This document shows positions 1 to 64,000 of a stretch of DNA of 64,000 nucleotides, one piece after another; within the stretch, counting starts at the first letter, position 1, and every line of letters begins with the position of its first letter. The DNA is taken from positions 9,553,001 through 9,617,000 of the forward strand of contig CM034126.1 in assembly GCA_019914995.1 (NCBI GenBank). The letters are read 5' to 3'. The stretch is from Acanthochlamys bracteata. Lineage: Eukaryota > Streptophyta > Magnoliopsida > Pandanales > Velloziaceae. The notes under the pieces are model-generated. The model saw nothing but the letters and a program-made list of their open reading frames with translations, was not told where the DNA came from and searched no databases. The position numbers and the translations under genes were made by a program.

Positions 1-11
1 TGTTTCCCATA

Positions 12-549
12 TAGAGTTCGCTCTTCAAGGTACGGAGATGGCAAAGAATTTCTACAGCATTAGCTTGGTCAACGGATACAACTTGCCTATCTCCGTCGTG
101 ACTAAGAACGTAAATGGCTGCACCTCAGTCCATTGCAATAAAAATATCAATTAACTGTGCCCCCTAAGCTGCAGGTTGAAGAACAACTTTGAACTGTTAC
201 AGGATGCAAGAATGCATGCAGTTCTTTTCGGAGGTGATTCAATGCTTGGTGCTAAGAGATTTTCCCTGCTGGTATAATTAGGGGAGAAACATTCCGCGCA
301 GCATGGCGCTGCATGGCAGTACTGTTCTAGTGCGGCGTGCTTCCGCGAGCACGGGAGTGTTATAATTCTACAGACCAACTGAACCCAGCTAGGTGCTGGA
401 GGATTTTCCCTACATGTCTGAAGACTTGCCAGCCGATAGAGTACTTGAAGGTGTTCAAGAATGCATGCCTCAAGCTTATAGCTACACTTGTGATGACGCA
501 GCAACCAATACTTGCATTGGTGCTACCAAGTATCACCTTTTGTCCTAGA
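12..549 (+). pseudogene. Thaumatin-like protein (PR-5 family) pseudogene, 5' end probably outside the window
   Basis: Broken readings in all three forward frames resemble the second half of a thaumatin-like protein. Near 34-150 the reading NFYSISLVNGYNLPISV matches the family's DFYDVSLVDGYNLP block and is followed by a cysteine-rich NGCTSVHC stretch. Near 160-220 there is LQV followed by GCKNAC. At 420-540 a CQP..Y..VFKNAC reading runs into PQAYSYTCDD after a one-base frame change, the family's C-terminal signature. In-frame stops and at least two frame changes (at the C run 160-164 and near 467) interrupt it. Thaumatin-like proteins are secreted and disulfide-rich, linked to defence and glucan binding. 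The cysteine blocks are in the right order, so a dead copy is the best reading. Some single-base breaks could be sequence error, but the several internal stops are not explained that way. Confidence 0.65.
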
Positions 550-901
550 TAATCATAAGCAATATATATAGCGCATATACATAAGCTTTATCATGACATA
601 AGTAGGAAACATATGGCACATGTGAAATCTCTGACAAAAAGTTGAAGTGGAACTCTCTACACCGTGATAATGTTTTCTCTGAAAGGCTGGAACCTACAAA
701 CGCATTGCATATATTAACTGTATGCCTTACAAATGACTGAAAGGAAACGTCAGACTAAAGCATTAACAAAGTGGCATAGTTCTCTACTTAATCCCAAGCT
801 TGTACCAAAAAACTTCTTAAGTGTAGCCGTTGTTAGAACTAAACGTCTGTACAGAGAGTGGCAACCAGCTTCGGTTTCAATGAGGAAATGGCTGAAGAAA
901 A
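550..901. other. Spacer: downstream flank of the NET1 gene
   Basis: This short AT-rich stretch lies between the thaumatin-like relic and the NET1 stop codon. It would hold the NET1 3' UTR on the minus strand. No further gene or repeat is seen. Confidence 0.5.
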
Positions 902-3900
902 TCATACTTTAGTTTTGGGTCTTATGCATCCGCAAAAGACATGCTTTTTCCTTCTTCTGTTCTCTGATTTCTCACTGATATAATCTTTCAGAAGAGTGCT
1001 GGATCTCCTCTCCATGGCTTTCTTTCTGTGTTCCTGTTCCTCTTCAAGCTTCAATACGACATACTGAATCTTCTGCAGTTCCAGCTCCAAACTCTGAATC
1101 TTTTCTGATCCTCTTCTAGCACGTCCTGAGAGGCGCATCGTCTCAGTTTTCTGAAGTTCTTCCTTGTAGCATTCCAAGCTACCAGCAGTGGCAGAAACTC
1201 TTCAGCCTTCTTTTTCATCCTGTCATTGATATCAGCTAATTGAAGTATAGCCCCCTCGGCCTCTTTTAACTGGGCCTTGATCGAGTTGTATTCAGCCCTT
1301 AAAGGCAACTTTTCCCTTTCAGAATTCTCTGTTTTCTTCTTCAATTCTTGTAAGCTACTTTGAAGAATAGACAGTTTCTGAGCATCAGAGTGCAGTCTTT
1401 CAGTTAACATTGACTTCCATTTGAGAGTCTCGTTTAACTTCCGCAGATTCAGTCTGCCGACGCCCAACTCTTTCTCAGCAGTGAGCTCTGAAAAAGGGTG
1501 CTTGCTCTTATCTTCTTCAACTGGTTCAATTTCATGGTAGTCTGTGTCCTTCTCGTTAGATGACATTGATGCCCTCTTGTTCTTGTCAGTATAGTTTCTT
1601 TCAGCAGTCTCCCAAAGTTCCAGCATTTCATCTTCAGTTGCAGCTCTTTTGGTCTTGCCTAGGCTGTTAAAGTGGGAGCTGCTGTTGTTTAGCGAAGAAC
1701 TTGAAATTTGATCAAGTTGAACGTCTTTCATCTTCAGTGCTTGGTTCAATTTAGAAAATTTGGCATCAGCATCAGGGCAAATGTCATCTGTCTGATGTTC
1801 CTCTTGGCTGACTGCATCCTCCAAACTAGCATTTGAGTGAAGCCTTTCTTTTTCAAGGAAATTCCTGCTACTTATTAACACATTTTGAAGAGCTTCAACT
1901 TTTGCAAGCAACATTTTCAAATGTGGCACAACTACGGCTTGTGAAGATGTACCAAAATCTTCAGTATGCTCATGGTTTTCATCAGGAGCAGGAGGTAGGG
2001 TCACTGTATCCTAGATGAAAATCAAAATATTTAGAATTCCGGTTTCAATTTAGGCCCCAATACAATATATTACCAAAATAATTTTCAAATAAGTAATATC
2101 ATCAAAATAATTGGAAAGGAATACCTTTTCTCCTAGCTTTGATTTGTGATGCTTTAACAGAGAAAGAGAGTGCTTTTCAAGAGAAGCGATTGCATCCCGG
2201 AGCGATATTACAAGCAGGAGACAAGTAGCCAGAGTAGTTTTTAGTTCTCTATTTTCTCCCTGTAGTCCATCGAGTGTGGCTGCCAAACTATTCGTGTAAG
2301 AGCATTGCACATCAAGTTCTTCATGCAACATCTGCTTTTCCAGGAAGACACATGTAAGAAGACTCTCATGTTCCAACATGCTCTCAAGTGCCTTCTGTTC
2401 AAAAATTGCTGAGTCCACTTTGGAGATGTAAGCCTCCGCTAAGAAACCTGTTATCTTTTCTTGACATTTCTCAGCTTCACCCATAGCATTCTCCAGTTTG
2501 GAAGTTAGGTGGTTCTCCCTACTTTGAAGCACTTCAATTTCTCTCTGCAATTTTGTGGACTCAGCTTTAAGGATGCTTCTCTCATCACAAAGAGATAAGA
2601 TTTTCTCACCCTTGTATGTGTTGTCTTTAATTAAGCAAAGAATGTTGCTTTCTAAATCTACTCTAAGAACTGTAGCTTCCTCAATTGCCTGCTGAAGACT
2701 TTCGAACTCTCCACTCAGTTCCTCATTTTTCATGCCTGTGGATTCAATAAGAAGATTTGCAACTGATAGCTCCTTGTCTCTATTCACCAATAGATTTTTG
2801 ACATTTTCAATTTGAATGATGAACTCTTTGAGCATACTTCTGGCTGATTTGAGTTCCTGTTCTAGACAGAGCGCGGAGTCTGCAAGATGCAATTTTTCTG
2901 AAATCGAAACCTCCATTCTTGCCTTTAAAGTACTAATCTCTTCTTCAAAGCGACTCTTTGTCCCTTCAATACACTTCAGGTCATCGCTGAGCAGTTTTAC
3001 CTCCATCCCTCTGTCACTGCTAAGACTTCTAAAATAAATATAGAGGAATCCCATGGTCAGAGCCTCAAGTAGGACAGCAGTGTTCTCTTCATTTAGTCCA
3101 TTGTTTTGCTCCTGTAATTTGAACAGTTCCTTTGACAAAAACTGGTTCTTCTCCATCAGTTTGCTATTTTCACTCAGTCCTGTATTGTAAGCCTGATCCA
3201 GAGAAATCACTTCCTTGCTTAGTTGCATCTTCTGTGCTACTAATGCACCCATTTTCTCACTCTGTAATCTCAACTGCTGATTGAGGTCGCTGTTTTGTGC
3301 AACAAGATGGTCCATGTTGTCTTTGGTGGACGGCAATTCCAATGCTCTTTCAGAGCTAAGACTTTTTAAGTAGGAAGAGAAGCAATCAAGTGCCAGATAC
3401 TCTATGAGGATACTGTTGCATTCCTCTTGTACTTTGTCTTTCCTCCCCTTCAAGTCATAACATCTTTCTGACAAAATTTCAACTTCTCCAATCAACTGCA
3501 AAATTTTATCTTCTGACGTCTTGTGGACCTCTTCCACCACCTTAGTTACTTCCAAAAGCTCTGAGTCCTTCTGCATCAGAAGTTGATTTCCTGCTTGAAT
3601 CTGTAGGCTCAATTGGTGACACTCACTTCGAGCTGCACAAAGATCAAGTCCCAGACTGTGTACTTGCCGCTTGTACTCTTCCATAGCAGAAATGGATTGT
3701 ATTAGTTGCATGTTTTCACTCTGTAACTCGACAACCTTTTCATTTATGGTTCCAATCTCCTTGAAAAGTTCATAATTCTTACAGGACAGGTTTCGCATAC
3801 TGTTACTAAGTAACAGTAACTGAGATGCTCTTTCATCACAAAGGCCACGGAAGATCAAATATAGACAATCTAAGGTCAAGGCTTCTTCTAGTAGAATGCT

Positions 3901-6900
3901 GTTCTGCATTTCACTTTCACCCATTTCCTCCAACACATCATAGACTTTTTTGGACAAGGATTGGTTGTCATCCTTGATTTTGAAAACTTCTACAAGCAGT
4001 GCATCACGAGCTCCCTGTGAAATTGCCAGTTGTTCATGGAGGATTTCCATTTGAACCTTCAGTGCTGCTTCTCTTTGTTTACTGGCCTGTAAATCTTGTC
4101 GCATCTCTTCATGCTCTCCTTGGAGCTCAACACACTTACATTGTAACTGAGAGAGCTCCTTGCTTTTGATTTTATGCTCTCTCTCAAAATCATCTCTTTG
4201 TGCTCTCAAGTCAAAAATATCCAGTGCAAACTGCTGCAGGATGGTAAAACTTACCAATTTCTCAAGAGATAATTGTTGGTTTTCAGCTTGATCATATGAA
4301 GTTGAAACTAACAACCTTGTAACTTCATCCTTCAGAAGCTGCAACAGTAGCAAACCCTTTATTTCATTAGCTGACTCCTGCTCTGTGCTTATGTTGAGTG
4401 CTTTCAGCAACGAAGAAATCCCTCCCATGAGTGTCTCATTATGCTCTGTCAACAAAGTGATAGTTTTCTTCTGTGCATAATTTTCCTTGTTTAGTTCCCA
4501 AATTAGGTAGTCAGCAGACCTTGAAGCATCTCTGTGTTTTTGGCATGCACTAGAAACACTTATGATCATCTCATTCATATCAAAAATAAACTCCCGAAAG
4601 AGAAAGGCCTCATTCTGAGTATAGAAAAGCAGCTCTTGTTCCATATCCAATTTCTGCTCCCTTACACGATGTTCTTCCTCCAAGAGCTTCATCTTGCAAT
4701 GTAGAGTGGCGAGCTCACATTTGGTCGACTCAGAAAAACTTTTATGCTTATCTTTTTCTGCTCTCAAGCAATTCCTTGACTCCATAAGTTGATAAACTTT
4801 TAGTATTTCTGCGCATTCTAGATTGATATATTTTTCTGCTAGCTTTGAGAATTCATTCTCCATTTCTTCTAAATTATCACATAATTCGCGTACCTGAGAC
4901 AGATTGAGTTTAGGTCACACTTAAAACAACGAAAAAGATTTTCATGAGTAGTGTCCTGACGACCTAAAACAACATGCATGCTGCATACCTGAAGAGAATA
5001 AAGACACAAATCATTTACCTGAGAGATCAGGGCATTCTTTTGAGTTGAAAATGAACTTTTCTCTTAGACCTTCAGCTTCAGTAGTTGCTTCAAGCAGAGA
5101 CTTCTCTAAGAAGGCGTTTTTCTCCGATAGACTCTTTACATTTAGAGTGGCCGTCTCCGCCTGAATCACAATGTAAACTTCCACAATAAGCATCTGGTGT
5201 AGCATACAACACCAAAAGCTAAAACTTTCAAGTTTTTCTAAGATATAGTGGTTCGGTTATTGGGCAGAGAATGACCTCTAAAGCAAGAATTTTCTTTTCA
5301 GCAACTAGATCAGACTTTTCATTAGAAAGCTTCTGGCACAGATCTTCGAGGCCTCTCAACTTCTGTGTCAGATTCTCAAGTTCTGCGGATGAATCAAAGA
5401 AGGACTTCTCAAAAAGAGCATTCCTCTCTGAAAGCTCCTCCACATTCTTCGCAGCAGTCTCTACCTACACAGCACAACAACATTTCAAGACTTGATTGTG
5501 TACATAGGCTAACAGTTTTACTACTCATGCCTAATCATGCCACAAAGTTCATTTTCAAATTTGTATGAGTGACTGGAGTGGCTTCCTCAATAAACCAGAG
5601 GCAAAAGTTCCGTTTTTTCAACAAGAAGATTGGAGTTTTCATTATAGAGAAAATTAAAGTAGCCTTCTAGATTTCTCAATCTTCTGCTATAATTTCAAGT
5701 GCCCTACTGCCATGCATCTGGCATTGTGTCATGGAAACACTTGTGTCAATATTGCCAGTAGTAGCCCCAATCTGAGAGATAATTGGAGCTGTTTCTCAAA
5801 TTAAAGCATACAAGGATGCTTCATTTGGAGAATTCTAGCTCTATATACAATATCTTTTCAACAAATTACAATCCAACAGGTGACAGCATTTTTTTACTAC
5901 AGGATCTTGTCACATATTTACTTAACTATGTTAAATTTGCCAAAGTACGTACCTCTAGCCAAATTTTCAGTAAAATTCTTACTGCATAACATCCAGCCAC
6001 AATGCTTCCGTGACTTATAAGCTTCCGTAAGAGGGTATGCAAGTGTTATAATTTGCAATTAACATATTGGATGCTTGAATCCAAGCATCATATACTTAGT
6101 GTTGTATATGTTACAGAGAAACTGCAAAAAAGTGAAGGACATGGAGCTTGAATCTGTGCATAGTGTCAAGATTCCTAAGTAAAACAACCAAGCATGACAA
6201 CCAAAAAAGTTTTAGCTTGGTTAAAACTTTTATATTCTGCATACAGCTATGTATCTTTTGGACAGCACATATGGAGATTAGAAATATTAACCTGAAGAAG
6301 AAAATTCTTCTGTTTAGCCAGAATATTATATTTTTCCTCATACAGAGAATGATAGAGTTTCTCCAAATCTTTGAACCTTAATTCCTGAGTTTTGACTTCT
6401 GTTTCCTTGTCACTAAGGGATGTTTCTAACAATGTCTTATTCTCTGAAAGTTTCATTATCTCCAAAGTGAAAGAATTCACTTGTAGGAAAATATGTCTTG
6501 TCAAGTCACTCCAGATCAAAGTCAAGTGTTATTTGAAAAGAGAAGCTAGAGCACACATTTACCTGAGACAAAAGTTCATTCCTCTCAGAAAGAAGCTGGG
6601 ACCTTTCAACATTAAAAGACTCTTGCGAACTTTTCAATTTCTCTATCAGTACATCACTTTCAGTATTTACTTTGGACAGGGAACCGACAAGGAATGTATT
6701 TGACTCAGAAAGGTTCATGTCCTCGCAATTAGTTTGTAACTGACCGGTTAGCACTTTCTGTTCAGAAATTTGGAAGGAGAGTTGTCTGTTTAGGGAATCA
6801 TTGGATTCTTGTAGAATTAATAACTTCTTTGTAAATTCATCAAGTTCAAGATTTGCATCTGAAAGAGAATTTTCCAGAACTGCATTCTTCTCATACAACT

Positions 6901-9820
6901 TCTCAGCATCTCTCATCTTTTCAAGATATAGCAGCTGTTTCTCTTCTTGCTTCTGGCATGCAACTTTGAGATTTGCATTCTCATCCTGAAATTCGTTAAT
7001 CAACTTCTGCATAGCCTCAAAGTTGAAGTTCATTGACTGCATTTTCTCTTGCATGTCTTTGTGTTTCTGCTCAAGATCTTCCCGGATACTTTTTTCATGC
7101 AAAAGTTCTTGCTGAAAAATCTTCTTCTCCTCAATGTGGAACGTAACTTCCTTTTCAAGTTTCTCTTCTCTATCTTTCAAGAGATTGATTTCCTTTTGAA
7201 AGTTCCCCATCTTTTGTGAAGACACAAGTGCTTGTTCTTTTAAGTTACAGTTTTCTTCTTTACGCTTGTGCATCTCTTCAGCCAAAGACAGATTGCTCAA
7301 TTCAATGAAATTCAATTTTAGAATCCCATTTTGGAAACTTTCACTTAGACTTTCGACCTGCTCATGAGATTCAGTGTGCAGCTTTTCAAAGGTCTTGAGG
7401 GAGAGTACTAGTCTGTTTAACTCCCCTTGTTTCTGGTAAAGTTTGTTCTGTTGTGTTTTGGCTTTTTGATCGAAACTTTTCAACTCTAACTTCAGAGATT
7501 CGTTTGTGTTCTTTAGGACAACACATTGCTCTTCAGAATCCTTTAGCTTCATGACTTCCTTTGTCATCTCATTGTTGAGCCTCTTGAGGTCATGTTGAGT
7601 TCGAAAAACTCAGTTTCCAGGTTTGAAATTCTTTCTAGTGATCGATGATATTGAACAAGAGCTTCTTCCTTCTCCGGCTTTAGTTGCGATACAGTTTCTT
7701 TGAGAACCCCTATTTCAGTTGCAGCTTTATCTGCACGCTCAGATTCCAATGTTTTCTGGCAGTTGAGGCTCTGGATCTCCCTTGAAAAACTAGAAACTTC
7801 TTCTTGAAGATCAGAATTGTGGTGGTGGTTGGTGTTTTTGTGCTCAAGAAATTCTACTTCTTCCTCATGAAAGTTTAGTCCTTTCCTCGCCTTCCAATCA
7901 CCAAACTTCTTACGAGCTTGCCCATCTCCATTTGGAAACATTTCATTCAATTGCTTCAATCCTTTCCTTCGTTGATTTCCATCCGAAAATGTTCCACTCT
8001 TTTTTATATCATTATAAGGAAATGACCCCAAGATTTCCTTGTGCATATCATCACTTTCGCAGAAAGAACGAAGTGGCGAAGGCATTTCAGGTGTATGAGG
8101 CTCCACATCAGAACAAGAAGAAGAAGCAGTAGGAGAATCATCTGACAACATAAATGGAATTTGATTAGGGAAAGCTTCTGCCATTGTTCTATGTGCCTGA
8201 TGAAGCACCCCTGTTGCATGGTCATATCTCTCAGCTAGGGCTCTGTATGCTCGGTAAAATTCTTCCACTAATGCCATAAGCTCTGGGCGTTTCTTGTAAT
8301 ACATCTCTGCTCTCCTTGCAAATGAATCAGCATCTTCTTCTAACAACTTAATCATCGCATTGATCTTTTCATCCATATCTGCTCAAAGTACAAAAAATTG
8401 TCAAATGATTCCAGATAACATGTCTAAAAAGAAGTCCAATAGCATGCAGCATAAGAAAATTTCTTTTTTCCATTTAAGAAAATCTTTTTGGCAGAATTAC
8501 CATGACAACTATAAAATGAATGGTAGAATATACAGAGTGGTTAGGAAAAGGATAGTAGGGTATCATGAGCATCTTAGCAAGTAGCAGAATGCTAAAAAAT
8601 GATCTGTTCTAGTTTTAATCATGTATTTGCCACAACAATCGCAAGTAAACCTATTCAAAAGGGATGTAACAAAATGCTCATTCCTATCTCAACCAGGGTT
8701 GAAGGCTCAATAGAAACAAGAAGCACTTACAATATCCAACTTAACATAACATTAGATAAACAGGTACACTTGCACATATATAGCGGACTCTCAAGCAAAA
8801 AACCTCAGGGAAACTAGAAGAGCATAAGAAAACCCGCTCTATTAACTGCCTGAGTCTAGCACAATTCAGACACAGACAGAAACGTCTTTATCTAACCACA
8901 TGCTAAGCATTCAGTTGAAAGAGGCTCTAATTTACTATGAAAATCACATATATCTCAATAGTAAAATCTATAGCCAATTCATTATTCTAAAAATTCTTCA
9001 TAGAAAGGAACTTCTTGACAGCTTGAATGAAACACATGCTTTTAGTTGAAATAATAAGGAAAAACGGAGGTCCTCAGTGACCTAGTCAAACAATCATGGT
9101 TTTTATCTGCTAACATCAAATGATTCATGTAAGGGCCACCAGCTACCTTAATGTTCTGCATGAAGCATGACTGATGCAAGCATATGCTTTCCACTCTTAT
9201 ACAATTTTCTTAAAAGCGCAAGTGTTTCAGATCGACTCAACAAGTCACGAAAAATATAAGCATTGAAGTAGGTGGTGATAGCATGACGCAATTAAGCTAT
9301 ATAAGAAGCAACAAGAAATAGGAAGAACGAGCAGGAGAAGAATACTTCTTTCAAGAGTATTACAAGCACTCCTACAGATACAGGCCCGGCATCAAATCAT
9401 TTGCTTTAGGTGCTGATAAGAAGATGCAATTAAGCTATATAGGAAGCAACTCCTGATGGAGTAGGAAGGACGAGTGGAAGATGAATGCTTCTTTCATGAG
9501 TGTTACAATTTTACTCCTACAGCATATAGACCAACCACCAAATCAAGTACATGGAAGCAAATGTAGGAATATTTGAGAAGTAGAATATGCAATACAATTC
9601 TACTACAATCTGCAACTTATAATATCCTTGTAAGACCGAGAAATGAGTGCTTGTTTTCTACTATGCCCATTTATCTCATAATGACAATGGAATAGAATTA
9701 GAGGAAAAGGTACATGCCTGTAAGATTTTCTTGAAGCCATTTTGAATTCTTGGGGCTAATGTGGCTGTCCCACCACCAAGAATACATGCGCTTTGATTCA
9801 CTATGCATCAACATTGCCAT
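902..9820 (-). CDS. NET1: NETWORKED1 (NET1/KIP1-like) actin-binding coiled-coil protein
   Basis: NET1 proteins bind F-actin through an N-terminal NAB (KIP1) domain and form long coiled coils at membranes and plasmodesmata. Exons on the minus strand: 9820-9718, 8378-6563, 6480 or 6459-6292, 5464-5276, 5160-5019, 4893-2125, 2010-902. Exon 1 encodes [20 protein letters not shown] and the [13 protein letters not shown] motif; exon 2 continues with [12 protein letters not shown] and [18 protein letters not shown], completing the NAB domain in about 95 residues. The rest is heptad-rich coiled coil, ending in the family's ARRGSEKI block and a basic FCGC-containing tail. Excluding exon 5160-5019, the product would be about 2050 residues; Arabidopsis NET1A is about 1700 from memory. 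Two single-base frame breaks (7604-7608 and 1195-1197) interrupt the reading, and one T at each restores exon phase exactly. Intron 1 starts with GC. Start choice: first ATG, with the family motif directly after it. Whether the locus is functional is uncertain. Confidence 0.93.
1195..1197 (-). other. Frame break in NET1 last exon at a T3 run (minus strand)
   Basis: Upstream the frame reads [14 protein letters not shown]. Downstream the family C-terminal block [19 protein letters not shown] lies in another frame. One extra T gives [19 protein letters not shown] and continues without a stop to 902. The exon then measures 1110 nt, a multiple of three. Confidence 0.8.
5019..6480 (-). repeat. Tandem array of phase-0 coiled-coil exons in NET1
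   Basis: Four related exon units lie in a row: 6480-6292 (189 nt), 5771-5596 (176 nt, decayed), 5464-5276 (189 nt) and 5160-5019 (142 nt). They encode versions of one 63-residue module with the pattern LSE.N..LE.S ... L..L ... EKS.L..EK..L. Unit starts are 304, 307 and 709 nt apart, as expected for duplication of an exon together with its intron. The preceding large exon ends with two more modules of about 60 residues. Intact units begin and end in phase 0, so any complete unit can be gained, lost or skipped without changing the frame. A faint extra exon end, GCTAGAG followed by a GTACGT donor at 5953, may mark one more lost unit in the 709-nt gap. Confidence 0.8.
5596..5771 (-). pseudogene. 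Fossil NET1 coiled-coil exon inside an intron
   Basis: On the minus strand a good acceptor (ATCTCTCAG) at 5773-5772 is followed by 176 nt ending at CTG, then GTTTAT. The last part, in one frame, reads [18 protein letters not shown] then VEKTELLPL. This aligns residue by residue with [18 protein letters not shown] and AEKKILALE of exon 5464-5276. The first part aligns loosely in another frame and includes [12 protein letters not shown] and a net frame change (176 is not a multiple of 3) make it non-coding. It sits 307 nt from the next exon, on the array period. Confidence 0.7.
7604..7608 (-). other. Frame break in NET1 exon 2 at a T5 run (minus strand)
   Basis: The coding reading ..[12 protein letters not shown] runs to a stop at 7564, while the downstream frame carries [20 protein letters not shown] without interruption. 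Reading six T instead of five joins the two frames as [18 protein letters not shown]. With that base added, exons 1 and 2 total 1920 nt, a multiple of three, consistent with the phase-0 donor at 6562. Confidence 0.8.
9284..9545. repeat. Direct duplication in NET1 intron 1
   Basis: Two diverged copies of about 115-120 bp lie at 9284-9399 and 9423-9545. Both contain GCAATTAAGCTATATA, a GGAAG.ACGAG block, a CTTCTTTCA block, ACTCCTACAG and a CATCAAATCA or CACCAAATCA end. Confidence 0.75.
9716..9717 (-). other. Non-canonical GC splice donor of NET1 intron 1
   Basis: The exon ends CTTACAG and the intron begins GCATGT; the acceptor at 8380-8379 is GAGCAG. Joining them gives ENLT-D-MDEK, the conserved NAB sequence, in frame. 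The flanking CAG|GC matches the strong consensus seen at real GC-AG introns. No usable GT lies nearby that keeps the frame. Confidence 0.85.
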
Positions 9821-12120
9821 GAGCTCAAGCAGCAACAAGATAATTTATTTTCTCAACCTTGAACTGGCGCAACGGAAGCAGTAAGTTTAGCTAAATTTGA
9901 AGAAACAGATGCAACAAACTGATTTAGTCGTAGCTTTGTTTGCTTCACAAGGTGATGTGGAAAGTGAATTCCTAGTCAACAGAAAAACAACTTTTTATTT
10001 ATGCAAGAAGATTGAGAAACCAAACCCAAACATCAGAAAGGCATACATACCTTGTCAATAAAATACAATGTCAAAAATCTTAACGATATGTTCCTTAAAT
10101 ATGGAGAACTGCAACAAGGATTAGCTTAATCAAAGACCTTAAAACAGATACCCCATTTTCCATTCGCAAGGTGTGTCTGTCTCCTCACCTCAGTGCTAGC
10201 ATTAGGTACACTGAACTGAGTTCCACTTCAGCTACTAAAGCTAATAAGTGAAACAGCGGGAATCAAGCTACCATCACTCTCAAGATAGAAAATTCAGAAG
10301 CATTTGCTCAGTTGATCAATGAGAAGCAGTCCAAATTAAGACACCATCTTATGAATTGTGATTTCCATGCTCAATCTTCACATCTGAGCATTTCCTCCTC
10401 ATTATTTGTTCATACTAGGTCATTAAAATCCCAGATCAACACCTGAAAATACAAAAGGTAACTTTGGCGAGGCAGACTCCATGGATATAGATTATAGAAA
10501 AGGAATATCAATGAAAAAGGCAATCTAAATTTGTAATACTGTGAGAAGGCAAGACAGTGACTCAAAAAACATGAACCAAGCGATCAGCATTGTGAAACAA
10601 TTGATACAAAAACAACTAATAACAAATTGACTACGTTTCATGAACGATTATATAACAAAACCCATGGTACCAAACAAACCCAAATCTTCCAATGAGATCA
10701 AGTTAAAAACATAAAGAGAAGGGAAATCACAACAACATAGGAGCATCCCTCCATCTGGATCCTCACAAATATGATATTAGAACACTTTCTTTCATACCAA
10801 AAAGAAAGAAAACAAAGAAATCAAACCCATAAAAATGCCTTCTTGTGGTTTCAATTCAACCATGCATCTGGGCTGTTTCTCAAATGATCCAAGATGTCTT
10901 CGTTTGATCACCCACATTATCTCATAATTCCATTTCTTTTCCTGCGTCCAGAAAATTCCTTCTTTTGAGCAAAAAAATTGTCAATCTCTCTTTGTTGAAC
11001 TATCTAAAACATAGTCATGTCTCACTCTCCATTTGCAGAAGATGTTTGTCCTATTTGGCAGCCTTCTTTAGTGTGCCATAACACTTTTTCTTTTCTCAGC
11101 TTGGTTTTCTTGTAATTGTGTTAACAAAACAGAGCCTGCTCTGCCCTCTACCAAACGGGAAAAGAAGAATAAGGACAAAATTAAAGGGTAATAATTTTGT
11201 AGTTTGTCTCCCTTTTGAAATGAAATCAGCTTGAAAATTTTAGATCTCAGATTTGTGAGTTACAGAAGAAAAAAAAAAAAAAAAAGCTCACGTTAGTAGT
11301 AGAGTATGGATAATTAATTTGTTTGTGTTTTGTTTTGTTTTTTATTAATTATATCTGTACAATTTTATAAGTCTATTTATATGGTCGACTTTGTATAAAA
11401 AAATTCATATATTCATCTTTTAATAATACTTACTGAAATCAGTTATGCAACAACTTACTTCATTTTAACAATTTTCTTAAACTATTTCTCTGAAAGATAT
11501 TCACCAATTTAATTATGATTAGCTAAATATTACACTATATTTAAAAAAATAAATTTCATATTTAATTAAACTAAAATATAGTAAACATGTAATAAATAGA
11601 TGTATAAAAATATATATCTAAATTTTTTAGCTCTAATGTATAATTGTCTATGTATATTATATTACAATGTGAAGATCGAATATTGTGCAATAAAATCGTG
11701 CAATAGTTTAAATTAAATTTTTTGTCTACGTATCAGTAAAGTGTTATGTCACGATGATTGATATCGACTAACTGTTGAAAACTTGGCACACATTCATTAA
11801 AAACACTTCAATTTTTGTTTTCCTATTTTTTGTAAAAGCAATTACCAAATCAACCTTTTGAAGATTTGAATAATATTTAAAAGACAGAACAAAATTGCTT
11901 CATAAAATTCTAAAGAGCGTTATTCATAAATATTGATTACGTTAATCACGTGATGTGCACGCACTGCCGGTGAATAGAAAATGGTCAAGATTGACATTTG
12001 GATCTTCGCTGATTTTACTATTTTGTTTCCGTCACATGCTCATGTTAAGTGTTAACATTACTTTCCAAGGAAAAGAATGCATTATGAAGGGAGGCGTACG
12101 GCTATAATGCTTTTTTATTA
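9821..12120 (-). other. NET1 leader and upstream region
   Basis: No coding sequence is recognised. The part next to the start codon should hold the 5' UTR and possibly a leader intron. A near-pure A tract of about 17 bases lies around 11268-11285 and the sequence becomes strongly AT-rich beyond it, so the transcription start probably lies before about 11250. I cannot place it more precisely. Confidence 0.3.
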
Positions 12121-12300
12121 TTATTTTTTAATTTTTAAAATATAAATATTATATATTTTTTTAAAATAAAGATTATAAATATTTAATATACTATTTATAT
12201 TAAATATTTATAATCTTTATTTTTAATAAATATATATTTATAATCTTTATTTTTAATAAATATATATAATATTTATATTTTAAAAATTAAAAATATACGA
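12121..12300. repeat. AT-rich long hairpin (MITE-like) with an internal tandem duplication
   Basis: The left arm runs from AATTTTTAAAATATAAATAT through AATAAAGATTATAAATATTT. The right arm is its reverse complement, TAAATATTTATAATCTTTAT through ATTTATATTTTAAAAATT. The arms are about 65-70 nt around a spacer of about 10 nt. The segment TATAATCTTTATTTTTAATAA is present twice in the right arm. No coding potential. Confidence 0.75.
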
Positions 12301-12769
12301 TATTATACATCTCGTAATTTTGTATATATATTTTTTACAAATTCGTAATCTGAAGTTTTTAAATATTTAAAAAAATTATTTTATCATAAGTAATTTCAAA
12401 CTTATCTCAAAGTTTAAATTACTTTTTCATTTTACTGACTGAGGTTTCCCTAATACAGCATCATCTCTTACAACGAATAATAATTTTTTTTTAAATAAAG
12501 CAGAAAGAATTATCAGAACAGTCATTAGTTTGTATGAAAAAATCCACTCGATTTAAAGATAATTAAATAAATATATTATTAATTAATTAAGTGAAATAAT
12601 ATTCTATTTTACTGAAATCATTTTGCTAATAGTAAAGAATATATATCACAATAAACTTCCATAAAACTTTTGAAATAACTAAATTTTTGAGAAATTAATG
12701 TTAATACTTTCTAATTTAAATAAGAAGTTCTTTATTGTTAAGACGGAAAAATATTTCGGAAGCGTTTGA

Positions 12770-12885
12770 CTGAACATTTTTTTAATATTTTTTTAATTTT
12801 TAATTTTATATTTTTTAATATATATTTTATAAATATTTTAAAATATTTTATTTTATAAGTATTTTCAAATGCATCGCTGGAGAAC
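12770..12885 (-). repeat. Dispersed AT-rich element, CCAAACGC-type, reverse copy
   Basis: Read on the minus strand this ends TAAAATTAAAAATTAAAAA .. TCAGTCAAACGCTTC, matching the end of the copy at 53985-54225. Its upstream part has the same run of A/T blocks (ATATATTAAAAA, TATAAAATTAAAAATT). Confidence 0.6.
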
Positions 12886-14829
12886 GCTTTTCATTGTAAC
12901 ATCTAGAAATAGTAACAGATCATCACAATATACGTATCGTAGGATCTCCCATATATAATTCATCAGCATTGTTCTTTATGGATTTAATAAACTTATAAAA
13001 ATAGAAAACAACTTTTGAGAAAATCAGCCATCTTGCTAGAACAAGTAATAAGTTTGTCTCTCCTGATTTTAACATGCATTGTTGTATTCTGTTTACGAGT
13101 TCACCCGTGCTTCATTAGTTTAATGCAAACGAAACGAAACAAAAATAATGGTAATTTAAAAGCTTTGATTCTGCTTCTGTTCTTTTCTTGGGTTTATTAA
13201 AATTAAATTAGCACCCACCCCTGCAAGATGCACGTGCTGGTTGGCTGATTGGTAGGTGCCAATATATGGATGCATATTTGAGCCGGATAAAATGAACCGG
13301 CCCACGGTTACCCCAAATGGTGACTCGATACGGCCCAATTCAAAAAATAGTATTAAAACAATATTATCTGCTCGTAAGATAGCCCGTTTGTGCGTAGTGA
13401 CCGTTAAATATTAATCGATAAAAAATAATCGTTAATTTAATCAATATTTAATAAGAAATATTTTTTGGTAATAAAAAATATCTATTGTTTATTACTTAAT
13501 AATTTTTTAAAATTACTTTTAAAATTTTATTATTTATTAATTATATAAAATAAACAGTTTTGAAGCTTCATATTTTGTTATTTATTGTTATTCAATTTGT
13601 GAGAAATAAATATGATTTTTTATAAGAGATAGTCACCTTCAAATTAATTACAATAAAATAAAGTAACTCTTACGTTTCTGTGTCTATTTGAGTAAGAAGT
13701 TTTATGACTAAATTAAATCAGTGATTCATGTCGTTTGCGTATGCAATTATAATATACATCTCATTCAATATCTCGCATAAATTAATAAAATAATAGATAA
13801 TTTAATATAAATAAACTCTAATATAATACCAAGTAGATTATAAATTATATTAAAATAGTAAAATTAGACGTTCTTTGGCACGCCAAGTAGTATTCTTTCA
13901 TCCAAAGATTTATAAGGTTATGAGCATTAGAAGTGGCAAACATGATCCTCTGCAAATTTAATTCGAAACTAACATTTAAATCAAGTTCGAACTTGATCTC
14001 ATTTAAGTTTGGATTAGTTTTAAATCAATTAAAAATTGATCCGATAATTTAAATAAATTTAAATTCAGTTCAAATTAGTTCGATATTAATTTATTTAATT
14101 ATATAATTATATATATAATGTATATTATTTAAAAAATTTTAAAATATAAAAAAGTTTACATAAAAAACTTTTTATTATTTTATTATTTTTTAATCAAAAA
14201 AATAAATTTATTTTTAAAATATATAAAAATATTTTTTATTTTAAAAATACTCTCACATAATCAACCTCTATGATTCACCGAATTGGTCAATTGAACATAT
14301 CATGTGGATCTTTCCTGATTTATCCGATCCGATTCTGTACTAAAATTAGTAAGCGAACAAGCAGTTGTTAACCGTCTCTCCCAATAAAAAATTCATTAGT
14401 CAACGTCTTTATGTTTGAAAATATGCAGAATCAGAGAATTTGTTTTTATTAGTTGTCGTTATGAGCGCAGTTTATTCTATTCATAACTTAGTTTTCTACC
14501 AAAAAGTAAATTTTAGATAAATTCTTATATTTCTAATTTTATTAGTTTTATTTATGATTATTTTCCTATTAATTGGCTGCTCAACATTTTATTTTAACTT
14601 TTTTAATTGGCTTGCTGGGCTGACATCGTCCAAGCCAGATGGAGGCCAAGTGTTAACAATACTGGGCCTGTGCGAGCGGCTGATTTTATTTCAGATGCTA
14701 TTAGCAAAAATAGGTCAACTTTTATTTTTTATTGACTTTTATAAATAAGTCAACGCTATGGTGTCTTATAAATATTTCAAAATTGACTCAGTTCTAACTG
14801 ATCAGGAGACAAGGAGGTTTGGAAGTACT

Positions 14830-15045
14830 TTTCAAATAAATCTTTTGTAAAATGAGAGATATTTTTATCTTTTTTTAAAAATAATTTTTATTTTTTTAAC
14901 TTAAAAAATAATAAAAATATGCAATAAAAAGATACACTTTCTAAATTTTTAAATAAATTTTATAAATATTTATAAAAAGTGTATTAAAAAATATGAAATT
15001 AAAAATTAAAAATTATTTTTGGGATAAGCAATGCCAAACGTCTCT
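14830..15045 (+). repeat. Dispersed AT-rich element, CCAAACGC-type
   Basis: It shares the order of A/T blocks with the 53985-54225 copy, including AATAATAAAAATATGCAATAA, TAAATAAATTTTATAAATAT and TATGAAATTAAAAATTAAAA, and ends in ATGCCAAACGTCTCT. Confidence 0.65.
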
Positions 15046-15056
15046 AAATTAATTTT

Positions 15057-15140
15057 GTTTAGTTTTCAAATATGTATAAAGGAGCGTTTAGGAGTGATTT
15101 GTTTTGTTTTCAAACATGTATAAAGGAGCGCTTGCAAGTG
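15057..15140. repeat. Short tandem direct repeat
   Basis: GTTTTCAAATATGTATAAAG with GAGCGTTT is followed 45 bp later by GTTTTCAAACATGTATAAAG with GAGCGCTT. No function is evident. Confidence 0.6.
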
Positions 15141-15674
15141 CTTATAGAATAAATTATTCTGAAATAAAAATATTTTTGTTATATTTCGATAAATGATCTC
15201 TATTATCTTGATCTAAAAATAATAAAAAAATAAGTAATGAGAAAACCTTACTACATAAAATCTTGGCTATATCTTTTCTATTTTAAATTAAATTCTGTAA
15301 ATATAATAAAAAATTTATTAATTAATATGAAATAAAAAGTTGATAAAGAACTTTCTGAATAATTATTGCCAAATAGGCCCTAAGGGTCAACAACTATTTG
15401 ATCTTGATTATCGTGATATAATACTTGTCGGGGTACTTGAAAATAAATTCAATTATTCGTATATTTTAAAAACAAGTCCAATCAAAAAGTATAATAATGA
15501 TTTACTTTCCTTAATTTTTTTAAAATTTTATCACAAATATTATATCAAGCTAATCGAAGAATCCGAATGTACGTAAGACAAACCTAGGACATTATGGACT
15601 ATACCCCAGTTCAAGTAAGCTTGACTACCTTGTCCTATTATTGCAAAATCTCAACTTTCAACAATAATGTCATG

Positions 15675-16204
15675 TGTTCAGAGTTTTATTTTGATTCGTG
15701 TGGCACTTCATCACATTTTTTATGGTTAAATCAATTTTTTATCCAAAATAAGTTATAAAAAATAACTAAGCAAACTTGTATAGACTAGTGGCAGGAGCGG
15801 AAGTAAGGAGAATACTTAAATAGAGCTTTGAAGAAAACTCAAGCTTTATTGCAACTCTTGCTTGATTACACAATTTTTTTCTTGATGGTTCCAAATGGCG
15901 GCCTTTCCATCTTATTTATACTGTTCAACCTTCTTAATAGACGATGAAGATTAATTTGATCGGACGGTGGAGAATACTTGATTTTAAAAGTTCTTATATA
16001 ATATTTCATACAAAAATCTCCATCTCTAAAATATTCAAACTACCTATAGTATTCCTACAATACTCTAGATTTGTCCAAAATATTTTAAATGTTTAGAGTA
16101 TTCTATCATGCTCTAAATTTATCTTATATATAAAGTACTCTATCTAAATAAAACATATTTTTCAAATAAGGATGGAAAAAAACTAAAATAGTCATGCCAT
16201 GACA
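15675..16204 (-). repeat. 3' LTR of the Ty3-type relic
   Basis: It matches 17357-17886 along its whole length, sharing blocks such as TAAATAGAGCTTTGAAGAAA, CTCAAGCTTTATT, TTTGATCGGACG and AAAATAGTCAT, with about one difference in five or six bases by eye. The exact outer boundary (TGTTCAGAG side) is uncertain by a few bases. Confidence 0.8.
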
Positions 16205-16616
16205 TTCTCCCCCACTATTTCGCGTTGCTCTCATCGTGGATGTGTAGAGCTGTTGCGAAACTTTTTTATTCCTCCTTTCTTTTGTGTGGTGACTTCTTCC
16301 GCTTGACCCTTTAGATCTCCTTTGGCAGCTTGTTCCGACGGTTAGTCTCTTCGATAGTTATATGGTAGAAATAGTACTGACTTGACCATTCGCTTCACAC
16401 AACAGAGGTACCATGCACATATTCACTTCATCCAAGATCGACATGAAATTGGTAAAGGGGATATGCACTGCGAGATCCATGAATTCTATCATAAGGACTA
16501 TCGAATAATCATCCATATTTATAACAAAAAAATTCATAAGGCCGGACCATTTACCTATCCGCGTCTTTACTCCATGAGCAACTTCTAAAATTAATTTGTA
16601 TTCGGAGTGGATAGTT

Positions 16617-17330
16617 TTAAGCCATCATCGTCTCGAACTTGATTCCAAATCTTTTGACTTTCTTTTCTTCAAGGAAGTTGAAGGTAGCTGTTGTGTCCAC
16701 CAAGGTGCGTACCTTTCGTCCATTAATCTTGGCCATTACGTACGGTCGTCCCTTCATTTCATATTCACATTTTCGTTGGCTTTGGCGGAACGGAGGAGTT
16801 GTAAAAAACCCATTCTTACCACTTTGGGTTACTCTTATGGCTAAAACTTGTTCCGTATTGGCCACTCTCTAGCCATATGTAGCTTACTAGTTCCTCGATT
16901 ATTAACATTACTTTCTTAACCTTTATTGGAGGCTCCACTAGATTTACCAAATCGTGTGGTGCCTTCTTAGATTGGTGGTCATCTCTTTCATCGTTGTCCT
17001 TCTAAGTCCTATGAGGTTTATTCTTTTCGCGCCGTTGAAATTTTATAAGGAATTCTTCTATGTCAATAGCAGAGTTGAGATTTTGAAATCTTATACGTTG
17101 GATCTTTAACTTTACAAATATTTACAATCTATCTATGAAAGCAAAAATGGCATCCCTTTCATGAAAATTGGGGATCTCCAAGATCAACTTCTAAAAACTC
17201 CTTTACGTAGTCCTTTATGCTACCTCTATGTGCCAAGTTGAAGTTTTGCCTTTACCTCGTTTTCGACATTCACAGAATAAAATTACCGTTTGAATTCCCT
17301 CTTGAACTCGTGTCCCAAGTGGTAACGGTG
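16617..17330 (-). pseudogene. Retrotransposon gag and aspartic-protease remnant
   Basis: Minus-strand readings near 17310-17180 give EFKRQFYPVNVENEVK and GSIKDYVKEF, the core of the plant retrotransposon gag domain, followed by stops. At 16865-16617 an 82-codon reading holds NGRKVRTLVDTTATFNFL, aligned to the protease active site LVDTGATHNF. The catalytic triplet reads DTT instead of DTG, so the protease is probably inactive. Confidence 0.75.
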
Positions 17331-17356
17331 AAAGTCACCCTCTCGATCTCAGGCGT

Positions 17357-17886
17357 AGAGTTTTATCTTGATTTATGCGACACTTAATTACACTTCTTTG
17401 TGGCTAAATCAATTTTTTTATCACAAATAAGCAATCAAAGATAGTTAAAAAAGCTTGTATGGAGTAGTGAGAGGACGAAAGTATAGAGAACACTTAAATA
17501 GAGCTTTGAAGAAACTCAAGCTTTATTACAACTCTTACTTGATTATATAGCATTATGTTTGATGGTTTCAAATAGGGGCGTTGTCCTTTTATTTACACCT
17601 ACTTCACCTCGTTAATGGATGGTATAAATTAGTTTGATCGGACGATGGAGAACACTTGATATAAAAAGTTCTTACATAATATTGTATAAAAAATCTCCAC
17701 CTTTCAAAATAACCAAACTATATAACGCATTCCTACACTACTCTAAATTTGTCCTAAATATCTTAAGTGTCTAAAATATTCTACGATACTCTAAATTTAC
17801 CTTATATACAAAGTACTTTATCTAAATAAAAAATATTTTATCAAGATAACAAGAATAGAGTGAAAAGTCAAAATAGTCATATGACA
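17357..17886 (-). repeat. 5' LTR of the Ty3-type relic
   Basis: Partner of 15675-16204 in the same orientation and of the same length. Its inner edge joins gag-core sequence almost directly, so the leader is deleted. Confidence 0.8.
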
Positions 17887-18938
17887 ACAAGCGTGGGTCT
17901 TTTTTCTTCTTTGTGGAGGTTGCTCAGATCTCACGTAGGTATTCCCATACAAAGAGATAATAACGTTATTTTTCTTTTTCTTTTAAATGAATTTTAAGGG
18001 TTTTCTCTAACTTATCAAGTAGCCACAATAAGAAGAACAAAGAAAACATAGAAAGTGAAAATTCTTTGTTTACTTTGATCAAACTCCAAAGGAAGATCCA
18101 GTTGACATCCAATTGAGCTGCATATTTTCGTCGGATAGTTTTCGATTATGAATAATGGATATCATATTTGGAATACTTTACGAGCAGGTTTGCACATATT
18201 TGCCAAGTTATTGATTTTGATGAAATATTTTTGATTATTTCATATAGTTGTCCAGGATGAATTTGAGATATAGTCGTCTGTTTCTAGTTTTAACTGAAAT
18301 AAACTTGTATATTCTTATTATTGTGATAATAGAGATTTCTTAGTTGCCATGGTGTTACTTCATGCATTGTGGAAGTGTTTTACTTAAATTATGTGTTTAT
18401 ATGCTTGTCATTATTTTGTTTTTCGTGCTTTGAAAATTTTCCGAAGTAGTGCTCTATTGAAAGTTTTAAGTTAGGTTCATACAAGAGAAATAATTTTTAT
18501 TTTCACTATATGATTTACATATTATGTTAAATATTAATAAAAGTTATTTTATCCCATCATTAAGTATGTCTCGGTTATTCTCGAACTCACCGTTTTTTAC
18601 TAATTCACTTTTCGACTCATTTTTTAATACAATCAAGTGTAAAGTTTACTTCTAGATTTATTTTCAAATACAATCGAATATAAAAATTTATCTTACTTCT
18701 CAATAATTTTTGAGAATTCACTTTCTACCGACTCACTTTATTGCAACCAAACGAGCTCTTAGCCTCTTATCGTAAATATAAATATATCTCAGAAGACCAT
18801 AGTAGAAGAAGTACTACATCCTCGATCAGAGTATTATTAGCATTAACCAGAAGTGTTAAGCTGTTGTTACAAGAATCTAACACAACCCGCTGGCTCCATG
18901 GATATGTCTTGCAAGATGTTAAGCTATTTATTGATGAA
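17887..18938. other. Spacer between the Ty3 relic and the SDR gene
   Basis: AT-rich sequence without a recognisable gene. The last 100-200 bases should contain the 3' UTR of the minus-strand SDR gene. Confidence 0.4.
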
Positions 18939-20229
<1,291 letters not shown>

Positions 20230-20278
20230 ATTCTGTCTACTCTTCTCTGGGGAAACACTTCTCGAGTCTTCTGCAGCT

Positions 20279-20287
20279 ATATATAAA
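20279..20287 (-). promoter_or_regulatory. TATA box of the SDR gene
   Basis: Read on the minus strand, GTGTTTATATATAGC lies about 50-58 bases before the start codon at 20229. This predicts a short leader of roughly 20-25 bases. Confidence 0.65.
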
Positions 20288-20289
20288 CA

Positions 20290-21500
20290 CACTTAGAGTA
20301 TTACCAACTAATGTATATGTTGAAGGTGAAAGTTGTTGGAAGAGTTATCTGGCAACCGCAGCATTAATATGGTTTATCTAACACAACAAGAGAGTAGTGC
20401 GAGTAGGTGAGTGACACATTAATCAGCCTCATGCAAGAACTGCAGTGCAGAGCAGAGCAGAAAAAAGAGCTATTGATTTTAAGCTAACAACCCAAAAACA
20501 AAGGAGCTGCTTGACTTAAATGGTTTTGTCTCACAAAAAACATAGGATAATTTCATTTTCTACTACTTCAGATAATTTTGACCGCACTCAATATCTATAT
20601 AAAAATAGATGAGGTAGGCAGATGTTTTTAGATCTCTGAAACTGTACGAAATTCTCTTAAATAACGGAGCGCATAAATGGATGGTAAGCGACTTCTGAAT
20701 ATTTTTCCTTCCATCACTTATCAATAGAATATTACTATTTAAAATTCTAAACCAAATGCAAAATTTCAATGAATGCCACAAGTTTTAGGTGGTTAATTTA
20801 TTTTACACCTGCCTCGCCATTAACTCAATTGACCCTATGCATGGTTCTATATGGAGGTTAGTACTTAGGACAGATGGATCCAAAGTTTCGAACAAGACGA
20901 GATTCATCCAGGGGAAAATCTCCGTATACTTTTAAGCATACAATCAGACAATTTTACCAAATAAAAAACAAGCATGGCTGATCTATCACGTACTTCTTTT
21001 CTTATCAGAAAAATTACCATTCCATGGTAAAAGGTAAAATTGCCATTCATTTCTTTAAACAAATTTTTTATTCTGTCTCATTCAACGTTTTTGTTAACAA
21101 GCTACGGTAATCCGTTACAGGTAAAAGAAGCTGAAGCAATGCTAGATAAATAAAGCGTAGTTTTCGTAAGTGAGGCTTCTTCGTTGGAGGCATTCTTTTA
21201 ACTTGATTGTGAGGTACCAAACCAGTAGGAACGCTTTGTGATTTATTCACGATCTTGTTGTAAATTGTTAATAAAAAGTTTAATCCCATATTATTTATCA
21301 ATAATTTCAAAATTATATTTATAGAAATTTTGGCTTGTTTTTTTTATCGTCAATTAGTTTTTAAAAATATTTTTAAATTTCTCACATAAATCAAACTGAT
21401 GAAAGAAGCAACTGTTGTAGAATTAGTCTTAAAATACCCACAAAGCATATACGTTCAAATTTTGAAGAGATTTGTTCTTAAATCATGGATGACTCTGTTA
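20290..21500. other. SDR upstream region and spacer
   Basis: AT-rich sequence with no gene recognised on either strand. It contains the SDR promoter at its left end. Confidence 0.4.
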
Positions 21501-21504
21501 GTAC

Positions 21505-22720
21505 TATAGCAATTTGGGTATGAGTGGTGTTGGAAAGAGTACTCTTCTTCAAGTCATCAACAATGAATTCCTCCATATTATAAAAAAAGCAGGGTTCGAA
21601 GACTGCAGCACAAAATATTTCAAGTGTGTCATATGGGTTTAAGTTTCTAAGAACTTCAGTATGGAAAAACTTCGGCAATAGAGAGCTTTAGGGCATGATT
21701 CCAGCGGAAATGAGTCAAGAGCCATTTCGAAGAATCTCTTCAACTTATTGCGGGACAATAGTTTCCTACTACTACTGGATGACGTAGAGGATGAAATAAA
21801 TTAACATAAAGTTGGAATTCCAATTGAATGCAAAAGCTTGTGTTCTCGACTGGAGTCAGTTGGTGCCCAATTGAATGCTGACAAAAGGTAAAAGTGATTC
21901 ACTTGGATCAAGAGGAGGCATGGGACATGTTCAAGAAGATTGTAGGTGAGGCTAATGCTTCCAACCCAAGAGTAAAGGATCTCGCCGAATATAAGTATCC
22001 AAAGAATATGATGGCTTGCCTTTCGCTCTCAAAATCATTGCTCTGACCATGGCCAGTAAATATGCAGCAACATCTCTCATAAGATTGCGAAGTAACATCA
22101 TGGCAGGCATGCATCAAGTATTAGGCACTGTGAAGTTCACTATGACAATGTCCTAAGGGATATGGAGAGCTGAGCGTGGGCAGAAGAGAATATGTGGATG
22201 ATACAAAGATAGGAGAGACTGTGAAGGTTGAAAGTGGAAGGATGCAGAAATAGTACATGTGACATTGCCAATGAGCGCCTTCCTTCTCCTCGTAATGTCC
22301 TAAAGCTATATCGCCGTTAATCCTGCATGCAGAAATTGGTTATTGCATACCAAACGGATTTTTCAGATCTATACCATCTCTAAGGTACCCGCATCTTTCT
22401 GGCAAACTTCAGATTAAAATGTCCAAAAAATGAAGTTTCTATGCCTCTCCGATCTTTCAATACATCTGCGCGTTCATCTGTGAATTCAATGAGGTTCATG
22501 AAGAGGAGGGAGAGTTGCAGAATCTCAGATACCAAATATTTCAATTCACTTATGAGGCTTCGATTGAAGCATTCACCATACGCATTACTGGAACTACCGA
22601 AGTCGCAGGTAGTCGACATCTTTCCTATGGGCACCATTCACTTGGTTTACATCAAGCAACTGAAAGGATGAGGCCAAAAGCTGCTGTTGCAGGTTGTAGC
22701 AATCTTAAATATCTTAAAAA
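21505..22720 (+). pseudogene. NLR (NB-ARC, coiled-coil type) resistance gene pseudogene
   Basis: Frame-shifting readings follow the NB-ARC motif order. They run P-loop GMSGVGKSTLLQVINNEF (near 21518), CVIWV (RNBS-A like), RDNSFLLLLDDV (kinase 2, near 21750-21785), an EEAWDMFKKIVGEAN-type block (near 21915) and EYDGLPFALKIIALTMAS (GLPL, near 21990-22050). Weak leucine-rich readings follow to about 22720. Stops occur within and between motifs, the N-terminal domain is missing and no long frame survives. The kinase 2 and GLPL style fits the RPS2/RPS5-like coiled-coil group rather than TIR-type NLRs. It is clearly non-functional. Confidence 0.8.
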
Positions 22721-23996
22721 CATTTTAATAACAACCAAATTAGAACTACTGAAATTACTTCTTTTTTTATATACTTCCTTATTAATCGCATTTACAACTT
22801 CTTTTTTGTTTCTTTCTACGTTTTGCTTTTCTTCTAACTTTTGTTTTTGTTTTCAACTAGCAATTCATACTGATTTATATCTATTTTTTTTTGGGGTTTC
22901 TTTCCCGATTTAAAATAATTAAAAATATTTCTTAAGAGAAATTACAGAATTGAGTAATTAAAATAAAACGTATGATTAGATTCACAATCGAAAACGAATG
23001 AGAGTTTCTGAATCGAAGAGTAATCATAATAATCAACTGTTTGAAGCCTGAAATAAGCTCATTTGTAGACTTTGAGAAAAATCGATAATCAACATTTTAA
23101 ATTTTCTTTTAATATATTATAACTAATTAAAGATATATGTTTCTGAATAACAACTAACTACGTACGTGCCTGAGACAGTGGTCAGCTATGCACTCTAGCC
23201 TACCTCGATTCGAGAATTATGTAGATAATCATCGCAAAAGATAAGCATTGTTTCCCAAATCTCATCCTTCGCTCGATTCAAATTTCAAAGTGCTACAGAA
23301 TAATTTTTCTGTTACTATCAAATATTAATTCTATTTCAAAGTTAGTCAAAACTACTAAATAATAAAATAAGATTATTGTCGTAATTGTTAAAAAATTATT
23401 CTATTAGGATTTTCTATATTTTATATCTATCTGGTTTGTACTTTTTTGTTTGTTGGATTCTCGTCTTGTTCTCGCTTGCGGGTTGCGGCATTCTGAAGCC
23501 GTCTTCGTTCTTTCTAAACAATTCACAACGAACGGAACTTCCATATGTTTTTCTTTTTTTGTATTTTTCTTTTTTTTGTTTGGTCTAGCATTCGGTTGGA
23601 TTCAATTTCTCCCTATTCTTAGCGTTTAATTTTTTGTTCCGCCCAATTCCTCTCCGTTTATCTCTCTTCTCCAATCACGATATTGTTTTCAAGCCCTCTC
23701 CCAAGCATCTCTCTCCTTTGGCGAGGGAAGCAAATTCGACCCAATTGGCTTCGGATTGCTACCCTCTCTATTGATTCAATCGGAATTTGTGATTTTGAGT
23801 AAAAAGTTTCATGTTTCATTCGAAAGTTTGAATCTTTTTCTCTGCAAAATCCAGTTTTTCTGTTCTTACCTTTGTTTGTTGTTTCTTTAATTACGGTTTT
23901 CGTATTTTTTAGAAGATTTTATGTTTTGGGCATTAAAATTGAAAGGAGTTTTACCTTTTTGAAAATTTTACTTTTTGATTGGATTTGATTGGTAAA
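22721..23996 (+). other. Promoter and leader region of the Raf-like kinase gene
   Basis: No coding sequence. Pyrimidine-rich blocks at about 23600-23760 (TCTCTCTTCTCC, CTCTCTCCTTTGG) and a T-rich stretch up to the ATG are typical of a plant leader. An in-frame TGA lies just upstream of the start codon. Confidence 0.4.
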
Positions 23997-26900
23997 ATGG
24001 ATCCAAATAAATCTGAAGAGAATCAAAATGCTCCTGCTGAAGTTAAGAGGAACAATTCAACAGCCAAGCTTAGTAATTTTGGGAGCTTCAACAAGGACAT
24101 GTACCTGAGAGCTGACATGCTTGATCTCAAGAACTTGGATATCCAACTTGAGAAGAAACTGTCGAGAGTTTGGACTCAGAATTGGGCAAGAAGGCGCAAG
24201 GAAGAATGGGAGATCGACTTGTCGAAGCTAGATATAAGGAACATGATCGCAAAGGGGAGCTTTGGTACTGTGTATCGTGGCATTCTTGATGGGCGAGAAG
24301 TTGCAGGTATAGATTTTTATCCTTGTTTATGTTGCAAATGATTTTTTTTGTTTGTTCAACTATATACTCATTCTTCATCTATTGTTTAATGCTGCCCCAT
24401 CTACGTGCATATATACATATGTGATATACAAAGAACAGTGATAAAGATGAACTAGGTTATTGGTTTAGAAACAATTATTGCATATCTGCTCTATCGTTTT
24501 GAGTTTCAGAAGAACTGCCATTGTAAGAATCGCGACCCTAGAATGCTTCAGTGCCATTCCTATAACTACCAATAAGAAAAGATCAATAGAAATTAGTTTT
24601 TTTAAGAATGGTTTTCCCTTTTGGCGATAGCTTTTCTAGCTTTTTATGTATTCATCTTTTACATGGGCGTTAGAATGCTCAACAAATGCTGTAAGTTATC
24701 AATGATATTGTGTGCATTTACTAAAGCTTACAATATTTTAACTCAGAAAAAGTTTGGTGTATAATCATTATATTTTGAAGGGTAAGTATCACCATATACC
24801 ATCAAGTTTGAGTTCATTTTAAAATTAGCACTACGGTTTCAAATCTTCTTTCGTAGCATACCACTTATGCTTATCTTATTCTAAATATATTAGAGGCAAC
24901 GCCCGTTATCACCAAAAAAGAAAAAAGCATACCACTTATGCTGAACGCATCAAAGCTTTTTTTTAATATTCTAAAAGCATAGTTTATTATTTTTAATACA
25001 TATATTCTTATTTAGAAAATGTATTTAAGTAAAGCAAGCCAGCCATTCTCCTGCAATAGGGAAGAAAAGTAAGAGCAAAGGAATCAGGTTTTTGTTTATA
25101 CCTGGACAGGTAGTCTGAGCTCATGCATTGTACAGGATTTTATATACCAATTCTAAATAGTAATAGTATAGTAAATGTAGATGGAGGCGATTTTCTTAAT
25201 TCTTACTTCTTGCATTTGCTGAACTCCTTTTAGTATTAGTAAGTAATTAAAATATTTTATTTATAGAGTAGTATGTTGGTTGTATTCAGAGTGAAAAAGG
25301 CTTTAAACAGGATACAATGTTGCATAAGAGAAGTGCTTGTGCTTTTAATAATTATATTTTGTTAGATTGGTTTTCAACAGTGGAAGGATTCTCTTTTCTT
25401 GCCAATTGCTTGAAACCTGTATCTGGAAGGAGAAAAGAACTCAGAACAACCATAGTCTCATCAACTGCAATCTCATTAATGGCAAAGCTAACAAATGGAT
25501 TTATGAATCCAAATAACATCTCCCTTGAGACTGGGTAATTTGAGAACATGAACTATGAATGCTCAATTCACAGAAACAAAAGCTCTCCAGAGACCTGGAT
25601 CGGACCTTGTAGAGTGTAGCAACAACGAATAAAGATTCGTTTATAAGACGATCATGATAGAAATTTTTAACATGGCAAGCAGTGGAGATGTTTGACCAAC
25701 AACCTCACAAAGTCCTTTTGATTGGCCAGTGGGTGCTAGAGTTCCAGTACCTATAATCTCAACATCAAAGGAAAGATGAGAGCATTGTTCACAGTGAAGG
25801 GAGTCAAGGTCCAATGAGAATGAACTAAAATTTTCATGGAATTTATAAAGAGGGAGATGGTGGGGAATGATAATTCAGCTGCAAATGAGTTGTTGAATGT
25901 GTTGTAAATTAAGGAGGCGCCGCCAAATCCATCGACAATGAGTCGCCCCTCCTGAAAGAAGAAATCACCCTACAGCCGTAATTAGAGATTAACAAAGATA
26001 ATTATAATTTTTCATAAATCTTTACTAAAAGCATTTCTTGAAATAAAATATATTTATTGAGCTGTTATATTTTAAATAAGAAATCATTTTTTAAATCAAT
26101 GAATATAAAAGGTATGTGATGAAAAAAGCGAGTAACTTTAGTGGTATAATGAAAGATTTCAAACTTAAGTGGTAATGTCGAAAAGAACCCACAACTTAAA
26201 AGGTATTTTTTGATATTTACCCAGATTTTTATTTATAGTGAAGCTGATGGATTGGGGAGAGGATGGGTTTGTGACTGATAGAGAGATTGCTGAACTCCGT
26301 GCATCCTTCAATCAGGAGGTTGCCGTGTGGCATAAGCTCGATCATGTCAATGTTACAAAGGTTAGACTTTCCTCATGTCAGTGATTCTGTTATTTTCCTC
26401 ATAAGTAGTCATACATTAAAACTTATATCCTCATTATACTTGCTTCAACATTAGCAATCTGACCTCGATTCAGTATTTTCTTTTTTAACTTTAGTATGAT
26501 GTTGACAGTTTATTGGGGCGTCAATGGGAACTACGGACCTTAAGATACCCCATCCCAATGGTGATAATTCCTTTCCACCCCGAGCATGTTGTCTTGTTGT
26601 TGAGTATGTTCCAGGCGGCACTTTGAAGAAGTTTCTGATAAGGCACAGCGTAAAAAAGCTTCCTTATAAAGTTGTAATTCAGCTTGCATTGGATTTGTCT
26701 AGAGGGTGAGAATCTTTCATCTATTAGTTTATTTTTCCTTGGTAAGCATTTCATTCACAGCCATTTTATTTCATTGAAATTGCAGTTTGAGTTATCTCCA
26801 TTCCAAAAATATTGCGCATCGAGACGTGAAAACAGAAAACATGCTTTTGGATTCCCGTCAAAACCTGAAGATTGCTGATTTTGGGGTAGCCCGTGTCGAG

Positions 26901-27642
26901 GCTCAGAATCCCAAGGACATGACTGGTGAAACAGGAACCTTAGGATACATGGCTCCAGAGGTACGTCTTTCTCTTTTAAGCACAGTAGTTATTGTAGCAT
27001 TGCCATAGTAGTATGTAAACTTTTGCCTTTCATGTTCTCCATAGCTTGAACTTTCATATATATCTTCAACCTTTGATAGAGATTTAGTGTTGAAATGTAC
27101 AGGTTATTCAAGGCAAGCCCTATGATAAAAGATGTGATGTGTACAGTTTTGGTATTTGCTTGTGGGAGAGTTACTGCTGCGACATGCCATATCGTAACCT
27201 AAGCTTTGCTGAAGTTTCATCTGCCGTAGTTCGCCAGGTAGATCATTTTTTGTTGCAAAATTAATTTGTTAGTCTGTGCTTTGTGTTTGTGTATTCATAT
27301 ATGATATTTGATTGACTTTGATCTTACTTGCTTTGAATTTTGATCTTCACATGTTTACTGCAAAGTGGTAGCATATAATTCATGTACATGTATATCTAAA
27401 TCGAAAGGATCTGATTATCTAAACCATATGTGCAGAATTTAAGGCCAGAAATTCCGAGGTGTTGCCCTAGCGCTCTTGCAAATATTATGAGGAGGTGTTG
27501 GGATGCTAATCCAGACAAGCGTCCAGATATGAGTGAGGTTGTAAGGTTGTTAGAGGCAATTGATACCAGCAAAGGAGGAGGGATGATACCTGAAGATCAG
27601 GCTGTTGGGTGCTTTTGTTTTACCCCAGCTCGCGGGCCATGA
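23997..27642 (+). CDS. Raf-like (MAPKKK C-group) serine/threonine protein kinase
   Basis: Soluble protein kinase of the plant Raf-like C-group, close to Arabidopsis At4g14780/At3g22750. Its relatives CBC1/CBC2 act in guard-cell light and CO2 signalling; whether that role applies here is inference. Exons: 23997-24306, 26239-26360, 26509-26705, 26786-26960, 27103-27237, 27436-27642. All are GT-AG with matching phases; 1146 nt gives 381 residues. The N-terminal part (about 75 residues) holds DMYLRADMLDLKNLDIQLEK. The kinase domain has GSFGTVYRG (glycine loop), VA-VKLMDW (ATP-site Lys split by intron 1), HRDVKTENML (catalytic loop), DFGVAR, GTLGYMAPE and CDVYSFGICLWE. The C-terminus GGGMIPEDQ and GCFCF is a hallmark of this clade. 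Start: first ATG after an in-frame TGA. Intron 1 is unusually long at 1.9 kb. The gene looks intact. Confidence 0.96.
25350..25950 (-). other. Antisense gene-like fragment inside kinase intron 1
   Basis: The minus strand of intron 1 has short protein-like readings, unlike ordinary AT-rich intron. One at 25549-25352 includes INPFVSFAINEIAVDETMVV. Another, near 25800-25690, includes CSHLSFDVEIIGTGTLAPTG. Frame changes and stops separate them. I do not recognise the family. It may be a captured or retrotransposed fragment of an unrelated gene. Confidence 0.35.
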
Positions 27643-28539
27643 TCTTTGTTTTTCTTGCACATCTGTGATATGGTTTCTGGACAGTCGTATAAGAATTGTT
27701 TCCTATTCCTGTTGAATTTCTTTGAAACTTACAGTATATTGAGTGCTGTTATTGCTAATGTTTGGCTCTCTATCTCTTTGGTTAGGCTCTCCAAAATTTT
27801 ATCCACCGTAATGTTTCATAGCTATCTGTCATTCATTTTACGTTGCACATTGGAAGCAAGTTACACAAGGATCATATTGAGGTAGCATCTGTAGCCATCT
27901 CCCGTGTCTCCTGTATCTGGCAAGGTTTTATTGTCTAGAAAAGAAATCTTGGACGATTCTCTCATATTTTCATAGGTCAATCGTGATGCTGGTGGCTGGT
28001 GAACCTTTTCCGAGGATCATCTGATAGATCAAATATACTGGTCTAAGCACTTGCATTCTTTTAGATCCTTGTAATTGCTTCAGAAAACATATTATTCTGC
28101 TTCTCAAAAACACTGCCATAAGAGAAAATAGAATGTTCCAAAGCGTTTTGGTTTGGATAAAAGTTATCTGCTGTATGCTTTACCGTAATGTGTTCCAGGA
28201 CGACAAGACTTCCACGCTGTTAATCACTCAGCAAATTCCTTGATCATGAAGTGATACTCCGCCAAACTTGATAACAATGGATCTCACAATTGCAAGATAC
28301 ATTCTCATCTTTAGTCAGCTTTGTGTCTTCTTTGGTAATATAAGTATCATCCTGATCAAAACTTTAGCCAAATGCTAATGTCTAGCAAGTATGCAGCCTC
28401 AATGTTTGTAGTTAAATGTTTGTACGACTATCTTAATTGAAGTTATGGAGAAGGTTTTCTCATCCGCTGTGACAAGGATTTGATGTCATCCTATAAAATG
28501 ATATAAAAGCTACCAGATTGACAAGTGCGACAGATTCTA
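27643..28539. other. Kinase 3' UTR and spacer
   Basis: T-rich sequence after the kinase stop, consistent with a 3' UTR for the first few hundred bases. No gene is recognised up to the PPR pseudogene stop. Confidence 0.4.
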
Positions 28540-30727
28540 CTACCAAAAATCTTCAGAAGAACAGACCCCTTCATGGAAGTTATGGATGTGGTTATTATCC
28601 GCTACTGAAATTTCTCGGCCATAGATCGCAGAGATGTATTTTATGAAGGAACGACAATCCAGACAAATTCTCAGGTTCTTATTAACAGGGGTTGATGTAA
28701 AGGAGTCGTCCTTATAAGCCGAAATGCTACAGCCACCTTTCACTGTGCCTATTCGGAAGAAATTCCTTTCTGATACATCAACATCAAGTAACACATAATT
28801 CAATCAGGTATACAACCTCCTGCTGCAAGTTTATCAACAACCTGTTCAAGCAATTTAGATATCTGAGCCAGTGAGATGAGACAATCATTGGATGCAAACT
28901 CATGAAGGGCTCCATCAACCTCAATTGAGCAGCAACCACTGAACTTCTTAACCCCTTTTTGTTCTAAGCTCAATCTCACCTTAGCAACATCCTTCCATCT
29001 TCCTTTGATGGACAGAGCTATCCGTATGTTCCCCATATAACTTCATTTGGTTCAATTGGTATGTTCTCAATCAGCTTGCAAGCTTCTTTTAGCAATCCAG
29101 GACATCCTAGAAGGTCCACTATGCAACCACAGTGACAACTTGCTACTCCACAGCTTGTAGCCATTGATTCAAAGAACTTGCAGCCATCTTCCACCAATCC
29201 ACCATGGCTGCATGCAGTCAACACTGCCATAAACACTATTGCGTCTGGCTTCCTTGCTTAATCATTTCAATACCCTAAGTCTGTTTCCCATTTCCTACAG
29301 CAGGAAAAGCTTCAATCACTGCTATCCTAGCTGAAACATCTTTGACCTTAATTTCATTGAACAGCTTTTGTATAGTGCGTTTTGGATTCTCTACATCTAG
29401 TGAACCTATCAACGAAAGCTGCGCTCAGCTTAACATCTGAAGATAATTCCTTGTTCTTGATATATGCTATTTGGCAAGATGGAGAGAGCCTAGATGACCC
29501 ACATAAGCGGAATCATGTGCCATATAACTTATCAGGTTTTAGTCCAGAATTCTGCATTGCCATGAAAGCACCAATTGCTTCATCAAACAAACTCGCTTGA
29601 AGGAAGCATCAATCAGGGTGTTCCAGGTTACAAGATTTCTCTCTGGCATTACATCAAAGTTGCTCTTAGCATACCAAATAACCATTCTGGATCCAACAAT
29701 AAGCGCATTCCAGGATACAGCTTCTTGTCATTCATCATCTCAAACAGACCACAGGCGGGATCTAGCTCCCCACCAAATTTCATATGCATGCTTATGATAG
29801 TAACTAATGCTATAAAAAACACTCTCGTAAAATGTGACTGCAAAATCTCCAGTTCTTGCATCCCCTACTTGTGCAGATGCACTGATTTCCGGTCTTATAT
29901 CAGAGAGAAGCATTTGATTGAACATTGCGAGTGACTCCTTCACCATTCCTCGGCGTGTATAGTTCAATATCATTGTGTTTCAAAGGAATATGTTCCATTC
30001 AGAGCACTCATTAGATAGTTTCTCCATTGCCCTCCGCGGCATCACATTTCATGTACATGTCTACAAGGGAATTTACAAGCACTGCAACTAAATGTAATAC
30101 ACTCCTCTGAAATATAAACATGAATCCTTCCACTCAAAACAGAATTCTGCAGTTTGGCACAACCAGAGACCACACAAGCCATTGTGACAATGAAGCAAAA
30201 TCTCAAGTGTCCCAACCTTTTTATCAAATACATATTAACTGCTTCCTTGGGTCATCTCCACTAGCATATCCACCAATCAAACTCGTCCATGATACAACAT
30301 CTCCTTCATTAATTCCATCATACCCCCTTTGGACAGACCATATCTCCGATTTCAGCATACGAATGTGTCAATGAATTGCACAAATAAAGGTCATTACCGA
30401 CTTTGTCACCGAATTTAGTCAGCAGTCCATTTTCTGCGAACCGAACTGAGCGGAAACCTCTGAGAATTGAATTGTAGGTAAACTGGTGACATTCGGGTAC
30501 CTAACTCAAGAAGGTGAAAGATTTTAAAGCGTAGTCCAAAGATTGCAATGAAGGTATTCAACGATATACGACAATGAGCTATTGCACAGGGTTCTGATCT
30601 TCACAATTGCAGAACTAGTGACAACAATGCGTGGGTTTGTTTTGAGTTGCTGGAAATCTGTTTGCAGATGAAGAAGATTTTGATGAAAAAGAAGGAATTG
30701 AGCGCGGGTGAGTTGATGGTTTGGCAT
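28540..30727 (-). pseudogene. DYW-type pentatricopeptide repeat (PPR) pseudogene
   Basis: Minus-strand readings in changing frames follow a PLS-class PPR from end to end. A Ser/Thr/Leu-rich start lies at 30727. PPR pieces follow, such as ACAKLQNSVL.GRIHVYISEE at about 30190-30110 and MILNYTRRGMVKESLAMFNQ at 29973. The E domain is near 29236-29030 (VLTACSHGGLVEDGCKFF, VDLLG, IENIPIEPNEVIWG), E+ at 29036-28800 (GVKKFSGCCSIEVDG), and DYW at 28800-28540 ending CSSEDFW. In the DYW part the zinc residues are damaged: the expected HSE is missing and DCH reads DCR. Several internal stops and frame changes rule out a full product. Intact relatives are organelle C-to-U RNA editing factors. Confidence 0.8.
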
Positions 30728-31632
30728 GGTTGTGGAAGGAGAAGAGTGGGAAGGAGCAAAAGCTATGCTCTCATTGCCTCATAGTGGAGTTTGATCTGTT
30801 TTGTGTTTGTGTTTTTGGAGTAGAGATAGAGATTGATGCAGAACAACAAAGAGAATTGTATAACTTGTGTTTTTCATTTGTCAATCAATTACATCTTTTG
30901 TGTCAATTTTCTGGTTGGGATCTTACTTTGAATGTTTGGTCTACAAGAGCTCGTAATCTGTCTAGTTTATAAAACTCTAAAGGCACTTATATCTGCAACT
31001 CATAACTCAACAACGTACAGTTGTTTCAGCTATGAACATAAACAAGTAACAGCAACCAGTTTAATTTAATATCCTTATATTTGAATCACATGACTGACAC
31101 TTGTGTTACAAGTTCTCAATGGTGGTGAAAAATTGGACAAATTCCTGAGATTGCTGGATCTTGTTTTCATATGTCATAAAAGAACAAGGTGAACGTTGTG
31201 CTATCGCAGGTATGCAACAAAATACTTGATGCTTGTTCAAAAAATAGAGAAAGTAAATTGGCGAAGGATCAACCAAGCTCGAAATATACAGTTCATATTT
31301 TGTATTGATACATTGTCCGTTGCCATATAAATTCCACCTGAAATTCCATGTTAGAATGGAAGTGCTCCAAACTGGGAATAAAAAGGAAACCACAGAGAGA
31401 TAGAGAGCTTCTATGTAACTGGGAATAAAAAGGAAACCACACAGAGATGTCAATTGCATATGCTGCCAAAGTAAAATTGACCTTTTTACTGATGGTGCAT
31501 GCTATAAAGTAGTTTTGCATGCATTTTTGTTTTTCAGAAGCATCTGGAAGGTTGCTTCTGATGAATAAAACTAGATTTACGCTTTTCAGGAATGTATACC
31601 AATAACAAAGTGGCTTTAGTTGATGGGGGCAT
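30728..31632. other. Spacer with the SUV3 3' UTR
   Basis: The right part lies directly after the SUV3 stop on the minus strand and should contain its 3' UTR. The left part is the upstream flank of the PPR pseudogene. No other gene is seen. Confidence 0.4.
31371..31447. repeat. Short tandem duplication downstream of SUV3
   Basis: ACTGGGAATAAAAAGGAAAC and CACAGAGAGAT occur at about 31371 and again, nearly identical, at about 31417, a 46-bp period. Confidence 0.75.
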
Positions 31633-34600
31633 CTATCTGGTGGTGAAATGAGCCAACAATTTCTGTTGCCAAAGACTTGGATTTTGCTGGCGGGCACCCC
31701 CCACATGCCCCTGCCAACCTAGTCTCTCCAGAAACTCCTCGATCAATCTGAAAACAGAGCAAAATCAGTCTATCCAATTGAAGGCAGGAAAGGTATGCAC
31801 GTAAGTCTGAGGATTAAGAACTCACAAGCTGCATATTGCCTTCTGAGATGCTGCCAATCCACGATCTGGGAAAGAATCCTCATACTGCAAGCTCAGCCAA
31901 ACATAAAGATCCAGCACCTAAAGTTAAATGTGGGATCAAATAACTAAATACAAGGAACTCTACTGACAGGATACCAAGAAACAAATCGTCTATATAATGT
32001 GGGGAACATGATCGTTAAAATCCCGATTTAAATTTTAAAATCTTACGATTTTACACCAACAAAACGATCCTACTTGATACAAGATCCCGATGTTACTTCT
32101 AATCTGTAAGATTCCGATTTTACTTGCGATCTTACAATTTCAGTTTATAAGAAATTTTTATGAATCGGAAGAGCTATCGAGGATTTTGAGCGAAGTTGGA
32201 ATAGCTAAAAAAAATCAATTGTTCGTTTGTAGTGGATACAGTTGTGTTTGGTTTATTTTGTGAGGGATTTATTGTGAGAGCAAAATATTTTCTATATGGT
32301 GATATTTTGGATTATATTTTTTCTCTTTACTTTAAATAAAGATGATTGCTTGATGCTTAATTAATTGATTACATAAGAAATTGAATTTTCTAAATATGAT
32401 ATAACTATATAAGTGTATATTTATAAAATAATGACATAATATGTAAAGATATTGTGATAATAAACTAAATAAATATAAGAAATTGTTAAAGATATAGTTT
32501 ATCTGAACCACAAATATAAAAATTATTAATTTATTATATTAAGATAAAATATAAGAAAATTTATGTTTTTAATTTTCAGCAATTTTAATAAGTACTATCT
32601 AAATATTAAAAGTATTAAATAATTTTATAAAAGCATTAAATAATTTTCGATAAGTAAGATCTTACTATCTTACTTAAAATTCCGATTTTACGATCCTACA
32701 CAAGCAAAACGATCCTACATAAAATTCCGATCCTGACAACCTTGGTGAGGAAAGTCTCAAAAGATTTGGAATAATATCAGCATACCCACTGCATTTGCTT
32801 ACATGCTCAAAATACAAAAAGCCCTAAAGTGTTCTATATTGAAAACTTCCGAGATTATGTGGACAGATACCATGACTTGTCTGCATTGAAATAATTACAG
32901 ACATCCTTTGTACATATAATGGAGTATATCTACTGATCACAAAAAACAAAAACTATACACATTATTGTATCTAAAAATATTACCTTGTGAATGGACTCAA
33001 GCTCCTTCATTGAATTGTGGGATTTTGGCACCTTAAGACTCCCAGGTGTAAAAATTTCATTAAGTCGAACAAGACCTTTCTTTGCATAATTTTCTGCAAA
33101 CTACATCCAAAAATAGGTAGGTCAGTCTCTATATAATAAATAAACTACTTTCGAGGAAAATGTACCCTCACCTGTATTAGTCCCTGGGCAGAGATGTCAT
33201 CATCCATGTCAACTGGACTATATAGAAAAATATGAGTAAATAGTTTCAGAAGAAGTTGATGGATGACATTGCATAATGTATCATAATTAACAATGTATAC
33301 CTTAGACAAAATAAGTATTTGTCATACAAGTCGAGAGGCAATTCATCCACAATAGCTGCGACTTTCTGCTAAAACCCATCATTGTAGTAAGCAGAAAATG
33401 CAATGAATTTTAAAATTTCATGAATAGTGTACAGTGTCTTTCTATTCCTGATGTTCGCTAGTTCACAGAATCTCCAAAACACAGAACCTAAAAGACTGAT
33501 CATGTAAGACACACTTGCAAGAGTCAGATTTTACAGGTGTTAGTAACCAACAAGATCCTAAAAGTAGGGACATCTGCTTACTATGGCCTTACCATTTTTC
33601 TCAAACCAGTACCAATCAGCACGGGAGGGGAAAAAAGAAAAAAAAAAACAAGACAATGTTCTTAAGTTGGTAAATTAGTTACAAATCCATTTAAGTAGTA
33701 ATGCTGACAACTTCACTTCAGAGGAACTTACTTAGTAGGAAAATGGAGGAATTCATGAAAGAAATGTATACCAGCATTGCATCACAGTCAGCAATGAAAT
33801 AGTCTGGAGAAAGCTTTGCATTGTCCAGGAATTTTTCCTGCATAAATTGATATTTAATATTTGGATTAATTAGCACAGCTAAAATGAAAATCTAGTGCAT
33901 TAGCCTTTAGTAATAATAAAAATAAGTTTTAGAAAGACATTAAGGACAGCAGATAGTATATCCTAGCCAGAAAAAGAACTGTATAGAAATTTCACAAAGC
34001 CAAGGGAGCTATAAATGGATGTAATGGTAAGTAAATTGATTCCAGTACACGCATATATCTGTTTAGAAGTATTAACTGGGATTCAGAGATACCATCAACT
34101 TCAGTTAATTAGATCAACCTTTAACCAAAAACATCATTCAGAAACTATGTACAGCCAGATATTGAATTCTATCAAATATGGGTACGAATTCTGTCTGCAT
34201 GCAGCTAACACCTCCTAGTTTATCATCCCAAATTTTGTAAAAACAAAATTTTGTACTCAATAAGCATCTAGTTGACCTGTTAAATCCATCTGGTTGATTA
34301 ATCAATACAAGAGTCATCCAAATGTAGGAGGAAGTTATAATATATGAATGCTACAGGAATACACCAGTTTTATCATGTATGCAGTTATGAAGGTACTGTT
34401 CTAAAAGCTTCATGGGGGTAGGAAGGAAGAATGGAGAAATAACACACAGTTAGTAAGCAGCTAAGCCTTACTGTAGCATATATTCTTCAATTTTCAAGAA
34501 CAGGCAGCTAGAGCTGGAAAGAAAATGGTTGTACAGTCTGAATCAAATATATCTTACCAGTATAGGGTGGAAACAAGTTGTCGAATGCAGTCGTGAATAC

Positions 34601-37600
34601 AATGATAAGAGGTCAAATGTTGGGAATAGCCCAGCACGCTGCATTAGAGGATAGTGTAAATGTTAATATTCATGGTACTTACACCATCTGGGCAAATAAT
34701 TATCACTTTGCAAATAAAGCAAATCATCCCATTAGATCCAAGTCAGCAAATCTCACTTTCCAACAACAAATTGGGAGATGTAGTTTTAAAAAATCATCCA
34801 ATCTTCTATGTCAGAACAACCGTATAACCTCTCAAATTTATAGAAATACAATTACAAACAAAAGCATCTGCACAGAGTACATTTACTAAGAAATCAAAAT
34901 AGATGCAGCTACCTCCAGGAGAGGTGAAGGAGCAACCAGAGACGAATGAAGCAAAGGTAGATCTTCAGCATCTAAACAGGTAACTTCACCAATAGGAAAC
35001 TTAGAACCGTATCTCCCTGCCCTCCCTATAAAGGTTCAAATGTTTCCAGAAAACAAGTAACAAATCAGTAAGAAAATATCCAACCACTATCTCAATCTAG
35101 TGACTTCAAGATGCTAATACTACACACTCTAGAATGACCCTTCCTGAGCTACTATTGATATGCTCTTATAGCAAGGTGCGCTTACATTGCAAGAGATTAA
35201 GGAGAACAACATTTCTATGTTTGGAACATGAATATGCAGATAGGCTATCCTTTTGTCATACATTACAAACAAAAGATAACTAAAAGATAATATACTGAAC
35301 AAATAACAGCAAAGGTAAATTTAGCGCTACCTGCATGGAGCTTTACCACCAAAATGGAGGTATATGAGATATCACTAGGAGTATGGCAGAATTATTGGCT
35401 GAAATACAGAGTACAAATTACTGCATATTTGTTGAATATTCTCAAACAACACCCCAGCTTATCAGTTCTCAATGCAGAATACTGTACCATGTAGTCACTG
35501 TTAAGTTTTATAGATGTCAACATATTCGTGAAAAGGATAAGAAGAATTAACAAGTCTATGATCAGAACTTTCTCCATAAAAGACAACATGAAGCCTGAAT
35601 CTAAAAACTTGCTAGCGATACAAGCACGTCAAGTATATAACTAGACTACCTGCTATTTGTTTAATTTCTGGCACGCTGAGCTGTCGAGTTTGAAGACCAT
35701 CATATTTTGTCAATGTTGAGAAAATAATCCTAGCAATATTCAGATTAAGACCCATTCCAATAGCATCACTAGCTACCAGAACATCAAATTCGCTGCTTTC
35801 ATCATTGAACATAGAGGCCTGCATGCTTAAAAAAGCAGAATCTTCAGATAGTACCACTACTCTAAATAGCGTGTAGAGGCAGAAGGCGCTATAGGGTGCT
35901 ATTCTGGTGAAAGATTCTACAATTAAGACAGATAATTTCTTTTGAAACATCACCATATAAAGCAACCTCAAAAAATAGAAAACATGGACCACCCTCATGA
36001 CAATCGAAATACAAATGAGATAGTTAACCTACAATTACAGTATTACTAAATAAAAGTAGGTATAAACATGTTTAATATAGCAGTAAAGCACATCCCCAGA
36101 AGTACTAGGCAAAGAAATAGCAGCTGCCTCTGGATTTGTGGAAGCCAACAAAAACTACTATTCCAAGAAACTATATAAGAAACTTCAGTTCTAAGAAACC
36201 TCTATGGCATTTTATCAGAAGAACTACCTGCTTTGTTCGAGTTTCAGGTGGCAGTGAACCGTAAACCACAGAGCAGAGATGCTTCCCTCCATTTTCAATT
36301 TTTTTCTACATGAAAAATGACAAGGGAAGGCAAAAAATATAAAAACTAAAGTTCAAAGGGAATATCGAAGCATATTATAGAAATATCCAAAGGCGACATT
36401 TCTTCATCTACTTCAGCCTAGCTCCTACAATCAACTATCACAACTAGCAGCAACTATTTTACTTGCATTTTTCAATTATAGAAAAGATATGAAAATTAAA
36501 GAGGAGAGCAAATAATATCTAGAAATCAAACACTCAAGAAAGTATAAGCATAGAGATGGAGAGTTGCAGACTGGAGTCAAACAGTCAGGGGAGCCACCAC
36601 TTTTGAAGCATGAAACCTTAACCTAATTTATGAGAAATACTGCAAATATGCAACGATGTCTATGAACCTACGTGTTGGATAGGAGGTACTTTGTTTAATT
36701 AATGTCAAAATAGGAAGAGTTAACTAGTTCTGTATTATATAATAGATTATATATTATAGTAGAGACATGCAGTTGAATTTAGAGTACTGACCGGTCTAAT
36801 TCAACTATAATAGTGTTAGAACTTTTATTTGTTTTAGAATTTCTTAGAGATCAACTAATCTTCTATTTAAAGAGATGTAACTCTTATTTCAATTACCAAT
36901 GAATAAAAGTATGAGTTCTTAATCAAGAACAAGGAGGTTCAGACTATCTCGAACGAGTCAGAAGTTTGATAGGACCCCAATCTATTGAGGTCTACACTCT
37001 CCTGACGAGTCGGAGGTATAATACAACCTACAATCCTATCAGAACCTTGATACTAAGATTTGAAAAAGGAGCAGTTTCTGATCCAATAGGTAAGCAAATG
37101 GTTTTTTATGAGCTTTTACAAAGTAGTACAATAGAGATACTTTCTTCAGTAAAGGATCGTGGATAGTAGCATAGCATGGATGTTGATCATAGCTCTAATA
37201 GCAATGACAGTGAAAGACCAATCATAAAAGATTTAGAGATTAAGAAATCAATCTTAAAGCTTCAAACAATAAATGATGAAAAATCTCTCACATCTCTTTA
37301 CGGCCATTATTAGATATTCCTATAATCACATCATTTTCTGGATCACATGTCCTTCAATTAAACAAGTTTTGCAGAAAATTGACAATTCATCACCATCTAG
37401 ATCCTTAGCGTTTACCTATAGAATGGCATTGTGGAGTTCTTACCAACAATATAGAAAGAGAGAACATTATTTTAACCTTTAATTTATATATCTCACGACG
37501 TGAGAATGCAACAACACAATCCCCCTTCCGGATGTTGGAGAAAGACCCAAGTGGAACTTCCAATGGCACTAAAGGGGAGAGTCTCTCATAATATTGTACC

Positions 37601-40600
37601 TAGCAAAACAAGAAAGAAATATTAGCAAATAAATCCAAGGAGTATAGCAACACTTCAAACTTAATATATGACCTTAAGATCAGATAAGCAACAAAAAAGA
37701 AAACCATGATATGCTCTTTCTATATATGAAAAGATATTTCTATAAGTAGAAAGGAAAAGACAAATATCAACATACATAACAATTATCCATATGATTTCTT
37801 TTTCTGAAAAGTAATTTTATATAAAACTAAAGCATCATACTCATGAAATTATATATCACATTTTGTAAATTATGTTTTAATATTGTGCCCATGTTATAAC
37901 AGATCTGTTATGTTGTCCTATTTCACAGATATAATTCCAGTCAGTTATAAAATACTGTAATATATTATACTTTAACAAGTACATTGTAGTATATATTTGT
38001 AGCGATCCATTTACACTTCAAAACAAAATGACAGATAATAAGAAATAGTTTAAAAGTGATTATTTACAGGTAAATAATTAGAGGCACTTTTACAGTTAGC
38101 ATCTGCAAAATAGTGGTAGAATATTAGCTAACCTGAATCAAATCACCCGTTACTTCCAGTATTCTCCGAATAAGGGGAACAACTGCTGGATCTCCACATA
38201 CATGAAGTTCATCTGAAGCAATCCCTAATAATGCACGTGTAAACGAAAAGCCCCTTGTCTTACAACTCACCATCTACAAGAAGTAAGTTCACGATAATGT
38301 AACGAATAATACTGAAGATAAGAAGAAAACTAGAGTAATAGAATCTTAAAATTTAACCAAACAAAAGTGCATCTCATAGAATTCACAAAAGTTCAAGAGA
38401 TTGAAGCTACAGTAGTGACTGGATTCCCTTTATCACAAATAAAAACTTTCAAGTTTTTAAAGTTTTATGGTATCTAATACCATAGGTATTACCAATACGA
38501 ATCATCTACAAGATCGTAAGTGCCAGCCCATCAACTTCATGAGTCATCATTCACAAGAAAAGTCACAGCTCAAAGCAGTTAATAAAGCTAGCAAACAGAA
38601 TATAACGAATGCGAAAATGGAAATATGTTAAGAAACCGCTGAAACAATAGCTAGCAATAAGAGAATGATGAAAGTGGAGTTGCACCAAATGGGATAGTAT
38701 ATAAGAAAGTAGAACAGTGGAGTTGAGTTGCACTACCAACAAAATAGTGAGCAAGAGGGATCATTCCAGAATGACATCATAATAATTCTGCAGGTGAAGT
38801 AACTGGATAAGGAATCTTCATGAGTTCAAATATACACCACTAAATTTTAAACACAATTAACAACAGAACTCCAGGTGCAGATTACACAAACAAGCACAAG
38901 AAATCTCTTAGCGACAGGATTTTGCTTATAAATCCAAGTTCAGCAATGGATAGCGTAGAGCCATTGCTTACAAATCCAGGATTTTGCTGCCAAACTGCGA
39001 AATTCTAAAGCCATGCAACTATGTCGCCACTTTGTTTCGTTGATACAATACCAGACTTATGTAACTAAGATTGTTTTTGACCTAACCACAAAGCTCTGCA
39101 CGATGAATTTATAAAACTTTGGCGACAACAACCAACCAGAATTCTTTCTTACCTGAATTTCATCTATAACTGCACAATCATAATGACTATTAACATCAGC
39201 CATTTCAACAGTGACTGAACTATGCTTAGCTCCATCAACTTCCACCCTTTCTTGTCCAGTAATTAAGTTGCATGGAACATTTGCTTTGTTGAGTCTTTGT
39301 GACACTTCCCACGCCAAAAGTCTTAGAGGCCCACAATAGACTCCTTTGATAGATAACAAACTATATTAGCAACTATGACTCCAAAAATCCAATATGCCAT
39401 AAACGATACTATCCTGATATGATTGAGTGCTGGAGTATGGGTACCTGTAGAGCTCTCTTTTAATCTTTTCAGTGCAGTGTATGTTTTCCCACTGTTTGTA
39501 GGACCAACATGCAAGAATATGCTACGCTTCTTTCTCCTAGCATTTGGATACCATGTATGAGGACGCCTGAAAGAAATAAACATAAGAGGTTACATAAGCA
39601 GCAGCATGTACTAAATAAAGGCAACGATACAGAGAAATCATGAACCTTAATGAACATTAGTACTGTCATAAAAACTTGATCCAGTTTCAACAACTTCCAT
39701 TCTTAACTTGTCAAAATAGAGACAGAGCAGCGAGAACTAACTTAATTGTATATTTGTGCTAATCCATTGCCATCTTGCACGGCAAGAATATATCATTATG
39801 CACCACTTGATGTAAGGTTCTAGTAAAATGCAGTAGTATATGCCATGCGAGGATTACAGTCAGCAAATATACCAAGCAAGCAAATTCCAACGAGCTCCCT
39901 CAGTAACCCCACAATGATGCTCAAAGATTGACTCGCCTTCACAAGAGAGCACAAAAGTATAGATATCAATGATTAGAGACTAATGATGAGCATATGTTCT
40001 TGTTTTGTACGCAAGCCACAGCCATGAGAGCTCACCCAGAAATTACTGGTTGCATAATTTTCTTCAATCTACTCAAGTCACCAGTCTTAAACAACTTAAT
40101 GGAAACTAAGAACATTCTCTAACTAGATTATAATCTGTATAATGTAACTTACTTATGCTGACAATGTTATTGTTAAATGTCCTAGCTTTTGGGTTTTTCA
40201 TCAATTACATACTTTCTAGTTTATCCAGATATCTTGAGAAACTGCTGAAGCACCTATACATGCCAAGAGAGGCTATCAAACACAAGAAAGTGCATTGAAA
40301 TCATAGAAATCACATTGGAAAATACATGATGTTCAACTTCCCATACCCTTCACTATCTCACTTCCAGATCTCTTGATTGTTTTTACCGTGTTTCTGGCCG
40401 ATATCACCTTCACTCCAGCACAATGGACTCAACAGGAATATCACCAGGAATATCACACAGTTTGGTTTAGAAGTCTAATACTTGACATGGTATTTCAAAT
40501 TGAAAGAACAACATGCATAAGAACAAGCAATCACATTCACCAGAAACTTTGACTAATCTCATATGTATATATATTTACAAAATGATAAGATACATCAACT

Positions 40601-41254
40601 ATTTCTTACGTAAGGTCAGTCAAGTCAAGCTTTGCTGAGTTCGTTATGCCAGTGATGAATCTTAAGCTGCAAGTATTGGGAAGATCCACATGCATAAGGT
40701 TCAATGGAAGTATTCTCCCACCTATGGAGCGCAACATTAAGGAAAAAGTGACTACAACAATCTAACAATATCACAAATAACAAACTTTATGTTGTCAATA
40801 TAGCAATTTAATCACTTCAAATGCACAACGGCATATAAAGATATCTAAGATTATCAAGCATACAACTGTTTCATCCCAGAAGGACAGACTCACTGGTTTC
40901 ATTAGCCTAGCACTTCACACTTCCAATAAACACTTGGGAGAAGAGTTGTTTAGGTAAAAAGACGCCATAGCTTAGAAACAACTATACACTCTACCAAATT
41001 CAGTAACTAAACCAACCATCAAATTGCTGCAAACCGTCAAATGGAAATAACACTTAACTTTTAACTGAAAACACCAAACTCTACAAAGAAATCTCGAAAA
41101 AGCTAGCAAAATTAGGATTAGCATGAAACTCCTAGATACGAATCACAACAATTCCAACAAACGGAAACAAAATTCTAAGAGCCAAAACGTGTAGCAATAT
41201 TGAATCGTTACCTGCAGGTGAGCAGCTCTTCTTCTGGAGAAGCAATCGAGCCAT
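31633..41254 (-). CDS. SUV3: SUV3-like mitochondrial ATP-dependent RNA helicase
   Basis: DExH/D-type helicase of the Suv3 family, which unwinds RNA for turnover in mitochondria. Sixteen exons: 41254-41212, 40722-40610, 39566-39445, 39343-39153, 38273-38133, 37599-37477, 36305-36228, 35818-35650, 35025-34913, 34638-34558, 33837-33772, 33365-33301, 33217-33172, 33100-32984, 31917-31826, 31747-31633. All junctions are GT-AG and phases agree. Motifs: [25 protein letters not shown] (Walker A), [18 protein letters not shown] (motif II), [25 protein letters not shown] and QIAGRAGR (motif VI split by an intron). The Suv3 C-terminal part includes [14 protein letters not shown] and EELERLGW-type residues. 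About 557 residues if read through, near the Arabidopsis size. Exon 2 has one C too many (40678-40681) for the frame from the first ATG; a downstream ATG in exon 2 ([12 protein letters not shown]) opens the helicase frame with a shorter N-terminus. Confidence 0.95.
32004..32745. mobile_element. Non-autonomous DNA-transposon-like element in a SUV3 intron
   Basis: The block lies in the intron between exons 33100-32984 and 31917-31826. Its left edge has GATCGTTAAAATCCCGAT, AAAATCTTACGATTTTAC and CAACAAAACGATCCTAC. Its right edge has TAAGATCTTACTATCTTAC, ATTCCGATTTTACGATCCTA and CAAGCAAAACGATCCTAC. Repeated AAACGATCCTAC and CCGATTTTAC motifs at both ends around an AT-rich, non-coding centre resemble the subterminal motif clusters of hAT-type elements. 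Exact termini and target duplication were not resolved. Confidence 0.55.
36673..37032 (+). mobile_element. Ty1/copia-type LTR relic with a primer-binding-like site, in a SUV3 intron
   Basis: The segment starts TGTTGGATAGG and ends CCTACA, giving TG..CA ends about 360 bp apart. It is followed by CCTATCAGAACCTTGATACT, close to the initiator-Met primer site and leader usual in plant copia elements (TGGTATCAGAGCCTTGGTAC). The body has a typical LTR tail (AAAGAGATGTAACTCTTATT, AATGAATAAAAG). The rest of the element is missing or unrecognisable before exon 37599-37477. Confidence 0.6.
40678..40681 (-). other. Frame break in SUV3 exon 2 at a C4 run (minus strand)
   Basis: From the ATG at 41254 the reading [18 protein letters not shown] runs to a TGA in exon 2. 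With three C instead of four it continues as [16 protein letters not shown] into LDLTDLTRPHTW, the conserved junction with exon 3, and exons 1-2 end in the phase that exon 3 needs. Confidence 0.7.
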
Positions 41255-42714
41255 TTATTCGAAATTCAGCTTCTTCTTCTTCTTCTACTACTTTTATTTA
41301 TCGAATTTTTATTATACATGAAATTCGATTATTCCTTAGAATGTGATTGATTCAAGCGGGATTGAGCATGAATTAACAAACAAAAACAAAATTAAATATT
41401 ATAATTTATTTGCATTAATAATAAGAACAAGAAATTTATAGAAGGGAATGGTTGTTACTTGTGAGAACCGGGCGGAGTAATCGAGTTCCTTTGTATTTTC
41501 TATAACAAACCCAAAGATCTGACCCTTTGATTATATCGGGTGAAATAGAGCCGTTTGATCCCGTCAGTTCTTTCTAATATAATCAGGGAATGCCTGCGTT
41601 ACGCAAGCGAGAAGAGGTTGTAACACGTGGAGGGTCGTGATCTTTTCCATCGTTGACCGAATGAACCGGTCTGTGTTTTTCTGTTCATCTTCTTCTTCTC
41701 CATTATATCGATGTAGCTCTCTTTCTCCTATCAACTTCCTCACCAGATCCCCAACACTAAAATTTTACTGTATAATTCCAACTTATTAATCTTGTTCAAC
41801 AATCTCAACTTAAAACATTTTCCTATCTAGCAAATTTTCTCTACCAATAAGCCAGTCATCTTCATAAATTTTCAGCATCATGACAAGCAGCGTTGATCAA
41901 GACCAATGATGATTCATCATCACAATAGATGTTTCATCAGCTCTAACAAACGCCACCAATAATAAACTAAGCTCTTTTTAAGACTTCAATGGGTTCGATT
42001 ATACACCAAAATCAGCAAACGAACATGTTGGATCAACCAACGGTCTATTCTTTTATCTAAAATATTCTTCTAAAATCACATCATTTGTATGTACCACAAC
42101 ATATTTATATTTGATTCGAATAATATATTATCGTAATTTCTATATTTATTAAAATAATAATTTATGCACCAAAATAATAACCTATACACTCTCTTTTAAT
42201 CCTATTTAATTTAACAACTTTATATTCTGAAGTACTTCTCAAATATTCTAATTCACAGTTTCATCAGCTCTAACAAAATATTAAAAAAAAATCTTTAGTT
42301 AAGTAGAACTATCTGCTAGCAAAAGTTGAAATGTTATATATATTACCCAAAAAATGTTTCAAGATATCTTTTACTTTCTAGATTTGAAAAAATTTTCTAC
42401 CATCTCAAAACAACAAATTCTATACAAGATTTGTATTATCTTCAAAAATTGAAAGACTGCAGATTTAAATAGAACAAGAAGCAATCAGGGGAATAAAAAA
42501 AAAGCAAAATCAAATTTTAATTCGGCAGAAGGAATTCAAGGAAGGAGTCCGGTGATCTGAAATGAAGCAAAAATTATAAACAGAGAAGAGAGAGGAATCA
42601 TGGTAAGTGATCCGAGAAAATGGATCAATTCAAACGGTGATTGACAGAAACATATTGTAACGACACATGCGTCACAATTCTACGCGCATGGCCAGTTTGG
42701 TTCACGTGCGCGTA
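41255..42714. other. SUV3 promoter side and spacer
   Basis: The part next to 41254 should hold the SUV3 promoter and leader on the minus strand. A CTTCTTCTT-type tract lies at 41263-41287. No gene is recognised in the remainder. Confidence 0.35.
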
Positions 42715-42925
42715 ACCGAAACGATATTTTTAAAATAAATTTTTTTTGAAATAAAAAATATTTTATTTTTAAAATTAGTTTTATTTTTATAATTTAAAAA
42801 ATAAAAAAATTTATTACGTAAATTTTTTTATATTTTTAAAATTGTAAATAAATTTTTATATATTTATAATTTAAAAATATAAAATAAAAAATTATTTTAT
42901 AAAAAATCAATGACAAACGCTAGCT
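42715..42925 (+). repeat. Dispersed AT-rich element, CCAAACGC-type
   Basis: It begins ACGATATTTTTAAAATAAAT and follows the same A/T block order as 53985-54225 (AAATAAAAAATATTTTATTT, TTTATATATTTATAA, AAAATATAAAATAAAAAA). It ends in CAATGACAAACGCTAG. Confidence 0.65.
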
Positions 42926-42999
42926 CAAATCTATCTATCAGGGTCCAGAGATCGTTTGCAATTGCTTAAATCAAAATCTATTAAAAAATATATTTAATT

Positions 43000-43135
43000 T
43001 GTTTATATATTTTTTATTTAAAACAATTTTTATACATAAATTTTATAATATATAATTATTTTTTAAAATTAAATATATTTTTAATTTTGTAAAAAGTTAT
43101 TAAAAATTAAAATAAATAAAAAATTATTGGGAAAC
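43000..43135 (+). repeat. Partial AT-rich element of the same family
   Basis: Shorter copy sharing the end TTAAAAATTAAAATAAATAA .. GGGAAACGCTTCGGC; its left end is diverged. Confidence 0.4.
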
Positions 43136-43624
43136 GCTTCGGCATCTCAATCTATTTATTGAGTAAACTTTATAATTGCTAGTTAGCTGCCTACTTAATT
43201 ATTATCTCAATTGGTATCCATAGTGCAAACAGAAAGTGTATATTAATATTTAGTTAATTCTGTAGGATCTTCATTATATATTTGTAAGAATATCAAGGTT
43301 CTTTAAATTCCTAATAAAAAGCTCTTCTAATTCATTAATTAGATTTAGAATAGTTGAGAGTGTTTAAAAAATCAAATATATAAGAATTTGAGTGTAAGAA
43401 AATATGTATAATAATAAAATTCTTGTTTATGCCCTTTAATTAAACATGATTGATTTTATTATTGCTTATTACAGATTTCAGGATCATATAAGCATTTTAA
43501 TAAACTGAACCTTCTTTTGTTCCCTAATGAGGGTAAGAAGAAAGCATTCTTTATTCCTGTAATAAGGGTTTAAGGTTAGTTTTAAGAATCCAACTCACAA
43601 GTCTTACGAAACATTCGGAAATTG

Positions 43625-43850
43625 AAATGAGACTTTTCTAAAATAAAAAAATATTTTGAAGATATTTTAGAAAATAAATTTTATTTTTTATTATCTAAAA
43701 AATTAATAAAAATTTACGAACATATAATATTTTTGTATTTTTCAAAATATTAATTAAAATTTTATAAAATATTATAAATAGTTTATTAAAAATATAGAAT
43801 AAAGAGTTATAATTAAAAGCTGATAGAACGCGGTGCCAAACAAACCCTTA
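43625..43850 (+). repeat. Dispersed AT-rich element, CCAAACGC-type
   Basis: It runs from TTTTCTAAAATAAAAAAATA to GAACGCGGTGCCAAACAAAC, with the same central blocks (TTTTATAAAATATTATAAAT, TTAAAAATATAGAATAAAGA). Confidence 0.6.
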
Positions 43851-43889
43851 GAACCATCACTAGAGGCTTCAAGCAGAAAAATAAAATTA

Positions 43890-44110
43890 TTCTTTTTTAT
43901 AAAAGAATAGAAAACTATTTGTATTAGTAGGTTTTATAGTTTGTATTCTTTTTATTTCTATAGTTGTTCCTTAATATAAGAGATTAATTATAGGTTGTAT
44001 TTTCCTTAAGAATCTAATGTGTTTTCTATCCTCCCATATCTCCAATATGGTACTAGAGACTCTAGTAGAGAGGAGGTTTTGATACATGGACATTTCTAGT
44101 TTTCTTTTAT
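43890..44110 (+). mobile_element. Possible copia LTR end with leader
   Basis: CCAATATGGTACTAGAGAC near 44044 resembles the junction of a copia LTR with its primer-binding site. It is preceded by T-rich LTR-like sequence and followed by an ATG (ATGGACATTTCTAG) after a purine-rich leader. No matching second LTR or gag is seen, so this is tentative. Confidence 0.3.
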
Positions 44111-44457
44111 CAAGTGCTCGTTATCCAAAATTTCTTCGCTATAGTGTCTCATCAGCAATCAAAGGTATTTTTCTCAATATGGAGCTTCTTCCAGCTAGCT
44201 AGGAATAACTCAAAAAGCTATATATAATTTCAAACCATAAGAAGCTAAATCCTGCAGATCTGTATATATATTATGTTCCTGGCATCAACAATGCCATCAA
44301 TGGTAATGACCAAGAATTCTGCAACTGAAAGTTTTGGCTACAAATGTTACCAAACCTTTTTTCTTTGTCACTAGCATAGCTGAGACCCGCTACAGCGCTA
44401 GCTGCGCACTACAGATCATACACACAGGCATGTGAAATGAGTCACCTGATATTGAAA

Positions 44458-44539
44458 GATGCTTATGGTCCATGGAACCTTTGAATACCTTCCCTGCATT
44501 ATTTGCATCAGTGCATGGACCATAGAGGTGGGTAGCATC
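44458..44539. other. Interrupted inverted repeat able to form a hairpin
   Basis: TATGGTCCATG (44464-44474) pairs exactly with CATGGACCATA (44514-44524). Outside it GATGCT (44458-44463) pairs with AGCATC (44534-44539) across a nine-base bulge on one side. No gene or known RNA is recognised here. Confidence 0.5.
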
Positions 44540-47500
44540 GGATCAGCAACAAAGTTCCTTTTTTAAAACATGGAGAGATTCAAAACATAGCAAGACAGTG
44601 ATAGTGTAGTAAAGGCAACTATATTTGCATGAACGTAATTCCCTTCTTCGTCTATTCGTGGAACAATGGATGAAGTTGGAAAATTCTTAACTTCTTCTGA
44701 TGTACATGCTCATCAGGCAACTTGCAATATATATCATGTGTAACTAAGGTTCCTTTGGAGTTTAAAATAAAGTTTTAATAACATATTTAATATAAATTGC
44801 TGAGAATCAGTAAGTGAGACAACGACATAAGCAAAAGGTAGGTTTTTTGCAAATGAAATATAAAGGTATATTGAACGAATAGTTTGAAAGAGTAAAGTTA
44901 ATAATTTAAGCAAGATTTGGTAAGAACTAGAACATGTTCTAAAGCTGAAAAGCAAAAGATTTTGCAGGTGACGATCATCATCAGTGATTCCATTCCTTAG
45001 CTATCCTCACAGTACAATTCAAGTAATCGCTCTTTTGACTGTTGTCCTTTGTTCAAATTGCATGATTAAGTTGTTTCCAAATCTTAAACATCCGGTAGTA
45101 TGGGAATTCTTGTGGGGTATTGTAGGAATGATTCATTGATAAAAAGAAGTTTTAGAGTCCCATTTTGTGTTGCCCACTTTATCTTATTTGAACTATTTTT
45201 GTTGATTTGTGGTTCGATCTACTTGTAGCAAAATCTGGACTACTTTATTAGTATAATAGGGCTATTGTGTTAATCAGAGCGACAGATTGTTGGATGGTTG
45301 TCATTACTATCGGTGATTAGTTTTTACCCATCGTTTTTGCGACCGATTGTTTTTTATCATAAATAATAATTGGGATCGATTTTGTGCGATAGTGATCAAT
45401 GTTTTTTGTCTCTTTTAATTATTGTAGTATCAGGGATTAGATAGTATCACTAGTTTGTTTGAATTATGAGATAAAAGTTTCAGTAGATGATAAATTCTTG
45501 CGCTCGCAGCAGTTCATTCTTAATTTGTTTGAATTATGAGATAAACGTTTAAAGCTCGCATATGATAATCATGTTTTTTTGTATAATCTATACATTAAAT
45601 CCAGTTTTGCGTACTAAATCTTGAATATGTTATATGATGAGTTAACATAGTTAAAGAAGTTGAAACCTATTTTGAGAAAGATAACCTACCTAGTCCTTTC
45701 ATGGATTCCATGACCATGAGTGCAAGTTTTGATCCGTCTATGGATATGGATAGAAAAAAAAAAAAAAAAGCAACCGAGATTTCTTACCGAAAGAGGGAAA
45801 GCATCTTCATATAACAACTTTAAAAAGGCTATAACTGGCCGTTTTACCCACTAAGATATAACCGCTATCACCTAAGAAAAAAAAGAATCCAAGTGTTGAT
45901 AGCTTCACTTGAAAAAAGGTAAGCTAGACTGATAGTTACTCCCATTGCAATATCATGATATATATCTTTACAGCAAGATTGATTTGAAGCTATATATATT
46001 ATGAGTCCTGATACACTGAACTACCACGGTATATACAAATGAATGCAATTTAAAAGGGATTCAAGTGCAATAACTAAGTTGAGAAAATCTTTCAATCTCT
46101 GGTTTAATTTTTGTTTGAACCTGAACACCAATGAAAATGCATTCTTTTGATATCACTTTTTTCTTTTTTCATCTGGCTTCTCAAAAAATTTAAAAATTTC
46201 CGCTGTTACGGATTCCTGTAATAGTGGATTACTTTGAACGTCTGATTAGAAGCCACGTTTGAACATTCTGCTCCTTCAATAGATTATTATGTCAAAGAGC
46301 CCACATAAACACTATTGTGATGTGTGATTAGATTTGGTTGATGGACATCATGATGCCATTTGCCATTGATTTTGGATCCATTTGTAAAAAGGATAATGCC
46401 AAACTTGCTTGTGTCAATCCACTTGAACCAAATCTGGTCTCTTTTCTCCTCAATGAAAACCAACTTGACCTAAATCAAATCAAGAGCATCAATTCGTAAT
46501 CCTTGAACACAAACGGATATGAGTAATATCTAATTGGTTTTTTATAGGTAAGCTAATTACTATGCAAGCTTCACTGTAAAATTAAGCCTGTTATCTATAG
46601 TTCTTTATGAGTAAACTAGTCTGAAAGCCTGTTGTTTACTGCTCAATTCCATTTGCTACCCGTTGGATCTATGCAAAACTAATTAAGATAATGAAGATTA
46701 TTGTTGAATTTAGAATGTGGATTTGTTTAGTTCTCCTAAAAGGAACATCAGCACAGTCCTCATTGCAGTCAACCCATTGATGTTTGAGATAGTATCTTTT
46801 TATGTAATGTGGACCTTGATAATAGTGTTATACTTAATTAAAACAACTGTTAGAAGACAAAACATGTCTTTTCTTGAGAGATTAAAGCTTTGAACATATA
46901 TTTCCGTTCTTCCACTATCATGAATCCTTCTAAGTTGAAGTAGTTTTAGATAAAAGTTTCTTCTTGTAGCATGTATTTGGATGATAATGCAACTTAGACG
47001 AGGGTCTAAAGATGCCATTATCTTTTCAATTAGGAAAAACATAAGCCCATTAATTAGGAACTAATTTCAGAACTACTTCGAAATGTTTGTTGATTGTTCC
47101 AGCTGTATTCAGAGCAAAGCCAATAGTGTGATAAGGGTTCATGCAACTGAACCTGTAATAGTGGGAGGAGGTTTGTTGATTGTTCCAGCTGTAGTCAAAC
47201 TAGTAAGGTTCTTTCTTGTATTGGACAATTAAGAACCAAACTAAGGCGTTTGATGAAATATCGCCTGCTTATATGAAAGATTCATGCATGAGACGAGAAC
47301 AAAAATCTGATCTAGTAATTGTTCCCAAAATCAATACAAAATTTTAAAACCCACCTGAAATGTTTGCCCAAAAGTAGAACTTTATGCACGAACAACAATA
47401 TATAATTTAGTCACCACCAGAGCTTATAGACTGCTTTCAAGTCTATGAAAATCTTGCACCCAAATAGGCCAAGAAAGAAAAGCTATGAACATGATCTATT

Positions 47501-48759
47501 ATTTTTGTTTACCCTACATACAAAAGCCTAGACAATTAACATTTTAAGTTAAATAAGTTCTTCATTAACTTATTCATCTCCAACTAAGCAATGACTAGGC
47601 TTTGAATTTAACTTATAATCAACAAGCTAATCGATCACAAGCCCTAGCTACAGTCTAGTCCAGATGTAGATAACAGACATGAACTTTTCTTTTTCAATAA
47701 GTAGAAAGTGATTAACGTACGCACTTCAGTCAAGTATAGTTAACTAAGAGACCGACTTGAAGTTGTTGCGCAACTCTAAAGAAAACACTCTATTCTTTTC
47801 CCATGCAACATAGCAAAATTCTCAAAAATACATTCCACTTGTATTTCCAAGTTCAACAAATACCAACAATCTTGAAGTTGAGAAACTGGAACTAAAACAT
47901 TCCACTTTTTAACAAGAAAGAACATTTTTTTTAAAAGAAAAGAAAGAAAAAATTAAAAGAAGGGAAATGTCCCTCTGAACACTCTTTCTTTTGTCCTTGT
48001 TTTTCACCTTTAGTTTGCTTCGTTCTTCTTTGCCTCTGCTACATGGGAAGTCCAAATTGAAGAAAACTGCCAATGGGCAGAAGGGAGTGGGTGAAGAACT
48101 AGGACCCAATTGGTCCTTTCATCAAATGAAGCACTATACATGTCTAATTTTCTTTTATTTAATTTTCAAGAGACAAAAATTTTAAATGGTTTCTGTCGCC
48201 ATTTTGCTCATTCTGTTTTCAGCTGTCCTTCGATTTGCGGCAAAGGGCTGACACCACTGAGGTGTTCTGTGTGTGTGATAGAGAGAGAGGTTCACTATGA
48301 ACACTTTATTCTCTCTACTCTCCTCTTCAAAACGTATTCATCCATTTGAAACAGGTCCTCTTCCTTCTCTTCGCTTCTTTTTATCTCTCTAACACACACA
48401 ATAACAACACTTCACATTTCTCTTCTCTGCTTCTGCACACACTGTTTTCTTCTTCCCCAAAAATCCAATCTTGCTTACTCCTGTGCAATGAGTCATTGCT
48501 AATCATTGCTCGGAAGCTTTACTTCCCTTCACTGTTCAAGTCATTCCTGATTTTCCAATCTAAAAGTCTTGTATGGAACTTGTTCTACATGGAGAAGAGC
48601 TTAGTTTGTTCTTCTTCGTTCTTGGATCCTTTTAGCTAAGACCCAAAAAGAGTGTTTGTCTTATCTTATTTCTCATTTCATATTATACGAGTTCATGGTT
48701 GAGGATTTGGAGGAAGGTGGAAGGACAGTTTCTTGGCTTGATGAAGCAGTCGTGAAGCT

Positions 48760-51700
48760 ATGAGAGAGGAGAATCCAAAAAAAAGCAAGGTTTTTTTCCC
48801 CCCATACAAGTTCTTTCTCTTCCCTGTAAATTCTGAAATTTTGCATCTAAAAATCTGCTTATTTTGTTCATCATTTCTTTGTTATAAACCAAAAAAATAG
48901 CTTTCATGGTCTAAGAGCTTCGTGAGGAAATGGTTCAACATTAAGAACAAAGCTCAAGACTTCCATGCAGATGAGGATGTTGGCAGAGGTAGGGCCTTTT
49001 TTCTTCTTTTCATGCCACAACTCCTTACTGGGATTTGAGTCATTTTACCCATTTGCTCTTAGCTCTTGCTTCTTTTTTATGTAAAAGATCACAGTGGAAT
49101 ATGCATTCACTTTCTATATTCTTGATTCATTGAACAATCTCTTGTTGTTTCAAATTCTTTTCCAGGACCACTTGTTCCATTACTCGGATATTATTGCTTG
49201 TAAATCTTCGTTTCAAATTGTTTAAGTCACTGTTTCAAATTGTTTAAGGCACTGTTTCAAATGGTTTAAGGGACTGTTTCAAATTGTTCTTTTAATCTAT
49301 AAGCGACAGCTAGGCCTATGCTAAAATCTTGTTTTTGCCATTGAACATTGTCTGCTGCTTTTTTCAGGAAGTGATGGGCATTGGAGGAGCAGCTTCACAG
49401 AGAGAGAAGCTTGCACAGTTAAGAAAAGCAAGACAGGTTTCAATGCTCCACTCTTGTTACATAATTGAATGGACCATACATACCAGTAGAGCTGTTTACT
49501 TCTTTCTTAACTTTATTTTGTTTTCATTCAATTGCCACTTCACTCTGATATGATTTTACTAAATAAGGTTTGATTTTATCTCCTCATTTTTGTTAATATC
49601 TAGAGAGATCATCAAGAAGAAATTTTGATCGAACTCGCGGAAAGATAGACCTAGACCCAGCTGAAGTCACAGACATACATGAATATAGGTGCTTCAATTT
49701 GCATACCAACATCAATTTCTGAAATTCCCTTTTTGTCTCAGTTGTTCTAAATGTTGATTGAATTGTTTCGCTATGATGAATAGGGCATTTGTTGCAACAT
49801 GGAATGTAGGTGGGAGATCTCCACCAGGTTATTTGAATCTTGACGACTGGCTTCACACATCACCCCCTGCTGACATCTATGTTATAGGGTAATATTTCTT
49901 TTCCCTCATGTAACCTGCAATTGTTCGTTGTTGTAAAGTTTATGGAAATACGTTGTAATTATGGCACTACAGCAAGATCATTTCCATTTTTCTTTAGGTT
50001 TCAAGAAATAGTTCCTCTCAATGCTGGTAATGTTCTGGGCACTGAAGATAATGGCCCTGCAAAGAAATGGGTGGCACTTATTAGAAAAACACTGAATAGT
50101 CTTCCAGGAGTTAGCATTAATGGAAGTTACCACACCCCCTCTCCTGTTCCTGACCCTATTGTGGAGCTTGAAGACGATTTCGAGGGTTCAACGACGAGGC
50201 AGAAGGCATCTTCTTTCTTCCACCGAAGATCATTCCAGGCCTTGAGTCGTAGTCTGAGAATGGACTGTGATATCATGGTCCCACAGCCAAGACTCGACCG
50301 CAGGTTCAGTGTTTGTGAGAGGATGATTTATGGTGGCAGACCAAGTGATTGTGATCCCAATTTTAGATGGGGTGGGTCATCGGATGATGAGAATGTGGGA
50401 ACGGATTCACCGAGTGTCTTCTCACCAATGTCGTATGGGTATTATGCTCCCTCGGTTATGGAGCGGAGAGAGAAACTAGGACACTCTAGGTACTTACTCC
50501 CTTACATATTGCAATATCTGTTCGAATGATGTTATGTTTTTTGTCTTTTAAGTTGGAGATCAATTGGTTAATCTATGTAGTTAACCTATAGCAGCATTTC
50601 TAGGTATTGCCTTGTTGCAAGCAAGCAGATGGTTGGGATTTTTCTCACTGTGTGGGTGAAAAGAGAGTTAAAAGATGACGTGCGGAACTTGAAGGTTTCC
50701 TGTGTTGGCAGAGGACTGATGGGCTATCTTGGAAACAAGGTGAGATCACTGGGTATGTCTTTGTTATTCATAGCATCCATATATATGTGAGAACTTGGCC
50801 TTTCGTTTGTGTCCCAGGGTTCTATTTCTGTTAGCATGTATTTGCACCAAACAAGTTTCTGCTTCGTCTGCTGCCATCTAACCTCAGGGCAGAAAGAAGG
50901 GGATGAAATACGCAGGAATTCTGATGTGATGGAGATTTTACGGAAGACCAGGTTTCCTCAGGTTCATGGAGAGGGCAATGACAGATCACCTGAAACAATC
51001 CTTGATCATGAGTATGTTCACCAGTCTTACAGTAGCTAGCTTAAAAGTTATACATAAATCACGTACAAATTGCTGGTTTATTTACTTCAACTCTTGATGC
51101 AACATCTTGTAGTCGGATAATATGGCTTGGTGATTTGAACTACCGAATAGCGCTCTCCTACCGCTCCGCAAAAGCTTTAGTCGAAATGCGCAACTGGAAA
51201 GCGTTGTTGGAAAAAGATCAGGTAGTTAACCTATCCCTTTTATCCTTGAGAAAAAAAGTTAAGCTATCCTTTTCAATTGTTTGATTAATGTTCTCAAAAG
51301 TAACCCTTTGCAAGTGATAATTCCATTTTATAGCTATGGCTTTCTCTTCTATAACGTAAGAGGTTTAGATGAAGAAGTATTTCTTGTTGTCGAGAGAAAG
51401 ATAAGCTCGTTGTATTATATTCTTAAATAATTTGGATCAGTTGTAAAATTTAGCGAATGTTTATATGCAGCTCCGTATAGAGCAAAGACACGGGCGTGTA
51501 TTTGAAGGGTGGCGTGAGGGAAGAATTTACTTCCCACCAACATACAAATATTCAAATAACTCGGATAGATATACGGGAGATGACATGAATCCAAAGGAGA
51601 AACGCCGAACTCCTGCATGGTTAGAACTCATATCTTAAATATAATTGTTTTTCTTTTAAAAAAAAGAAAAAACAAAGAGATGGTTTCTAATGAAAGTTGT

Positions 51701-51976
51701 TGAAATTCCTTTGCCATTGAAGCTTACGAAATCTATATATTTGGCAAATAAAGGTGTGACAGGATTCTATGGCATGGGAGGGGCCTGAATCAGTTGTCTT
51801 ATGTACGTGGTGAATCAAGGTTTTCAGATCATAGACCAGTTTACAGCATTTTCACAGCAGAAGTTGAATCTATAAACCATAACCGAATCAAGAACATGTC
51901 ATCTTGTAGTTCTCGAGTAGCAGTGGAAGAACTTTTGCCATACCCCCATGTATACCCAGAACTCAATTTGTTCTGA
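48760..51976 (+). CDS. Type I inositol polyphosphate 5-phosphatase
   Basis: Removes the 5-phosphate of inositol polyphosphates (IP3, IP4) and, for some members, phosphoinositides, damping calcium and hormone signalling in the cytosol or at membranes. Exons: 48760-48789, 48901-48988, 49368-49436, 49604-49688, 49784-49888, 49998-50489, 50604-50739, 50818-51011, 51113-51221, 51471-51619, 51754-51976. All are GT-AG with matching phases; 1680 nt gives 559 residues. The N-terminus ([20 protein letters not shown]) is basic. The catalytic domain begins at [13 protein letters not shown] and includes [15 protein letters not shown]. It is split by an insert of about 130 residues, typical of plant type I enzymes. 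Signature motifs are WLGDLNYRI and [11 protein letters not shown] with [12 protein letters not shown]. The end [15 protein letters not shown] is characteristic of the 5PTase4/5PTase2-like group. Start: the ATG whose ten-codon exon joins in phase to the family N-terminus. The gene looks intact. Confidence 0.96.
49209..49290 (+). repeat. Minisatellite-like tandem repeat in 5-phosphatase intron 2
   Basis: Four copies of a roughly 23-24-bp unit, GTTTCAAATTGTTTAAG plus GCACT variants, lie head to tail. The last copy is truncated. Confidence 0.85.
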
Positions 51977-53984
51977 AGAAGGCATTGTACTTCATTTCTG
52001 CGGAGGTAATTTCTCAATCAAAATTCCTTGCTTGTGAAATACCCTTCTTGATGATTAGAGTATTCTTATATTATCTATGGTATTTCTGCTAGGAAGTTGA
52101 TCTGCAAACATGAAGCAATTGATGAATTTGATACCATACAAGATCATTTCTACTGTGAGTAGAGTTTACATATAGAGTCAAATTCTATCTAACTCCTGAG
52201 ATACATAATCTATTCTGAACCTAACAACTAAATCATTATGTGAAGGTACTTATTTATGTTGTAAAAGCGCACAGGGGACTTGCCCTTTGAGGACTTGGAA
52301 AGCTTCTTGACCAGGTGATCGCTTAACCACAATGTAGAGAATAATGTTAAACTACCTTAGTTATTTAAATCGAGAAATCACCAATATAATTACTTGTTGA
52401 TAGATGTGAAATATATCACAAATCAGAGCGTCATCTAATGAGTATAGAATTTATATTTTGCTTCTGCAGGTTTCTAAAAAAAGCGGAGGCTGTTTATATC
52501 TGATTACAAGTTAGTTCCAAGCTTTACATTATTATCTTTTACCAACTTAAATTAAAAATTTTCTTGAGAATTTTAAACTGATACAATGCTTTATGTTTGC
52601 TTCTTACAGGGAAAAGAAAATCGCAATTTTGTACTAACCAAGCTCTAACAACTCGGATACCAGCCAGTGGGACTAACAATGGAGCTGCTGATAACTGCAT
52701 CCACCTGCAAGAATTTTTCAAAGTCTCAAATAACCAGCAGAAAGATCTGGCTTAATATACGGTGACTCATTTTACGGTTTTACTCGATCAATTCAGATTC
52801 GTCGATACATGAATTTTCTAATATTATCATTTGTAAGGGATTTTTTTACAGTTGGATGTCGGGGAGTAAACAAACATGATAATCTTCTACAGTTATATCT
52901 TTTCTCGGTTAATTATTTACCCGTAGAAGGGGCAACGATTTGAAGCACTGCATGCACATTTCATACTCATTGAAATTTGTTGTAAAGAGAAGCAAGTTAT
53001 GATTTTATTGTTTATCATATAGCTGGAAAAGAGAAAAAAAAAACTTTCATTGATTGTCTTCTCCACTGTTTGATGGTAAGTGTTCTGTTTTGCATGCATT
53101 TGCAGAAGAACTGCAAAGCAATAACAAAAGAAGGAAAGAAAGAAAAAAAGAAAGCAGACTGATGTGTGGGACTGGTGATATGATATTGAATAGAAGACAA
53201 ATGGGGTATTGAAAAATAGTGCTTTCTGCTGAAAAAGAGAAGGATTGTTTATTGTTCTTTAGCTTTCGTATATTCTGAACTACTGGATATGTGCTACAAT
53301 TTTTTTGGGTTCGTAAATTCAAAACAGTTTTAAATATAATTGCTTTAAATTCTCTCAAGTATCAATACTCTGACATGCATACTATATAGCATGTTCTCAT
53401 TTAATTTACTGAAAGTACAACTTCTCCTAAACACTGTTAAGACAAAATTATGGGAAAAGAGGTTGAGGACAATTAATGTGTTTTAATTTTTTATTCTTTT
53501 CGCAATTGTGAATCGTTCTATGCACATAAAGTCTTTGTTTTAACTGCAATGCAAGCGATGCAGGTAATAATCATAAGTAAACCTCGACGCATGTCGATCA
53601 ACAGCGGTGGGCTTTATTTTTGTTCAGTTATTATGTTTGTGCTTTTGCTCTTCTCTAGTCATCAGACCTTCCTTGTCCATGAAACCCAGAGACTTATTAG
53701 GCCCCATTTTATTAAATCCTCTGCAAAAGTTAATGGCGATGTCAATCAATGTTCTTTACTTGCTGTCGAAAGAATGCAACTGCACGGAAATAGCAACATG
53801 AGTCTGTGCTATGTATTGAGATTTGAGTCTTAATTTTTAAAATTAATGTGGATAAAATATGTTTACATCTTTTATTAGAAACTTTAGCATCCAAGACATG
53901 TTAAGATGGTCAAAGGAGCAATGATAGATCATGAACAAGTAATAACACCTTTTGCGTTGGTGGTTTTTTCATTACACCTTTTTA
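51977..53984. other. 5-phosphatase 3' UTR and spacer
   Basis: Directly follows the stop codon. The sequence is less AT-extreme than the repeats further right and could include a long or spliced 3' UTR up to about 52750. No further gene is certain. Confidence 0.35.
53591..53833 (+). CDS. Candidate small secreted protein, unrecognised
   Basis: An 80-codon reading starts MSINSGGLYF and continues with a hydrophobic stretch (VIMFVLLLF, residues 13-21) followed by polar sequence, which looks like a signal peptide. It has a few cysteines but no CLE, EPF, IDA or RALF motif. A chance open frame in spacer DNA is just as possible. Confidence 0.2.
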   Translation: MSINSGGLYFCSVIMFVLLLFSSHQTFLVHETQRLIRPHFIKSSAKVNGDVNQCSLLAVERMQLHGNSNMSLCYVLRFES

Positions 53985-54225
53985 TTTATAAAATAAAATT
54001 TTTCTGTAATAAAAAATATTTTAATTTTTTTAAAAAATAAGTTTTTTTTATTTTTGAAAAAATAATAAAAATATACAATAAAAAAATTTCATTATGTAAA
54101 ATTTTTCTATAATTTCTAAATTTTTAAATAAATTTTTAAATATTTATAAAATATATATTAAAAATATAAAATTAAAAATTAAAAAAAATATATTGAAAAA
54201 ACGCTCAGCCAAACGCTCTATAAGA
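53985..54225 (+). repeat. Dispersed AT-rich element, CCAAACGC-type, best copy
   Basis: About 240 bp almost without G or C, with blocks AATAATAAAAATATACAATA, TTAAATATTTATAAAATATA and ATATAAAATTAAAAATTAAA, closed by ACGCTCAGCCAAACGCTC. At least four other copies in the window share block order and terminus. This fits a small non-autonomous transposon family; inverted termini are not clear. Confidence 0.65.
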
Positions 54226-56568
54226 TCAATGCCTAGCTACTTACAATGATTCATGACAGACATGGAGTAATTTAGAAGCGAGCATTGGAATCTTCAGATG
54301 CTCAAAGGATGAGTAGTGATTGTTTTTGTTTTTTAAAGGATTAATAATTCGTACCTTCTATAATATTTCAAGAAATAGGTAATCTTTAATTAAATTTAAG
54401 TTTACTTCTCAATTTTTTTAAAATATTTTATCAAAAAAATAGTACATTATGGGAACATTTAGAAATGTTTAAAATAAAAAAAATTTCTAAAATAGAACTT
54501 TTTCAGAACTTATCAAAAAATAACCTTCACTTTATTAATCTAAATAAGTAAAAAGCATATATATAAATTGTAGGAAATAAAATTCACTTATATTTTTCAA
54601 AACTTAAAAAAAAAAATGAAATACTTTTAAATATTTTATTAGTAAATATAACTTTTTTGTAAAATGAAATATAAAGTCATAAATATTATTTGAGTTGAAA
54701 TTAGAAATACCCTACAAAAATACAGAAGCCTGTTTATAATCAGTGCTAGGATCTTCATGAAAATTTGGGCTATTTATTGTTTACGTGGGAGACGAAGATG
54801 TCAAAAATAAAGCATTCACAAAAATGCCTTTGCTTCATCTTATCACTATTATCATCTTTGCCTTCATTTGCAAATGTTAGAAGCATTTACCAATAAAATA
54901 GTGTTATTTCACATTTTCAAACTGAACTGAGTGAACTCTTCCGGTGTGTTTGGCAGTGCGTTTGGAGAAATTTTTGTTCCCCAAACGCACTATACAGTAA
55001 AAATATTTGTTTGGAAATGTTTGGTTGAACGCAACTTATCCGAACCACTGCTTTTAACCAAAACGCTATTCTATCTAAATTACAAATTTAATCTCAGAAT
55101 AACTATTATTTAAAATAATTATGTAAAAAAAACAAATATTATCTAAAATAATTTTAACAAATTATTTAAAAAATTATAGAATATCTAACAATTTATTCAA
55201 TGTTTAATAAATTATTTAATTATCTAACAAATATTTTAAATAATTATTTAACAAATTATTTTACTAAATAATAATAATTTTAATTTAAATAAATACTTAT
55301 ATAAAATAATTAATTTAAATATTTTTATTTTAAAAGAAAAATCAATACAAATTACTTTATTAAATATAATATTTTTTAAATAAATATTTTATTCAAAATA
55401 GCATCAATAATTTAATAAATATACATCAATAACTAATACAAAATACTAAAGAATAATTCAGTAATTTTCATATCTTTTCAACCTGAAAAGTACATTATCC
55501 AAAAATACTACCAAATATTATTCTAGAAAAACTTTTTTTTTCTTCATTTCTCAAAAATTACTTTTTTTTTTATAAATTTCATTTCAAAAAAACCCTTTTT
55601 CATAAGAAATGGCTCCCTTCTTCTTATCGATGAAATGGATCAAAGCAAAACAAACAGAACTGCTGTGAATGAAGGACAGAATCTAATTAAATCACATCGT
55701 ACAGTGACAGAAATGAGTGGAAAGAACATAATATTGGACCCTGAAAACCATGGTTTACACTCTGCTGCTGTGCGTCACGTGGTAAAAAGAAAGACTCTGA
55801 CTTCTATCACAAATCTCACATCAATCTCCAACTCTCACACTTTTTTTCTTGCCAAATTTTAGAGCTCAGTTGTATTGATCATTATTTATGTGGATCACCT
55901 GTTACTAGTTGACTTGCGCCGTAAACAAAAACAAAAGAAAGAAAATCAGATGGTACAACTCCAGCTAAAATATTCAACAATGGTATTTTAGTGTATTGTT
56001 GGTTAAGAAAAATGAACTCAAAATACAAACATTCCTTATACACTAATTGTGAACAGTCATGACGGGGCTGAGTTGGTTATACTACAAAATTGCACCAGAT
56101 AGATACAACATAAATTAAGACTAAAAGGCTTACCTTTGCGCAGGCACCAGTGAACGAACTCAAGAGGTGCTTAAAGATTGCATACCGTTTGCCTTTTTTC
56201 ATTATGCATTGTATTTCTCTTCAATGATTCCACAAGAGAGTAAACTTAATTCTTGAAGAAGATTGGAAGAAATAAAACATTCCTTTCCTTCACTAGGAGT
56301 CTAGGATGAAACATCTGTACATGTCTTTCTGAAAAACATCAAGGTAGGTATATGTTGATACTGGCACGATTCAACAAAATATAATAAGCATTCTACTAAT
56401 GCTGAATTCTCAACCAAAAAAAAAAATCTGATGGTCAGACATACCTGAAGGACTAGATCAAAGGGCTATTGAAAACTTTCCATGTAACCACTTCAAAAGA
56501 TTTTTCTCATGTACTGTGGCTACATACTGCAAATACTTTACTGATATTGTTTGCACAAAATTATGTTA
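54226..56568. other. AT-rich spacer
   Basis: No gene recognised. The motif GTTTGG..GCGTTTGG and its complement CCAAACGC flank a short stretch at about 54947-54989, probably another element end. 55080-55420 is almost pure A/T. Confidence 0.4.
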
Positions 56569-58923
56569 TCATGTTAGCCCAATCCATTTCTTAAAAGCTA
56601 AAGCTGCTTCTCGTCTTTCTGCTTGAGCTTCAGTTTGAATCTTTGGAGCCTTTCCCTTATAAAGTGTCCTGTGATACTTCAACCAAAGTGATCGATACTT
56701 GAACTTATCAATGAACATATTCGTCTTTTCCATAATCGCGATGACTTCCATAGCTCTGAGGAAGAATCCCCCTCTAACAAAACAATACAATAATGAGTCT
56801 AAGAGCTCCTGATCAAACTTCATTGAGTTCGAACTAACTAGGACTTTCATCTCACCCCATATGTCTGTTACTTCCACATACTTGCCTCCAACTGCTGCAT
56901 AAGCAGTGACCAAAGAATGGTACGTCTGGGCATTTGGGCTGTGTCCTAAAGCTCTCATCTTGTTGAGAGCCTTCTGTGCATCGTGCATCAGCCTTTTCTT
57001 GCAGAAAAAATGTATAATGTTGTTCCAGTCATGAACACCTGAACTAATTCTATTGTTATCTTTAATTTCCTCCAACAGTTTGGTCATCAATGATGCTTCA
57101 TTGCTCCCAGCACATCGTTCAACTAGCATCTGAAACTCTTGATTGCTGTGTTTTGGCATGTTAGACTCTCTTATCTCCCTGTAACAGTGGAGAGCACCCC
57201 TTGTATCCTTCTCATGCACATGTGATTCAATTAGTGCTTCATAACAGCTTGAATCGAGCTGAATGCCACTGCTGCGTGCTTCCTTCAAGAGCGCAGTTGC
57301 CTCAAATTGTCTTTTCTCTTTGCAGTAAGCTTTAAGCAAAGAAGAATACACAGAAGAACCAACTTTAACTTCACTAAATCTCATCTCATCCAACAGATCA
57401 TGCGCTTGGTCTAACAAACCAAGTGATATGCACGCATTTATGACCTGTACTACAGCAGAATTTTCTACAGAAAGAGGGGAATCTTCCTTATTAGCCTTGA
57501 TTAGAAAAGCTGCCAATTCGCTTATCTTGTCAGCTTCCAGGAAAGCTCTAACAAGTTTAGCATAGACTGTATCAGTTGGATGCAGGAAGCCACGTTCTGA
57601 TTTGACTAGTTCAACCTGACAATGCAGCTTTTTTGATAGAAGACTCAGTGATGCCTTTGCCTCAGCTTCAAGCCATGAGAAGTTTCCATCTTTTAAAAAC
57701 TCCATATAAGATAGAGGAGGACCTTTAATTAATCTGAACTCAGACTGGGCATTTGAATCGCTCTTTTCAGAATCTTCGTGGTTATGAAAAGCCTTTCTGC
57801 AACCTCCTACAGCTTCTAATACTGATTTTGCAGCGGCTAATGACAGCTTTGCCTCCTTAGTTTTCCTGAGCATTTGCAAGACCATATCAGTGGCATTACT
57901 TAGATCTCCAAATTTCAAATGGCATGAGAGCAAGCAATCATAGAACTGCCGAATCTCTGATTCACCAAGGCCAGTAGCTTCTTCTACATGGCGTCTCAAT
58001 TTCTTTATCTCATCCAACCGCCCGTTTCTTTCATATATTCTAGCCATGATTACAAGTACACCACCATCTGGCTTCACACCTATTCGCGGCATCAACTCTA
58101 GAAGCTGCTCGGCTTTTCTTGTGGTCTCAAACAAAAGACAAGCGGTTAACACTATGTTAAATGCAAAAGCATTAGGCTTCATCAACAGTAAAGTTTTATT
58201 GCTCTTCTTTCTAGGATCCACTCGATTATCCTTGAAGGGAAAACAGATCTCCATAACAAGCTCTGAAGCAACAAATGCTCCAGTTGCAGTTTGGGACATG
58301 TGTCCTACAACACCTACCCATGCTGACATAGGCGGCCATGCTTCAACTTGCACAAGTCTTCTAAGAACATTTGAAGCAAAAATAGGAAGCTCATGCCTTG
58401 CTAGGATGAAAGACAAGTAAAGAAGGGATTCCCTATCCAAAAGGTCATGCTTCTGCTCATCAAAGACATGTTCCACCAAGCTATAAGCCTTCTTCAGCCA
58501 GATAACCTTACAGCTCTCAGCAAGGCTGGAAATGAGCTTGTTTAAAATCGATTTCCTAGGGAACCCATCCATATGCATGTACTTCTCATATGCCTTCCAT
58601 GCATCTTCCAATCTATTATCATTAATCGCATCAAGTATCTCAATAGCAAGCCTAGAAGGGTCATCAGCTTGAACCAGAATTGGTTCTGCTAATGTGGAGA
58701 TGAAGAGTGCAGATGGGTTGCGATGTCCTTTCTGGGCTGTGTATGGGTGCATGGTGCCAGAAGCATTCCCAAAAAAGTTCAAAGCAGACTTATTAAGTGA
58801 AAGGGGCATAGTATGACAACCAGCATCCTCAATAACCCTGTAGTTCCACTCCATAAATAGAGGCAGCAAAGATAGCTGGGACATTCGAGCATATCGAATG
58901 GCAGTCTTTTGAAAGGCGAGCAT
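56569..58923 (-). CDS. Pentatricopeptide repeat protein, At1g03100-like, probably mitochondrial
   Basis: Intron-less 784-residue P-class PPR. PPR proteins bind organelle RNA, one repeat per base, and act in processing, stability or translation; the target here is unknown. The first about 90 residues are rich in Ser, Asn and basic residues with few acidic ones, fitting a mitochondrial presequence. Helical repeat pairs run through the rest. Examples are KPNAFAFNIVLTACLLFETT followed by KAEQLLELMPRIGVKPDG at about 250-290, then VGSSVYSSLLKAYCKEKRQF and SSCYEALIESHVHEKDT at about 545-600, and PNAQTYHSLVTAYAAVGGKY near 690. The C-terminus ends ERREAALAFKKWIGLT. It resembles Arabidopsis At1g03100 from memory. 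Start: first ATG of the open frame; no break is seen. A 5' UTR with introns upstream is possible. Confidence 0.93.
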   Translation of the reverse strand: MLAFQKTAIRYARMSQLSLLPLFMEWNYRVIEDAGCHTMPLSLNKSALNFFGNASGTMHPYTAQKGHRNPSALFISTLAEPILVQADDPSRLAIEILDAINDNRLEDAWKAYEKYMHMDGFPRKSILNKLISSLAESCKVIWLKKAYSLVEHVFDEQKHDLLDRESLLYLSFILARHELPIFASNVLRRLVQVEAWPPMSAWVGVVGHMSQTATGAFVASELVMEICFPFKDNRVDPRKKSNKTLLLMKPNAFAFNIVLTACLLFETTRKAEQLLELMPRIGVKPDGGVLVIMARIYERNGRLDEIKKLRRHVEEATGLGESEIRQFYDCLLSCHLKFGDLSNATDMVLQMLRKTKEAKLSLAAAKSVLEAVGGCRKAFHNHEDSEKSDSNAQSEFRLIKGPPLSYMEFLKDGNFSWLEAEAKASLSLLSKKLHCQVELVKSERGFLHPTDTVYAKLVRAFLEADKISELAAFLIKANKEDSPLSVENSAVVQVINACISLGLLDQAHDLLDEMRFSEVKVGSSVYSSLLKAYCKEKRQFEATALLKEARSSGIQLDSSCYEALIESHVHEKDTRGALHCYREIRESNMPKHSNQEFQMLVERCAGSNEASLMTKLLEEIKDNNRISSGVHDWNNIIHFFCKKRLMHDAQKALNKMRALGHSPNAQTYHSLVTAYAAVGGKYVEVTDIWGEMKVLVSSNSMKFDQELLDSLLYCFVRGGFFLRAMEVIAIMEKTNMFIDKFKYRSLWLKYHRTLYKGKAPKIQTEAQAERREAALAFKKWIGLT

Positions 58924-61123
58924 GTTCTCTCAATGCATAAAACTGGCTCCTAGGAGACTTATTTGCAAATCTCTAACGAAGAAACAATTCCCCAGATCTT
59001 GTTTACATATGGCTCTAACCATAACAGGGAAGTCGATGCAAACAATGGATGAGTATGTTGGCAATGCAACACCCCAAAGAAAATGTAGATGCTTGAAGCT
59101 CTATTCTATTTACAAAAGGTTAGAATCAGGAGAAGTAAAAGTGTACATAGATTAATGCACAAAATAAACAGAATTCTGATTTTAGCCATGGAAAATGCAA
59201 TATCTGTGATATCTAGACAAACATACGCACACACCTCTTACCTGCCTCTAACACTCACAAAACGTGACAGTAATTAGAATAGTCACTACTTGTCAGCCAT
59301 GTACTTCACTTCTAAGTTATTGTGCTTGCATTTCAAGTTTTACTCGAAGACTCACACATCCAACTCCCCCTCCGCCCGCCCCCTCCCCCCCCCTATCTTA
59401 TCCCCTACCGAAATAAACAATCATGTTTCTAGAGCTTAATGATGCTAATAGACCTGCCTGAAACTAAAAGATATTCCTTTTTCAATGGAACACTTCAATC
59501 TCTCCTTATTATTGAAAAGGTAGCAACTGTTATGAAGGCAAACAATAACTTCTGGCAGCATAGCTTTATTTCTATGAAACATCTTCAACACCAAAGAAAT
59601 GAGAAAGATAACATATTGGTTCTAATATGTCTGCACCTTTCAGGCTTAGCAATTGAGATGAGCGGTTCTACAGCAGGAAAACTATTGGGACTGTCGATAG
59701 CGGAACCACAAATGATATACCAAAAATTTTTATTAGTTTTGCTTAATTGAAGCGAAGACCGCCTAGACTGGTAGAGAGATACCATCTTCTAGATAAATGA
59801 ATTACGTCCAAACAAGCACTGTTTTCCAATGCTCACTCCGTAAAGAAATCTTGCAATTAACAAATTTTACACAATGCAGACATGGCCAGGGATCAGTCTG
59901 AAACATTGTCTTACAGGCACAATTCAAGTGGTCTTTAAGTCAAATCCACAAACAATTTGTGGGCAATAAAAAAACATCTAGGTTCAGATGAAAACATACT
60001 TGATTGTTTCACGAAGAAGCTAGCAATAATAAAAATACAGGAAAAGTAAAACCCAAACAGGTATGTCATGAGGTTGCCAAATGCTTGATGAAAAATTACC
60101 AAGAACGAGCGCTGGAATGTTGGATGGAGACAGAGAAGGAACGAACTCGTTTGGAGTTAGGCTGCGAAAAGTACACATTTTGGACTTAATTTCTTTCGCT
60201 ATAATGTTTTAGAGATTGTAGGGAAATCACCTTCTCATACCAGATTTTGAGTTCGAACTCACTTTTTGTATATTTTAAACTCACTGAACTCATTACTAAT
60301 CTACTTCTTATCGAACTCAGTCCACCGAATCTTAGTTTCACGAAATTCATTTCCTACTAATTAAAATACACCCCAAATGGCAATAAAAATTTCACTTTGT
60401 TACCATAAAGTCGAATGATGTGTACTCAGTAAGCTTAGGGGCCCATTTGACTAAGCTGAAAATTACTTTGACTTTTTTCAAAAAAGAATCTCTACATTTG
60501 GATAAAAACTGTCTGGTGGGTTTAGTATTAGTGGGTTTAGGGTAAATTGAAAGGGGTTTAGAGTAAATGGCAAAACTCTTAGCAGCGTTCTGTAAATCTA
60601 ATATTAACCATGTGAGGTATATCACTATTAAGATAACCCTATAGTATACTCATCTCATGTGGCATAAACATTGTATAAAGTACAACAAAATTAATAGGTT
60701 AACATGTAACACTATAAAGTACAATTGACAGCTACTGCATGTATAAAGAATGGCAGCAATATAAGCTGGATACATTAGTGATATGTTGCATGAACAAAGT
60801 AAATGGCATGACTATTGAAACAATAATGTTCTAGATAGTGATATTCAAGATGTATGTTATAGCTTCTGCTGTAAAAGGAAATAGCAATTTCTATGTTGAT
60901 ATTAGGAAGATACAAGAATGTATAATTGTCACTATAGCCATCATTGCAAGAATGCAATCTCCAGTAGCAAGTTAGAAAAAGTCAAAAGCCATCAAAGCAC
61001 AAATAACCCTTTGATAGAATTTGAAAGCATAATTCTAAGTCATTTGGAAAGCTCGTAGCAGTTTTATAGTTACAAGCTTTCCGATTGCAACATCTAATTA
61101 TGAAAGAAGGTTTTGCAGCTTAC
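58924..61123. other. Upstream region of the PPR gene
   Basis: No protein gene recognised. It may be leader intron sequence of the PPR gene if the exon-like pieces at 61124-61990 belong to it. A C-rich tract (CCCCCTCCGCCCGCCCCC and neighbours) lies near 59361-59394. Confidence 0.3.
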
Positions 61124-61990
61124 TCCATAAATTGATCCTTTAATCCATCATTCTCATCACGCATTTCCTGGTAAAAGAAAATTCATAACCAAAGAGTTCA
61201 TATTCAGATGGAACAAAGAGATGCTCTCAGCTACTAATCTTCCTGTACAAGTCATAACTACAAGTTCATAATCTCAGCATAATGTTAACCACATAATATT
61301 GCTGCCTCAAGTTATATTCCGGTTGTTGACCAGTCTAACATATGCAAATAAACTACCTTGCTCTAGAGCCACTCTAAGGAAGCCCAGTTCATCTTTCTGC
61401 AATCAATAGTAAGCATGTATTTAGCTAGAACTTTACAAAAGTTTACATATTGAGGCTCACTGAGAATCATGAATTGGAGTTATAAAGTCCAAATAGATCT
61501 AATCTAGCACAACTTAGAGCTCCTAGACCAAAGTATTCATAAACCTAGTATCTACAGCAAAGTCGGAGAAAAGCAGGAGAGAACGAGATCGTCACCGCCT
61601 AAAGCTTGAAATACGATAATATTTCAAGCAATTTTTAAGGTTCCCAGATCCACAACATGAAACAAAAACTACAAATGAACAAACAAAAAACAATGAATAG
61701 ATTCAACACATACCTCAGAGAACAAGCTGAAGAAACAGAGTTCTGATAGCTTGATTGAATCTTTAGATATAAAGAAAACAACCAAGAATCCGATCAAATC
61801 ACTCAGAAGTTCACCAAATAGAGATTGAAAACCATCCAAATCAAATGGATCAAATAATCCAACCTAAGCCAGTAGATAGATGAAATTGATCGATCGAGGA
61901 TGACTCGATTCTGAATAAGCTCGATTTAATTCATTACGGCCACGCAAGATTGCAGATCTCGAGAGTAAGAGCGCCGCGTAGAGCTGGGAG
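61124..61990 (-). other. Candidate non-coding leader exons, probably of the PPR gene
   Basis: Three pieces on the minus strand have good splice borders. They are a first exon ending TTCTCTGAG before GTATGT (61713), 61396-61357 between GATTGCAG and GTAGTT, and 61167-61124 between TTACCAG and GTAAGC. The first piece has short upstream ATG frames that stop quickly, for example MVFNLYLVNF, as in a leader. Taken alone, the two small exons could also code (EMRDENDGLKDQF), so a separate small gene is an alternative. Confidence 0.35.
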
Positions 61991-62139
61991 AGAACGAGGG
62001 TGGGGTGAGAGTATTACGGCTGGGTATGAGATAGATAAATGTAGTAAATATTTGAATTTAATGTGGGCATTTTAGTCTATACTCAAATAAAATCTCCTAT
62101 GTGAGTTTTTGGAAAACTACTCCTGTAACTTGCTTTTCT

Positions 62140-62232
62140 TTTCAACTTATAAATCACATAAAATAATTTATAAATCCATTTATCAAACACTTCAAATTAC
62201 TTTTTGAAAATTTCTAAATTTATAAGTTGAAA
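62140..62232. repeat. Small hairpin element (MITE-like)
   Basis: TTTCAACTTATAAA (62140-62153) and its exact reverse complement TTTATAAGTTGAAA (62219-62232) flank about 65 bp of AT-rich DNA. Confidence 0.65.
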
Positions 62233-63329
62233 AAACTTGGCCAAAACAGTCCCTTAATTTACAGCTTATCGGGTGAGTTTTGCTCGTGCGTTTTTCGAAC
62301 AATTCTACATAAAATTTTAAAAATAAAAAAATATATAATAAAATTGTATTATTATTTAAAAAAAATAATTTATTTTTAAAATAAATAAAAATAGTTATAT
62401 TTTATAAAAATATTTTTTAAATGCATTCCTGCACACACCTCTCGTTCACTTCAAGTTAGGACGTGTCTACTATATAGATAAAGTAGATGAAGGGAATTTT
62501 TTAAAAGTTAATTTAAAAAATAAAATTAAAAATATTTAATAAAAATAAAATTATATATTAATTTAATATTTATAGTAAGTTTTAAAAATAATTTTTTAAA
62601 AAAAAATTATTGATAAAAAACTTTATTTTAATATATTTTATATTCAAAATGAGTTTAAAAAAATGAGTTTGAGGTATTAGTAAACACGCCCTTATGTACA
62701 TTCTCTTAATCTGATTGATTACAATATTAATGGTTTTTTATGGTGTTCAACGTACATATTTTTTCACAAATTTTATAATTTTATGTCAAATATTTTAAGT
62801 TTTGTAAATTTATATTCAAAAAATGAGAATAAAAGCTTTAAAATAATACTTCTTTATTTGAGATTTGACTTTACGCAAAATTATACTTTAGATCTATATT
62901 CAATAAATAATAAATCCATCAATTCCATTTGATATAAAATTATAAAAGTTGTAGAAAATATAAGAATATAGCAATCTAGTACTATGAAAAAAAGGTGCAA
63001 AAGTACTAAATAATATTCAAAATATTCATATAGCTGATAAACCCTATTTTAAAATTTTCATTTTGAATTGCTGTTATAAAAGTTGGTAAAATAATAAGCA
63101 AAAATTAATTGAATAACTATATATAGGTGGAGAATTTATATACTATGCAGCTTACAAGTATACGAAGCATGTATTGCCCAATTTCAATGCAAAATTAAGA
63201 AATTTATTGTTATTATTAAGATTAAATCAAAATATTTACTTTTTTATTTTTATATTAAGTCAAATGGATCTCACCAAAAGAGGATCACGGCTTTCGTGTC
63301 ACAGAAGTAGGCATACTTTCTTAGTATGG
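62233..63329. other. AT-rich spacer
   Basis: No gene recognised. 62310-62420 and 62490-62690 are runs of A/T blocks like those of the dispersed elements; the second ends in GTAAACACGCCC. The boundaries are unclear. Confidence 0.35.
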
Positions 63330-63600
63330 CCATGTTTGGGAGTGTTTTTCTTTGGCTTTTAGCCAAAAAAAATCACTCCACAGTGATTCAAGCCGGCTTA
63401 TATCCGAAATAAGCAGCTTGTTGTCTTAAAAAATAAGGGCATATTTGGCGTTACTTATTTAGTGCTTTTGCTTAAAAAAAAGCACTCAATAATAAAGTAA
63501 GTGTTTGGCAATGTCTGCTTATTGTCAAAATAAGCAGCTTCTTTTGCCGAAAAAAAGAAAGCATCGATTCGATGCTTTTGAGAAAAGCAGCACGGAGCTT
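63330..63600. repeat. Composite palindrome-rich repeat
   Basis: Contains TTTGGCTTTTAGCCAAAA (self-complementary around TT), AATCACTCCACAGTGATT, two copies of AAATAAGCAGCTT (about 63400 and 63523) and AAGCATCGATTCGATGCTT, a near-perfect palindrome. GTTTGG and TTTGGC motifs mark likely element ends. It resembles nested non-autonomous transposons. Confidence 0.5.
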
Positions 63601-63654
63601 TTCTTCAAGCGGTTGTGAATTATCCATTTGGCCCATCCAAAGTTCACGAAATTT

Positions 63655-64000
63655 CAGTGTTTATATATCTCTAACCTCTCTCTCAACTCTCTCATTCTCT
63701 CATTTCTCTCACTTGCACCCGCTCGCACTCGATCTCCCGCTCACTCTCGCTCTCCGGCAGCCTCGATTTTTTCTCCTACAGCTGCGATTTACTTTCTTGA
63801 AGCCTATCTTTTGTTTTATTTTTCTTCGGCCTCTTCCTCCGACGCCGATCAGCTTACGATTTTTTCGCCAACGCCGAATTGAGCTCGTCAATGTCACTGC
63901 CGGAACCCTAAGTTTGTGTGTTTTTTTCACTAATGTCTACTCATCATCTCGCCGTTTATTTCATTCAATTAAACGTAAATCACTTCTCGTTACACGGATT
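63655..64000 (+). promoter_or_regulatory. TATA box and pyrimidine-rich leader of a gene leaving the window
   Basis: GTGTTTATATATCTC (TATA at about 63660-63669) is followed about 10-60 bases later by a CT-rich Y-patch (CTCTCTCAACTCTCTCATTC). GC-richer leader sequence then reaches the window edge. No convincing start codon appears before 64000; the ATGTCACTGCC near 63891 opens a short frame ending in TAA. The gene itself cannot be identified. Confidence 0.5.

Follow-up and report, generated by a model that had tools for sequence, protein, structure and literature searches.

A duplicated NET1 gene of Acanthochlamys bracteata with a probably ancestral array of coiled-coil exons and one copy likely decayed to a young pseudogene

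Results

A NET1 gene on the minus strand of the window

The DNA analysed here (the window; 64,000 nucleotides of the Acanthochlamys bracteata genome, C1:9553001-9617000) carries on its minus strand a NET1-type gene extending from exon E1 (9820-9718) through exon E4 (2010-905). A profile search located the NAB/KIP1 domain (PF07765) at positions 8221-8382 (E 7.9e-23; 87.9 bits versus a cut-off of 33.9), the N-terminal domain by which the NET family is recognised. Near the N-terminus the gene reads RMYSWWW, in agreement with the RXYS preceding WWW that is a feature of the NET1 subfamily (PMC4046492). Membership in NET2 was also considered, but MLQRA, the N-terminal feature of that subfamily (PMC4046492), is not found at the N-terminus of the open frame of the window gene. 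By these sequence features the window gene is a member of NET1. The genome searched comprises 195.5 Mb in 557 contigs, and paralogues were collected from KIP1 profile searches and from searches with the unit exons described below; besides the window gene, 12 other KIP1 genes scored above the cut-off. When the translations of four exons (E2, unit 3 and E3 of the C2 homeologue, and E3 of the C6 gene) were compared with Pfam, KIP1 was the only family above its cut-off; the matches to Mce4_CUP1, APG6_N, DUF7603, Sec2p and CENP-F_leu_zip fell below their own cut-offs and were rejected.

The N-terminal exon E1 contains the RMYSWWW motif and positions 1-23 of the KIP1 profile (C1:9562713-9562781). 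The large exon E2 (8378-6563) encodes the remaining NAB/KIP1 domain followed by coiled coil, and ends in two modules of the 63-residue type discussed below. E3 (4893-2125) is a large coiled-coil exon of 923 codons, open throughout, and the C-terminal exon E4 (2010-905) is directly followed by a stop codon at 904-902. Alignment to the C2 homeologue revealed one base absent from E2, near 7605, and one absent from E4, near 1196, each breaking the frame. The donor of intron 1 is of the GC type (ACAG/GCATGT) in both the C1 and C2 copies (window position 9718; near 9218 in L025) and of the GT type in the C4 and C6 genes; the GC-AG intron 1 has probably been kept since before the C1/C2 duplication.

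Four unit-like stretches between E2 and E3, one of them undamaged

The first-pass annotation of this DNA had proposed four exons here, each encoding one 63-residue module. The four stretches were indeed found on the minus strand, at 6480-6292, 5771-5597, 5464-5276 and 5160-5019 (189, 175, 189 and 142 nt), two of them of exactly 189 nt and with the start spacings of 709, 307 and 304 nt given there. They represent tandem versions of a single 63-residue module and have phase-0 borders; however, unit 3 alone is free of damage. In unit 1 (6480-6292) all 63 codons are open and the donor is GTTAAT, but the unit is preceded by AA instead of AG (TACAA, versus TATAG in C2), which speaks against a working exon. 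Unit 2 (5771-5597) is a relic that carries deletions of 12, 3 and 1 nt relative to C2 and is open in no single frame, so it cannot stand as a working exon either. Unit 3 (5464-5276) is an intact exon of 63 codons with a TGTAG acceptor and a GTCATT donor. The stretch at 5160-5019, taken previously for a single unit, turned out to be a fusion: roughly 33 codons from the start of unit 4, ending at about 5060, are joined to some 30 bases from the end of unit 6, which begin at about 5050. With 142 nt instead of 189, this fusion exon lacks 47 nt; its length is not divisible by three, it begins and ends in different frames, and it is thus out of frame. The window copy has lost the remainder of unit 4 together with most of unit 6, and no unit 5 is present.

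The earlier observation that the module pattern runs on into the upstream large exon was borne out. A profile was made of five units of C2 together with the final E2 module of C4 and that of C6, and contained no E2 module of C1 or C2; it recognised two modules where E2 ends, both in C2 (E 3.5e-15 and 2e-14) and in the window copy (E 3.7e-06 and 8.5e-11). In the window copy, the final module of E2 (about 6564-6750) is four codons shorter than in C2, with gaps of one and three codons, a further in-frame loss adjoining the array.

A genome search with unit 3, in which the best 15 candidates were scored, returned at least 14 matches at E<=1 (a lower bound for that reason), all within four NET1 genes; among those listed, three lay in the window gene, seven in C2, two in C4 and two in C6. 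Protein identity to the C2 counterpart was 69% for unit 1 and 81% for unit 3, and the DNA of window unit 3 also matched units 4 and 5 of C2 (E 4.7e-11 and 5.0e-17, respectively). Among themselves the window units were only weakly alike in DNA: of 200 shuffles, 1 scored as high as the pair U2-U3 and 2 as high as U3-U4, against 13 to 123 for the remaining four pairs. The case for related units therefore rests on the C2 copy.

An intact array of six exons in the C2 homeologue

Collinearity between C1 and C2 extends to either side of the gene, with 21 blocks between window positions 9983-59202 and C2:9141005-9170012 (20 in order and one off the diagonal) and more blocks beyond the 3' end. At the same place in the C2 gene we found six consecutive phase-0 unit exons of 189, 192, 189, 189, 189 and 189 nt, that is, 63, 64, 63, 63, 63 and 63 codons. 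The seven array introns (85, 517, 143, 116, 332, 161 and 145 nt) all have GT...AG ends and all lie in phase 0 at the module border; their donors read, in order, GTAAAT, GTTATT, GTTTAT, GTCTTT, GTACCT, GTCTGT and GTAAAT. E2, E3 and E4 of this copy are also open. The C2 gene model, in which splicing of the array is predicted from borders and conservation, comprises ten exons (E1, E2, six units, E3 and E4). The six open exons, their proper borders, the kept heptads and the open large exons make the case that the C2 array is probably coding, and this intact array is a more interesting object than its decayed version in the window.

Adjacent exons of the C2 array are homologous and share phase and border position, as expected of tandem exon duplication. 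The pairs formed by U3, U4 and U5 were clearly alike in DNA (scores of 71, 103 and 86 versus shuffle maxima of at most 28), and U2-U3, U2-U5 and U3-U6 narrowly exceeded all 200 shuffles; altogether, six of the 15 unit pairs were reached by none of the 200 shuffles and the other nine by 2 to 82, U1 being hardly alike in DNA to U4, U5 or U6. Similar flanking introns, which tandem duplication would also be expected to leave, were not found within C2, where none of the 21 intron pairs stood above shuffles (31 of 200 scored as high as the closest pair), nor within the window copy, where none of 10 pairs was clearly above them (8 of 200 scored as high as the closest pair). Among 30 non-matching C1-C2 intron pairs, no shuffle out of 100 scored as high as C1 intron 4 with C2 intron 3, and 2 of 100 did so for another pair, both about what 30 tests would be expected to yield. 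The comparison of units and introns with each other, suggested along with the four-exon proposal, placed six of the 15 C2 exon pairs above all shuffles and left the introns not detectably related, and intron-intron likeness as proof of exon-plus-intron duplication was set aside, as no clear case was obtained. The missing intron similarity may only reflect age.

A nine-heptad module

In the five 63-residue units of C2, U2 being left out of the count, 56 of 83 hydrophobic residues fall at heptad positions 0 and 3 counted from the exon start, whereas shuffled sequences gave a mean of 30.0 and a maximum of 38, none of 5000 reaching 56. These registers hold 22 of 45 and 34 of 45 hydrophobics, respectively, so that a single heptad register runs from unit to unit, as in a coiled coil. 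The exon start therefore corresponds to position a, and 63 residues correspond to nine heptads; since each unit also consists of whole codons, its gain or loss would be neutral to both the reading frame and the coil register. In the 64-residue U2 of C2 the hydrophobics are spread over registers 0, 1, 3 and 4, that is, over both registers, as would be expected from one extra residue. From helix geometry, a length of about 9.4 nm per unit and of about 56 nm for six units can be predicted.

The C4 and C6 genes carry the module at the end of E2

In the C4 and C6 genes the intron between E2 and E3 (124 bp and 200 bp, respectively) lies at the same module border, in phase 0 (...Q/V), and no unit exon was found in it. 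The last 63 residues of E2 correspond to the module in both genes (E 2.2e-31 in C4 and 3.4e-31 in C6, both being part of the profile), and the next module upstream, which lies outside the profile, was also recognised in each (E 1.1e-14 and 1.1e-15, respectively). No significant module match to the profile was found in any E3, the best in C4 or C6 having E 0.039. A tree of 16 modules did not resolve the order of duplication, since 7 of its 13 inner branches stayed open and U2 and U6 formed long branches.

Lesions of the window copy

Five lesions distinguish the window copy from C2 in the alignment: the missing base in E2, the missing base in E4, the lost acceptor of unit 1, the frameshift in unit 2 and the deletion from unit 4 into unit 6. 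The window gene thus carries disabling lesions that are absent from its homeologue. As a control, the large frames of eight other NET genes, forming four homeologous pairs, were compared by tblastn over open frames of at least 350 residues. Each of them aligned in one frame, with the exception of a 46-residue hit from read-through of C4 past its E2, whereas the window gene showed one break in E2 and one in E4; four of the 12 other KIP1 genes (C8:7543781, C2:4785200, C1:4584884 and C14:6193790) were left out of this control. The KIP1 match at C14:6193790-6193987 is above the cut-off and contains two in-frame TGA codons, and perhaps represents another decayed NET gene.

The window gene is probably a pseudogene because its damaged units are accompanied by two frameshifts in large exons, of a kind seen in none of the eight compared NET genes; most likely it is a young one. 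Assembly errors could still account for the single missing bases of E2 and E4. The window gene might then still work, with the damaged units skipped and a shortened rod containing unit 3 or no unit at all; the phase-0 borders would allow U1, U2 and the fusion exon to be skipped in frame, and both the low dN/dS and the open E3 described below would agree with a functional gene. Three of the five lesions lie in the array, which makes up 1137 of 6813 coding nt (binomial P 0.036), a concentration that would fit such a gene and that at most hints that the array decayed before the rest of the window gene. Against this stand the eight NET genes of the same assembly that show no frame break in their large frames, as well as the fusion exon itself, which keeps AG and GTAAAT borders, so that its expected inclusion breaks the frame. 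A gene that is still working is therefore an improbable explanation of the window copy.

Probable long purifying selection before decay

The dN/dS values of the two NET1 pairs were 0.334 for C1-C2 and 0.294 for C4-C6, with dS values of 0.367 and 0.363, respectively, equal as one duplication event would give. The NET genes compared fall into five pairs (C8:1328320/C11:6800997, C10/C15, C8:2500906/C11:5867845, C4/C6 and C1/C2) with about 72 to 83% protein identity over large frames, which points to a whole-genome duplication, the dS of about 0.36 coming from two of these pairs only.

In E3, 457 of 2739 aligned bases differ between the window copy and C2, yet the 923 codons contain no stop, and the only two gaps relative to C2 are both of whole codons. 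Were half of these differences neutral changes of the window copy, it should contain 9.6 stops, and 0.1% of 1000 simulated sequences were stop-free; for a quarter the values were 5.0 stops and 0.4%, and for a tenth 2.1 stops and 11.8%. With the C4-C6 dN/dS as baseline, the neutral share of the C1 branch would be about 11%, rising to 22% with a baseline of 0.25 and to 34% with one of 0.2. A branch codon model of four genes, whose outgroup pair is saturated and too distant to discriminate C1 from C2, did not separate a C1 dN/dS of 0.56 (lnL -17265.67) from one of 1.0 (-17266.39) or one equal to that of C2 (-17266.01).

Within the array, the C1-C2 dN/dS of units 1 and 3 and the front of unit 4 was 0.474 on 158 codons; unit 1 alone gave 0.75 on 33 differences, with no third-position excess. 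DNA identity between the copies was 82.5% for unit 1, 87.8% for unit 3 and 78.1% for the front of unit 4. Exon-over-intron conservation is weak evidence of coding use, because the intron identities (75.8 to 83.8%) overlap those of the unit exons.

A short protein limited to the NAB domain could also survive in the window copy, as no break interrupts the frame in E1 or in E2 before about 7605; such a protein would be encoded by some 34 codons from E1 and 258 from E2, followed by a short tail. The part of E2 before the frameshift, however, is no better conserved than the rest (dN/dS 0.457, versus 0.326 in E3), and we regard the survival of such a product as highly improbable.

Discussion

Altogether, the data make it probable that a NET1 gene with an ancestral exon array was duplicated, and that the window copy decayed to a young pseudogene after a long period of purifying selection. 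Before the C1/C2 split, a phase-0 exon array would have occupied the intron that separates the large coiled-coil exons E2 and E3. Both copies show units 1 to 4 and 6; unit 5 is found in C2 alone, and its ancestral presence is assumed. The array most likely originated by tandem duplication of a module exon resembling the end of E2. The simplest account would be stepwise exon duplication in which U3 to U5 arose last, long enough ago for intron likeness to vanish. The exon-plus-intron duplication originally proposed for this locus is in agreement with the relatedness of U3, U4 and U5 in C2 and with the phase-0 position of all seven C2 introns at the module border, but the absence of any C2 intron pair alike does not bear it out.

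The same arrangement might have arisen if introns had been inserted at each module border of one large repeat-bearing exon, with no exon duplication at all. An intronless module junction does exist: the last two E2 modules of C4 and C6 meet at CACAG/GTGGAG, itself a CAG/G site. The missing mutual similarity of the C2 array introns would follow from such insertions, and the three-exon NET1A genes reported from tomato and chickpea also agree with them. This scenario, on the other hand, would require introns to have been inserted independently about six times within a single gene lineage, each time in the same phase and at the same position of the module, and C4 and C6 show no module match beyond E2. 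We therefore consider intron insertion unlikely, and favour tandem duplication of a module exon.

For most of the period since the duplication, purifying selection would have acted on the window copy, which would then have decayed through the loss of the unit 1 acceptor, the unit 2 frameshift, an out-of-register deletion from U4 into U6 and the loss of one base each from E2 and E4. It had been suggested that the phase-0 borders let units come and go without harm. Loss is indeed under way in the window copy, but the one deletion that can be read, from U4 into U6, breaks inside exons and leaves 142 nt, and the gene that carries it has two further frameshifts in large exons, which does not support an unharmed loss of units here. 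The window copy illustrates that phase-0 borders protect only if the breakpoints fall in introns.

The unit exons might alternatively be cassettes that vary the length of the rod between tissues instead of constitutive exons. All units are in phase 0 and consist of whole codons, five of the six contain nine heptads, and the seven donors vary in sequence, features that would suit alternative use; constitutive use, however, accounts equally well for the data, and no sign of alternative use was seen. Cassettes are thus a rather doubtful, if conceivable, reading of the array.

An exon that is whole in both frame and heptads offers a simple rule for changing rod length stepwise without loss of register, and the two NET1 pairs of this genome allow array-bearing rods to be compared with array-free ones in a natural setting. 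The rod of the C2 protein would presumably be some 56 nm longer here than that of C4 or C6. As a speculation to which we give a limited chance, the length of the NET1 rod could be tuned by exon copy number (none in C4 and C6, six in C2) and possibly by splicing too, with the nine-heptad phase-0 exon as an interchangeable module; rod length would in turn determine how far a linker between actin and membrane reaches, and units would have been shed from the window copy before the gene died.

The window and C2 genes resemble the NET1A-like genes described in other plants. Tomato SD1, a NET1A-like protein of 1860 residues with a KIP1 domain, and chickpea CaNET1A, also NET1A-like, are given three exons each in their published descriptions, in contrast to the ten exons of the C2 gene model. 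For the wheat NET1A-like gene NETWORKED 1A (TraesCS5B02G380700), a published description names an exon 6, which means at least six exons; these may or may not correspond to the unit array. Section 4 of PMC4046492 describes no exon structure for NET1 genes. The earlier statement that NET1 genes have very few, long exons thus agrees with tomato and chickpea but not with wheat, and a many-exon NET1 is not unique to the A. bracteata genome. No exon array in NET1 was found in the titles and abstract openings of the top literature matches to loosely chosen terms, which is weak evidence of absence. The tandem exon arrays of animal Dscam and muscle myosin heavy chain genes are likewise runs of related adjacent exons; those exons are described as mutually exclusive, whereas nothing suggests exclusion for the NET1 units. 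As a further difference from the Dscam and myosin arrays, each NET1 unit exon corresponds to a whole number of heptads in the rod.
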